The notes beneath the pieces were generated by a model. That model ran no database searches. It was not told where the DNA came from and was given only the letters and a program-made list of their open reading frames with translations. From the NCBI GenBank assembly GCA_015345905.1, contig JADDTR010000006.1, positions 186,001 to 250,000 on the forward strand: DNA of 64,000 nt. The letters are read 5' to 3'. The position numbers and the translations under genes were made by a program. The stretch's first letter is position 1. Every line of letters starts with the position of its first letter. Source of the DNA: Aotearoamyces nothofagi. Its lineage: Eukaryota; Ascomycota; Leotiomycetes; Leotiales; Tympanidaceae. Shown in pieces: positions 1 through 64,000 of the stretch.

Positions 1-462
1 GGTGCTATTGGACTTCGGTTATCACAGGTATAAATGGAGCAGGAGTCCGTAATATTCAACATATCGTGCAGATTCCTGCTGTCGCATGTTTGGTATCTCC
101 TCTCTATTGCATGCTCTCGTATAGCCGTTCTAGTTTCAATCATTGTCTTTTTGTTTTTCTTATTATGCTTTGCTCCTTTTACTCAGTATTTGATTGCCAG
201 TTGTCATCTTGTTAGGAGTCCTATTGTTTGCACCCTGCTGGATTCTGGGTCTGGCCTAGCCCGTTGGAACATATATTCGATGGGGCTTGGATAGAGGGCC
301 ACTGAAGCCGATACTAGGACGCCGGAGAATAGCTACACTGAGGGCCTCGCATTGTCTACCGTCCCGAGCAGCTGCTAGCTGTGGGCTCAGGATGGCATTT
401 TGCATTCTTGGCATGCTATTCTTGTCTCCGTGCCTTGTCCCTAGTACGGGAACTAATACACT

Positions 463-890
463 CTATCCTAACGAGGCCAATATTATAGTTCGAGCAGGTA
501 GGTATATCCTAACTAAGTTAGTATTACAGCTCGAGCAGACAGTTGTACCTGTATCCTAGCGAAGTCAATATTATAGTTCGAGCAGGTGGATATATTCTAA
601 CGAAGTTAGTATTGCAGCTCGAACAGACAGGTGTACCTGTATCCTAGCGAAGTCAATATTATAGTTCGAGCAGGTAGGTACATCCTAACAAAGTTCATAT
701 TATAGTACGAACCAATAAATGTACCTATATACTAACGAAGTCATTATTACAATATGAGTAGGTAGGCGCTATTATAGTTCGAGCAGGTAGGTGTATCCCA
801 ATCAAGTCAGTGTTGCAGGATGAGCAGGTAAGCCCATCTGCTACGTAACGAAGCCACATTATAGTACGAGCAGGAAATGACGATATGATG
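463..890. repeat. Decayed tandem repeat, about 44 nt unit
   Basis: About nine to ten imperfect copies of a unit of roughly 42-46 nt follow one another. Each carries a core like CTAACGAAGT, then an ATTATAG or ATTACAG block, then TTCGAGCAGGT. Two alternating unit types (TATAGTTCGAGCAGGTAGGT and ACAGCTCGAGCAGACAG) form a higher-order dimer near 90 nt on the left; the right-hand copies are more degraded. This is a minisatellite-like array. No coding potential or known element was recognised in it. The first 460 nt of the window hold only short, hydrophobic or unconvincing open frames. Confidence 0.85.
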
Positions 891-1154
891 AAAGACTATC
901 GAATCAGCCTTAACGAGGTGATCTAGCCTAGGGCTTCCCCCCAGCCAGAGGAGTATAAATGGCAGCTCTTTCCCTCTTCTCAGGATATTTCTCTTCCATC
1001 CTTTCGTACACACACTCAAAAGCTTTATCGATTATCGACAACAGCCTACTTATCTTCACCTCTTCCTTCCACCGCCAATTCATCTTTATCTCTTCCTTCC
1101 ATCGCCAGTTAGACAAATATTATCTACACAGTACCTTCCTTCCACTTCTTTATC

Positions 1155-1923
1155 ATGGACAGTCCACTTAGTGAAGAGATCCTATCTAACGTCGACGTAA
1201 CGACTCTGGCGGAAGAAGATAGACTTTGCCCTATCTGCCGAGATCCATTCTCAGTATCATCTCATGAGGTAAGAACCCCAATCGCCACTCCCAACAACAG
1301 GAGTACCCCACTGACGACGAGAATAGTCCGCACAAGCGAGACTGATCTGTGGCCACGTCTTCGATCGCAGCTGCATCATGGAATGGTTTAAAAGCCCCAT
1401 GGTGGGCTTCTGTGGCACTATCACATATCCCACCACGTGCCCAATGTGTCGGAGAGATCAGACTCCAGAATGGCAAGGAAAACCGGCCAATGAGCCATCG
1501 GAAGAAACGTATATGCTAGGCAACAGCGAAGTACGGCTGGCCGTCCTGGGCGTCGTTGAGACTTTTCACGGCTCCCTCTACCCGCGTTGGGAGTCTCAAA
1601 TGAGAGGCGCGCTACGACCAACTTCAACTGGAGGTATGAACATCACCGCCATCCTAAGACTCATAGATGCCTTCTACGAGCATATTAAGCAGATCGACAC
1701 CACAAGAGAGTATCTCCGGAACAATCTTCACGACTACCCAGCTTTTGTGGACACCCTCGAACTGATTGAGAGAGAGTGGAAAGTGTTCAAGCGATATGTC
1801 GTGATGTTTGCGACCAATGTGCATATTCCATCCCGCACCGCAGCGGATCAAGAGAAGATCAAGGTCTCTGCCAGGCAGTGGATAGCCTACATCAGCCAAA
1901 GAGAACAAACAAGGCAAGACTAG
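1155..1923 (+). CDS. RING-finger protein, two exons
   Basis: Exons 1155-1268 and 1327-1923 join in phase 0 across a 58 nt intron (donor GTAAGA, acceptor ATAG) to give 236 residues. Splicing completes a RING finger that the intron cuts in half: CPIC at residues 25-28, CGHVFDRSC just after the junction, and CPMC further on. Likely role is an E3 ubiquitin ligase or zinc-binding adaptor. An Asp sits where the fifth zinc ligand (His or Cys) is expected; Asp can serve as a ligand in some RINGs, for example Rbx1, so the fold may still be functional. The rest of the protein is charged and mostly helical in appearance, with no domain I recognise. The gene lies 265 nt beyond the tandem array. RING call firm, function open. 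Confidence 0.8.
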
Positions 1924-1939
1924 TGCTTGGTTCAAAGCT

Positions 1940-2095
1940 TTTATTGTGGACTGACCAAAGAAATAATAATGCTTCACTCGAAGTTCTTGTTGCTTCCTAA
2001 CAACAGAAAGAGCAGTACTTGATTCCAAGTTCTTGTTCCTTACTAACAGCAGAAAGAACAGGGCTTGGCTGGTCCCAAGCTCTTGTCTTGGATAT
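1940..2095. repeat. Short imperfect direct repeat in the 3' flank of the RING gene
   Basis: Two to three diverged copies of a unit near 60 nt can be seen. Each contains AAGTTCTTGTT (or AAGCTCTTGTC), then CTAACA(A/G)CAGAAAGA and a CTTG(A/G)TTC-like end. They lie directly after the stop codon and before the hairpin at 2101. Confidence 0.5.
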
Positions 2096-2100
2096 GTCAC

Positions 2101-2133
2101 GGGGATACTGTCCCTTGGAGAGACAGTATCCCC
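2101..2133. other. Perfect 12-bp inverted repeat (hairpin)
   Basis: GGGGATACTGTC at 2101-2112 and GACAGTATCCCC at 2122-2133 are exact reverse complements around a 9 nt loop. A smaller hairpin (ATCAC, loop, GTGAT) follows close to 2142-2156. It sits about 180 nt after the RING gene stop. It could be a structured 3' UTR element or the relic of a palindrome; nothing else identifies it. The remaining stretch to 2705 shows no gene and is presumably the promoter of the methyltransferase. Confidence 0.7.
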
Positions 2134-2705
2134 AAAGCAGCATCACTTAGCGTGATTCACTTTAAATTCATTATTATTGCATGCATCTTCGGTGCTTTGG
2201 CGTGCTTGCCCACCACTGCCTACAGGTAACAAAAAGGGACCTGTGTCTGCCGTTCTGTAAGATACCTCGTAGCTACTCCCGTGCTGCCGTGCTGCCGCAC
2301 TGCCGCACTGTTATCGTAGCCTCAGGTACAGCATCTGAAAGGAAAAGTGAAAGCCTTAGCAAAGCTAGCAGTCTTCTCAGGCACCCAGGCGTGCCAGGTA
2401 CGTCAGGCCTCGGGAGTACGAGTACGAGGGTGTTTGCGCGCCTCCGTACCCATGTACAAATCTACGGCAAGGCACCCGGACACACGCTTAAGTAACCGTA
2501 GGGGCCGTGCTAGGTACGGTGTGCCGGGCCGGGTCTGTAGACCGATACCAGTCCTGACGCTCCTGACTGGGCTGGACGGGCAGGGCAGGGCAGGGCCGAC
2601 CGAACCCACACCCTCTGCCTTCTTCTTCCGTCTGTCTGAAGTATACACAACACCATTGAGCCTCGGTTTTCTGTGCTCAATTGACTCTGTATACTGCCAG
2701 CAAGC

Positions 2706-4489
2706 ATGGCTTCCAATCCTACCAGTGCCAATGGCAGCGACACCGACTTCTCCTTCATTGAGACGCCCAAGGCAGCCACGCCGACCTTCGAAAAATTCGA
2801 GGAGTGTGGTGTGAGGACGACGTCTGTAAGTTGCCGCTCGAGGCCCCCATATCAGGGCCCAATGGTCCTCCGGGCTGTGGGATCTAGTCGTCCAGGTGCT
2901 GACATTGAATGCTGCAGTACCCAACGATTAAGAATGCTCCCCTCCCTGCCGATGCCGCTGGGAGTGAAGGCTTCTCCAACATCCTCCTTTTCTCCATTAT
3001 CGGCCTTGTCCCCACGTACCTGGCATGGAAGGTCGGTGGAGGCTTCAAGACCACCATCTTCTTCGCTCTGATTACCTCGCTCCCGCTCTTTGCTGCTTTC
3101 TGGCTCGTCACTTCAGCTTTCACCCCTCGAAAGAATGAGAAGGTCGCATATCCTGGTCGTCCGGTAGAGCATTATCTCAAGTTCAAGAAGGATGCCGACG
3201 CGTTGAAGTATCGCGGCAAGAACAAGATCCCTATGTGGACCTTTTTTGAGATGTATTTTGACGGAGAGGTTGATTTTAGAGGCGATTGCTTAGAGGTCTT
3301 GGAATATCGACATGATTGGGCTAGCTTCAGGTTCACCTTGGGTCTCATCAAGTTTTTCTTGACAGGAATGATGCCAGAGGTCATCATGCACACTCGTTCG
3401 CAAGGTCTGCTCCCTATCTCTTATTACTTGTTGCACCACTAACATGTATGTTGTAGATGAGGAGCAAGTTCGTGATCATTACGACCGCGGAGACGACTTC
3501 TATGGCTGGTTCCTTGGCCCACGCATGATATACACGTCGGGCATCATCTCTGACATCAACAAGGAGGAGACTCTAGAAGAGCTGCAGGATAACAAACTCG
3601 CTATTGTGTGCAAGAAGATTGATCTGCAGAAGGGTGAGAGATTGCTTGACATTGGCTGTGGATGGGGAACTCTTGCCAAGTTTGCAAGTGTCAACTACGA
3701 TTCTCAGGTTACTGGAATAACTCTTGGTCGTAATCAGACTGCTTGGGGAAACAATGGTCTCCGCAAGGCTGGCATTACCGAGGAACAAAGCCGAATTCTC
3801 TGCATGGATTATCGCGATATTCCTGTTCCCGAGGGTCGTTATAACAAGATCACTTGTCTTGAGATGGCTGAGCACGTCGGTGTCCGACATTTATCTGCTT
3901 TCCTCACCCAGGTCAATGAGATGCTTGATGATGACGGAGTCTTCTTCCTTCAGATTGCTGGTCTGAGAAAGGTATGGCAGTATGAGGATCTTAACTGGGG
4001 TTTGTTCATGAACAAGTACATTTTCCCTGGTGCAGATGCCTCAACTCCTCTTGGATTTGTCGTTGATAGACTCGAGGGAGCCGGTTTCGAAGTGAAAGGT
4101 ATTGATACCATTGGTGTTCACTACTCGGCAACATTGTGGAGATGGTACAGGAACTGGATGGCCAACCGTGAGAAGGTCGAGGCGAAGTATGGCAACAGAT
4201 GGTTCAGAGTAAGTGTCTCAGAAGCCCGTAAAAATATCGACACTAACTATGTTTTCTTCTCCAGATTTGGGAATACTTCCTTGCTTACTCCACTATCACT
4301 TCTCGTCAAGGAGGTGCAACTTGTTACCAGATCACCTTGGTTAAAAATATCAACTCGACGCATCGCATCGAGGGTATCGCGACCCAATTTGCACTCTCTG
4401 GGGCTCTTGCTGCAGCTCAGGTCGACAACAAGGCCAAATTTATTACCGCCCCTGTCCAAGACAAGCTTGCTAGTCCTATTGCCAACTAA
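2706..4489 (+). CDS. Sphingolipid C9-methyltransferase, four exons
   Basis: Exons 2706-2825, 2918-3404, 3457-4208 and 4265-4489 join in consistent phase to 527 residues, the usual length of the fungal family. The enzyme adds a methyl group to C9 of the sphingoid base of glucosylceramide, using S-adenosylmethionine, at the ER membrane. Two hydrophobic segments lie near residues 55-105 (around ILLFSIIGLVPTYLAW and TIFFALITSLPLFAAFWLV), followed by the cyclopropane-fatty-acyl synthase-like methyltransferase domain with the SAM loop LLDIGCGWGTL and the family block VRDHYDRGDDFYGWFLGPRM. The last exon supplies IWEYFLAYSTITSRQGGAT and a C-terminus ending SPIAN. Product known from the family; splice sites inferred by hand. 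Many fungi carry two paralogues; only one is present here. Confidence 0.93.
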
Positions 4490-5172
4490 GTAGTAAATCA
4501 GGACGCTTTAACTTGCGTCGTTGTGAGCTAGAAGCTTGGAAGCTTGACGAAAAAGATACTGGAGAGTCGTTCTTGAGCAGATGAATTCTTTCGAGGGCTA
4601 TATGAGTTAGAAGATGAATGATTCAATCTTGTGACAAAATTGTGCGAGTAAAAGACCCGTATGTTTAACTAGCCATGGGCAAATTTTCCTATGGTCTGTG
4701 GTTGAAGAGGACCGAAAGTTAGACAATATTTAATGAAGTAAAAAGCACGATGGACGGTTTCTATGGGGCTATGGTTCCATCATCTAACTGTCAGGTCTCT
4801 TCGTACTCGAGTAATGTGACTGACTATAGAGCTATACATGATCTACGTGATAATTCCTAGTTGGTTTCCGGCCTGCGGCTGTATCATCTGTACGGGGATC
4901 GAATAAATGGAGGCAAGAGTTACTTTATCTTCCTTCCTTTTCCCTGAATTGCGGATGGGTCAATGCTCATTGCTCATCGGACGTGAATTACTAACATCTC
5001 GCCCGCCCTCTCAACCCCTTAACCGGGTGAATTAATTAATGCCTCAGGCTTCAGTACGGCAACGCGCTGACGACAACTTAAGTATATCAAACGAGCTACA
5101 ATCTAATTATTACCGAGCTTCAAACATCAACCTCTTGATTGTAGCAATCTTTCGTATCCCGCCCATAGCAAG
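4490..5172. other. Intergenic, 3' flank of methyltransferase and PAN1 promoter
   Basis: No convincing gene. The stretch around 5000-5170 is pyrimidine-rich and directly precedes the PAN1 start, so it probably holds its promoter and leader. Confidence 0.5.
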
Positions 5173-8100
5173 ATGTATTCGGGCTCCAGCTCCTACCTCG
5201 GCGGGAATGGGGGTCGTCCGCCAGGTCCTCCACAGTATTCCTCTTTCGGGCAACCAGGACAACCTCAGCAATCGAATCCCAGTACCTTCACACCACAAGC
5301 TACCGGCTTCGGGCAACCAATACAAAACTTTCCGTCTGGCGCCTTTCCTATGCAATCACAGCCCACTGGGTTCCAACAGCAACAACCCCCAACAATGCAG
5401 CAACAATACACGGGCTTCCCTGGGCAACAAGCACAGTTCAGTCAAGCTCCGCCGATGCCGCAGCAGCAGTTACAGCCTCCTCCTCCTCCTCCTCCCGCGC
5501 CTGTGCAACCGCAACCAACTGGGTTTTCAGCTATGCAAGCCAGTTTTCAGCAGAGCAATCCATCAGCAGCAAAGCCGAAAGGAAGAAGAGCTACGAAGTC
5601 TGCCGCGAGGATACCAAACATAAGGCTCTCGTTCATTACTGCGAAGGATCAAGCCCAATTTGAAACGCTTTTCAAGTCGGCAGCAGGAGATGAGAGTTCG
5701 CTTTCTGGAGAAAAATCTAGGGACATCCTTTTAAGGTCGAATCTGGATGGTAACTCCCTATCACAGATATGGTATGCTTCAGCTTTAACGGGAATCTCTG
5801 TTTTAATACTGACTCTTTAGGTCACTCGCGGATACCACAAAATCAGGGCAACTGTTATTTCCTGAATTTGCTCTAGCTATGTATCTCTGTAACCTAAAGC
5901 TGGTCAACAAACCCCTACCTTCGATACTTCCTGATCACCTCAAGAATGAAGTTTCGAGCATGGTTGATATAATCAACTTTGGGGTAGCGGACAATTCTGG
6001 GAATGCTGCTCCACTAACCAATGCCCCAGATTTCAACATCCAGCAGTCGACGGCATCAACACCTACTATACAGCAGCCACAGCCGCAAGTCTCGAACTCC
6101 CAGCTTTTGACCGCACAAATGACCGGCTTCCCTCCACAGCAAACAGGCTTTCAGAACGGCTTTGGGCAACAACAGACTGCATTTCAGCCTCAGCAGACAG
6201 GCTTCCCTAGTCAGCCGACATCTTTCCAGAATTTGACGAACCCGCAAGCTACTGGTTATAGTGGGCCAAGACCCCCAATGCCTCCTATGCCTACAGGATA
6301 CGGTCAAGGTCTTTCCCCGGCCGTTACTGGGATGGGTGGAATGGTAGCTCCATTGAATGCGCAGCCTACAGGCAGACCTGGTCAGTGGGGCTTGGTGAAT
6401 GCACCAGCGACCGGACTGCCCAATATTGACGCACTGCAAGCCCGAATGATGCCGCAGCAAGGTCGGGAACAGGGCTCCTTCACCACAGCTGGTTTATCTG
6501 GCAACGCAGTTATTCCATGGGCTGTGACTAAGGACGAGAAGACTAGATATGATTCTCTCTTCAAGGCCTGGGATGGCTTTAATAAGGGTTTTATTGGTGG
6601 TGATGTGGCGATCGAGGTATTCGGTCAAAGTGGCCTCGAGAAAGCCGATCTTGAGAGAGTATGGACATTAGCAGATCACGGAAATAAGGGTCGTTTGAAT
6701 ATGGATGAATTCGCTGTTGCGATGCATTTGATCTATCGGAAACTAAACGGCTATCCCTTACCAGCCCAACTCCCTCCCGAGCTTGTTCCTCCTTCGACAA
6801 GAAATTTCAATGACTCGATTGGCACTGTCAAGTCTTTGATACACCAAGAATCTGCTCTCCGAAAAGATTCTGGTGCTAATTTGCTCCCTCAGAGGACGGG
6901 CGTGAGTTATTTGAAGAATCACTCCTTGCGGGGCGATTCGGGTATTTTAAAACCTGGCCGCAAAGACGCTACAGTATTTAAAAACAATGACGACGATGTC
7001 GGTTACAAGTCAAGCGCTCGGCGTCGATTGGGTAATTCCAGTGGATCCCCTCGTCCATCATCACCGTCTTCAGTCTCGTCGAATGATGATCTTACATTGG
7101 AGCAATTACGGAAACGAATTCATGAAAAACAGGTCCTTCTTGATGCCATAGACTTTAAGGATGAGAATGCAGCTGATGAGGACGACGCTCTTGATCGCAG
7201 AGATCGACGAGAAGCGGAAGAATTGTACAGACGCATCCGTCGTGTGCAAGAGGACATCGACAGTCATCCGGACGCAGCCCTGCGTAATGTGGACTCTGGA
7301 GCTGAGCGTCGCTCTCTTAAGCGCCAGCTCCAGAGTCTAACAGACAAACTACCAGAATTAGCTTCACAAGTTCGCAGGACAGAGCGTAGTATCGCTGAAG
7401 CCAGGATCGAGCTGTTCCGTCTCAAGGATGCAAAAGCACATCCAGGAAGTGCTGCCGTTATTGTTGGTACTGGACCCGGAGGTGCTGTTACTGAATCTGA
7501 TAGGCTCAAGGCTCGAGCTAAAGCTATGATGCAGCAACGATCTGCCGCGCTCACTGGCAAGAAGATTGAGATTAATGATGATGATCTAGCTGCGCCAATA
7601 CGGTTAGAAGAAGAGAATATTAAGATCAAGACTGAGAAAGAGAACAATGAGCGAATGGTCAAAGATGTGGAAGATAGTGTGCGCGAATTCTCCCGCAGCC
7701 TTGAAGATAGCCTCAAAGAAGGTACCGCCGATTCCAGTAGCGAGCATGAGAAACGAAGATGGGAGGATGCACTTGGAGTCGAAGATGAAGTAAAGGATTT
7801 TATTTTCGATCTGCAAAGATCGAGTAGAAGTTCTAGGATCAGAAGTGAAGATCGTAGCACACGACGTGGCCCATCTCAGAACGAACCCTCTAGCTCCCAG
7901 AACAACTCGCGATATGAGAGCACAGTTGCCTCTTCGCAGGCTGAAACAACATCCAGACCATCAGCAACGCCCACTCCGACGGGTGGATCATATTCATCTT
8001 ACAAGACGCCTGAAGAAAGAGCAGCGTTTATCAAGCAACAAGCTGAACAACGCATGGCTGAGCGATTGGCGGCACTTGGAATTAAGGCGCCATCAAAGCC

Positions 8101-9581
8101 CGGCGAGACCACACAGCAAAGATTAGAGCGAGAAAAGAAGGAAAAGGCTGACAAGCTCCGCCAGGCAGAAGAAGAAGATGCCAAGCGGGAGGCCGAAAGG
8201 CAATCCAGGATTGCTGAAGAGCAAGGTGTCCCTCCTCCCGCAGCTGACACCGCTGACTTGAAGAAACCACCTCCACCACCTTCCCGGAAAGCTACAAAGA
8301 GTGACTTAGGTGAACGTGTGGCTAGCAGGAAGGCAGAGGAAGAAAGCGTGGTTAAGGAGCAAGAGGCTCAGCAGCTTGCTACTAAGGGCATGGAGTGAGT
8401 CTTGATGCTGATTGCATGGTTTGGCGTATGCTAACTGTAATAGGGATGATGCGAAGAACCAAGAAATAGAGCTTTTTAAGGAGCGAGAGGCGTCTCAAGC
8501 GCGGCTAAGAGCATTGGAGGAGCAAGTCAAGGCTGGCAAGGTGAAGAGAGAAGAGGAGAAGCGTAGAAAGAAGGCTTCCCAGGCAGAGGCCAAGGAAAAA
8601 GAAGCGAGGTTGGCAATCCAGCGTGCAGAGATTGAAGCTGCTCGGGAACGCGAACGAGAGCTGCAGCGTCAACTCGAGGCTATTGATGACGAGGATTCTT
8701 CTTCCGACGATGACGAGGGACCCCAGGACATAACTCCACAGGCTTCTACTCCTACGCAGAGCAGCCAAGAGTTTGAGAAAAAGGAACCCTCACCTCCACC
8801 TGCAACACCTGCACCGCCTATGATTATACCAGCCATCCCTCCTCCAGCTATTGCTCAAGAATCACCCATTTCAAATGTTACTTCACCTCCAGCTGATACT
8901 GAGACTCGTAACCCCTTTCTAAAGAAGTTGGGCCAGACTGCTCAATCGTCATCTGCGATGCCCGGAGGCTTCCCAGTTACATCTCCAGCACCGCAAAACG
9001 AGGTATCTACAAACCCATTTCATCGCCTACCTCAAGCCCAGATAGCCAAGACTGCTGAGCCTATTCAGGCTCAGCCTACCGGCCCTCGTCCTTCTCGTGC
9101 TCGTCCTGAGGAAGACGAATGGTCCGTTGTTGGATCTGACAAGGAGGATGACTCTTCCGACGACGAAGGACCAGGTGCCGGTAACGCACGTCATCTTGCG
9201 TCAATTCTTTTCGGTACCATGGGCCCGCCTCGACCCCTTTCTGCCGCTGATAGCAAGGCTGGATCAACTCCCGTTAGTCCTGCTATTGTCTTTAGCAGTG
9301 GGGACACTGCTTCTACCGACACTGCACCTCCAGCACCACCACCACCTCCCCCAGCGCCTCCAATCCCTGGGCTTGGAGCTCCCGGCGGTCCTCCACCACC
9401 ACCCCCTCCACCTCCGGGTATGGGACCTCCACCTCCACCTCTCCCCGCAGCGGGAGGTGCGGCTCCAGCAGCTGGGAGGCCTTCAGCATTACTGGGAGAA
9501 ATACAGATGGGTAGAGCTCTAAAGAAGACGCAGACTAAAGATAAGAGCACTGCCGCAGTTGCCGGTAGAGTTCTCGACTAA
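5173..9581 (+). CDS. pan1: Actin cytoskeleton-regulatory complex protein Pan1, three exons
   Basis: Exons 5173-5771, 5821-8394 and 8444-9581 give 1436 residues, the expected size. Pan1 is an endocytic scaffold that works with End3 and Sla1 and activates Arp2/3 at cortical actin patches. Visible parts: a Q/P/G-rich N-terminus; EH domain 1 near residues 153-250; a second Q-rich linker; EH domain 2 near 430-520 with an EF-hand-like loop ([13 protein letters not shown]); long charged coiled coil about 620-1100; proline tracts; and a WH2-like actin-binding motif close to the end ([15 protein letters not shown]). Several [LIVMF]xxQxTG motifs (FTPQATG, MQSQPTG, VQPQPTG, LTAQMTG, LNAQPTG, IQAQPTG) match the consensus for Prk1/Ark1 kinases that switch Pan1 off, so this regulation is probably conserved. 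Introns of 49 nt each sit in EH1 and after the coiled coil. Confidence 0.95.
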
Positions 9582-10022
9582 GCATCATAGCTGCACTTTG
9601 TCATGCTGAATTGAGAAGACGCGTATTGTACCTATGGGGTGCGCCATAAACAGTTTGGAGTGTGTATCATATTGAATTTAAGGTTTTTCGTCAGAAATAA
9701 AGAAGTTTTAATTACATTTACCCAAAATCCACTAAAATCTAACTCATACAGGCAGGTCAGCAGTGGGTGACAAAGTACAAGGTAGTTGCTGACGGTAATT
9801 TTCACTTCCGAATGGCTATTTCCAGCTGAATGGCTTGACGTATTATATAGGGGGCATCCTTGTTCAACCATAGCCTCAAAACATCGCATCTCGTCTAATG
9901 TAAGACGGAATAACCCGGGAAAACTGTATCAGACTACCAGTTGGAGTATATATCTCAAAGATATTGTTTTCAAAAGGACCGGCGCGAGTTGCAATCATAT
10001 ACATTTCCTTGAATACTTGAAA
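9582..10022. other. Intergenic between PAN1 and FAD oxidase
   Basis: No gene seen. TATA-like sequences (TATTATATAG near 9840, GTATATATC near 9947) lie upstream of the oxidase start and may be part of its promoter. Confidence 0.45.
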
Positions 10023-11580
10023 ATGATATCAAGTGATCCAATTTCTTTGGCTACAAGTCTTGCTGGCATTCTATCAAGCGCTGCGAAAATTCTCACTGAT
10101 CCTAGCGATGAAGCTTTCAAGACATCCATGCTACGCTTCAGTGATGTTGATCTTCAAACCCCAAGTGCGATTCTACAGCCTGCTTGTGAGGATGATATTG
10201 TGCTCATTGTACGAATTGCGATTGAGAACAGCATTCCGTTTGTGCCGAAATCAGGGGGGCATAGCATCTGGTCTACGATTGGGAAAGATGGGTGGATTGT
10301 TGACTTGGCCCTTTGTAATGGAATTGTGGTCGATGTGGAAAATAAGACGGTGAATATTGAAGCTGGAGTTGGTACGAAGAGCATGAATGAGGAGGTTTCC
10401 AAGGCCGGGTTTTGTATGGGTGAGTAGTTCGGTTTTCTATTACCATCCGATACCTTCACGAAGATATCATATTGCTCACGTTTTGCCACATTTAGTCAGT
10501 GCTGGGAGTTCAACTGTAGGAGTAGTTCCCTTCCTATTAGGAGGAGGACGTTCCTGGTTCAGTAGCATCCACGGTCTTGCTATTGACAACCTCGTCTCCG
10601 CCCGTATCGTGACTGCAACCCGAGGCCTCGTGACGGTTTCACAGAACGAGAATTCAGATCTCTTCTGGGCCCTGAAAGGGGCCGGACAATTCTTCGGGTT
10701 GGTGACTGAAGTCGTGATGAAAGTATTTCCTCTAGAAAACCCTATTTTGGCAAAGACTTTCATCTTTAGTCATCATCAGATTAAGGATGTTGCGAAAGCA
10801 ATTAGCACGCTTGCGCAGCTTGAAAAAAAGCAATCACCGGCTATGGCCTTTTTTGCGGTGTGGCCTGGCGCCCAGAAGGTATGTCCGAATAACATTTCTA
10901 GTATAACAACGCTTATTCTAGACATGGAAAGCCAACGATCGTCGTCAACACAACGAGTTTCTGCTCAGAAGAAGAGGCTCAGGAAAATCTAGCTCCACTC
11001 TCAGCCGTGAACACTCTTCAAACTATCGAGAAGAGCATAGAGTTCGGGCAGATCACCGACGCGGCAGAATTCCTGAACAACCACGGAGGTTTCAAAGCCT
11101 ACCTATCGTGTGGCATGGAGAACCTAACGCCAGGAAAGTTCGAGGCGGGCTTTGAGATATTTACAGAGCTTGTCTCGAAGTATCCAACGACGTCGGGCTC
11201 TTGTTTTGCTTTTGATTGGGGACTCGGGGACGGGATATCTCAGTTCTCGGATGAGAGTTCTTCGTATAGTCTTCGAGACTATTCAATGCTGCCGTAAGTC
11301 GGTGATGGATTATACGTGTGTATTGTGCTGAACGATTTGTAGCATGGCATTTACTATGTCGCATGATCGGGAGACTGCTGCGGCCGCGGTTGTATACGGC
11401 GAGAGATTCATCGCCATGTGTCAAGAGGGCCAGAGGGAGGAAGACAAGAACTTCTTTCCGAACCATACTCGCACTCACAAATTGGAAAACAGGTATAGAG
11501 GCGAAAGTAGGAGAAGTAGGTTGAAACAACTGAAGAAGCTTTGGGACCCCAAAGGCGTCTTCACAAAACAGCTGCTATAG
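10023..11580 (+). CDS. FAD-linked oxidoreductase, berberine-bridge-enzyme-like, four exons
   Basis: Exons 10023-10419, 10496-10878, 10932-11293 and 11343-11580 give 459 residues. The FAD-binding domain carries the SGGHS motif, whose His normally binds the flavin covalently, followed by GVVPFLLGGGRSW and GLAIDNLVSARIV. The usual second cysteine anchor of bicovalent members is not seen, so attachment is probably through His alone. The C-terminal block LKKLWDPKGVF is the typical end of the family. Substrate unknown: relatives oxidise oligosaccharides, alcohols or alkaloid-like compounds. There is no clear signal peptide, so it may be cytosolic. It stands alone, with no biosynthetic cluster around it. 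The third exon start at 10932 was chosen because GAQK then joins PTIVVNTTSF in frame. Convergent with the methyltransferase at 12119. Confidence 0.88.
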
Positions 11581-12118
11581 AAGCTCAGGCGCGAGTGGCA
11601 GGTACTGTTATAAACTATAAGAAAACAGTCTGATGCTTATTGTGTACTAAGGGTAAAACAGATGAGTATTGAATTGAGAAAACTCTACAATAGTAATATC
11701 ATCTTGCAAGTTACGGAGTTAATTGCGCTCTCATTTAACTACACTAACTAGTTCTTGTACCTATCAGCGAGCGTGTCAGTGTCACCTGAAGTTTTAGGCT
11801 CGAAATGTTCGAAATATGGCAAGTACTGATACATATATGTATGTGCTTAATGTACTAGCAGTGCAATAGCTTTGTCATTGTATCGTACCCCCAGACCTTA
11901 TTTATAACTCGGAATCGATTTAAGGAGTGTCCAGCTCTAGCTACTAAGATTATTTAGTGGATGCAGTTGATCGATTATTGCCGTGGTATGCAAAGGTAGA
12001 TACTCCATGAGTGATGGGTCTACCGAAGCAGAATTTATACTAGGCACCGACAGCTTAATAGCTCTGCTGCTGGAGACTGAAAGTCTTTGGGTGATGGTCT
12101 AGATTAACCCATAACCAC
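11581..12118. other. Convergent intergenic region
   Basis: 3' ends of the FAD oxidase (+) and TRM140 (-) face each other here. No gene or repeat seen. Confidence 0.5.
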
Positions 12119-13417
12119 TCAGCTGTCCAGCTTGGCTGTAATAAGACATTTATCTATTTTTCGGAATCGTCCTTGCATCCAGCATCGGTACATCTTGAGT
12201 TGCTTGGCTCTATTCACCAGAAGCCTCCGGTCCACGCCAAGGTTGATGACTTCAAACCCTGCATTGCTTGAAGGGCCTAAGACAGGCCGGGTCCAGATGT
12301 CTATCAACTCATCTTTTTCAAAGAAGTAAACACGTGTTCCATCACCTCGGACGTAAAAGTTCTCCTCCATGTACCTTCCCTTCTTAAACCGAACTTGCGC
12401 AAGGTCCCCTCTACCATAATCCCGGAAGAGGATTTCTCCACCTGGTCTTAGTAGTCGGTAGATATTGAAAACAGCTTGTTGCCACTGCACTGGCGACAGC
12501 GCAGAGAAGATGAAAATCATCAAAACCACATCAACTGAGCCCTCAGACAACCCTGGAGGCAGGTCATCTCCAGCGGCATCCCAGACGTCTGCTTGCATAT
12601 ATTCGGTGTCATAAGCTTCGTTCTCACGCATCACTTCCACGGCGGTCTTAGAGAAATCGCATGCATGGATTTTGAGTTTTGGATTCTGATTATTTGCAAG
12701 TATAGGGAAGGCAGTATTGCCCGCGCCAGCACCCACTTCGAGAAGAGTAATGGGGCCAGCCTCAGCGAGAGTAACTTCAGATAATATTGGAAACTCCTGT
12801 TGAAGCCACTTCCGATCCTTGAAAAAGTTGGACGTGTTATTCTTGTAAAATTGGTTCCACCACTTTGCCGGATCAGAATTGAATCTTTCTGTGAAGACGT
12901 TCAGTAAAAATTCACATGAAATAAACGAGGGGAAAGTATAAATAATAGATGTGCGGGATCAGATAGGAGCGAAAGACATTGCGACATTTGTTTCGTTCAT
13001 GGGTCCGAAGACCTTCAGATGAACTATGCATTTGTAAATCATCAGGATGCTGGGTGTTGAAGACTGATAGAAAAAAAATGATTGCGTACTTTTGTCAAAT
13101 TCTGAAACGGGCGCTTCTCGCTGCTTCGTGTATTGAACTTCAGCATACTCCTTGTAGGTATCATCCGTCTCTACATGATCCCACGCGTTGAACTCATACA
13201 CGTTATCCTCCTGGTTGAGATATCGGGAACCAAATTGAAAGGGATCAGCACGCTTCTGATTGTGCTGGGGATCATGAGATCGGTGAGCTAGAGGAACTGT
13301 CTGTATCTGGTCAGTGGTTTGAGCCGGTGAGTCCTGCACCTTTAATGCTTGTAGATTCGCGATCACGTCCAATTCTGTAGAAAACCCTGATAATTTGGAC
13401 TCTACATTAGCAGCCAT
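12119..13417 (-). CDS. trm140: tRNA (cytidine-32 N3)-methyltransferase, TRM140/METTL2 family, two exons
   Basis: On the minus strand exons 13417-13090 and 12888-12119 join in phase to 365 residues. The enzyme makes 3-methylcytidine at position 32 of the anticodon loop of certain tRNAs. Family hallmarks are VYEFNAWDHVE and EAQY-like AEVQYTKQREAPVSEFDK before the junction, SDPAKWWNQFYKNNTSNFF after it, then the SAM motif LLEVGAGAGNTAFPIL, DFSKTAVEVM and the LRPGGEILFRDYGRGD block. It lacks the N-terminal actin-binding extension of the baker's yeast fusion protein Abp140, as is normal outside budding yeasts. The second exon runs unbroken to the stop. It shares a 392 nt promoter region with COQ10. 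Confidence 0.94.
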
Positions 13418-13809
13418 TGTGGTCGTGTACTAGCAAGAGAGAGATGTCAAGGCAGCACATGTATAAGCATCTCAGCTTTGGGATGAGTGTGAAATCGATA
13501 CTTCTCTTTTCGGAGAAGAATTGTTGGAGGTTTAAAGGAATATTTCAGGCGAAAAATGTTTCTTGGCCGAAATCAAGGTGCGGCTACTCAAGCGAAATTT
13601 AGTGCCCGATATTTAGGGACCGAATTGCGTCTAGTGGGTTCGGGCTCTAAGTCTCCAAAAATCCGCTATCAATGACCTCATGAATGGGCTTAAGTAGCTC
13701 TGCTAATACAGCGGTATCTTGGTTCAGGACTCTCTCAATTCAGCATGGTATTTTAACTGGCGAATTTCTTTAACTGTACTGTCGTTGACGAAAGGCGGAA
13801 GTATTCACC
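13418..13809. promoter_or_regulatory. Shared divergent promoter TRM140 / COQ10
   Basis: 392 nt separate the two start codons, which point away from each other, so both promoters must lie here or overlap. Inference from layout only; no specific binding site identified. Confidence 0.6.
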
Positions 13810-14544
13810 ATGGCGTCCAAAACAATAATTCGATCCCTGCGGCCTATTGGCACTCATCGCTCTTTTAAACTACACGTTCAAACTCAAAGATCATTCATTA
13901 CCCTACCAGGCACTGAAGCTATTACCCTTAAAGAAACACGAATACTGCCTTATAAATCCACAAGTCTCTATATGCTTATATCCGACATCGACAACTACTC
14001 GAGCTTCCTTCCTTTCTGCCAGGAGTCCAAAGTTACCAAATGGTCCTCATTAGATAAAAATGGAAAGAAATGGCCTGAAGAGGCAGACTTGAAGATTGGT
14101 TGGGGTGGTTATGAGGAAACATTCACGAGCAAGCTTTTTTGTGTTCCGAACACTATTGTCGAGGCTCTTGGTGGAGACGCACAAACATCGCTGCCACGGG
14201 CTGACGTGGAACACCATTCGTCAAACTTCAATACGCCAAGTACGGCTAACAACATGTTCAAAAGACTGTCAACCCGCTGGACTGTCAGACCGTTTCACTA
14301 CAAGCCACCGTTCGGCAAACTCCAGGCTGATAGCATTGTCTACCCAGCGAGGGATCAGACTGAGGTTCATTTAATGATCGAGTTCCAATTCACAAACCCG
14401 CTTTATGCTGCATTGAGCAAGGCAGTTGCTCCAAGAATAGCTGTTGTTATGATTGAAGCATTTGAGAAGAGGGCCAGGAAGCTTCTAGGCGACTCAGGGG
14501 TGGCGGTGGAGGACACAAACCCCAAAGCAAAAGGTCCGGTGTGA
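13810..14544 (+). CDS. coq10: Coenzyme Q-binding protein COQ10, mitochondrial
   Basis: A single exon codes for 244 residues. Coq10 is a START-domain lipid carrier at the inner mitochondrial membrane that binds coenzyme Q and is needed for efficient respiration and CoQ synthesis. The first 30 or so residues are rich in Arg, Ser and Thr and lack acids (MASKTIIRSLRPIGTHRSF), as expected for an import signal. The START/polyketide-cyclase-like domain follows: ETRILPYKSTSLYMLISDIDNYSSFLPFCQ, then the strands around TSKLFCVP, and the final amphipathic helix VAPRIAVVMIEAFEKRARKL. An insertion of about 20 polar residues near 125-145 lengthens one loop. Start chosen as the first ATG that gives the presequence. 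Confidence 0.95.
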   Translation: MASKTIIRSLRPIGTHRSFKLHVQTQRSFITLPGTEAITLKETRILPYKSTSLYMLISDIDNYSSFLPFCQESKVTKWSSLDKNGKKWPEEADLKIGWGGYEETFTSKLFCVPNTIVEALGGDAQTSLPRADVEHHSSNFNTPSTANNMFKRLSTRWTVRPFHYKPPFGKLQADSIVYPARDQTEVHLMIEFQFTNPLYAALSKAVAPRIAVVMIEAFEKRARKLLGDSGVAVEDTNPKAKGPV

Positions 14545-15340
14545 ATCCACATTGAGAGTGTAAAATCGGCGCTTTGTGTTAGGTTGGACGTTTTTATGAG
14601 CACTGAATTTCAGATTAATCTCCCAGCACTTCTTCACGTAAAACCACAAATCACACATTTGTAGATTGTACAATAAAACGCTAAGTTTAAATAGAACGCC
14701 ATATACCGATGTGAGTAGACTGAAGAGCTGAAACTATTTATTTCCAAAAAAAAACCGTTCATTTCCCAACGTCATCGCAGCCTGGGGAATCCACAAGAAT
14801 GTACGCCACCAAGACGCCTGCACCCTAAATCACAGCATAGCAATCGTGCCATCAAATTGTCCAGTCTCAATACGCGCCCTGGATACGCGCTCTGTAGAGC
14901 ATATCAAGAACCACCAGGCCAGACTCCTGCGCTTACCTATCAAGAGGAGCGCAGAGCAACCCCAAAGAAATGAGGTACAAACATGAGGCCATATCGCATT
15001 TCTCAACGTCACTAGATAGACTTAATTGCAAGGGTAGGATACGACTGTGTCCCTCCACCTAATGGCATATTGCACCCACAATCAATGGACACCTAGAGAG
15101 ACTAACTCATACCAAGAAATGCCAAATATGCAGGTCTCAGTCGTCAGTTGTGAAGACATGTAAACGATGCCTAATGTATAGGTACTGCAATATTCATACT
15201 GTCCCGGAAGGCCACTATTTCCTATAATATCTGCTAGTGACCGAGTCGCAACTTACATGACGCAACAAGTCTCGGATTGATCAGCTTTTTTTCCTGCGGA
15301 ACGTTAATACTGAACATTGTGATCTCAAGGGTCCGATGAC
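14545..15340. other. Convergent intergenic region
   Basis: Lies between the stop codons of COQ10 (+) and the ubiquitin-like-domain gene (-). Short open frames here have no recognisable product. The part near 15290-15340 may contain a last short exon of the minus-strand gene (see that entry). Confidence 0.45.
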
Positions 15341-17380
15341 TTACCTACCCTTGCCCGAGGACTTAGAGGACTTAGTACCAAAAAAGTACAATCCTGACGA
15401 CCTTTCAGCCTTCTTTTTGGGGGGCTTTGGGACATTCTCATCTATCAGGATAATTCCTTCGGCTGGGGGGCCAGCGCCGGGTGGAGGTCCAATCCACCCT
15501 TCCGGCGGCGGTGGTGGAGGACCTCTCTCTCTGCGGGCATGCTGCGGCGGCGGTCCTGCTCGATGGCGTCTATCTCTACCACCGCTATGAGGTCTACTTG
15601 GGTGATGAGGTGGGTGGCTCGGGTGGTCGACCTGAATCACTTGTACTCCTTCAGGAGGCGGTTTTGGGGGTTCGGGCATCGGCCACATATGCATTGTGAT
15701 CTGCCAGTCTGGCTCAATCATTGTTTCCCAAACTTGAGGCAGAATGATCTCGCCGTTCGGGCCCACCAGGTCATAATGACCATCTGCAACATGTGGTCCT
15801 ATAATGTCCACATGTAAGAACGCTTGCCTGATTAATTCTTCCATGCCCTAATACTAGTCAGCATCTCTTAGTTCCACAGAAATATAGTCACTTACAGCCC
15901 AGGTTTGACAAAGATGAAATGGGAAGCTAAATTTCCGACCCACTGCGTCCTTGAACTTGATAGGTTTCTTCTTCTCTTCCTTAGGCGGAGGGATCAAAGC
16001 CTTAGCATCAGCTAACTCTTTGTCCTTTGCCTCCAGTTCTGCTTTTCTCTTCGCATCAGCTTCTGCTTGGGCTTTAGCATCAGCCTCCGCCTTTTCTTTG
16101 GCTTCTGCTTCCAACCTAGCTTTTTCTGCGGCTACTGCATCCGCAACCTTCTTGTCTGTTGCCGCTTGAGCGGCTGCGTCTTCTGCAGCTTTCTTTTCCG
16201 CTGCTTCTTTTTCTGCTGCCAATCGATATTTTTCAGCAGCTAGTGCATCCGCAACCTTTCTTTCTGTGGCAGCTTGAGCGGCAGCGTCATCTGCAGCTTT
16301 TTTTTCCGCTGCTTCTTTTTCTGCTGCCAATCTCCTAAGATTCTCGGCATCCAACTTTGATTCTTGCATTAGCTTCTCTATCTCAGCCAATTTTTTCTCG
16401 AGTTCGGGGTCTGGAACTGGCGCTGCGGGAGGTGGCGCTGGCGTAACTGGAGGTTCCGGAGGTGGTGGACTGGTATATTGAGGATAATACGGAGGTACAC
16501 TGCCTTGTGGTGGCATGCCATAGCCAGGGGGGTAGCCGTAGCCTGGCGCCTGACTATAGGGCATAATTTCTTGCCCGCCGTACCCAGAAGCACTACTAGC
16601 ATATCCAGGAGTATTGCTACCATATCCTGGTGTACTGCTACCATGTGCATGGGCAGAAATTGGATGCTGATGATGTGGAAAGTAGCTTCCTCCTGGAAGG
16701 CTGGGGGCTGGAGCAGGCGTGAACGGATTGTGGGGGTATGGGTTGTACGCTCCTGGAGGGGGACCAAACGGTATTACCTGGCCTGCATTGTTGCCAAATG
16801 GGTTGGGAGAATATGTTGTTGCATAGCTAGGGGCATAGCCTGGCTGAGGCCCCCTGCCACCATAATGTCCTGGTGGGGGTGGGTAGCCTCGGCCATAGCC
16901 CGGATAGTCCTCTAAAGCGTCCACGCTTGAGGGTGCACGAGGTGCTGGTTGATGTACACGCGAAAATGTCGGTCGATGCGACGTTCGTTCGGTAGTCGTA
17001 TGTCTTCGAGACGGCCCAGGATGGACGGAAGCTGATCGACTAGAGGTTCTATATTGTTGGGAGGATGTTCGAGGACGAGATGCGGATTCGGATGGTTCAA
17101 TCTCTTCGGAATACACTGGATCCCAGGTTTCGTCTAGAAGGTCAGAATCTTCTTGACTGCCGACGGTAGGTGAGACATGGACTCCAGTACCTGTTGAACT
17201 ACCCTCGTCGGTGAATGAATCTGAGTGGGTTGAGCTATTTGTTGGAGATTGATGATTTACTGTAATAACGGTTCTAATTAGGGATATTAGCAGTTGCTGA
17301 ATCGAGCCTTTGCACAGGCAAAAATCAAAAAGAAACTATGAAGGTGCCATCTTGAGATAAACGGAGTTGACCTACGGCAT
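15341..17380 (-). CDS. Ubiquitin-like (ULD_2-type) domain protein with proline-rich and Ala/Lys/Glu coiled-coil regions
   Basis: Minus-strand exons 17380-17376 (ATGCC only), 17273-15896 and 15847-15341 give 629 residues in phase. No in-frame ATG exists in the N-terminal part of the second exon, so a separate start exon is required; this one gives MPTVITVNHQ. Order: Ser/Thr-rich N-terminus; G/Y/P-rich region; Pro-rich spacer; a coiled coil built from two 35-residue repeats of AAEKEAAEKKAA type (DNA about 16140-16350) and AEAKEKAEADAKA runs; then the conserved IKFKDAVGRKFSFPFHLCQTW ... MEELIRQAFLHVDIIGPHV block that marks the fungal ubiquitin-like domain; Pro-rich tail. Function unknown in this family. 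A strong donor (AG|GTAAGT) just before the stop could add a short exon ending RKKS. Start exon is moderately sure. Confidence 0.78.
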
Positions 17381-19019
17381 CTAGTTCTACCAACTGAAGG
17401 ATATATCTCCCGTTCACGACTTTCTACCAGAGAGAGTCGAGACGGAGATATCCTTGATGTGGAAAATCCTGGCCCCTATGCCAGGTAGGTAGCTGCAGTA
17501 GGCAGCAATGAGGACAATATTATCGTTTTGGATGTTAAGAGGTTAAGCGCCGGAGGGAAGGGCGCTACAACAGTTGAATTGATAGATCACCAGATCAACG
17601 AACGTGAGAATATTGTTTGTGGCAAAATGTGGGTGGTTTCTCTTAATGTAGAAGAGTCGTATGAGGGGTCCTGAGGGGCAATAGTCTTCTTGAGACCGAT
17701 GGTAACAATGGGTGTATAGTTTGCTTTCTCCAGGCTGGCTTGTTGCGGTTGATGTAGTCGCAGATTTATTTTGTCGTTGTCGCGTAATATAAGAGTCTGC
17801 ATATGCAGTTCTATCTGTCGCAAGAGATATCAGGAGAAATTGTCTGAGTAGTTATCGGAAATCGGATTTCGTTTTGACGTTGTTGATCAACCTAGATTTA
17901 AATTTGGCTATCAAGGGTGTCGTCTACGGCAACCGGAGTCTGGATCAAAGTTGTGGAGTTGGGCAAAAAGATCTCCACAAATGCAAGGAGCTACTACAAG
18001 TTATCGGTCAAATCAGCCCAGTGTGGAAAGGACAATAGGATTGAAGAAAGGAAGACTAACCTTGTCCCTAGCTGGAATACAGGGACGATCCGATATCTCT
18101 CCTACGTCGAGGCCTCTTCTAGAATTTCTGAAGATTCTGTCAACTCTGGGACTGACAAGGTCGATCAAAGGAGGACAATGATTAATGCGCACGATGACTG
18201 TTCAATTTGGCTTCCGATGGGTCATCTGCTTTATTGGCTGCGGTATGACGAAGCGTCGCGAATGCAGACAGTCAAATTTTGACCGTCAGACCGGGCTATA
18301 CAGGGAGTCCAGTAACAGGCAGCAAGAGTACCTGCAAAGAGAAAACTCAACACTCAGGGCTTATTCTTTACATAGGATTTCCTATGGTGGCGATGGTCTC
18401 GCAACGTGAACATCATTGACTCCGGACGACCAGGAATTATCGAGTAACCGTGACACAACGGAAGAAGATCCTAGAGGTTGTAATGCTGAGATTCATATGC
18501 AGTGAGTCTTGAAAGCATTGAGATTGATGTGAAGCATTCTTTTTTTTTCTCCACGGCGATATGCAGCATTTTGTAATTACTCTAGAAGCCCCTTTTCAGC
18601 ATTGACTATTTTTGAACAACAAAGACTCATCGTGAGGACTTCATCAGCTCAATTAACACCTTTGCCAACCCAAGCGCGTAGTTGCTGCCCAAGCGTTCCG
18701 AGATCCTGGATGCGATGAGAGCCGCTGGTATGATCTTGAAAGATTGGGCTCATTACTAACAACTTCTAGCTTGCTAGTTCAATAGGTGCCACGTATCCGA
18801 TGATCCGCTTCCATGCATACCAGCCTAGATATGAAAATATTTACGAGAATAGAGGTCCGGAAGGACCAGAACTTTCCAAAGAAAGTTTCAGTCGCTGGCA
18901 TCGCATTCTTACGGCCTGGCAATGTGACTGTCATTTCCTGATGTGAGAATCCGCCCTTACCAGGCGTTATGAGTATTGTACCTTGCATGCTTGCGCCCAT
19001 CCCGTGTGCCAACAAATAA
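17381..19019. other. Gene-poor stretch upstream of the ubiquitin-like-domain gene
   Basis: Short open frames on both strands (for example 17917-18282) lack codon structure, splice partners or family resemblance. No tRNA or repeat was recognised. It probably contains the promoter of the minus-strand gene on the left and the 3' flank of EMC2 on the right. Confidence 0.45.
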
Positions 19020-20170
19020 CTACCGAGTAATAATAGCTGTGTCTCTGTCAAGAAGTTCTCGCGCTGCAATCACTTCTGCCGAATCATATCCTCCCCAACC
19101 CCTCTCGCGACCAACACTTCGCCGCACAATCTCCGCAAGTTTAGAGGCGGCTTTCTGGTCTAGAAGCTCTATAGTCTTGGTGCTTGGAGGTAGCTGCCCA
19201 TCTTCAGTCTTTGGCTGCCTGGATGAATACGTTGATATTGACAGGAGGCGGCTACTTGTCTGTGGGATTGGTCAGCAAATCCAACGGAGCGCTGCGTCAT
19301 ACTTACAAGTTTTAAACCATAATACCCCCTAAGATAATCGTCGCAAAGTTCTATGCTTCTACAGAATCTCCGTAGCGATTCTATGAGATACTTTTCGGTG
19401 TTTGATTCTCCTCCACCATTGGCGGTGGCAGTAATAAACAATACTTCCCCAAGCCTTGCGTGTATCTAGTCAGGAACTATCAGTATTTCGCTATTTTGCA
19501 CTACAGCTAGAAAGAGGCTTGTGTGTACTGACATTCCACGCATTTGGTGTGATAAGTAGAACCTCCTCGAGGGTGAAGATGGCCTGCTGATAAAAACCTT
19601 GTGAGAGGTAGAGATCTGCTAATTCAGCCCATGCCTCTGCATCTGTTGGAGACGAATCGAGCAGCCGGTTAAGGCCGGTAATTGCATCAGGTAACCTGTC
19701 CATGGACTTCAGGAGCGCAATGCGACGTTTCGAGACGGGCTAGCAGAGTATGTTAGTCTTGAGTATTGGTTTGGCTAGAGAGGATTGCCAACCATATTGC
19801 TCGAGTCTGCTTCAATAATTGCTTCGTATTCTTCCAATACGTGCTGCAGTGCTATATCATCCTCCGCCAGTGCTTCCTGGAATAGCCCACGTAATGCCAT
19901 AAACCTCTCGTTATCCTCGCCAAACCTGCTCTTCAGTCTCTCTAGGCATAGGTGTGCAGATTCTTGATCGCCTGTTCGAAGACATGAGAGCAATAGGTTT
20001 TCGTAGGTCGTCCATAGCTCTGCAGACTCTGCAGTAGCATATAACGAGTTAAATGAGTAGGGTGATATAGATGAAGGTGCGTTCTGCAGAAGTGCTGGAG
20101 CTTGCTGTGACAGCTGAAGAGCCACAGCCGGTGGTAAGTGTGCTGGGGGGTGGAGAATTGATGAACTCAT
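19020..20170 (-). CDS. emc2: ER membrane protein complex subunit 2 (EMC2), TPR protein, four exons
   Basis: Minus-strand exons 20170-19793, 19739-19533, 19465-19307 and 19259-19020 give 327 residues, all junctions in phase 0. EMC2 is the cytosolic TPR subunit of the EMC, which inserts membrane proteins with weak or tail-anchored segments into the ER. Seen: helical repeats ERLKSRFGEDNERFMALRG, the conserved VSKRRIALLKS, AEAWAELADLYLSQGFYQQAIFTLEEVLLITP, then ESLRRFCRSIELCDDYLRGYYGL and the C-terminal VGRERGWGGYD region. The first intron has an unusual donor (GTTGGC), but the protein joins perfectly across it. It shares a 347 nt divergent promoter region with the AP-3 delta gene. Confidence 0.93.
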
Positions 20171-20517
20171 TATGAATTGTGATCCAACAAATACGAGTTG
20201 ACAATTAAATGATCGGAGACTTCCAGGGTGATTCGCTCACCATGTCGCCTCAAGCTTCATGCCCATAACGAGGTCCAGAGCTAGTTTATTATAGCCTCAG
20301 GCATAAATCGATAATGCTTGACGTGGGGCAGAGAGTGCTTCAACGCTGGACGACCTATCTCCACAACACACTATACTGGGACAACATCTCACAATACTCT
20401 CTTCCTGAGAACATAAGAGATGCTCAGCTATAGCTCGAAACTTGGTGCCCCCCCGGCAATCTGATGTGGGACTAAATTCGGCCAGCTGATGCCGGGATAT
20501 TGTGCTAAGACTTCAAG
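20171..20517. promoter_or_regulatory. Shared divergent promoter EMC2 / AP-3 delta
   Basis: The two start codons point away from each other across 347 nt. Any promoters lie here; no motif assigned. Confidence 0.55.
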
Positions 20518-23500
20518 ATGTGAGCTCCTAACAGTGTAGATATCTGATCCTAATAGCTGTTAATGCTCTTCAGGTTTGAGAAGTCTTTATATGACCTCAT
20601 TCGAGGTCTAAGGAACCATAAAGGAAACGAAAAGGAATATATCCAGAACAGTCTGAAAGAATGTCGCGCCGAAATTCGAGGACAAGACATGGGTCAGTAC
20701 TGCCGAGGCAAAGGTCGACAGATAGATTCTAACTATTTATATTCAAGACGTCAAAGCCACGGCCCTTCTCAAGCTCATCTACCTGGAAATGTTTGGTCAT
20801 GACATGTCATGGGCCTCTTTCCATGTTCTCGAGGTCATGTCTTCTGCAAAGTATATACAAAAACGAGTTGGGTACCTTGGAGCTGTTCAGAGTTTCCGTC
20901 CAGACACAGAAGTTCTAATGCTAGCGACTAATCTTCTCAAGAAGGTATTTAAACAAACATCTTATGGATAGACGAGATTAGTTGCTCATCATAGTGTTAC
21001 AGGACTTGATCTCCCCAGCCTTGACTACAATGTCCCTCCCAATAATAACGCTACCACACATCATAACTTCCTCGTTAGCAATGTCAGTCCTCTCGGATCT
21101 TATTCCACGTCTAACGCACTCAAACCCGACCATACGCAAGAAAACAATCGTAACGCTGTATCGATTGGCTCTGGTTTATCCTGAGACACTTCGACCAGCC
21201 TGGCCTAAGATCAAAGAACGTTTGATGGATGAAAACGAGGATTCAAGCGTGACTGCTGCCATTGTCAATGTCGTGTGCGAATTGGGGTGGCGAAGGCCAC
21301 AAGACTTTCTGCCGCTAGCACCAAGATTATTTGAACTCCTTGTCGACAGTGGTAATAACTGGATGGCCATCAAATTAATAAAACTTGTCAGTGAACTCAA
21401 AATCGTTGTATCAATATATATACTGATTATTTTAGTTCGCAATGTTAACACCTTTAGAACCGCGCTTGGTGAAAAAGCTCTTACCTCCCTTGACTTCCAT
21501 TATTCGCACTACTCCTGCAATGTCCCTATTGTATGAGTGTATAAATGGCATTATCCAAGGAGGGATATTGGGTGGTGCTGATGACTCTGTTGGTGATGAG
21601 GAGATCGCAACCCTGTGTGTAAGCAAGCTTCGTGGGATGATAATGGTGGAGGGAGATCCAAATTGTGAGAACGATCACAGCTGCAGGTATCCTATCATCA
21701 GAACTTAGCTAACATATTCAGTGAAATATGTGGCTCTGTTAGCCTTCAATAAGATCGTCTTATCGCATCCGTTTTTGGTTGCTCAACAAGAAGATGTCAT
21801 AATAGATTGTATCGATAGTCCTGATATATCTATCCGATTAAGGGCATTGGATCTGGTTGTTAGCATGGTTAGCAGCGACAATCTAATGTCTATTGTGGGA
21901 CGTCTGATGCGACAATTAAGAAATTCCCCTCCAGTTTTACCGCCTGATGGGTATAATGGTGATTTGTCAGGTAATGGAGGAGTGGATCCTGTGGCAGATT
22001 CAGACGATGAGCGCCCAGAAGTCAATATCAAGTCACAGGGAAAAGGCGCAAATCATGACGCACCTCTCCCGGCTGAATATAGGACTGACGTTATTAGCAG
22101 GATTCTAGAGATGTGCTCAAACAACAACTATGGTAACCTTATGGATTTTGACTGGTACATCGATATCCTTATTCAGCTAGTTCGAAATTCACCAGCGCCA
22201 CAAGCTGTGTCTCTTGCTCAAGATGCAGCGACTGCACCCCGAGATTCTGCAGATGTCGATGTCGCAGAAAAAATAGGGGATGAATTACGCAGTATCGCTG
22301 TAAAGGTCAAGGCAGTTAGAGCAGCTGCCACACGAGCTGCTGAGTCCATACTCATGGGTTACTACAACGGCACTTTGTCACAAATAGGTGCTGGAAGAGC
22401 AGCCATCAGTCCAGTTGCTTGGGTTGTTGGAGAGTTTGCGTCCTACTTGTTATCTCCAGAAGATACACTAACTGCCCTATTACACGTAACTAATTCTCCA
22501 TCAAACCCAGAGGGCTTAGTAGTTTATCTACAGTCTATCCCCAAGATATTTGCGTTCTTAGTGGGCGATGGGCAGACTGATTGGACACTGGAAAGAAAGA
22601 CGATGATAGCACTACTAATGGCTCGAATCCTCCATACTCTGGAGTCATTAGTAATTCATCCTGACCTCGAGGTTCAGGAGAGGGCTGTAGAGTTTTCAGA
22701 GCTGTTACGCTTAGCAGCGGAGGCTTCTGCTCAACAAAACCCATCATCAGAAGCGAGTCAGCAAGATGCCCCTCTCTTGCTCACCCAAGCAATTCCCTCT
22801 TTATTCTCAGGTCTCGAGTTAAACTCGGTTGCTCCTGCAGCTCAGCGCAATGTTCCATTGCCTTCTGTTCTTAATCTTGATCTACCTATCAACCCGAATT
22901 TAACTGAGCTTTTGCAAGCAGTTACGCCATCTGCGCATGTGGATATGGAACAAGATGAATTCGAAGTCTACTATCATCAACAACCCGCATCTCTAGCTAT
23001 CTTGGCAACCGAGCCGGCTATAAACCGTCTTACACCAAAGGAAGAAGATTTAGCCCCTTCATATCAGCACGAGAGTGACGAGTCTTACTTAGATCCTGAT
23101 ATTGTTGCACGAAGGCGTGCAGAACGACTTGAAAGGAATAAAGATGATCCATACTATATAGCCGGTACTGGCCGTGCGTCTGGCATATCAACACCGTTGC
23201 ACAATATACTTCAAAATGACAACGGAACCGATTTCGACATTGATTCCATACCAATTATGCAACTTGATCTAGGAAAGACAGCTTCTATCATACCGGAGTC
23301 CAATCCAAGGAAAAAAGGACCTTCAAAAGTTCGCCAACGTATACAAGTTGCTGCAGATGAGACTTTAATTACCAGTGGCACATCAACGCCTAGAAATGAA
23401 GACTCAGAAACGAGTTTGGAGGGTATAGCTCGGCCACGTCCTTCCAGGGCGAAGCATTCACTTCTCTTGGTGGATTCCAGCAACATCGGGGCGTTCTCAT

Positions 23501-23901
23501 TGGAAGGCGAAGGCAGCGGTGAGATTGGAACGACAATAGACTTCGACCGCCAACAAAGAGAAGAGGCTGAAATGGCTAAAGCAATGAGAGAGGTGGAAAG
23601 ACTCCGCTTGGAGATGCAACGCACAAATGAACGTATCCAGGCAGCACAAGGTGTCCCTCCAGAAGGAACTGTAGTGAAAAAGAAAGCCAAGAAAAAGGCA
23701 AAGCTTTCCACCTTTGGTGAGGACGAGACAATCAAACCAAAAAAAAAAAGGGTGAAGAAGCCAGAAAATAATCAGGATGAAGAAATAGTCTCTGTTGTGA
23801 AACGGAAAAAGCCTAAAAAGAAGACGGCGATCGATAAGGCTGGTGAGGGCAGCACAGAGCTTGCAGAAGATAGAGGGAAAGGCCTGATCCTAGATGAATA
23901 A
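20518..23901 (+). CDS. apl5: AP-3 complex subunit delta, six exons, start codon split by an intron
   Basis: Exons 20518-20519 (AT), 20574-20692, 20748-20944, 21003-21386, 21436-21664 and 21722-23901 give 1036 residues in phase. The product is the large delta subunit of AP-3, which buds cargo from Golgi/endosome to the vacuole. The spliced N-terminus MFEKSLYDLIRG matches the adaptin start; armadillo-type helices fill about residues 1-560 (DLISPALTTMSLPIITLPHI, DPNLKYVALLAFNKIV). The C-terminal half has a hinge, the ARRRAERLERNKDDPYYI-like block and a very Lys-rich tail (KKKAKKKAKLS and PKKKR clusters). If the first intron is kept, the first ATG reads ATG-TGA; a second in-frame ATG at 20563 would then give MLFRFEKSL. 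Family call firm; start model inferred. Confidence 0.93.
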
Positions 23902-24404
23902 AAACCTTTGCATTTTGAAGAGCATTGCGAGGCGTATAGGAGCAGAATAGATTTCTCATAGCATGTTGAATGGCACCTGCGTTGGAAGTATTCTTTCCAT
24001 ATTTCGGATGGCGGGCTAATATGTAATTCGGGTGATATGGTAAGAAGTGTATCCAGGAGTTTCTGGCAGATCATCAGTTACGATGAGGAGCCGCATAATT
24101 GTAATTAATTTACTCTCACAGTGATATTATTAGGGACTTATCATACATATACAGTGAAAATATGCATGTATGCTATAAGAAACCAGACCTCGTTAAGAAC
24201 GCAGTTGAATAATATATGGAGTCGCTGCAGCCTAGCTTGCAGCCTCGCTGTTTACAAAGTCGTCCGCTTATCGTGATTGGCTTATCGATAGCAAGGCTCT
24301 GTCTAAACCTTTAACCGAACATGTATTTGTCGAAATTTCGTTTTAGAGAACATCACCACCTTGGGACTGAACGGTTTCTGTACTTTTAACAGATTAGACT
24401 CATA
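23902..24404. other. Intergenic between AP-3 delta and SMAP-domain gene
   Basis: AT-rich, with no gene seen. Contains the 3' flank of AP-3 delta and the promoter of the next gene, which starts about 500 nt on in the same direction. Confidence 0.45.
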
Positions 24405-27090
24405 ATGTCCTCCTCCGACTCCGGCTCCGAAATGTCAGATTGGGCCTCAGAAAATGAGACCCCAGCATTAAATAGACCCGTCTTCACTTCTAAAACGGAG
24501 GGTAAGCTTCTATACAACAAAAGTTAAAGAGATGAAGACTTACGAATAGAACAGAAGCCGAATGGGAGCGGAAACAACGCAACCGAGAGTATCGTGTAGC
24601 TGCACGAAGGGAAAAGCGGAATCGGAAAGCAGATGAGAAGAAGCAACGCAAACTCAATGCTACGATTCTACGGCGCATGGTGAGATAGCTACGCACCGCT
24701 TCGAGGGATCTCAGACTAATTACATTCCCTTGTGACAGACCAAGAATCCAGACAAGTACAACAAGAACATCGATCGAAACCGCCAACGAGAAATTGAGTT
24801 GGAACGACGTAAAATCTACAAGGAGGCTGTTGCTCAGGCTGAACGATTGGCAGCAATTCACGACCCTAGTGGGAAGGCTTTTAATGTCGGGCCTGTTGTC
24901 TTTCAAGATGGCAAAGTATATAGCGTCGAGTTTCTCGAGAGGCGGGTAAAAGGGGAGGCTGAGAAAGCTGCAAAGCTTGCCAAAGCTGCTAGTGGTCCCA
25001 ACGATACTCAAAAACAAGACCAAAGTGTATTACAAGACACAGACGCATCTGCAAATGGTCTGCACAATGGCGTCAATGCAGAACGACAGCAACTTATACA
25101 GATCCCTACTGGCAATGGCCTCCAGGGTAAGCGCCTGAGCAAGAGCCAGCAGAAGAAACTTGCCATGCTTGAAGAACGCCCCCCGCCAGAAAAACCTGTT
25201 ATCCCTGAGGGGGTCAACCTTCCTGAAGGTGAGGAGAACTGGCTGGCTCTATGGGATGTCTCGGATGATGAGCTTGAGCGTAGGGTGGTGAGAGAGAAAA
25301 AGCGCAAGGCCGCTGATAGGAAGGCTCTTCGTGAAAAACAGAAAGAAGGCAAGGTGGAACGCCGAGCCGCACGAGATGAACGTCGTAAAGTCTATCGCGA
25401 GAAGAAACTTGAATGGAAATCTATCAAAGGTACGTGAATTGCTCCGTATATCATTCTTCAAGCAACCTACTAACTTCGAGCAGAGGCTGAGAAGCAACAG
25501 AAGCGTATGCTTCTTCGCGTCGAGCAGGAAGAGGCCAAGCGGATCGAGATTGAAGTTAATCTTGCTGAGCGGCGCCGGGCCTTGGATGTCTGCGCCGAAC
25601 TGGGCTTTACCTTGGATAATGTGGAAGGCGTAGCCGATATTAAACCGAAGGCACTGGGTATGAAAGGAAGGGAGATTGACTTTGAGGTATTGGAGATTGG
25701 AGATCGACCTTCTGACCTTAAGGTAAAGGGGGAAATTAAAGCACAGGGAATGAAGGAAAAGCAGCAGACCAGGAGCAATAGGGTGGATCTAGGTCGGGTC
25801 ACTGACGAATCCAAAACGATACTTCTAATAAACGGCGAATATGGGCCTACTAGTTTGGACGGCGATTTCGTCACTCTTGGCTTTGGCGAAGATGGCATGC
25901 CAGATGGTCAGGAAGGTGGAGAGCCAACCTATAATCACAAGTTACGACGAAAGTTGCATCGCGCTATTGAAGCCGCTCAGATCAAGAAGGAACTACTCGT
26001 GCGCGCAAAAGCAGTGGAACATTGTAAGTCGGTGGGTATTGAAATTCCAGTTGAGTTGGCGACCGAGTACAAGCCTATCAAACTTGCAGGGAGACGTATA
26101 CTTGAGGATGGTACCCTTGAGACTGAGAAGCAGGAACGTGTTAGAAAGCGCTTGGAGCTTGCTGAGTACAACAAGGCAGCTAAAGTACTGCGCCAGCAGG
26201 CCAAGGCTGAAGCTATCGAGGCTGGCTTAAGAGTGTTCGCAGAGTTGACGGGGCAAGCACAAGTGGCTATGGAAGAGAAGCAAGAAACCGAGGGGTCTAC
26301 TGTTCCAGAGGACGTTATAGAGCCCGAGAACTCTAAGAAACGCAGACACAGTGATGACGATGCAGACACGAAGAAGGTCAAAAAGTTGAAGAAGTCTACC
26401 AGATCCACCGATGCTCCAAAGGTCGAGGCCGCTGATCAAGCCGAGGTTAAGGCCCAAAGGGTCAAAAAGCTAAAGAAATCGGACCCTGTTACTATCCAAT
26501 CCCATGATCATAATGCGCCTAGTATATTTACGAAAGTCTCAAAGAAGGAAACGAAGAAGCGCAAGGCCGGCGAGGATGATTTAGCTAATGATGCTATTCG
26601 TCAAGATGCTGAGGACAAATCTGCTCGCAAGGAAAGAAAGAGACAAAGGAAGGAACAGAAAGGACAGCAGGCATTAGACAAAGCATCAACTGAAACCAAG
26701 CAATCGAATAAGACTAAGAAAGACACGGTTACAAAGAAATCGAAGGTCAAGAGCAGTGGCAAGGACTCTACAGATTCTGCTATCGTAGCCGAAGAGAAGC
26801 ACACCGCACCCAATAGTAAGAGAGCAAAGGAAGAGGGTGAGGTGTTCATTAAAAGTGCAGATCAATGGAATCCTGATGCATTGAGTGGCGATGCTGCTCG
26901 GAAAGACAAATTTTTAAGATTACTTGGCGCTGGAAAATCCAACGGCGCAGATGCGCCTGTGAAGAGTGTCAGATCTTCAAAGAAGATCGCCGATATCACG
27001 CATGTGGAAAGCGAGCTAGAAAGGCAATTTGAAGCAGGAATACGACTGAAGCATGACGGGCAAGGAAAAAGAAGGGGGTTAGGGGCATAA
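24405..27090 (+). CDS. Lys-rich nuclear protein with C-terminal small-acidic-protein-like (SMAP) domain, four exons
   Basis: Exons 24405-24501, 24555-24679, 24739-25429 and 25484-27090 join in phase to 839 residues. Most of the chain is highly charged coiled coil (WERKQRNREYRVAARREK; ERRVVREKKRKAADRKALREK). A more compact middle region follows (LDVCAELGFTLDNVEGV, TILLINGEYGPTSLDGDFVTLGFG, YNHKLRRKLHRAIEAAQIKKEL), then several basic clusters resembling nuclear localisation signals (KKRRH, KKVKKLKK). The end, QWNPDALSGDAARKDKFLRL followed by LGAGK, resembles the SMAP domain. Likely nuclear or nucleolar. I do not know a proven function. It is convergent with YSY6, with 247 nt between stops. Confidence 0.82.
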
Positions 27091-27337
27091 AATGCTAAGA
27101 TTCTTTGTCGCCGTTATACAAGACATTCCGTACTGTACATTCCCTAAACAATAATATTGGCTTAATTCAGTACAACGCCCAGCTATAGATTTTTGCATCC
27201 TGCGTCCAGACTTGAAGAGAAATGTGTATCACATGCTATGATGAGACACTTTTGTGACACCATTGCCTCGCATTCAAATCAATGTAGCCACGTTGCGCCT
27301 GCCCAATGCTCTCTCCCATAGAGGTTACCAAGATTCT

Positions 27338-27649
27338 CTATCGGAAGAAGATGCGAGATATAGCCTCGAATATGAGACCGCCAAAAACAACAAAAGCTAA
27401 TAGGCCTGTGCATTGTTAGTCGCTTGAGGCTCACGGGCATAGGATGCTATGCCTGGCGTACCTAGCCATACTGGAGAAATGGGCGACTTCACGTCCCTGT
27501 CCTTCTTCTTGATGGCGCTCTCTGGTTTACCCATTTTCGCTGTGTTCTCCTTGGCAAACTTCTGGTTTCTTTTGCGTTGCTCCGGTGTTTGCGCCTGTTT
27601 TTCAATCAACAAATGTTACCAACCAAGGGTGATGAAGACAGCATACCAT
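27338..27649 (-). CDS. ysy6: Stress-associated ER protein RAMP4/SERP1 family (Ysy6), three exons
   Basis: Minus-strand exons 27649-27647 (ATG only), 27594-27462 and 27405-27338 give 67 residues, the family size. The protein is a tail-anchored ER membrane protein linked to the Sec61 translocon and to glycoprotein stability under stress. Seen: MAQTPEQRKRNQKFAKEN, MGKPESAIKKK, then SPISPVWLGLLAFVVFGGLI, which holds the single C-terminal membrane segment, and the end FEAISRIFFR. The second and third exons are needed to build the membrane anchor: reading through the intron gives a polar tail instead. An intron follows the start codon directly (ATG|GTATGC ... CAG|GCG). Divergent from the small mitochondrial gene at 28036. 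Confidence 0.92.
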
Positions 27650-28035
27650 GATGTCGAAATGTTGGTTGATCTCTGGTTATGACCGGACTTTGAATGATAT
27701 GTGTGTCGAGTACAATCTAGGCTTGTTTCGACTCTGCCAACGAACAAGAGGCGTAGGGACGGGCGTAGAGGCTTAAGTTGACGGGACAAGACTACTCAGC
27801 ATTAAGAAACGGTGTCCCAAAAGGTAGCTTTAGGACCTTAGACGGCAAAGGCCGACCACCGATCGAGACCTTCCTTCATTCAGGGTTCTCTCGGCTTACT
27901 TACTGTAGTATTGTTATTATGTGGGGTTTACCCGGCGCTAGACGTATCTGACCTAGGGTACCTGACCTGACTTGACTTCATGCTGACGGCAACATTGAAG
28001 GTTTAGATTTTCCATGATTGCATGCGTTTCCTACG
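27650..28035. promoter_or_regulatory. Divergent intergenic region YSY6 / small mitochondrial protein
   Basis: 386 nt lie between start codons that point apart. It holds short palindromic CCTGACCTGA/TACCTGACCTG-like tracts near 27950. Promoter role inferred from layout. Confidence 0.45.
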
Positions 28036-28469
28036 ATGCTTAGATCTATTACCGTGACTGCTTCACCGTCCTTGTGGAGGGTGCCAGTTGCGAGGACATC
28101 TTCTACTCCGTATGCAAGATTTATGTCTACGGAGCCATCGCCAGCAGGTGTGCAGAAACAGGTATCTCCTCATGTATGATTGTTACTGATGGACGATTTT
28201 GTTCTATAGCTGATCTAGGCAGGTTGGTTTTTACAAGACATTTTCACGGCCAGTTGCAAAGGTTCTGCTCATGGCAACCTTCACCTACCAGCTCGCATAC
28301 TGGGCCTGGGTAAAACTGGAGAAGGATGAGATTCGATCGGAAAAACAGGGTATGTTACAAACAGTCACAGGCTCAATCTATCCGTGATTCTCATTTATAT
28401 TGTGTAGCGGAGATCACTGCTCTAGAAACTAAACTCCAGGACCTAATCCCGAGCACCAAACGTCCTTGA
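28036..28469 (+). CDS. Small predicted mitochondrial membrane protein, three exons
   Basis: Exons 28036-28161, 28223-28349 and 28408-28469 (introns 61 and 58 nt, GT...AG) join in phase to 104 residues. Residues 1-36 look like a mitochondrial presequence: rich in Arg, Ser, Thr, no acids, start MLRSITVTASPSLWRVPVAR, and ending near ARFMST. Then comes VGFYKTFSRPVAKVLLMATF and TYQLAYWAWVKLE, one hydrophobic segment, followed by a charged helix likely to form a coiled coil (KDEIRSEKQAEITALETKLQ). Each exon alone is too short to stand out, but the combined frame is clean and the product coherent. I do not recognise the family with confidence; an inner-membrane assembly or organising factor is possible but only a guess. 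Confidence 0.72.
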
Positions 28470-30635
28470 GTCTGCGGAAGCTCGTCTCGTCATTTGATGG
28501 AGCTGTTATACTCGGTGGAGGAGAATCACCTGCAGTGTGTTCTTAGTAATCCAAGGGCATTTTCCAAGGGGCGACGATTATCATATGGATCTCTGGTCAT
28601 ATCATACCCGGGTAGTCAAGTTAGCCTCTAGAAGATACCATTATATCACCTGGTTCTAGGGATGGAGTTGTCTCAATTTGGAGAATGAGCAATCCACAGT
28701 CGTCTGGGTGGCCCTTATACCCCTCGAAACTTTAAGAAAGCGCCAGCGAATGACATTAAGTACTTCAACCAAATACTTGCTTACAAAGCATATGCTATAT
28801 TAGCAGGCATGGTTGTCTATTATTTTACAAAGTGCCGACTGGCAATCACACTTTCCAGACATTGATCGATTCATTTGTCAGGGCTACAAAATTGTTGTAA
28901 ATTAGCTGGAGTTTTTCTGGGATTGATGAATTGTGAAGCCTCCTGGCACCTGATATGTTCTTTCTTCTTGTCACACGGAACGCCGGGTAGGCATAGGATT
29001 GTAGTGGGACAGAAGCACGTGCGAATAGTCACGTTCATATATACTCGTATTTCCGCGAGAATCTCATTTGCCGAGCCCCGCCGACTGCCTGGCACCTTAA
29101 AGAAGGTAGGAAGGAGTTCCCCGAGGTGGGAATCCTCAATAATTAATACTATACCTACCTACTAGAAGTGAAAACACCTCGGGTAAGCTACTCCTACCTA
29201 CCTTGAACTCCGAATCCGCTCAATAAGTAGTACGTAGGCAAGATGTTCACATACCTAAAGTTGTGGCGGCAACCCGTGTTAAATATGAATTTCTAAATAT
29301 GTACATATGTGTTTCAGTAGACAATATATATAACGGCTTGAGCAATATATAAACATGTACCTTGAGAGGTATGTACCTGGCTACATACGGGTAGTTATCT
29401 TACTGTCTAGTAGAATTATAGGTATACTCCAAAAGGGATTTATATTTAGAACTCAAACCTACCCCAGATATTGGGATTGGCGATGTTGGGCCCAAAATGT
29501 ATCCGATTAGAACAGTAGTTACTTACTACATAGTAGAGGTTTCAAAATAGTACACAAATCTGCACTAGACACGATTTTTAGAATATGTATGTATACCTAT
29601 TTATAACTTGTCATAATGCCACCAATAATAGAGTTCTACAAGCTAAATTGTTGATATGTACAGCAGTGTTTCAATACAGGAAGGCAAGCACAATATAATG
29701 AATATAGACCCAACCTAGGTTGGAGCTGGTCTGTGTAATAACTACGCCTAGTGCTGACATTTTCAATCCCAAAATCGGTTTTATATCCAGTTAATTAATT
29801 TGGACAATTACTCGAAAATCCGACTAACAATTTTGTGCCCAAAATTACTCCGATAAGCAAAATTACTGCAAATATGTATATTGTCCCATTATATGAGATT
29901 TTGTGAACATATCATATAAGCATATGCGTTTTAGGCCGTAATATACAAGTATCGTGCATGTATGACTTAACTAGTCTAACACTTCACTTGATTCACATAA
30001 CATCATTGACCGAGCGATAAGCTCCATAGGTATATTTATAGCTATACCAGTGTATAAGTATATCCGTAGGTATGTATATATGTTATATTTCGACCATTTA
30101 GTTTGAAATAATATGGTAGTTACAATGAGTTAAGAATGCAGTCATTTTCAAAAAGATCTCTTATAATGTATTTATACATTTTAGTAAAATCGTATCTAAA
30201 ATAGTTTTAGCGAAACCATTAGATTAGGCCTCGGATTTTGTAGTACGGCATATTTGAACTGAATATATTTTTGGGGTAGGCGGGAGTAATTAACTGTAAC
30301 CTACTAGTAATTGTAAAGTTTTTTGGGAGTAATCTGGGAAAACTTGGGTCAAGGTATCTGTTTCGGTAGGTAAGGCTACCTTATGTATGCCTAGCAAATA
30401 ACTGTATATATACTAACTATACTATATACATAATGCCTAGATTTACTAAAATGAAAAGGTACCCTACTAGGTTGATTGATATTGCATTCCTATACAGGTC
30501 ACTACTATATAGAGATCATGGTACCATATCCAGGAAGGTATCATAAGCTTAAATTCAAGGGTTTCAAAGAGTTCGTTCCGTGTTATATGATATGATATAT
30601 ACAGCGTCTGATCTGTGCAGGCTTGCGAATGCTGG
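28470..30635. other. Gene-poor, AT-rich stretch
   Basis: From about 29100 the sequence becomes strongly AT-rich, with many TATA/ATAT and TACCTA runs and no open frame of note. 28676-28855 holds one 53-codon open frame without ATG that could be an exon (see findings). The AT-rich part may be old repeat DNA altered by repeat-induced point mutation, but no element family is recognisable. Confidence 0.5.
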
Positions 30636-32022
30636 TTAGCCCTGGAGGATAGATATAAGCCTCGCCTGAGTCTGATCCTCAATCCCGATTGAGCACATAT
30701 ACTCCCTGATACCACCATAAGTATTCTTTAGATGATCAAACATCTCGGGTATCCAATTCTTAGGAGTATCAGCAAATTCTTCCGTCAACCCTATCTCCCT
30801 AATCTCTACAAGTCGCGACTCCCTCTCGATTAGTAACTCCGATTCACTCAGAGTATAGTCATAGATGATGGCCTCCAACGGAACTTCAAGGAGGAAGAGA
30901 AGTAGAGCTACAAGCAGACCAGTCCTATCTTTGCCCTGCGTACAGTGAATCATGATTGGGTATCGAGTCGCAGTTGAGAACTCGTGGAGAGCCTATAAAG
31001 ATATGATAGCATGCAAAGTCGGCTATACTATAGACGAATACTGACCGTTGCAATCTCCACACCACAGTGATCGATGGTATCGAATCCAATTCCGATTAAA
31101 CCTCGAGGTTCTATAACTTCTCGTCCAAGGATAGTGATGGCTTCCATCCGGTATCCAAAAAGCATCAGAACCACGAGCTTGCTGTAGGAAATGGAAATGT
31201 CAGCAGTGCATCCAAGGCAGATGGAAGTACCAAGTCCAGTGTTTTAGGTTGTGCTAGAGAGGCTATATATGATGCATGACCTCACGCATTCCAAATATGT
31301 GGTGCTGTAGAATGTTTGCTCAATAATAGATTGATTCCCGGGAGAAGCACAGGAATGGAGTGAGTGGCAAATAGAATGATATATTTCTGGGAATATAGAA
31401 AACGACGTAACTTACACAAAGCTCCACAGAGAAAGTTGCCAAAGTAAGGATCTTTCAAATCTTTTGCCATTGATATTGATTTCAAGGTAATGCATACCAG
31501 GTATCTTCATAGGCCCGGACAGAGTATCATTAGACTGTACTAGAGCTGGAAGCTTACGACTTCCTTGGCGTTTCTCGGCTTGTCTGAGGTGTTCGGTTCT
31601 ATTTATCTCATCAGACACTACTCCAGTTACAAATCCCCTGAATATACTTTGTCCGAAGGTCCATCACGGTCTTGATATCATAAGTATTTCGGAGCTGTCT
31701 TCGATCAGACATAGACGCATCATCTGGAATCATCAAACCGGAGCCCACGAGGATGTTCAAGAGGGACTGGCCCTACCTGGTCGAGCAGATCGGAACAGAC
31801 GCCCCTCGGCAACAAGCCTGTCAAAGGCGTTAGTCTAGGCGTCCTCTATATAAAACTGGAATGCTTGTGGAAAAGCGACTGAAGAAATATTGAGGAAGCG
31901 TCTTACTTTTTGCCAGCGACCTTATTGATTGTGGCTCCTACATCGCGAAAATTGAGCAATCTATCAAATGATCGACTTGTGAGTACCGGTTCTTTCATGG
32001 TGGTCACAGTAGCGGACTTCAT
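30636..32022 (-). CDS. Protein-tyrosine phosphatase, Y_phosphatase3 family, six exons
   Basis: Minus-strand exons 32022-31907, 31817-31777, 31723-31648, 31598-31416, 31181-31046 and 30992-30636 give 302 residues in phase. The catalytic P-loop is HCTQGKDRTG (CX5R), which identifies a Cys-based phosphatase of the family that includes bacterial PtpA/MptpB-like and many fungal enzymes; such enzymes may act on phosphotyrosine or phosphoinositides. N-terminal family motifs are LLNFRDVGA, LFRSARPD and VMDLRTKTEH; REVIEPRGLIGIGFDTIDHC precedes the P-loop. A second in-frame ATG lies eight codons in (31998). The fourth intron, 234 nt, is longer than the others (44-90 nt). No signal peptide or membrane segment apart from a hydrophobic helix LVVLMLFGYR. 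Confidence 0.88.
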
Positions 32023-34112
32023 GTCTACAGACAGACACTTATCGATATAGGAACGGTGGGTACATGAGCACACGATGAAGAGATATATATGATATGTACT
32101 GTATAGTTAAAGAGAAGAAAGAGTGGAAAGTTTAAAAAAATGGGATCGAGAGAGCTACGGCATTGCGGTCAATAGGGGGGGATTTTGGATTTAGAAACAA
32201 AATAAGCTTACATTACAACCCTTCAGTTCCCTGACATTCCTTGGATATCAGGCTGTCGTGTTAAGGTTATATCATCGCACATCGCACATCTCACATCTCG
32301 CAGCTCGCAGCTCGCAGCTCGCACCTGGCTCGCACCGCAATTTTGCTTTATATTTGATGGTGTATTGTACACGGAGGCTCCTCGTCCGTCCCTCGTAGGT
32401 ATTTCATTTGGTGCCAAGCAAGAATTAATCTATCGTAGCAAAGGGACATCTGCTGCGGTACTGACGGTAGTGTAGACGAAGCGATGGTGGCTAACTTGCT
32501 TAATATCTTGCCATACTTAGGTAGCTATCGTGACCTAGCTTAGCTGTATACTGCAGTACAGATACTTGGTATATATAGTACTGCCCACACGAACACAGCC
32601 TGAAGGACCTCCTGACGTGCCTATCCAAGTAGGCAAGCATAGCAAGTACAGTAAAGTAACTCTTCTGGCTCTGCTCCACTGCGTCGCTCCACTGCTCCAC
32701 TCCATTGACCCACAAGCTTCAAACCACCAATTCGGAAGATCGACCCAGGCGCACGGCGTGCGGGCGTGCGGGCGTGCCATCTAATCTATCTACAGTACAT
32801 CTATAGTACGGCGAGCCATCACGTGGCCATCTAATGTCCTTAATGTATCTGGTAGATACCCTACTCCGCAGGCAAGACAGACGGCAAGCGACAGTCAGAT
32901 GGATGGCCTGGTCTCCACTATCGGCAAGACAGTGATTCTACACCCCGTATGTATGTAGTGTATGAATTGAGTGCAAACCTGTTGTTTGTACCTAGGGAGG
33001 CGGGATGAGGGAGCAACGTACAGTACTGTCAGTGCCTTGCCCTAAGCCAAGGTCCCCGGACGCTATTCATCATTGTTGACGTCTGGCGTTCTCGGCTCTG
33101 GATGGTATGGCCTAGTACGGCCTGGATGGCCTGGATGGCCTGTGCAAGATGGCCTGGCAGGCCTGGCATGGCCTGTTTGTAGGGAGGAAGTGGGTGTGGG
33201 CGGGCGGCACGCTGGCACAGTGGCACACAGGCACGCTGGCACGCTGGAACAGTACAGTACAGAGCCAGAGCCACCCACTGGGCACCGAGCATAGAGCCAC
33301 TGGGCACAGGGCACAGAGCCACTGGGCCCAGAGCCACTCACTGAGTCACTGGGCACGCCGGCACCTCAGCTGCCAACGACTGCCCCCTCCCCGGCCCCAA
33401 TCTCGCGGGATGACGTCAGTGGCTCGCAGGGTCTTCTCCAGGTCCATTTGGGGCCTCGCCCGCCATTTCGCAGGCGCGGAATCGAGCAGCCACGCATGCG
33501 GTCATCAGAGCTCCGAGCGCCATGCGAGTAATGCTGCCGCCATACAGCCATACAGCCATACAGCCGTACAGCCATACGTCCCCCGTACCTGCTCCAGCTG
33601 CCCTGCTCGCTAGTACTCCTACTGTACTGTACTGTACTGTACTGTACAGCACTGTTCTGTTTTTGTTCTGTACCGTATACAGTGTGCTGCCCGTGCTACC
33701 AGTAGTACAGTGCAAATTGACCTGCACGCCCTGCCTGTCCTGTCCCTGTCCCTGTACCTGTACCTTTACCTGCCTCCCTCCCTCCCGCCCCCGCCCACTC
33801 TCTCGTAGTCTGGATCCGTCACCATTGTGTAGTGTGCCCCGTAGCCAAGAATCAGCATCGCGCATCATCAGCACCTCGTCCACCGTCACCTCACCACCCA
33901 CTTCACCTCCAATATACTCTCTCTTCCTATATCTGCCCCTCGCGTCCTCTCTGTCTGCACTCCCTACCTACGCCTTCGAGAATCATCTCTCGTGTGCCCT
34001 GTTTGGTGCTGTGTTATGACCAGAATATCCCCGTGCGCGCCTGAGCACCAACGTTGATTGTCTCTCATCTTATCTGTCCGTCTTGCTTTGCGACAGCCTC
34101 GCCCCAAGATAC
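32023..34112. other. Long divergent intergenic region with low-complexity blocks
   Basis: Lies between the phosphatase (-) and EIS1 (+). Contains several simple-sequence tracts: a CGCAGCT/CGCACAT tract at 32277-32335; GGCCTGGAT-type units at 33107-33180; GGCACGCTGGCAC and CACTGGGCAC units at 33205-33365; CATACAGC units at 33541-33575; ACTGT units at 33620-33650; and CCTGT/CCTCC tracts at 33735-33790. Open frames here (33149-33613, 33416-33901) are artefacts of this biased sequence. From about 33780 the pyrimidine-rich sequence looks like the EIS1 promoter and leader. Confidence 0.6.
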
Positions 34113-36811
34113 ATGGCTGCCACTTCGCGAACAAAGACGGCCACGTTTGCCGTCACACCATCTTCCAAGCTCGAGGACCAAGCCGCAAACGCTGCGCTCT
34201 ACGTAACGCATCCTGAGAGCGACGCCGATATCAAGGGAAATAGATTCCTAGATGGCCATAATAAGCTGTCGTCTGCAGGTAAGCAAAGCTTAATTGGCGT
34301 TCGAAATGCCCTTCGCTAATTCTCACGGTAAAGGCGCTGCAGCCTCGTTGAAATATGCCAATCCGAAAGATCTTCCAAGCTATCCGTCTTCTGGGTTAAA
34401 GAACGGTGATTCTGCTGCTGGCGCTGCTGCAAGCTTGGGCTGGGCAAATCAGAAATCATACGAACAGTGGAAACCCGACCAATCCTCTGCCGCCGAGACT
34501 GCGGCGAGTCTGGGCTGGGCAAACCAGAAATCATACGAGCCGTGGAAGCCGGAACTGTCAGCGTCAGCATCAAGAGCGGCATTGATGGCGAAGGATTACA
34601 AGGCATCCGCGGTTTGGCAACCAGAACAGAGTGCGAATAGTACAAAAGCAGCCATTATCGCAGCCAAAGAGGGAGGCAAGGTTGAAATATGGACTCCAGC
34701 CGTCTCAAATTGGGGGAATTCTGCCGCCAACCAAGCTTTCAAAAACGATCGCAGTGGAAACCTCAGCCCAGAGATTGACTACGGTTACACAACTTTAGGC
34801 CGGCAAGGCTCTGTGCTGGCTGCGACAGGTGCCATGTCAGGTAGAAAGCGAGCTGGTTCAACACCGGCCCTTAGGCAGACTTATCCGGACGAAGCAAACG
34901 CGACGGCGAACGCACTGAGCGCCGCAACATCTGCCACCCGATTATCCAAGGAATTAAAGACTCTCTACGTCGAAGCCGGGTCAAGTCCATACACTAACCT
35001 ACCCCGCGAGATGTTTACGTCACATCCTCCGGTCCCTCCAGAGGTTGACGAGAAGAGGAGAAATGACATTCTCCGGGCATCTGCCGTTGCCATGGCCCAA
35101 CAGATGTACAAAGTACAACAAAAGCAAATTGACGAAGCCGCAAAGGCGCATTACCGAGGTGATGGCCACCATGCTGCGAGTTCCGCGCTTGGCAGGAATC
35201 GATCGACGTCGGAATCAAGTGATGAAGCCACACCCATGAAGTTCTCCAACCTTCAGGAAGCTGCCCAGAAACTTGCCCAGGAGCGTCTTGCCAAGCTCCA
35301 CGATGAACATGCCCAGAATCGCGAGTATCGTGATTATTATGGCAATCCCGCTCCTGCGCCATCTAAACTATCGATCAGAGGTCGGAATCGACGCCGAGCA
35401 TCTAGTGACAGCATGCTCGACGAAGATCAGGAACAGTCACAGAAGATCCGCGCCCAAATGTCACTGTTTTCGAGCAACCTCTCACAGGTAGATGCAAAGA
35501 AGAGACAAACAGACAGGGACAACCTGATGGCTGTAGCGCAGCGCAATGTCTCTAAACGCCTTTCTGGTATGGACGAAAAAGTCTTCCATGATACCGGTAA
35601 AGCATCAGCCTCTCTGATGACTGAGTGGGAGGCCAAAGCACATGCTGCTGCTCAAAGGAGTAGCGATAACCGCATGGAGAAATTCGGAATGGTCGATATT
35701 GGCGGCGGCAAGTTTATCAACCAAAGCGCTGTGAATTTGGTTGCAGCTCGCAACGTTCAGCCAGTCTTGGATGAGATCAATGAAAAGGCTAGCAACATGA
35801 GAGCCCGCGAAGCCGAGCGGAAATTCGAGCAAGAGGCAAACAGGCGTACAGCAGAGACGTCTAAGATACGGGAAAAGGAGGTGAAAGAAGTGAATCGAAA
35901 GCTCAAAGGTACGTCTGTAAATGACTACTGTTATTATATATTGAAGCTGACCATTTATAGAGCAAGATAAAGAGGAAGACAGAGCTCGAAAAGCAGAGGA
36001 GAAAGCAAACAAGGCCGAGGCAAAGCGCACTGCAAAGGAAGATAAACGCAAGAGTAAGGAGGCCTCTGTAGTTGAGAAAACTGTGGTGGCCGAGCGGCCT
36101 ACAACCCCGGATGAAGCCGTCGAGCCCGTTACCTCCACTGATGATCGCGAAGCTACTACCGCTGAGGAGCCACGTCCCATTACAGCATCGACCACTGAGA
36201 GTCACGAAAACCCCGTCATCGAAGAGCCAGCCCATGAGAGACCGTCGATACCTACCGGGCATGTCTCTTCAACAGGTCTGCGGACATCAATGGAAATGCA
36301 ACAGCAGCAGAGGCTTGAGGAGATCTCAGCGGTCAAGGACGAGACCTCATATGACTCCCCTGAGTCTCCCAGTAAGGGTGTTAAGAGATGGCTAAAAACC
36401 AAATTCGGTCGACGGATGAGCAAGAGCCAAAAGGCCGACCCCAAGAACACTGGCGACGAGAAAACCTTCGTTGGAGGTGCTTCACTAACAGGTGCTAGCT
36501 CAGCGAGCATCGAACAGGGTGATCCTTCAGCTAGGAATGCTACAGCTGTAGCAAAAAGTACTGATGGGAATGAGTTGGAGAGTGAAGCGGGCCTTGAGGA
36601 CAGAGCTGGTCGCAGCAAACGCCGCGCATCGTCTGTGGACTCTGTATCCGTGATCAGTGATGACAGCGAGCTCTCGGACGAGAGTTCAAGCGATGACGAG
36701 TTCGAGGAGGCGAGAGATCAGTTCAATGAGGATCTCGCACCGCCGCCAACGTTCGCTGCTGTGAAGTCTTCCAGTCCAGTGAGAGATTCAAAGTTCCACG
36801 AGGTCATATGA
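34113..36811 (+). CDS. eis1: Eisosome protein 1, three exons
   Basis: Exons 34113-34278, 34343-35908 and 35961-36811 give 860 residues. Eis1 belongs to the eisosome, the furrow-forming protein coat under the plasma membrane. The N-terminal core is typical: LEDQAANAALYVTHP, SLKYANPKDLPSYPSSGLK, followed by tandem repeats built on AASLGWANQKSYE.WKP (two near-identical copies at 34425-34490 and 34500-34560, then two weaker ones). A conserved middle region follows (SAVNLVAARNVQPVLDEI), then a long charged coiled coil (ERKFEQEANRRTAETSKI) and an acidic Ser-rich C-terminus. The intron at 35909-35960 interrupts the coiled coil. Start: first ATG giving the conserved N-terminus. Convergent with the Sfk1-like gene. 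Confidence 0.93.
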
Positions 36812-37667
36812 GATACCCTTGTTGTTTCTCCTTCTCTAGTCTTTGATTCCCTACGAAACATGATTGATTTGCTTTTATACTCGTTAGCTGGCGCTGCACC
36901 GGGGGTTTGTTAGCATGGATTGGATTGAGTATTTCTGCTACGTTAACGTACATAGCCTTTTGAAAGCGATGTATATTATTTCTGGTTGATTTTAACTGAT
37001 TGGTGACATGTATAAAGCAATTTACAGGTAAGTAATGAAGTTGGTAAATTATTAGAAATATTACTTCTAACTTATGTATTCTAAGGGTTGAAGAGCTGGC
37101 ATGCTTCTCTAGGGTAAGTAACTGGGTCATTTCTACTACTCAAGGTAGGGGCAGGTAATCGGCCTCAGTGCTGATGAACCCAACTGAGCTTGTCAAGCCG
37201 AGATCTGACACCCAGAATTCTAGCCATTTCTGGTATGCGGATTATAAGTTTGAAGTTGCATATTTCCCTTCCTACTATTGTTTGGCACATTGCAGAGGAA
37301 ATATAATCCGAAATGGCAGCAAACTTGGGTCAAATCGAGCATTAAAACATATTGTGGGTTAAGTTATCGATGTGAGCTTTTTATAAATTAACTACAGAGC
37401 CGAATGTAATTATCTAGTCAGCTATCGGATATATGTTCTCATTCAATTAAAGCATGTCACTTGGAGCGCCCCATCACGTTTCTTTACCGCTTCCATGCAT
37501 TTCATTGTTACCATCCCAAGACATTTTAATCTACAATATCGCTATTGACTATGCAGCCTGCTTGATGCAAATGTAGCAGAAACCCGGAAATCTAGAATTC
37601 TATAATCCAAACACTCGTGTCTTATACTCATCATAATGCTCATAATATGCTCTCATGCTCTCGGCAT
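36812..37667. other. Convergent intergenic region
   Basis: Between the stops of EIS1 (+) and the Frag1/DRAM/Sfk1 gene (-). AT-rich; no gene or clear repeat seen. Confidence 0.45.
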
Positions 37668-38809
37668 TTAAAAGTTGTTGGCGACGTCCGGTTTCGGATG
37701 CACGCCGTTAGGGGTATTGGTATGATTTACTCCGTTCACCGCAAACCCATTCGCATTTCCATCTGTAGGTTGTCCATATGCCGCCTGGGCATTGACACCG
37801 TTTGGCGTATGATGGCCATTTCTGCCACCATCGCTATAATCATCTCCCCTGTGTGCGCGGCTAACGCCATCATTCATCTCCATCTGCATTGCGGTTTCTT
37901 CGCTCGTGTAGTGTCTCGAGTGGTGTCCTGTGTGGACGGCGGGTATCAAATCGATGAAGAAAGAAAGGACATAAAATGTGAATATAAAAGCAACCGTCCA
38001 TTCGAGAATCGCGGCGGTATTTTGAATACTTTTGAAGCTGCAGACAGCGAAGGCTGGGCCTTGTTAGCATTTCCCATATATGCGAATGAATGACTGCAAC
38101 TTACCGATCGCCAATGCTAGCTCAACTAAGATGAATGCAAGCTTAATCCAGAAAGATGCACGGAGGATGCGGTGTTCCCGGAAGTCTGTAGTCGTTAGTC
38201 ACCGTGATTGTAAGCTTTGTGTATAACAAGCTACTCACGTATTCCTAAACGTTGATATTCGGCGCAGATGAAGATGGCTGATATAATATAACCAGCAATG
38301 AATAGTAGCAAGAAGATGTCATGAAGTCTGGGATGACGCCATGTATCGAATATACTTAGCAAGATCAAGCCGGCAGTTCCGATGGTAGCAAAGACCATCG
38401 ATAGACCCGACAGTGCCTTTTCAAATATGGTTGTATTTTTTGCAAGTCGACCTCTGTGTCGTAGCCAGCGCTCTGAAATGAACGAAAGGTCGAGGAATAC
38501 TGTGGTGACGCATGATCCTGCGATGAAGAGAGGCTTGAGTCCTTGGGCACCTATGTCTGAGATGTATGCAATGTTCTGGCCTTCTTCCATAGAGGGCAAA
38601 TGCTTCTTTCCTTCGACGCACCAAACTACTAGCATGGCTATCAACATCCCCACCCTGCGATGGTTAGCCTCCAGATATACCCGAGCATCAGGTGGGTGAG
38701 TTACCAGGTGAATCCTGAGATGACTGGGAAAGCCTACAGGAGTGGTTAGTAAGCAGTATATATAGGCACGGCGTTGGGTATAACATACCCAGTATGAGAC
38801 TCCCCACAT
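37668..38809 (-). CDS. Frag1/DRAM/Sfk1 family membrane protein, five exons
   Basis: Minus-strand exons 38809-38789, 38733-38705, 38654-38239, 38185-38105 and 38053-37668 give 310 residues in phase. The two tiny first exons code for MWGVSYWAFPVISGFTW, the first membrane segment, as usual in this family. About six membrane spans follow, with the signature region YISDIGAQGLKPLFIAGSC in the first loop. Later hydrophobic blocks are GLSMVFATIGTAGLILLSIF, IFLLLFIAGYIISAIFICAE, WIKLAFILVELALAIAFAV and EWTVAFIFTFYVLSFFIDLI. The cytosolic tail is rich in Asn, Gly and His. Yeast Sfk1 works with the PI4-kinase Stt4 and in plasma-membrane lipid asymmetry; mammalian DRAM members are lysosomal. Which role applies here cannot be read from sequence. 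Confidence 0.9.
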
Positions 38810-39754
38810 ACTAGAAGACGTCTATGACAGCAAACAGGCAAATGGAAAAACATGCAAAGTAAACGGAGTTTTAAGGATTGACTTGGTGTCGCTGCTGATA
38901 AGTGGAAGGCTGAAAACAGTGAGAGTGGTGATGGTGATAGCACAGCAGTAGCAGCAGTGAATGTGTGTAGTTGATAATACAATAATATAACAATGCACAT
39001 ATGTACTACACTACATATTGCTGCTACTATGCTGCTTGCTCCGCAAAATTTGCCTCATCGCCTCATAGCCTCATAGCTTTTCATAGACAATCAGGAAGGT
39101 AACGTGCCTCGTAAGCTATACATACACACACCACCAGTACGCGCGTATTTTTAGTCTTTATTAGCCTGGAGACTTGGAGTATGGATTGGCATCATGTCTG
39201 GACCGGAACCGGTGGCTTTGTAAACAGACGTGACAGAATAGCACAAAGTTACTGTGTGCATCACTGTGCATATACCTGTACATGGTCAGGGTCGTTGCCG
39301 CCGGCTTGCCGGACTGCCCAGTAGCGGGAAACCTGATTCGGTTCCTTGTTCTAGGAGCCCTATGAGGCAACTAGGCACGCCTAGGCACTCCGAGGCACGC
39401 GCTAAAGTGCGATAGACATCCGGAGTATCCGTACGCATACAACAGGATGCAAGTTACGTCAGCTCTGAAGTGCTGAAAGAACAATCGTATCACGTGACGC
39501 TCTTCAGCCTCGTCTCGTCAATTTTGGTAGCCTGGCCGAGCATTCTCACCCCTCAGCCAGTCTCCAGTCCGAAATAGGGCACATAGACACAGCTGACAAG
39601 TCAAGCACTCCACGTCTAGCAGCAACTCGGCATCCTATATCATCCGCATAGGCTGATGCACTGGATCCCCGAGATGCGGATAGCCCTTTCCTCTTGGAAC
39701 TGAGGACAGACGACTACAAGATTGGCTGCTAGGACTACCAGCAGTTAACTCAAC
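38810..39754. promoter_or_regulatory. Divergent intergenic region Sfk1-like / KIN28
   Basis: 945 nt between start codons pointing apart. Includes CATAGCCTCATAGC-type short repeats near 39060-39085 and CTAGGCAC(G/T)CC(G/T)AGGCAC-type direct repeats near 39368-39400. No gene seen. Confidence 0.45.
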
Positions 39755-41003
39755 ATGGCCGTGTCGCCATTGATTCTTCATCCAGCCTCGATGGAGAAGA
39801 ACACCACTGCTTCGAATTCAAAGCTATCCACAGCTTCAAATGCTGCGGCTCTTGAGCGGCTGTCGCTGAACAACGGCACGGGGCCTGATTTGGCAGAGCA
39901 AATGAATGACCAGGAGAAGGCGAAATACGTCAAAGGTGCTGTATTACCGTTACCTACCGCTGCCCTGCAGTCACTGATACCGCCCAGGCAAGAAGCTCGG
40001 TGAGGGGACATATGCCAATGTCTACCTCGGTAGCCTGCGCGATGACCCGAAAATCCTCGTCGCGATAAAGAAGATCAAGGTGCAGAAAGAATACGAAGAA
40101 GGCATGGCACCCGATGCCGTCCGCGAACTAAAGCACCTGCAAGAACTCTCACATCCGAACATTATCTCCTTGAAAAGCGTATTCTCTTCAAAAGATCAGA
40201 ACCTCAACCTCGTGCTGGAATACCTGCCTCTCGGAGATCTTGAGATGCTAATCAAGGATGTGGAAGGCGTACGTTACGGCGTAGCAGACATAAAGGCATG
40301 GATGGGAATGCTGGGACGAGCAGTCTGGTTCTGCCACGAGAATTTTGTGTTGCACCGAGATATTAAGCCTAACAATTTACTGATTGCCGCCGATGGGGAG
40401 GTGAAGCTGGCTGATTTTGGTCTGGCAAGATCATTTTCGGACCCATATCGGGTCATGACAAGTAACGTCATCACTAGATGGTATAGGCCACCAGAGTTAT
40501 TGTTTGGTGCGAAACATTATTCAGGAGCTGTGGATATATGGTCTGTCGGGCTGGTGTTTGCAGAACTGATCCTTAGAATTCCATATATTGCAGGCGACAC
40601 CGAAGTTCATCAAATTAGTCTTATCTGTCAAGCTATCGGGACGCCAAATGAAGAAAACTGGCCTGGTGTCAGCAAGCTCCCAGAGTACACAGTCCCTGAT
40701 CCGCAAAATCCTATCAGAGGCAAAGACCATTATTTGGCAACCTTCGGGACCGCTGGGCAGGAGGGCGTCGACCTCCTTATGGCAACGCTGGTGTTGGATC
40801 CGCGAAATAGGATCACTGCGAGAGGTATTTTGGAACATTCATGGTGGTCGAGTGAGCCAAAACCAACAAAGAATCAAGATCTGCCGAAGAAGGGAGGAGG
40901 AGTGGAAAAGATTGGGGAAGATCTCAAGCGCCGGCCAGGTATATTAGATGACGATCGTGGTGCCAAAGTGGCGAGGAAGCTGGATTTTGGTGCTATGAGA
41001 TAA
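39755..41003 (+). CDS. kin28: Cyclin-dependent kinase 7 / Kin28 (TFIIH CAK kinase), two exons
   Basis: Exons 39755-39935 and 39988-41003 give 398 residues. Kin28/CDK7 pairs with cyclin H as the kinase module of TFIIH and phosphorylates the RNA polymerase II C-terminal domain. Kinase motifs in order: glycine loop GEGTYANVYLG, VAIKKIK (catalytic Lys), HRDIKPNN, DFGLARS, T-loop with Thr in MTSNVITRWYRPPELLFGA, and DIWSVGLVFAEL. The MTSNV.TRWYR T-loop is the CDK7/Kin28 type rather than the Cdc28 type, and there is no PSTAIRE helix. The N-terminal 58 residues are a polar extension; a second ATG at 39791 is possible. The intron lies just before the glycine loop. Confidence 0.94.
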
Positions 41004-41226
41004 AATATGAAAGCCTGAAGACCTGAAGGGCGTTATGGCTAGCATGGAGTGGCGTTGAACACATTTAAGCACACGCATAAAAAGACCAGTTCAGTTAGCA
41101 CATGGTATGGTATTAGTTAGGCTTGGTTAACATTTTATTAATCTGCAATAAAGCATATCAAAGGCGAGGCGGAGGGGACGCCGTTGTAGTTGATGGTGCT
41201 GGTATAGCTAAATGGCTCATGTTGCG

Positions 41227-44060
41227 TTACATGATAACGCATCCGATCCCATACATAGCCCTCTCCACATCCCTCTTGACTTGAAACCAATCTGCACGTC
41301 TCTCCGCGAATTCATAGACTTCTTCGGCCCTAAATATGCCATGAAACCTATCTCCGTCCGCAATGATGGTGGCCATTTCCTTCGCATGAGATGGATCGAT
41401 GAGATAAATTTGTGACAGCTCCCGTAGAGCTTTGAAATACTCCAAAAGGTCCTGATTCCTTAACATCTGTATGTATTTAAAGTATAGGTTCATGTCGCTG
41501 ATGAGCTTAATCGCCCCATCCGTACTGATCCGTTGGCGCTTTAAATGCTTGCATAAAGCTGCGAAAAGGCGCAGACCAACTTCTTGATTGAACACATCGA
41601 GCATATTCTTGTCAGTACTACCTGTAAGCATTTTGGTATGCGATGAGACGAGATCAACAACCTGCTCTGCAGCTTTGGTTGGGCCAATATCGAACTCTTG
41701 TTGTTTGCCATTTATAGCCGGTGGAGGATTGTAGTCTGAAACAAGTTGTGTAGTAGCGCAGACATATTCCACCTCGTCCATGAGAACATCGATTCCCTTG
41801 TTTAAGCCAGCCGCGACCCGCTCATCTAGCATTTGCTCAAATTTTTTCTTGGCTTTAACAGCTGGATCGAGGAAGTCATTCTTGTCGGCTAGCTTGGTGG
41901 CAGCTAGCTGTTGTTCGTAGAAGACATCTATCATCTGGGATATCAAGTCACCCACATTGACGAGCTCCAAGAATGTCACTAAAGGGGCCACTCCTTGTTG
42001 ACTATGCTCGCTAACTTCTCGAGGGTTATATTTTGAGAGATGGTCGACAGCTTTGTCAAATCCACTCTTAACATGCCTTGTTCCAAGAATCTGAAGAAGC
42101 ACAACAAAGATCATTTCGCATTGCTCCCGAGCTTCTTCGCCAGTCTGACCACCTAGCCGCACAAAACGAGCTGCACGCTCGAGACTAGTCTTGGCCGAAT
42201 GGACCAAAGTTAAGGCGACTTCGATACTGAATAATGACCTGATCCCTTCTAGTCGTGACGCCATGATGGCAGCCTTTGCAGCAAGTTCATCTGTCGGTGC
42301 TTGTGCAATTGCTGGAGATGACGTCCGAGACTGTCCTAAGCTGGATAAAGCTGGTGTAAGCGGTCTCGACGGTGCTGATGACAGAGATGCACTTGAATCA
42401 ATGCTAACTTGTAATGTAGCGGCTGGCTTAGCCGTAGCGAATGGCGAAGAGATAGGTAGACTAGGAAGCACATTCACAGGCATCATTACAACCTTCTTGA
42501 ACGAACTCAAAAAGTCCTTCTTGTCAGCTTGCCGATTGACGTTCGCCATGAAGAACGACTCGGTTGACGCGTCCTCCTCAAAGAGCTTCTGCTCCCAGCT
42601 ACTGACCTTAGCCTCTGCTTCCCGTTTGAAATAGTCCAGCTCATCTTGTAGATACAGGTCGACATGCGGTTCAAAAACTCTCGCTAAAATGTCGTTCAGT
42701 TTGACTCTAAAATCTTCCCCAGACCCTTTAATAGGGGTCAGTGAGTTCGCAAATTGAATGGTCTGTTCAAATATTCCCGAAACAGCCTTAAGATATGACG
42801 GTATACTTCTTTCATGTGCCTCATCGAAAAGGGGAGTGACATACTCTCCAATAATATCCTCGCCGACCTTCTCGAGGAAGACTTCTAAAACATTCTGTGA
42901 AGGTGGAAAAACTCGCTCTATGATAGCGGCCTGTTCGTTGATGCTCTTTGACAGACCGCTGAAGAACTGGCTGGAAGGTTCAAGCACTATATCTCCAGCT
43001 GATGCTTGATTTATGCAGTCCATGGCATTCCCGAGACTGGTTCTCTCTGAGAAAATTGGGTTTTTCTGCACGAAGAGTTCCACGCCTGCTTGTCCCCCAT
43101 TTAAAACTTCCAGGACATGAGCATATCTGTGCATTCTGCCGTCAATATCCCAAGCCTCGTATCCTTGTTCGAACTCCCGCAATACAGCGTTCTCAAATAT
43201 ACCGACCATAGTATTGAGTTTCTCTTCTCGTTGTCGCCATCCTTGTGCCCAATCACTTCGTGAAAATGTCTGTAGTTGAGCTAACATTTGTGCCTGTTGC
43301 TCTGGTTCACGGTAGACCCGAAATATAACAGGGTCTGTGTGGCTTTTAGAACGGGCAAGGTCGAGGTAGAAAGGCGCCAAAGCGGCATATATGCGCCCAT
43401 ACTCCTGGCGAGCAGACCCACGAACCGATTTTACGCTTGATAGTACTGCCAGTATTGCGGCAGGGTCCTGTAATGATGCTCTCTTTGGTGAAGTACCATT
43501 CGTTACCGGTGGAGCTGAAAGCGTTAATGTTTCAAATCCGTCAGCAACGCTGCTTTTTACAGTGCGTGTAGGAGTATATGATGCCCGACTCTGTCGCTCC
43601 TCCTCGATGCCTGCATCAAACAACGTTGTACTTGTTTTCCGCAAGCCTCCAGTTCCATTTACACCAATGCCCGCCCTTTTGGCCTCTTCCGCCAGTTTGG
43701 CCTTCTGTGCCTCCCACTTTCTCCTCATGGCCTCTTCAAAACGCGCCCGAGCTTCGGACTCATTCCAGCATCCCATTGATCGCAGTCTTTGTACCCACCT
43801 TGTATCGTCGTACACCATTTCCTGCATGCGTTTAGACGTCTGAGCGAAGCGCATCAATTCAGGTATGGGAAGAAAGTCGAGGATTGTCGCAATGATTTCT
43901 AATATCCTTTATTACGGTACTCAGTAGATAATACCACCAATTACTCACCAGCTGGAAGCACAGACTTGCTCTCTAACATCGATGTTTCCTTCAGGGAATT
44001 CAGGACTTTCTTCAGGGCATCTCCGCCATGAGGAGCAGATGCCCTCTTGAAATTAGACAT
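41227..44060 (-). CDS. rcy1: Recyclin-1 (F-box and Sec10-like protein), two exons, CaaX end
   Basis: Minus-strand exons 44060-43949 and 43898-41227 give 927 residues. Rcy1 is an F-box protein needed for recycling of SNAREs and membrane proteins from endosomes and is linked to Skp1 and Ypt31/32. The F-box (EIIATILDFLPIPELMRFAQ, residues about 38-85) spans the exon junction. A Sec10/exocyst-like helical region takes up the rest (SEHSQQGVAPLVTFLELVNVGDLI is one typical block, given here in part: GVAPLVTFLELVNVG). The C-terminus CVIM is a CaaX box for farnesylation, as in yeast Rcy1. Start at MSNFKR: the frame upstream lacks another ATG. Its stop lies 223 nt from the convergent KIN28 stop. Confidence 0.93.
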
Positions 44061-44555
44061 TGTGACTTCTTCCTTGCCGACAGGGGGGCTTGAGGACGAC
44101 AGGTGCAATATCGAGGGTACCAATTCCCATCATTAGCCTTGACAACTTTACCTACAGAGGCGGTACTGAGCGTTGAGGTTGCTACCTTCTGCTTGTAGAC
44201 AATGCCAAGTCGGCTTGAGCTTCCGGGTGCTCGCTAAGACTCCACGAAAGCCCATGGCTGAAGAAAAGCTTATCTGGCTTATCAGCACGGGACCTATGGC
44301 CTTGTCAGGAGCAACTGTTTTGAAGGACCTTTTAGGGGGTTGAAATATTTATGTCATCTATTATGACTTATCCACTTGGACTTGTCAAGTTATTTGTTTT
44401 AAAGCTTTCTGGATTGCCAAGAGCGTGGCTGTGCTATATACTATGTACTGTACAGTGCTTGCACTACTGCTTTCCACTCTACGTCGCCCTTGCCTGAAAT
44501 ATTTACAAAAGAATCTTCAGAACTGACGATCAGTCTGCGAGCTTCCCTAAGGACC
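44061..44555. other. Intergenic between IRC20-like gene and RCY1 (both minus)
   Basis: No gene seen. Holds the RCY1 promoter and the 3' flank of the IRC20-like gene. Confidence 0.45.
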
Positions 44556-47500
44556 CTATAGGTTCTCTATACGCCTATTATCCGCAGCCTCCGAGCCTAA
44601 ATGTCGTGTGATCTCTCGATCTAGCAACGCCTTCGAGTTTTGCGTCCGACGATATTTAGCATTTCCAAACAAGCACTCCCAGAGGTCTCCTTTTTCAACC
44701 ATTTCCCCTCCAGAGCGACCCTTCGTTAAGAGGTTTGATAGTGGTGCCTGCTGCAACTCAAGCGAGTTTGCGGCCTCTATGTTACTATCCAGTAGCTCTG
44801 GAGTGGGCTCTTTTGATTTTCCTTTATTTCTTTTCCCCATGTGATCCATCCGCCTCCGAACCGAGATCTCGTAAATAGACTCTTCGACTGTACCATGGAC
44901 GATATATAACCAGACAGTAGTCGCTTGATGTTGGCCTATCCGGTCAACACGAGCGATAGCCTGTAGTTCTAAAGCGGTGTTAATAAGAGGTTCGCAGAGA
45001 AAAACATGGCTTGCATTGACAAGGTTTAGCCCGGATGAATGGGCTCTGGCGTGTAACAGGAAGCACTCGGTTGCTGGATCTTGCTTAAACTTTTCTACGC
45101 CGTTCGACTTATCAATGGTTGTGAACCCGATCCTGTTGTATAAGATAACGTTAGCAATGGCATCAGAGAATAAAAATCTTCCAGGTAGAGCAGGAAAGAA
45201 CAGTGCTGTCATTTCGTGACAATGGTTCCAACCCGGAAAACTTCTCGTGAACAATCATGCACGGGAATAAGCTTCTATCATTGACCGGCGACACGAATTG
45301 GACAGAGAGCGTCTAAAATGTCATCACAAACTAGAACAAAGAAAATGCTCCCCCTTTTAATCGGCGACAGCAAACCCTGTAAAAGGTAGGATAGGCTCAA
45401 ATTGAGGAAGATGTTCCCGCCAGTAATTGGACAGTAAGGAGGGATTTACAGCATACCGGTATGTAGTTAATGCCCGTCCAAGGACACTGAGGAAGTCTTT
45501 AAATTGCGAGAAAATTATAGACTTTGCACCTGGGTCAGACTCCCTAAGCCATATCAAATGTCTCGCGAGCGTGTCGACCTTTGTAGTAAATGATGGCCCG
45601 TCAAGATCTATAGACTTGATTTGAGTGAGTGTTTTGTTGCTTAGTTGCGAATATATGGCAGATTTCGTGGAGTTCAGGTCAGGAGAAGACAGTTCCTGAT
45701 GAAGGATATCGATCGCATCTTCAGTGACTTTAAGCTCTTGTGGCTTGTATGTTATGTCGTGAAGGTCATTTTGACTGAGAGACTTCTTGCAAATTGGACA
45801 ATTCCTGTGCGAGGTAAACCACAATGATATGCATTCTTTACAGAACTGGTGACCACAAACAGTGAGTGCACCAATTTCGAAAGAAGATTGACAAATGACA
45901 CACATGCGCTGCTCAGACGGATCTGCTGCCTCATTGCGTAGATGGAGTAAGTATCGCCGTTTTGCGCTTGCTGTTGTTATTCTGCGAATAAGGGTTTCCT
46001 CTTGGGCTAGTAAGTTTAGAAAAAGCCTTGGATCTCGAGGCTCCTCCAACGGCGCAACCATATCGGATACCTGTTGAAGCTGTCGGTAATATTCTAGCCG
46101 ACTGTTCATCAGATTTGTGAAGAGATCGATTTCCTGTCTGAGAGAAACAACCGCTTTGATCTGGTCGCTGAATTGCTTCTGAACTTTCTGGCGCTCCTGT
46201 TCGACGATTGTCAATTCGTTACCAGCACGGGTGCTCCCATTTTCTGCATCGATTTTTAGAGTCGTAGCCAGCGCTCGTAAATCAGAAATGATTGCACGGA
46301 TGGACCCCATTTCTTTAGACGGTTTGAGCTGTGCTCTTAGTTGAAGCAACTCTATAACCTTCTCTGGGAATGCACCCTCGCCATCTTTTGCTAGCCTCAG
46401 CGCAGATTTCACCTCGCCCTCGATTAGTGCATTTTTTTGCCCTGTCAAAATGTCATGGCGATCTTCGATTGTCGCACGAAGAGCTTGTATATAAACTATG
46501 ACCTCATCCTGTGTTTTGGTCGATTCCTCGTATTCATCTCCTGTAATCTCTAACCCCTCATCTTCATCGACGAGAGGCCGGAGAAGGAATTGTATAGCCT
46601 TCTCTCGCCAGTCATCTAATTGGTTTGCCTGAGTATCCAAGTTGCTCCCAAGCGCGTCCAATCTCTCCATCATCCTTCGGCTTTCTATACCACCCTTTGG
46701 TTGGTTGGACATGAACTCGGGGACTTGGACGAATGATTGCAATGCTGCTTTTCTAGAAATTTTACGCATCATTCTGTTGTTCTTCTGGAATATCTGGGCA
46801 CACAAAACAAATTAGAAAGCCTGAAGCAATTATAATATAACATCTAGCAAAATGGGAGAGCACTGTGAAAATTTTGGTACTATGAGTGACAATGAGCAGA
46901 AAGCCCACGGTCAGGAGCGGCCATTTGTAAAATTGCAGAGAATGTAGTAATTACTACAGAGAATAGACGAAAGATTCTGACAGTAATGCAGTGGCGGGCC
47001 TTCGGCGCATTCTTGCCATACTTTCATCCGCTTCTGGCCACATGGGCATTGCATGATTGTCTACATTGAAAACAATAAGAATGTCTAGAATGGATGCTTA
47101 CCTCTCTCAATATTTCTTTTCTAATTTCCTTTGCCTCCTCGTATCCCTTTGTTTCGAGCGCTTCCAGTTCCAGGAATTGAGTTGAATTAGGTTTAGTATA
47201 TTCTTCATTTGATTTAATCTGAAAATAAGCATTTGCACGAAAAAAGACGGCCATATGCTCTATCTCGAGAGCGGCTCTAAGTCTATTTCGGAATGTGCCA
47301 ATACGTGTAGTAATTTCGGATCTTCTGCAATGTTAGCCAAATAACCCCATTATTGACGGCTGTAGATAATAGAGCAATAAGAAAGATATTGTCGATAACC
47401 GACAACAGGAGAATGAGGGAAGCCTCTATATCAACATTACAGAATCTGTAGGTAGCAGGCTTCCTTGAGAGTCCACTTGCACAGGAATTGAAAGACGTAC

Positions 47501-49974
47501 CCGCTCTTAATATCATCCCCATAGGTTTCCCCATCAGAAGTATCCTCTGTGTTGGAGCCAATGTGGGCATCTTTCGTATCAGCTTTACTCATCTCAATCT
47601 CTCGTTGTAATTGATCACGAGATTCAGAAACTATCGCTCTAGCTTCTTGAAGTACTTTCTCCCAGATATCCAGGGCTTCCTTAACTCGGGGACTGTTTTC
47701 TAAAAGTTGCCCACGTTTGAGCCTACAGAGAAATAAGGCTCGTTGATCTGTACGGATGCTGGTTTCGCTCTGGTCGAGCATAGCTTCCAAAACTTCATCC
47801 ACTGTTCGAAGGGGCCCATCCCTATTTCCTAAAGCTCGCCGGTTTCGTCCTCCTAATTCGGGATGAAGAGCACTCTGTCTTAAGCGGACAAGCCAGGTTC
47901 TCATTTTTTCAACAATTGCTCCATCTTCCGGGTCCCATTCCTCAGTGAGAGGCGCACCCTGGGTATCAACACCACAATCATCACACATCTGTTGGTATAG
48001 AGATTGATAATATTGTTCCTCAATAGGCGTGAAAGGCATGGTAATGACAAAACGCTGCTGTGGTGGAAGTCGTAACTCGTCCCGAACAAGCTGTTTGCTA
48101 TGGCGAAGAGCTAGATGCTTGAAAATATACTGGAAGGAAGGTCGATGTTTTGTGACGAGCGACTGCCAGAGGTGTTGTATTGACGCAAATGGCTCAAGCC
48201 GAAGAAAAATAAGCAAGCCTAGGAGATCTGTAGAATGTTAGAGGTTAACTTCCAGCACTTGTGATACCGATAGTTTAGGGATTGGCCATAACTGATAAAA
48301 AATGCTCTCATCTGTATCTGATAGGAGTTTTATATTCGTGTTCAGTGTTAACATACCTGCTACGTCTTTTTTCACCGGTGTTCCGCTAATTCCCCATGCG
48401 TTTACACGAGGTATTAGCCTTGCCACCTTTGCGGCGTTACTGACACCGCTCTCGATCATTTGTGCCTCGTCGAGACATACGCGCCACCAAGACAGCTGCA
48501 TTAGAGGAGACTTTCGCCTCGGATAAGATGGCGCGCGACGAAGTTGTCGGTCTGGTGGAGGTAAAGTATAGTGGATCTCTGATGCAAGTACGTTGTAAGT
48601 TGTGAGAACTACATCGGAGGCGGTTATTCTCTCGAGGAGCTGGGCCTGATCAAGCTCGTTGTGAACCTTAATGCCCTCGTAGTGCATCACCTTCAGGCTC
48701 GGGGCATGGCGATTGAGCTCACTAAGCCACTGTTGCAATATTGAAGGGGGGGTTATAATCAAGGTAGCCGAACATGCCTGAACTTCCTCTAGAGTATTGG
48801 GATCTCTAAATGTTCGTCGAGAAAGAGCGTCCACTGGGCGCCTGTGAAGAGAGATAAGAGCTATTATCTCTACTGTCTTTCCAAGCCCCATCTCCTCTGC
48901 TAGGATTCCCCCTCGTATGCCACTTGCTGCCTCTCTGTACGGCTCAACATTCTTTGTCACAAGGTTGAAAAGATGGCTGACAAAACATATCTGGTTGTCT
49001 GCGTCTCTAGCTTCATGGAATGAATAGAGAAGGCCTTCTACTTTTGTCTCCTGTAACTTCGATCGGCAGCCTTTTTCGTTCGTGTATTGCACCCCTTCTC
49101 TTTGTAGGAGCCATTTGAGAGCCCTTTTCTGAAATGGATACAATTCTGTATCAAGTTGCTCAGTTGTTATCGACGCCGCAAGCGGATCTTCCTTCTCCGG
49201 TACATGAACACTTTGATAGAAATCTTGTGGGGACCATTGTGTGTAGACATCGGGATTCAGGCCCGGTTCGGGAAAGTACGTAGACAAGACTAACTGTAGT
49301 GCAGGCCTTATAACGCTTCTTTGTTGCACGTAGAGTAATGATGTAGTGATATTCCATCTGATCTCAAATGATACCTTTAGGTAATCTTGTCCCTCTTTGC
49401 AACCCAATTCGAAGGAGATCTCGGTCCACAAGCGCCCCTGCCCTGTGGGGTTTTGATGGCGTTGTGCTTTGGCGGCAACAAAAGTAGCCAGCTGAATATC
49501 TTGCAAAGGTACGTTTTCGGCTTCAAATAACATGTTTAAAACACGCACATGAAGTTTTTTTGATGTATCGTAGATCTCAACCTGGTACCTCCCGTCCGTA
49601 GTCTGCTTGATTATGATCGACGAGGGGCCTTGGAAGACTATCGGCTTTTCGAGTTGCCCGAGTGTAGACCCAGAGAATGTCAACGGGAGTATTGAACGTT
49701 TGACTACAATATAGGAGCAGTCATCATTATCTAGTGTTAGCTTTTGCCGCTTTCTTGGGGGCTCTTGAGGTGGCGTCGCCGGTCTGTGAACGCCCTTCAG
49801 AAAGTCGACGAAGCTGTCAGGAACCTTGTTGGCTTCGCAATGTTCAGTGAAGGTATTTAGCAGGCTTGATTGGGGAAACACACCTACCATGGGCTCGGAA
49901 CTGTCGTTTTCACTCATAAAGTGAGAAGGTTCCACGAATCGAGCCAGTCGAGAATTGGCCTTCGTTCGAGCCAT
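44556..49974 (-). CDS. SNF2-family ATPase with RING finger, IRC20/SHPRH type, five exons
   Basis: Minus-strand exons 49974-48357, 48227-47501, 47324-47102, 46793-45457 and 45132-44556 join in phase to 1493 residues. This type couples a DNA translocase to an E3 ubiquitin ligase and acts in genome maintenance. Motifs: GGILAEEMGLGKT (Walker A, near residue 354), CLDEAQ (motif II, near 501), GISGTPVKKDVADLLGLL, a long helical insertion, a C3HC4 RING near 1150-1195 (CVICQSSF ... CGHQFCKEC ... CPICKK), and the C-terminal helicase lobe with HSSGLNLVNA, ELQAIARVDRIGQ. The RING inserted between the ATPase lobes is the hallmark of SHPRH and Irc20. All four introns are long (129, 176, 308 and 324 nt), unlike most of the window. 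Splice joins are supported by phase and by continuity of conserved blocks. Confidence 0.9.
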
Positions 49975-50934
49975 GATAGCAGCTTTACCGGCCCTATCGC
50001 CACTATGGGGAGTTACTGTCGTGAGGGCCCAAGAGCTCCCTGGCCACCTTTGTATGCTGGTCTATGCATACGATGGATAGTATCTAGAATGTTTTCTTGA
50101 CGGCCCCGAAAACAAAAAGGCCAAGGTAGATGCAGGGAGTTGCGGATGAAAAAGATACTGGAATCAGCAGCCTCGAGTGGTGGCTTATCGCTGGTGCAAG
50201 GCTGAAGCTCTCGCTAGGTACCTTATTAGGTAGCGCGAATGGAAGCATAGCTGCCTTGCCTTATAAGGTCTTCAGAAAGAGACTGAACAGCCTCAACAAC
50301 CTTATGTTATCTACTTTGTGTATGCATGGCTGATACCCAACTCCCTTTTACACTATTCTTGACAGGTCACATCGAGATGGCAATTAACAGGCACAGTAAC
50401 TAGGTACTCAACTGGCACGCACGTCGAGATCATCTTGTCACACCGGCGACAGGAATACTAGAGAACCCAACCATCACACGTGTATTTATAATACCTCATC
50501 CTGGAGTCTAGGTACCAACGTATGATTAATGGCCGCTCTACCAAATACATAATTATAAACATGGTCCAGTTTAATATACTCTTCGATTTGCATGTTTCCA
50601 GTTTCTGTAAAATAATCCTATACTCTACCGCTAGGAGAGAAGGATTAATTTAGATGCAAGACGTGGGAAGTATATATAACAACTTTACTTATGCCCAAGG
50701 CCGTCTCTCAATTTCAACTACTAAGCCGGGCTTCTATATCTCCTGAGCTGAAGTGAAAGTGAGTAAGGTACCTCCGTATCTAAGGTAAGCTCGTAATCGA
50801 CGGCCGACCTCATAAATCAGGCTTGATTAGTCAGGCCGTTGTTCGCTTCTGCTATTGCTGCGGTATAATGTCTGGGCCAGCATCCGTGATAATATTCAAT
50901 CAAGCATAATCAACTGGAGTATAGGATTACAACC
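49975..50934. promoter_or_regulatory. Divergent intergenic region IRC20-like / mS41
   Basis: 960 nt between start codons pointing apart; contains TACCTTATTAGGTA (near 50218-50231), a short palindrome. No gene seen. Confidence 0.45.
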
Positions 50935-51657
50935 ATGATTGTACGACCAGCACAGCTACGGCCTATACCTTCCTTCCTCCTCCCCTTCTACGCAGCGTCG
51001 ACTCGTATCCCGTCACGATGCCTACATCAACACATGGCAGCTCCTAGAATACCATCTCCGACGCCTTTTGTACCAGATCCTCAAACCTTTTTGACCCTAA
51101 TTGGCCGAAATTTGAGCCAGCATGCATCCAAAATCCCGTCTTGGGAAGCTCTGTTTTCCTTGACCTCAACACAATTGCGCGAATTGGGCGTTGAACCTCC
51201 ACGGAGTCGCCGCTATTTGCTCAGATGGCGAGAGAAGTTTCGCAATGGCCAATATGGGATATGTGGCGAAGCAAAATCAGTCATTGACGGGACCGCAGAA
51301 GTTCGAGTAATCGAAGTCCCAATAGCTAATATTGGCACGGCTGAGCATACGAACGCAACTGCGACGTTAACCCCAGGGACACGGAAAATCATTGCAAATG
51401 TCCCTTCAGGGGTTGCATTGTCAGAAATCCCACCGGAACAACTCACGCCAATCAAGGGCTTAAAGATTAAGGGTGCGTATACTATTACAGGACCCCACGT
51501 CATGCCAGTGAAGGGCGCTGCAGGAAAGGTTGCCAAGATTGCCGTGAAGGAAGGCTTGTGGGAGGATCGCAGGGGACATAAGATTGATGGCGGGGAGAGA
51601 AGGCGGGCCGAAGTAAGGGCAAAAAGGAGAAGTGAGGAAAGAAAGGGTACGAGGTAG
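50935..51657 (+). CDS. fyv4: Mitochondrial small ribosomal subunit protein mS41 (FYV4, IGR motif)
   Basis: A single exon codes for 240 residues. mS41 is a fungal component of the mitochondrial small ribosomal subunit. The N-terminus (MIVRPAQLRPIPSFLLPFYA, then STRIPSRCLHQ) is a typical import signal. The IGR/SAM-like domain follows near residues 48-105: DPQTFLTLIGRNLSQHASKI, then SWEALFSLTSTQLRELGV and PPRSRRYLLRWREKFRNG. The C-terminal part has GLKIKGAYTITGPHVMPVKG and a basic tail rich in Arg and Lys, fitting rRNA contact. In-frame ATGs further on would lose the presequence, so the first one is chosen. Confidence 0.92.
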   Translation: MIVRPAQLRPIPSFLLPFYAASTRIPSRCLHQHMAAPRIPSPTPFVPDPQTFLTLIGRNLSQHASKIPSWEALFSLTSTQLRELGVEPPRSRRYLLRWREKFRNGQYGICGEAKSVIDGTAEVRVIEVPIANIGTAEHTNATATLTPGTRKIIANVPSGVALSEIPPEQLTPIKGLKIKGAYTITGPHVMPVKGAAGKVAKIAVKEGLWEDRRGHKIDGGERRRAEVRAKRRSEERKGTR

Positions 51658-53211
51658 TGAGGAAGACCAAAGTGTGGCACTGGAGTCAAATCGCCACTGT
51701 CAAAACCAGCGACTGCAAGGCTGTCACTGTACGAGGCAGCCAAGAGACCCGGGCCGTGGGTTAAGAGGGCTAGAAGGGGATGGAGGGTTTGCACTAGCCT
51801 TTGTACAATACAATACTGTGGTGAATGCAATAAAGTTCGAAGTTTCCGTTATCCAGTCTCTAGATGGGCGGAGCCCAGCTTCCAGAAGAGAACGAGAGAG
51901 GCCAGGGCTGATATCTGGGGCCATGAACCCCCCTAAAACGCCCGTTCCCCCCCACTCTTTCTTGGCCAGCGTGGAGCAGTGGAATAAATAGCCATAAACA
52001 GCGCGAACCATAATGCTCTCGTATATCCGGGCTACATGAGGTTCTGGGTGCTGTGATGATAGTAATATGAGCATCTCGTGCTGTGGCTTCTGCAGTGCTT
52101 TGTATTAATCAACTATGGGTGTAGAGATAGGTGTTACCCAATACCACTCGTCGTGGCTATCCCAAGAGCAGGAGGCAGCGCATAACCCCCAGAGCTGGGC
52201 CGATTGTGTCTGCTTGATATTCCAAATGCCCTCTGACAAATACAACACAGTAGGCCTGAATCTTAGGCATCGGAAGCTCTGGCTTCAGCCTCTGGCTTCA
52301 GCCACTGGCTTGAATCCCATTCCTACATGCAATGTTGCACGACCAACACAACCTGAACCCCAGCGACCATGGTGACGGGTAGATTTTGGACTGGCACTTG
52401 CAGCATTGCCACACCCGGCCCCGAGGGCGATCGCTGATGCAGTGTGATCTAAAGACCTTCAGCCCTGTGATTGATCGCTTAAACAGAGACGCTTTGCTTC
52501 AAAACCATGTTCGCGTCCTTAATTAAGGTTGAGAGCTCGGCCTCAGGACCGATTCGGGGGGTCTCGACTCCTTTGCTGACAGCTTCTGCTTTCCTGTCTT
52601 CCTGCCTGCTTGCCTGCTTTCTTTTTCTGGCCTAGAGGTTTGGAAGCGTTTCGTGGACCTGGCTGCGGCCTTCTCAGGCAGACAACGTGAAGACGTAGGC
52701 CGGAAGATAAGAGTCGCAACACGACGCGACGCAACATACAGCCTAGCATATACGGTTGAACTCTGGCAGGCTGCACACAGTATCGGCACGTCAACAACGG
52801 ACTCTGCCAGGGCGCGGAGCGACTGTGCGGTATGAGTCTTCGGGCCCGAGACATCGGCCGTACTGTACTGGAGCTTACAGGGGGCGAGCAGCGACCCCGT
52901 GGGTGCCTGATGCGGTAGCAGCGGGATGCGATGGGACTCTGGGAGGCCCGGCATGGGATTCTTCACTGCTCGTGCCAGCGATGACGCATCGGGGCGGGCG
53001 TGGCTGGACAGGCACCGGCAGGCACTCGCCAGGCACGGGTGTCGCGCGACGCCTGCGCAGCACCTGACCGCCTGCTGGGCCGGCCGGCAGGCATCAGGTC
53101 AGGAGCAATGAGACGGAATGGACGATGAGTCTTCAGTCGCTTGACCTCGTTTGGCCGCGTTTGGCCTCGCTGCTGCCTGCCTGCCTTGCTTCCTCAGGTA
53201 CCGCGCGCCCC

Positions 53212-53249
53212 CGCTGGCCGCTGGCCGCTGGCCGCTGGCCGCTGGCCGC
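53212..53249. repeat. Tandem repeat, 7-nt unit GCTGGCC
   Basis: About five head-to-tail copies of GCTGGCC, read directly from the sequence. Confidence 0.85.
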
Positions 53250-53433
53250 CGACCGGCCGCTCAGCGTGCCCCGGAGGCCGCATCCCGCCCCGTCCGCGTC
53301 GAGATCCCCCTCGGCCCCGAGCTCGACGTCTCTGGTGTCTGCCTGGCACCTGGACATGCCCCCCGGGCGTCTCCCAGCTCGCTCCCGCTCCGCGGCTCTC
53401 TTATCCCCGCCCGCGCCCGCGCCCGATCGCTGA

Positions 53434-53473
53434 GCAGAGCAGCGCAGAGCAGCGCAGAGCAGCGCAGAGCAGA
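53434..53473. repeat. Tandem repeat, 10-nt unit GCAGAGCAGC
   Basis: About four head-to-tail copies, ending in a diverged GCAGAGACAC. Confidence 0.85.
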
Positions 53474-53530
53474 GACACACAATGGGCCGTGGCCGAGCCT
53501 TCGTGACTCTCGCGCCCCTGGGCGCCTCTC

Positions 53531-53531
<1 letters not shown>

Positions 53532-53567
<36 letters not shown>

Positions 53568-53569
53568 CC
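53532..53569. repeat. Tandem repeat, 4-nt unit CTGC
   Basis: About nine head-to-tail copies of CTGC, a pure microsatellite. Confidence 0.9.
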
Positions 53570-54206
53570 CGCCAATCTGTCTTCTTCTTCATGTCGCCGC
53601 CGTGCACCTGCCGCTGCCCCCATTAGTCATCCGTCACATGCCTGTGCCCGCCAATCAGGGCGGCATGCCGTCCATTTCAGATGTCGCTGCCTTCGAACTG
53701 GTGCCCGCGAGACGCTTGGCTTCCCTGGCTGGCTTCCTAGCTTTCCCTCCTAGCTCTCCTGCCTACCGACCTGAGGTAGGCAGCTTTAGCTTCCTAGTTT
53801 TCCCTCGTCCGCCGCTTCCTCTCCACCTCAATGGTGGCTTTCAGGCATTTCCATGACTTGTTGACAGGCCTGCTCTTTCTATTTACTCCCCCCCCCGCCG
53901 CGCTCCTTTCCTCTGTGTTCCTGTGTTGCAAGGTCAATACTTTCCGTCTGATGATGCCTAGATCTCTCAGTTATTATATAAGATCTCCTTCTGCGTCACT
54001 CGTCACTTTCCATGCCCATCTCCTTCAATCCTTCGTCTCGTCGATGCACTCTTCATTTCTGTCCGTAGTATAATATCAGACATTCATCAACACTTGACCT
54101 TCATCCGCGGCCTCTTGTCTCAACGCAGTGTCCTTCAGACCTTGCCCAGAAGCTGTGCCACTTCATCTAGTCCCTATAGGATTTCAAAAGTGCCTGGAGA
54201 TGACCC

Positions 54207-54865
54207 ATGCCAGTACAACCTGATCGACTTGAAAGCCCGAGTTCACCAGCTACGACCCCGCCGAAAGAGTCCACCATAGATGAAGGTGGACTTCCACAAA
54301 TCAAAGTCGATCCGCCAGATAGCGATAGACGCTCAGCTCTAGATACTTCGGAATCGGGACACGAGATGTCCGACCGAAGACAGGAGAAGCACCGTGATAG
54401 CAGCAAGACCTCTAGCTCCAAGTCGAGCTCGAAGTCCGGCTCAAAATCTAACCCCAAGTCAAAGTCATCCTCGAAGGATGATTGGTCCGACGTTGTGGAG
54501 CCTGATGAGAGAAGACGCATTCAGAATCGAATCGCACAACGGAAGTTCCGTAAGCAATGCCGAGTTGAACCGTCTCCAGTACCTGGCTAACCTATGAAAT
54601 AGGAGAGAAGACGAAAGATGAAAAGGAGAGCAGGGACCGCGATGCCGAAAACACACTGCGTGCGGGACAGTCGTATACAACTCCTGAGCCGGGTGATATG
54701 ACCTCGGATTACGACCTCTCAGGCCTGCCATGGGGTGGATTATCGATGAAACACGTCGTTGAGAAAGGTAGGGCGAAGGACAGAGGATCGCAGCAAGGGT
54801 CGCAAGAACAGTCTTACTACTTTGGCCGTGGCAGCGGCAGTGGTAGAGGAAGTGAGTCGCGATAG
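54207..54865 (+). CDS. bZIP-like basic-region transcription factor, two exons
   Basis: Exons 54207-54549 and 54603-54865 give 201 residues. The basic region RRRIQNRIAQRKFREK is complete only after splicing, since the intron cuts the Arg codon after RKF. It matches the DNA-contacting NxxAQRxFR signature of fungal bZIP factors of the Yap/AP-1-like kind. The stretch after it (TKDEKESRDRDAENTLRAG) shows no clear leucine heptad, so a normal zipper is missing or very short. A conserved-looking block follows, DLSGLPWGGLSMKHVVEKG, and a Gly/Ser-rich tail. The N-terminus is rich in Ser, Pro and Lys. Probably a nuclear regulator; targets unknown. A 61-codon upstream frame (54094-54279) overlaps the start in another frame and could reduce translation if it lies in the mRNA. 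Confidence 0.82.
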
Positions 54866-55377
54866 TTGACAAACCACACAAGTGGCATGGAGACCAGACC
54901 GAGCTGTTGCTGAATCATGGCTCTCAACCTTCACGGCATACATCAACTACGTCTGATGACTGGGCGACGTATTTTGAAATTTTCTAGTCTTTTTTCGGCG
55001 TTTCTCTCTATACCCGACTCCAATCAGTCAATGGCGATGCCTATCGGAATCAGCATCGCAATTTATTCTCTATAGTCTTAGTCGTGCATATAGAACTGGC
55101 GAAAAAGCCGCCACTCCCCTTTGGGATAGAAATTATACATCACTCAAACTCATAGGCTGTATTTGACCAAACGTGCGTTTCTGTTTGTCTAATGAGAGGG
55201 CTTATTTATTTTTCCAAGTTTGCCGAGGAAGACGCTATAGTATAGTATATTCCACCAAAAAGCCATATCCGATAAGTGGAAAAAGGGGTTGTTCATTTAC
55301 AGCTATTCAGAGTGTTCGTTAGTTTCCTACTCGATTCTATACAATAGACCATAACACGACTCATGCCTCAAGCTCGG
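54866..55377. other. Convergent intergenic region
   Basis: Between the stops of the basic-region factor (+) and the dipeptidase (-). No gene or repeat seen. Confidence 0.45.
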
Positions 55378-57172
55378 CTAGTCATCCTCCAAAGGCGTCG
55401 CGCCCGCAGCTTGTAGTTTCTCTGCTGTAGCATCTACCTCTGCCCAAACCCTCAGCATATTCCCACCAACGACCTTCGCTGCCTGCTCATCGGAGACCCC
55501 TCTTCTCAGCAGCTCTGCCACAAGGTCCGGGAACTTCGACACGTCTTCAAGACCCCTCGGCACTGTAGGAATGCCATCAAAGTCGCTACCAAGACCAACA
55601 TAGTCATATCCAATCAATTCCCCAATGTGTATAATATGGCTAGCAACGTGCTCTAGAGTCGAGTTCTTAGGATAGAAGTCTGGCAGCCCGTTTGAATTTG
55701 GCGGCGAAGGAGCGACGCAGCTGATGAAATCGGGGTTGAAATTCACCATTACGATGCTCTTACGCTTCTTCACGAGCTGCAGAATGTCGTCTGGGACATT
55801 GCGAGGATGTGGGCATAGAGCGTAAGCAGAGCTATGGCTGAAGATCGGAGGGGCTGCACTACCCGTCCAACCACCATCACCACCGCCACCGCCAAGAACG
55901 TCCCGCATGGTGTCTTGGCTGACGTGTGATAAGTCGACTATCATTCCCAGGCGGTTCATCTCTTGGACCAGCGCCCGTCCTGCAGAGCTGACTCCGCCCC
56001 ATAGTGGTGTTGATTTTAATATTTCACCCTCGGGCCCTGAGATGAGCGCAGCATCGGCGTACTTATTGTGGCAGTTGTGAGTTAATGTAGCATATCGGAC
56101 GCCAAGAGCATAGTAATTACGGAGATTTGATAGGGAGTTGCCAATCTGGTGGAGACCCTCGATGGCAAGGGGTGAGATGAGCTTCTTTTCCCTGAAAAAC
56201 GAGAGAGCTGTGGTCCCGTTTGGCGGCGGAGAGAAGTGAGTAGGGTATTGCGCTTGTAAACGAGTGAGGAGGTCGATTTGGTTATAGGTGTTTTCCACAA
56301 CTAGACTTCTGTTAGAAGCTAAGTTTTACACTTCCTAGATCTGTTTGGTTGGATAATGTATAATGAGAACGGAGTTAAGATTAAGCCGGTAAATGCACAC
56401 TTTATGTACTTCATTGTCTGTGTGCAGCCATACAATGTTGCCGTTAATAATTAATAATTCAAAACATCCTGTCAACTATAACTAGATAATTAAGTCATAC
56501 TTATTGTCGAGCGAGTATCAGAAGCCTTACCAAAATGCACAAAAGCTTAGAAGATTGCCAATGAAGCTCTTAAATATAACTGAAATCTGCTTACTTTGTA
56601 TATAATTCTCATTAGAGAAATCAGTTCCGTTATCTGGGCAAGACCAATATGCAGCCCAAAACGCCCCACCGACTTTACCTTCCTTCAATCGAGGTAAATC
56701 GACATGGAACTCCATACCGCCTTCTGAGAAAGGCTTGGTGAAGTTCTCATTATATATATGATTATTGAATCGAAATCTTATAAAAATTGCAAGGTCATTG
56801 TGACCATCTTGTATTGCCATCAGACGTGGGAAACCATAAAAAATTCTGGAGGATCATACCTATCAAAGGCGTGTCGGTCAATATCCTGTTTACACGCTGA
56901 TCGATTGTATGAGGGGCCCCAGGGCCCTCACCCCATATGCCCTTGAAGCCCTTAGGGATGATGGCAACAGTTAAGAATACCACAGTAATTAATGCTGCAC
57001 AAGATGCTATTATCTCATTGACTCCCCACTGTGACCTCTTATTCTGGCTGGTAAGGGCACCTGCTCCATCGCTGTCTTCGAGATGCCTGTCTAAGCTCTG
57101 GGGCCGCGAGCCCTGTATCTCTGGTGAAGGCTTGTCCTTGGGAAGTAACGGGTCCGTTTCTGTATAAGCCAT
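55378..57172 (-). CDS. Membrane dipeptidase, peptidase family M19, three exons
   Basis: Minus-strand exons 57172-56860, 56807-56595 and 56300-55378 give 482 residues. M19 enzymes are zinc dipeptidases. Zinc-site signatures: DGHNDLAI (His and Asp ligands), AIEG (bridging Glu), DLSHVS (His), FSHSSAYALCPHPRN (His) and GLGSDFDGI (Asp). A single membrane segment near residues 54-72 (IIASCAALITVVFLTVAIIP) follows a polar, Ser/Asp-rich N-terminus with the LL motif DPLLP, so the protein is probably type II with the catalytic domain in the lumen or outside; DPLLP-like motifs often direct proteins to the vacuole. The second intron is long (294 nt). The end is LEDD. It shares a 654 nt divergent region with RGD2. 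Confidence 0.91.
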
Positions 57173-57826
57173 GTTGTAGAAAACTAGATCAGTATATCAG
57201 TATATCAGTATACACGATAGGCTGATATTAGTACTGCAATCAAGAAACGATGGAATAACGAGCTCGAAAGGTGATTACAAACGCCGCTTTCGGGGTCGTC
57301 CCGAGGTCGTCAGGCGTAGATAAGTAGATAAGACAATAATGTCATCGTGGCTGAGACCCTGAGGCACTGAGGCAGCAATGATGAGCTGGCCGGAGCTCCT
57401 TTTAGCGTACCCCGGCTTTAAACGGTCAGCCTCCACGATCCTGAATTCAAGCTGGCAAGCGCGAACAAGACAGAGAAGGCTGCAGCACTCTTGCACTCTT
57501 GCATCGTATTTCTTTCACTTGCCTGCGAATGTATAACGGCAAGAAAATCTTCGCGACCTTTGCTTCACTGAAACTTGAAGAGCAAGCCTTACGCCCGCTT
57601 GGGGATTAATGAATGGAATAGGAGGTCGAACACGAGCCGTACCGCGCGTCTGCGAAATTATACGCACAGGACTCACCGACGTCAAAACCCGACATTTCAT
57701 TCCTTCATATCAATAGCCTGTTAGCCCTATCATTCATTCTACTCTGCCTTTTTCATTTCCTACTAGGGCCGGCGTACCGATCGCACTTCGCCACTTGGTA
57801 TACCTCCGCGAAGTAAAGTGGTAGTC
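57173..57826. promoter_or_regulatory. Divergent intergenic region dipeptidase / RGD2
   Basis: Start codons point apart across 654 nt. Includes ATCAGTAT triplicated at 57190-57213. No gene seen. Confidence 0.5.
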
Positions 57827-60608
57827 ATGCCGTGCTTTTCAGACTCCTTTTGGTCAGCGGACTATGCTGGAGGTAAGAATTCGAATCACACACTGTCTTG
57901 TAGATACTAACATCTGCCCTGAAGGCTTGGGGGTCCTATTTGGGAAGCTCCAACAAGGTGTGGCCGAAAACCAGCAGATCCTCACAATTGCGCGAATGCG
58001 AGCAGAGGCGGAAGATATCTATGGATTGCGCCTCGGTGAGATAGGACCTGCCACGGACAAGATAACCGGTGGCTTCTCTAGAGATGATGGCGCTAGCGTG
58101 CGAAAGGTAGGTCAAGTATTCGCTGGAAAGCTGGATATGGCTGATATTGTTGTTAGGCATACGATGGTGTGCGCAGTGAGATGGAAGAAGCATCGAAAAC
58201 CCATAGGAAGATTGCATCAAGCATCCGCGAACTCGTGGTCAATCCTTTTACCAGATGGTGCGACGCTCATGAATCACGAGTACAAAACTCCCAGGACGAA
58301 CTACAAGCGCGCATCAAGCATCATGATAAACAAGCAGATACTGTGGGAAAGCTACGGAGCCACTACTTCAACAAATGCCGGCTCGTGGAAGACATCGAAG
58401 AGGAGAACAAGCTTGGATTCCAAGATCCTTCGGCCACCGAAAGTCCTAAGCAGAAGCAGAAGCCAATCATCCCCGAGATCAAAGTCCAAGCGAAGGACGA
58501 CGACGAAGAGGAAGAAGAGCCCCTGGAAATCGCCGACGAAGTCTACCAACCAGAACAAGTCAAGAAGATTCTGACCCATATGCTGCAAACCATAAGGCTG
58601 ACCGAGACAAAAGTTCCGATCTTGGGGACCTACTTGAACACTTCCGCAGGATCCGATATTGTGGAATATGTGCAAAAGCATTTAGGAGCAACAAGTGTTA
58701 GTCATGCTGAACGTATTGGCCAAGATCTTGTTTCGTACGGATTCTTGCGCCTTGTCGGAAATGTCGGCAACACTTTCGCGAACAGTTCTAAGATGTTCTA
58801 CCAATGGCGACCTAAGACATTCCAACTAACTGGAATCCCAGAGAAGAAGCAAGCACTAGGCCGATCCTTCTCTCTATCAACCGGCGCTGACTTTTCAGAA
58901 TCTCCCGTTGGAGCAGTTGGTGACTACCTCTCAGGTTGGAATCCCTTGAATAATCAACATCCCAATGAAACGCCAGCCGAACGTCTACGTCGCGAGGCCT
59001 CGGAGGCAGACCTGCGATATAAGGCGGCAGTGCGGAAGCTTGATTTACTCCGATGCCAGCTCGAAGAGGCTATAATTGAGCACCTAAAGTTTATGGAACG
59101 GTGTGAGCTCGACAGACTCAAGGCTATTAAGGCTGTTATCCTGGATTTCTCTGGGGCAATCAGCAATGTTATTCCTAGCTTGCAATCTACGGTCGATAAG
59201 ATGATGCTCTATCAAGAGACGGTACAACCACTAGGAGACTTACGATATCTCCTTGAAAACTACCGTACTGGCGGATTTGCACCCAAAGTAAAAATCTACG
59301 AGAATTATTATAACTCGGCCGATGAGCAAACATTTGGCGTAGACCTTGAAGCAAGAGCTCGAGCCGATAAAAAAAGAGTACCGAACGTAGTCACTACAAT
59401 ACTCACTTTCCTCGACAACCACTATCCTGATATGGAGGGCGATGATGCTCGACGAGGTGTGTGGCTCGTAGATGTACCTCTATCTGTGACCCACCGACTC
59501 AGACACGAAATCAATACCGGCAAGCCGGTTTCTACTGAAACTTTAGAGCGTTACGAAATACCCATTGTTGCAAGCGTACTCAAACTTTACTTGTTAGAAC
59601 TTCCTGGTATGTCTTCATTATGCTATCGATCGATAGCAAAACTAACCAATTTTAGACTCCCTGGTCTCTTCTCACGTATATGAAATAATTAAGACTATCT
59701 ACTCTACGCCGGCTTCCGAGTCGACAGATTCTGCAAGAATTTCCGTTCTACAGAACACTTTGATACAGCTACGACTAGTCAATATTGCCACGCTCGATGC
59801 TCTCATGACCCATTTTACGCGCCTTATAGAGCTCACGTCTGCCGACGAAACCTACGTGGCTGCGCTTGCCCACAACATTTCCCCTTGTATCTTACGACCC
59901 CGTACGGAGAATTCCATGACCATGGAAGAGAAGCACTCTTACCGGCTCATCCGGGATCTCTTTACCCACAAAGACACCATTTTTGGTGAGCTCAAGCGTG
60001 CTAGCTCACTTACACACAGTATCAGTGTGGACAACCGACCGCGTGCTATAAGCTCTGATGAAAGCAATCGCAAAGCTAATATGGAAGCTCGGACTCGTGC
60101 GATCCTTGCTGCGGGTGGCTCACGTAGCCGAGCTACGAGTCCTGCTCCAAGCCCGCGTGGTCACCGACGGGATCGAAGCAGTGGCGGGCCGGAAACAAGA
60201 TTCCCAGTTCAGACATCTCCTACTAGTACCACTGGCTCTGGCCCCAGAACCTCTCGAAGTTCGCTCGGGAGCGTCGTGAACAGGAACAGCCTTGATGTTC
60301 CAGGCGTCAGTGACATAAGCCCCGTAACTGACGGCGGCAATGTAACCAACGGCACGCTGCAGAATATTGCAAATGGAGCCGGCGAACACCCAATATCAGC
60401 CACAGACGTTGTGGTTGATGAGCTTGGCGTGGAGAAGCGAAACAGCCTTGGAAGATCGACTCATGCTGGTGCAGGACGACTTGCACAGGCGAGGAGGCCA
60501 CCGGGAGCTGGACTAGTAAAGCAAAGTGTGGGAAGCATCGCTAAGACAGAAATACCAGAAAGCAGGCCCGTCGGCGTGAGCCTGACTGATAAGCCTATGG
60601 ACGACTGA
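57827..60608 (+). CDS. rgd2: Rho GTPase-activating protein Rgd2 type (F-BAR, DEP, RhoGAP), four exons
   Basis: Exons 57827-57872, 57925-58106, 58157-59606 and 59656-60608 give 876 residues. Rgd2 links membrane curvature to Rho/Cdc42 signalling. Order: F-BAR first half (FSDSFWSADYAGGLGVLFGK; SSIRELVVNPFTRWCDAHES) to about residue 150; acidic linker; DEP domain about 212-291 (KVPILGTYLNTSAGSDIVEY, YGFLRLVGNVGNTF); F-BAR second half about 355-440; RhoGAP from about 469 (FGVDLEARA, VPNVVTTILTFLDNHYPDME) to about 650; then a Ser/Arg/Gly-rich disordered tail. A DEP domain inserted within the F-BAR is the Rgd2 layout. At the place of the usual arginine finger (FRxSG) the sequence reads GVWLVDVPLS, so Arg is not where expected. 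Confidence 0.91.
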
Positions 60609-61831
60609 ATGCTATTACGAGTATGATGGGTTATTTCATTGGTGGCTAATGCCAATGCTTGTATGATATTTATGTAGTAGACATCATTATTTAAAATATC
60701 ATCAACGCCTTTCAAACTTTGGGGTTTCGTAGAACTTGTACGCATATTAATGCAAGCTTGGCGTATCATTTATATTCATGCATATTTATATAACGTGCAA
60801 AGGTACCTCCAACTCCCTCGAAAACCGCAGACCCCACGCCTTCTATATGATGTTGATACGCTATAAGAAACACAGCGAATTAATCTGCCGAGAGAAAATC
60901 CGTTTCCCCATATTTGGCCAAGGATGAAGTTGGTCGCAAGAGAAGCTCATTGACATGTAGTAACCTTAAAGTTCGGATCAAAATACCTATTGAAGATACA
61001 ATGGAGCCTAGTCCGTACCATGTACCGAGTAAAAATGAGCACGAGTGAGATAAATGCAACGCACTGAAGCCAAGATACTTAAGTTAGGATATTGATGTCT
61101 GCTCTAGAAGTAGAGTGATAGGCATATAAATAAATGCCAACTGACAAATAAGGACTGTATGCTACCAATGTGAAGTCTAAGTAAATGAAAATTCGTGTTA
61201 GACCAGATACTGGGTCCTGAGAGTTAGACGGTAATCTGATTCAGAAGAGTGCTGAGGGAATACTATTTTGGCCCCGGTTATGAAAGAGCCGATAATGGTA
61301 ATGGTTGGAATTTAAAATGCAAAGTCTTGTTAATATGTCGCGAGGTTAGCCTTGAAACACCAACAGATACTGAGTCGAAGTATTGATCTACAATGCATGT
61401 TCTATTAGCAGGGGCAGGATGGGAATTTGGCACGAGACTGATTGACCTTGCATTCTAATGCATTTCTAGTGCAACGTCCTACTTCTAACTAGACAGCGAT
61501 ACATCTTAACTCACTTTAGGAGGAAGCCCTGCTCGGTATCTGGTCGGATATTTAAGAACGTGTTCACTTATCGAGCGTTCATAGAGCCTCTTTTATCCGG
61601 GCTCATTTTGTAAGTTCTTGTAATTGAGGCGAACCTCTTTCAGCTATCGTTAACATGTTTTAACCTGGCCTTGGTGTATAGGTATAGTCACATAAAGCGG
61701 AGATATGGCGAATCTGATGTTCAATGGGACTCGATAAATTTGTGATGCCGCTTTGCGGATATGATGTTACATCTTCCTACAGTATGCCCCAAACGCCAAA
61801 CAATGCCCGTGTATGCAAAACATACAGCATA
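60609..61831. other. Convergent intergenic region
   Basis: 1.2 kb between the stops of RGD2 (+) and uS13m (-). AT-rich; no gene, tRNA or repeat recognised. Confidence 0.45.
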
Positions 61832-62358
61832 TTAACGACTTCTCTCGACCTTGTTGAGTTTTGCTGCAGTAAGTATCTATCAGAAGTTAGTATTGGTCTT
61901 ATAGCCTATTCAGAGTCTGGTAGACCTACCTGCGTCCTCGTCCTCTGCCCCCTCACCGGCAAACCCATAGCATGCCGTCTTCCTCTATAGCTTCCCATAT
62001 CTCTTAACCGCCTTATGTTATCTCGTAGCTTCCTCTTAGCGTCATTCTCAATGGTCATCGTTGAGAGCTCCGCGGTGATCGCTGTGACGGTCTTTTGTGG
62101 TAATGATCCAACTTTCGCGGCTGGATGGATGGAGAATTTGGCCAGGATATGAGAAGAATGTAGGTTGCCTAGGCCATAGAAAGTTTCAAGGGATTTCTAA
62201 CCCATGGTCAGCGATGGCGCAAATTGTGTAATGTCGAGTTTGAGGTACCTTAATGAGCCGATTCTCCGGGAAGTTGACCCCTAATATGAAAACCTGTAAT
62301 ATGGGTCAGCCATTATAATTTTCAGGCAACGAGGTAAAATGTGTTTGCAATATACCAT
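61832..62358 (-). CDS. sws2: Mitochondrial small ribosomal subunit protein uS13m, four exons
   Basis: Minus-strand exons 62358-62356 (ATG only), 62293-62249, 62196-61930 and 61876-61832 give 119 residues with every junction in phase 0. uS13m sits in the head of the mitochondrial small subunit. Diagnostic parts: MVFILGVNFPENRLI, FYGLGNLHSSHILAKFSIHP, then DNIRRLRDMGSYRGRRHAMG and LPVRGQRTRTQ, the universal uS13 end, finishing QILTAAKLNKVERSR. No exon is long enough to stand out by itself, so the gene is easily missed. The first intron begins directly after the start codon (ATG|GTATAT). Fungal members start MVFILGVNF, which fits this model. A 37-codon upstream frame (ATG at 62488) may lie in the leader. 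Divergent from the cyclophilin gene. Confidence 0.93.
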
Positions 62359-62655
62359 TGTGAAGGATTGCTTAAAAGGAGTTGTTGGGAGATTTCTCTG
62401 CCGTGAGAGATTCAGACGTCGGTGGAGTTTGTCTCCAAAGCCCCGAATCTTTTGGATACCTAGGTATTGCGAGCTGCGCACGGACCATATGGAGTAAAAT
62501 CACGTGAATGGCACTTGCTAATCGACACCTATCCGAAACACTTTAAGGAGCTCAAGCGTGCGCGGAGCTTATTCCCTTTCATTGATACTTGTTGTACACA
62601 ACTCCTCCTAGCTATTGACAAATATCCAATTCAGGATACCCATTGATATCTAAAT
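62359..62655. promoter_or_regulatory. Shared divergent promoter uS13m / cyclophilin B
   Basis: 297 nt between start codons pointing apart; the promoters of both genes must lie or overlap here. No specific site assigned. Confidence 0.55.
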
Positions 62656-63731
62656 ATGTTGAACCTTCAGCGTATCGTAGTCTCAGTACTACTCGTTCTT
62701 ACAGCTACTTTCCTCTTCTTCGCTCAGACAACCAGCGCTGCTAAAGGCCCAAAGATCACTAACAGGGTTTACTTTGACATTGAACATGGTGACGAGTTTC
62801 TCGGTCGCATTGTGATTGGTCTCTATGGCAAAACTGTTCCAAAGACTACAGAGAATTTCCGTGCTTTGGCTACTGGTGAAAAGGAGTTTGGTTTCGAGGG
62901 CTCTTCATTCCACCGTGTCATTAAGAACTTCATGATCCAGGGAGGTGACTTTACCAAGGGCGATGGCACTGGAGGAAAGTCGAGTACGTCTAAAATCCTC
63001 TAGATAGTTGGTTGATAGGTTACTAACACCTTTAGTCTATGGCGCGAAATTCCCAGATGAGAACTTCAAGTTGAAGCACACCAAGACCGGCCTACTCAGC
63101 ATGGCCAATTCTGGCAAAGATACGAACGGCTCTCAATTCTTCATTACTACCGCAATCACCAGGTAAGAATTGATACCATTTGTGACAAAAGTTCGTGACT
63201 AATTAAATACAGCTGGCTCGACGGCAAGCACGTTGTTTTCGGCGAAGTCCTCGAAGGCTACGAGATTGTCCAGAAAATCGAAAATGTTCCCAAAGCACCA
63301 GGAGATAAGCCTCTAAAGGCTGTCAAGATCGTCAAGAGCGGTGAATTAGAGGTGCCAGAAGAAGGTATTCAAAAGGAACTATAAAGTACCATTCTCCTTT
63401 CTTCACATAATTGGTGCTGTTCGAACTTGCTGATTCGTCTGTGTCCTTGACAGATGTTTACGGCGGCTCCGAATTCGTACCGGGCACGGAAGAAGAAAGC
63501 GACAGCGACAGCGATATCAAGGAGCCTGCAACGTCTCCCGATTCAAGTGCTCCAGCAATTCCCACTCCTGCAGCATCTGCGAAGACCGAAAGCTCTGCGA
63601 CTTCAGAGGGATTGAGCATATTACAAAAGGTGCTTTTCTTGGCCGTTATTTCTGGATGTGTTGCGGCTTATCTCCGCTTGAATAGAGTGAGGGAAGAAGA
63701 TGTACAAGGATATGAGAAAAGTTTAGCTTGA
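62656..63731 (+). CDS. cypB: Secretory-pathway cyclophilin (peptidyl-prolyl isomerase B) with two possible C-termini
   Basis: Exons 62656-62983, 63036-63162 and 63213-63364 or 63213-63384. The first residues ([20 protein letters not shown], then TTSA) are a signal peptide. The cyclophilin domain has [35 protein letters not shown] and [13 protein letters not shown], keeping the catalytic Arg and Trp. Keeping the last intron ends the protein at 63384 with EGIQKEL (208 residues). Removing it (63365-63453, donor GTATTC, acceptor GACAG) joins exon 63454-63731 and gives 294 residues with a Ser/Asp/Pro linker and a membrane segment [18 protein letters not shown]. Both forms stay in frame. The role is protein folding in the ER; the long form would be membrane-anchored. 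Confidence 0.9.
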
Positions 63732-64000
63732 TTTAACAGACTGTAAATTAAAAGCAGTTGCATCACTACCGATTCGAGACAATTAATCCCATATCTTTTG
63801 CATTAACCTGTGCTGTAATTTACCCAGCTGAGGAGACGTGAGCATCGGACCCTTGTCTCAATTTAGATCTAATCGCTACCCCACATTATCGCGATCCTCA
63901 AAAAAAGTTCTAGCGAAACTTCAACAGGAATTCGTATCAAACCACAAACCACAACTCTGCGCCCCTCTACTGCTTTGCCATATTACACTAGAAATGAAGG
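63732..64000. other. Right window end, no gene seen
   Basis: 3' flank of the cyclophilin gene. Pyrimidine- and A-rich stretches near 63900-63960 could be the leader of a gene starting beyond the window. Confidence 0.3.

What the first reader, a model, noticed from the sequence alone, without database searches (positions are those of the whole stretch)
63213..63731. Cyclophilin with intron-controlled choice between soluble and membrane-anchored forms
The last intron (89 nt) has a weak donor, G|GTATTC. Retaining it ends the protein with GIQKEL, close to ER-retrieval tails of the HDEL/HEEL kind (I recall Aspergillus nidulans CypB ending in HEEL). Removing it replaces that tail with an acidic Ser/Pro linker and a transmembrane helix followed by a basic/charged end. 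Both products are in frame and complete. One gene could thus supply lumenal and membrane-bound isomerase.
Basis: partly seen in the sequence, partly recalled or inferred. Interest (0 to 1): 0.75.

Follow-up and report, generated by a model that had tools for sequence, protein, structure and literature searches.

The report
Fungal ER cyclophilin with switchable tail
A fungal protein-folding enzyme gene can be read in two ways at its end, giving the usual soluble form if the last intron is kept or a probably membrane-anchored form if it is removed; whether the cell uses both is not known.

Summary
A cyclophilin B-type gene lies at 62656-63731 (+); its last intron (63365-63453, donor GTATTC) spans a stop codon. 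Kept, it gives 208 aa (22.8 kDa) ending GIQKEL. Removed, it gives 294 aa (31.7 kDa) with an acidic Ser/Pro linker, one hydrophobic segment and a charged tail.

The interpretation needs turning round. In a published survey the ER cyclophilin of all four Pezizomycotina tabulated weighs 22.6-23.4 kDa, the size of the intron-kept form, so that form is probably ancestral and the membrane exon the addition. The -EL end is unlikely to be chance (43 of 10,552 read-throughs), but QKEL fits KDEL-receptor rules poorly. Exon 4 looks coding and has no Met of its own; the anchor is only moderately hydrophobic.

No fungal genome or RNA data were available, so neither conservation nor use of both isoforms was tested. 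Best reading (0.45): one gene, two C-termini, both made. Rivals: always spliced, relic tail (0.27); short form only (0.22). Splicing that switches C-terminal targeting is known in fungi for peroxisomal enzymes; I found no report of this lumen/membrane pairing in the searches I ran.

The parts
62656..62983 (+). Exon 1: N-terminal hydrophobic signal sequence and start of cyclophilin domain
   Evidence: translation; N-terminal 19-residue hydropathy maximum 2.2; coding score +11.9 in frame
62984..63035 (+). Intron 1 (52 nt), GTACGT..TAG
63036..63162 (+). Exon 2
   Evidence: coding score +4.2 in frame
63163..63212 (+). Intron 2 (50 nt), GTAAGA..CAG
63213..63364 (+). Exon 3: end of cyclophilin domain ([10 protein letters not shown]) through SGELEVPEE
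   Evidence: coding score +10.9 in frame
63365..63453 (+). Intron 3 (89 nt), weak donor GTATTC, branch-like TGCTGAT with its A at 63433 (20 nt before the intron end), acceptor GACAG
63365..63384 (+). If intron 3 is kept: last codons GIQKEL then TAA (the Gly codon begins at 63364)
   Evidence: -EL ends in 43 of 10,552 comparable read-throughs
63454..63731 (+). Exon 4: acidic Ser/Thr/Pro linker, hydrophobic segment [21 protein letters not shown], charged tail, TGA
   Evidence: Coding score +8.1 in frame against -20.7 and -17.2 in the other forward frames; hydropathy 2.0 over 19 residues; no Met in frame
63341..63342 (+). Alternative in-frame donor GTGAAT (113-nt intron to the same acceptor)

Best explanation
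One cyclophilin B gene gives two C-termini by optional removal of its last intron. Left in, the mRNA ends with the codons that make the ordinary short fungal ER cyclophilin, a soluble lumenal enzyme. Removed, the stop codon goes with the intron and a fourth exon adds a linker, a single membrane segment and a charged cytosolic tail, giving a type I membrane-anchored ER isomerase. The donor is weak because the same bases must also spell the short form's Gly-Ile end, so splicing is partial. Shown: the two reading frames, the splice signals, the coding character of exon 4, and the size match of the short form to published fungal ER cyclophilins. Inferred: that both mRNAs are made in useful amounts, the membrane topology, the reason for the weak donor, and any regulation.
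For: Gene and both products. Identity: Pfam PF00160; [quoted passage not shown] The short form's 22.8 kDa lies among the ER cyclophilins of A. nidulans 23.4, A. fumigatus 23.0, G. zeae 22.6 and N. crassa 22.6 kDa (PMC1618848 Tables 1, 2, 9, 11). The -EL end occurs in 43 of 10,552 GT read-throughs. Exon 4: in-frame score +8.1, reached by 0.23% of 65,396 overlapping windows outside 13 predicted genes; 92 open codons in a given frame in 0.22% of 20,000 simulated stretches; 4 of 5,000 amino-acid shuffles of exon 4 reach its hydropathy maximum; no Met in frame, so it is not a separate ATG-started gene. Weak donor: third lowest of 21. In fungi, alternative splicing is reported to make peroxisomal isoforms of glycolytic enzymes (PMC4207609 passages).
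Against: No transcript evidence. QKEL lacks the basic residue at -4 and the acidic one at -3 that the KDEL receptor uses. The anchor is only moderately hydrophobic: 13 of the other 142 open frames of at least 92 codons in the window carry a segment as hydrophobic, and a rough insertion energy of my own is slightly positive, +0.6. Among 3,466 non-gene windows that are open, 4.1% reach exon 4's coding score. No unusual RNA structure around intron 3 (z -0.40; introns 1 and 2 0.08 and -0.67). With no donor weighting my gene finder did not report this gene above its cutoff; with weighting it scored 16 against a cutoff of 15. Five promoter motifs tried in the 700 nt upstream gave only one CCAAT. None of the 14 tabulated fungal ER cyclophilins of this group has the long form's mass.
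Confidence: 0.45

Rival explanations
1. Intron 3 is an ordinary constitutive intron. The gene makes only the membrane-anchored form, and GIQKEL is a decayed relic of an ancestral retrieval tail.
For: Good acceptor and branch-like site; the full three-intron model is the one my gene finder chooses when donors are weighted; QKEL is off-consensus as a retrieval signal, as expected of a decaying relic.
Against: Donor lacks G at +5 and T at +6 and ranks third lowest of 21. The 14 tabulated fungal masses are those of the short form. The -EL end is still present.
Confidence: 0.27
2. The short soluble form is the only meaningful product. Intron 3 is spliced rarely or never, and exon 4 is a fortuitous open frame in the 3' region.
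For: Short form matches all four Pezizomycotina in the survey; weak donor; a stop-spanning intron into 92 or more open codons arises at about 2% of frames by chance (11 of 538); moderate hydrophobicity.
Against: Exon 4 scores as coding in the one frame that splicing would join, and 92 open codons in a given frame is a 0.22% event in simulated flanking sequence.
Confidence: 0.22
3. The gene model is wrong in another way, for example exon 4 joined through the 63341 donor, or a sequencing or assembly error at the end of exon 3.
For: Donor 63341 (GTGAAT) scores higher than 63365 on my weights (0.6 against -1.0) and keeps the frame.
Against: It would delete eight residues next to the end of the domain for no visible gain. 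Sequence error was not tested.
Confidence: 0.06

Closest known systems
Fungal cyclophilin B (Pemberton Group G; A. niger CYPB with HEEL)
   Same: Signal sequence, single cyclophilin domain, ER; the intron-kept form has the same mass and a short tail ending -EL
   Different: Tail is QKEL rather than HEEL (HEEL from a paper title only); the gene has a further in-frame exon with a hydrophobic segment
Saccharomycotina Cpr4-type cyclophilins (Group H)
   Same: ScCpr4 is an ER cyclophilin with a putative transmembrane domain (PMC1618848 passage)
   Different: Group H was found only in Saccharomycotina, as separate genes; here the hydrophobic segment is an optional exon of a cyclophilin B gene
Fungal peroxisomal isoforms made by alternative splicing or stop-codon readthrough (Freitag 2012, title seen; PMC4207609, passages)
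   Same: One gene, a C-terminal targeting signal chosen at the end of the coding region
   Different: There a peroxisomal signal is added; here an ER-lumen end would be swapped for a membrane anchor. No expression evidence here

Membership tests
Fungal cyclophilin B (Group G) | Cyclophilin-type PPIase domain | tested here: met
   PF00160 E 1.9e-49; stretches [24 protein letters not shown] and [10 protein letters not shown] present; their catalytic role is recalled
Fungal cyclophilin B (Group G) | N-terminal ER signal peptide | tested here: met
   By hydropathy only: 19-residue maximum 2.2 in residues 1-40; no dedicated signal-peptide predictor run
Fungal cyclophilin B (Group G) | Closest to B-type rather than A-type cyclophilins | tested here: met
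   three of the top five PDB rows are named isomerase B; the other two bear no type in their name. Chains named A score lower. No tree built
Fungal cyclophilin B (Group G) | About 22-25 kDa, PPIase domain only | tested here: inconclusive
   Short form 22.8 kDa fits, long form 31.7 kDa does not
KDEL/HDEL-type retrieval signal | Basic residue at -4, acidic at -3, Glu-Leu with free carboxyl | tested here: not met
   QKEL: Gln at -4, Lys at -3, against the rules in PMC8248988 passages; only the final EL fits. Fungal receptor preference not tested
Type I single-pass membrane protein | Cleavable signal plus one membrane helix with positive cytosolic flank | tested here: inconclusive
   Hydropathy 2.0 over 19 residues; 4 K/R in the 15 residues after the core but also 4 D/E; rough insertion energy +0.6
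Cpr4-type cyclophilin (Group H) | Belongs to the Saccharomycotina Group H clade | not tested
   No fungal sequences held; the survey limits this group to Saccharomycotina
Alternative-splicing dual targeting in fungi | Both mRNA isoforms expressed and differently localised | not testable with these tools
   No RNA or localisation data

The most novel reading that the evidence does not exclude
Across filamentous ascomycetes the last codons of the short cyclophilin B double as a deliberately weak splice donor, so that the ratio of lumenal to membrane-anchored isomerase is set by the efficiency of one intron and shifts with ER load. The soluble tail and the anchor would be two ends of one conserved switch that gene annotation has recorded as only one or the other.
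Probability: 0.25. Interest if true: 0.65.

Novelty: new variant of a known kind. Interest (0 to 1): 0.42.

Why it matters
If both forms are made, one gene supplies a free and a membrane-tethered folding catalyst in the ER, and a splice donor is held weak by the codons it must also encode. That would let the effect of tethering an isomerase be tested by changing splicing alone. It would also mean that fungal cyclophilin B gene models need checking for a missed exon.

Tried and rejected
Own genome: none held. I read the C-termini of 12 of the 80: uninterrupted bacterial-type frames, none with a hydrophobic extension like exon 4, nothing of use for conservation. I did not scan metagenome contigs, whose cap is 0.

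RNA structure around intron 3 is no more stable than shuffles (68 of 200 fold as well). Exon 4 has no convincing relative in PDB sequences (best E 0.16) or Pfam (T4SS_CagC at E 0.15, below cut-off). Promoter motifs for a UPR link: five patterns, only one CCAAT at -30. The bacterial promoter/terminator scan and the bacterial-code tRNA scan, no genes found, say nothing on this question. NCBIfam gave two bacterial PPIase models far below their cut-offs. A first translation was in the wrong frame and is ignored.

Considered and set aside: exon 4 as a separate gene (no Met in frame); the hydrophobic segment as strong evidence by itself (14 of 143 open frames of at least 92 codons have one, this one included).

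Literature: ten searches. Those aimed at a fungal cyclophilin with alternative splicing or a membrane form were 5, 7, 15, 16, 28, 42, 49; they listed 0 of 0, 20 of 32, 15 of 178, 1 of 1, 12 of 102, 15 of 43 and 8 of 8 papers, and no listed title or abstract start reports it. One search was partly wasted: one term was read as a literal phrase. What I saw of papers: PMC1618848, passages, outline and both parts of section 24 (tables); PMC8248988, PMC4207609, PMC8192932, PMC7914984, PMC8643696, PMC9118705, PMC13170295 and PMC2219887, passages only; PMC13084196, outline, abstract and two passages; PMC10575979, one reference-list passage; PMC4399147 and PMC2447506, term search without hits. Derkx and Madrid 2001 and Freitag 2012: titles in reference lists only. 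Recalled and unverified: that the UniProt entry Q7S7Z6 of N. crassa is about 285 residues, which would make its automatic model a long form.

Full report
What is there. The + strand at 62656-63731 carries a cyclophilin gene with three introns. [quoted passage not shown] 60 of 161 matches shown). Residues 1-40 hold a strongly hydrophobic stretch (19-residue maximum 2.2), as expected of an ER signal sequence. The ten other long frames that I scanned match EH/DUF1720, Adaptin_N, SMAP, Eisosome1, Sec10, SNF2, ULD_2, RING, DEP and RhoGAP, consistent with an ascomycete (recalled distributions); the species is unknown.

The two ends. Intron 3 (63365-63453) is 89 nt, not a multiple of three, and contains a TAA in the frame of exon 3. 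Kept, the protein is 208 aa (22.8 kDa, pI 8.6) ending [15 protein letters not shown]. Removed, it is 294 aa (31.7 kDa, pI 5.3).

Is intron 3 real? It has a good acceptor and a branch-like TGCTGAT whose A is 20 nt before the intron end. Its donor GTATTC is weak: third lowest of 21 introns that a small gene finder of mine placed in the window, on weights set by hand from the recalled fungal consensus; the two lower ones may be mispredictions. A donor 24 nt upstream (63341, GTGAAT) is also in frame and would give the same long end minus eight residues.

Is exon 4 real? Its in-frame coding score is +8.1, against -20.7 and -17.2 in the other two forward frames and -23.5, -23.6 and -6.8 in reverse. 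0.23% of 65,396 overlapping windows outside 13 predicted genes reach it; among the 3,466 of those that are open, 4.1% do. 193 stretches of the training genes themselves average 14.4 (sd 6.5), a yardstick biased upward because the model was trained on them; exon 4 lies at their 14.5th percentile. Ninety-two open codons in one given frame occur in 0.22% of 20,000 simulated stretches. As a harsher control I looked for stop-spanning introns with equal or better signals that open at least 92 more codons: 16 of 538 frames have one, of which five share a donor with an independently predicted intron, leaving 11 of 538, about 2% (this gene itself was outside that test because it lies within 700 nt of the window end). 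Exon 4 has no Met, so it is not a separate ATG-started gene. 4 of 5,000 shuffles of its residues reach its hydropathy maximum of 2.0. Against open frames in general, however, the hydrophobic segment is weak evidence: 14 of 143 open frames of at least 92 codons, coding or not and this one included, have one as hydrophobic, and 7 of 143 have it ending in the last 40 residues. Its rough insertion energy by my approximation is +0.6. A membrane anchor is likely but not secure.

Is the short end real? Of 10,552 GT read-throughs of 4-30 residues in the window, 43 end in EL and 15 in [HKRQ]xEL; none matches [KRHQSA][DENQ]EL, a stricter pattern that I recall, and GIQKEL does not match it either. More telling, the published tables of fungal PPIases give the ER cyclophilin of all four Pezizomycotina surveyed as 22.6-23.4 kDa, 'PPIase only' (A. 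nidulans, A. fumigatus, G. zeae, N. crassa; PMC1618848). A. nidulans Cyp6 is named as a Group G member in the text; for the other three I took the one cyclophilin with a signal sequence and ER prediction in each table. The Group G members of the ten other tabulated species, as named in the text, lie between 21.8 and 25.4 kDa; S. cerevisiae and S. pombe are not tabulated there. None of these 14 is near 31.7 kDa. The ER cyclophilin of Penicillium oxalicum is named PoxCYP23 (PMC8192932 passage). A. niger CYPB is described in a paper title as containing the retention signal HEEL. So the intron-kept form here is the size of the ordinary fungal protein, with a tail of a similar kind. The masses are calculated from gene models, not measured. 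The N. crassa entry is marked as manually re-annotated, so the database model then differed from the 22.6-kDa protein; this is a lead, not a test.

Against the retrieval reading. Structural work and modelling on the KDEL receptor show a basic residue at -4 pairing with E117 and carboxylates at -2 and -3 engaging the pocket (PMC8248988 passages). QKEL has Gln at -4 and Lys at -3. That paper works with chicken and human receptors and notes that some yeasts use ADEL or DDEL, so a fungal receptor might differ; but on present rules this is a poor signal. The short form may be retrieved weakly, be secreted, or carry a decayed tail.

How it most likely works. The bases G|GTATTC must serve both as codons for Gly-Ile in the short form and as a splice donor. 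That double duty would explain a donor without G at +5 and T at +6, and would make splicing partial (inference). Kept: the ordinary soluble enzyme. Spliced: an enzyme tethered to the ER membrane. The kept mRNA has no later intron in this model, so decay triggered by a downstream junction is not expected (inference). I give 0.45 that both are made in useful amounts, 0.27 that splicing is constitutive and the tail a relic, 0.22 that only the short form matters, and 0.06 for other errors of the model.

Known or new. Alternative splicing and readthrough that make peroxisomal isoforms are reported in fungi (PMC4207609 passages). An ER cyclophilin with a putative transmembrane domain is known as Cpr4 in budding yeast (PMC1618848 passage). 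A recent abstract proposes that human cyclophilin B's role may be defined by a membrane anchor, there N-terminal (PMC13084196). The combination here would be a new variant of a known kind. In the searches aimed at it, whose listings were in part cut short, I saw no report of it; that library lacks most subscription papers.

What could not be done.

Noticed in passing
41230-43908 (-): Sec10-like exocyst helical-bundle protein with an N-terminal F-box match just above one Pfam cut-off (21.7 against 20.5) and just below another (23.3 against 24.3).
   Followed up: no
63341: Second in-frame donor 24 nt upstream of the intron-3 donor, scoring higher on hand-set weights.
   Followed up: partly
L001, L005, L007, L008, L010: Streptomyces cyclophilins close to this eukaryotic protein (best-segment identity 53-66%).
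   Followed up: no
58157-60605 (+): Overlapping open frames with DEP and RhoGAP domains joined by a predicted intron, probably one DEP-RhoGAP gene.
   Followed up: no
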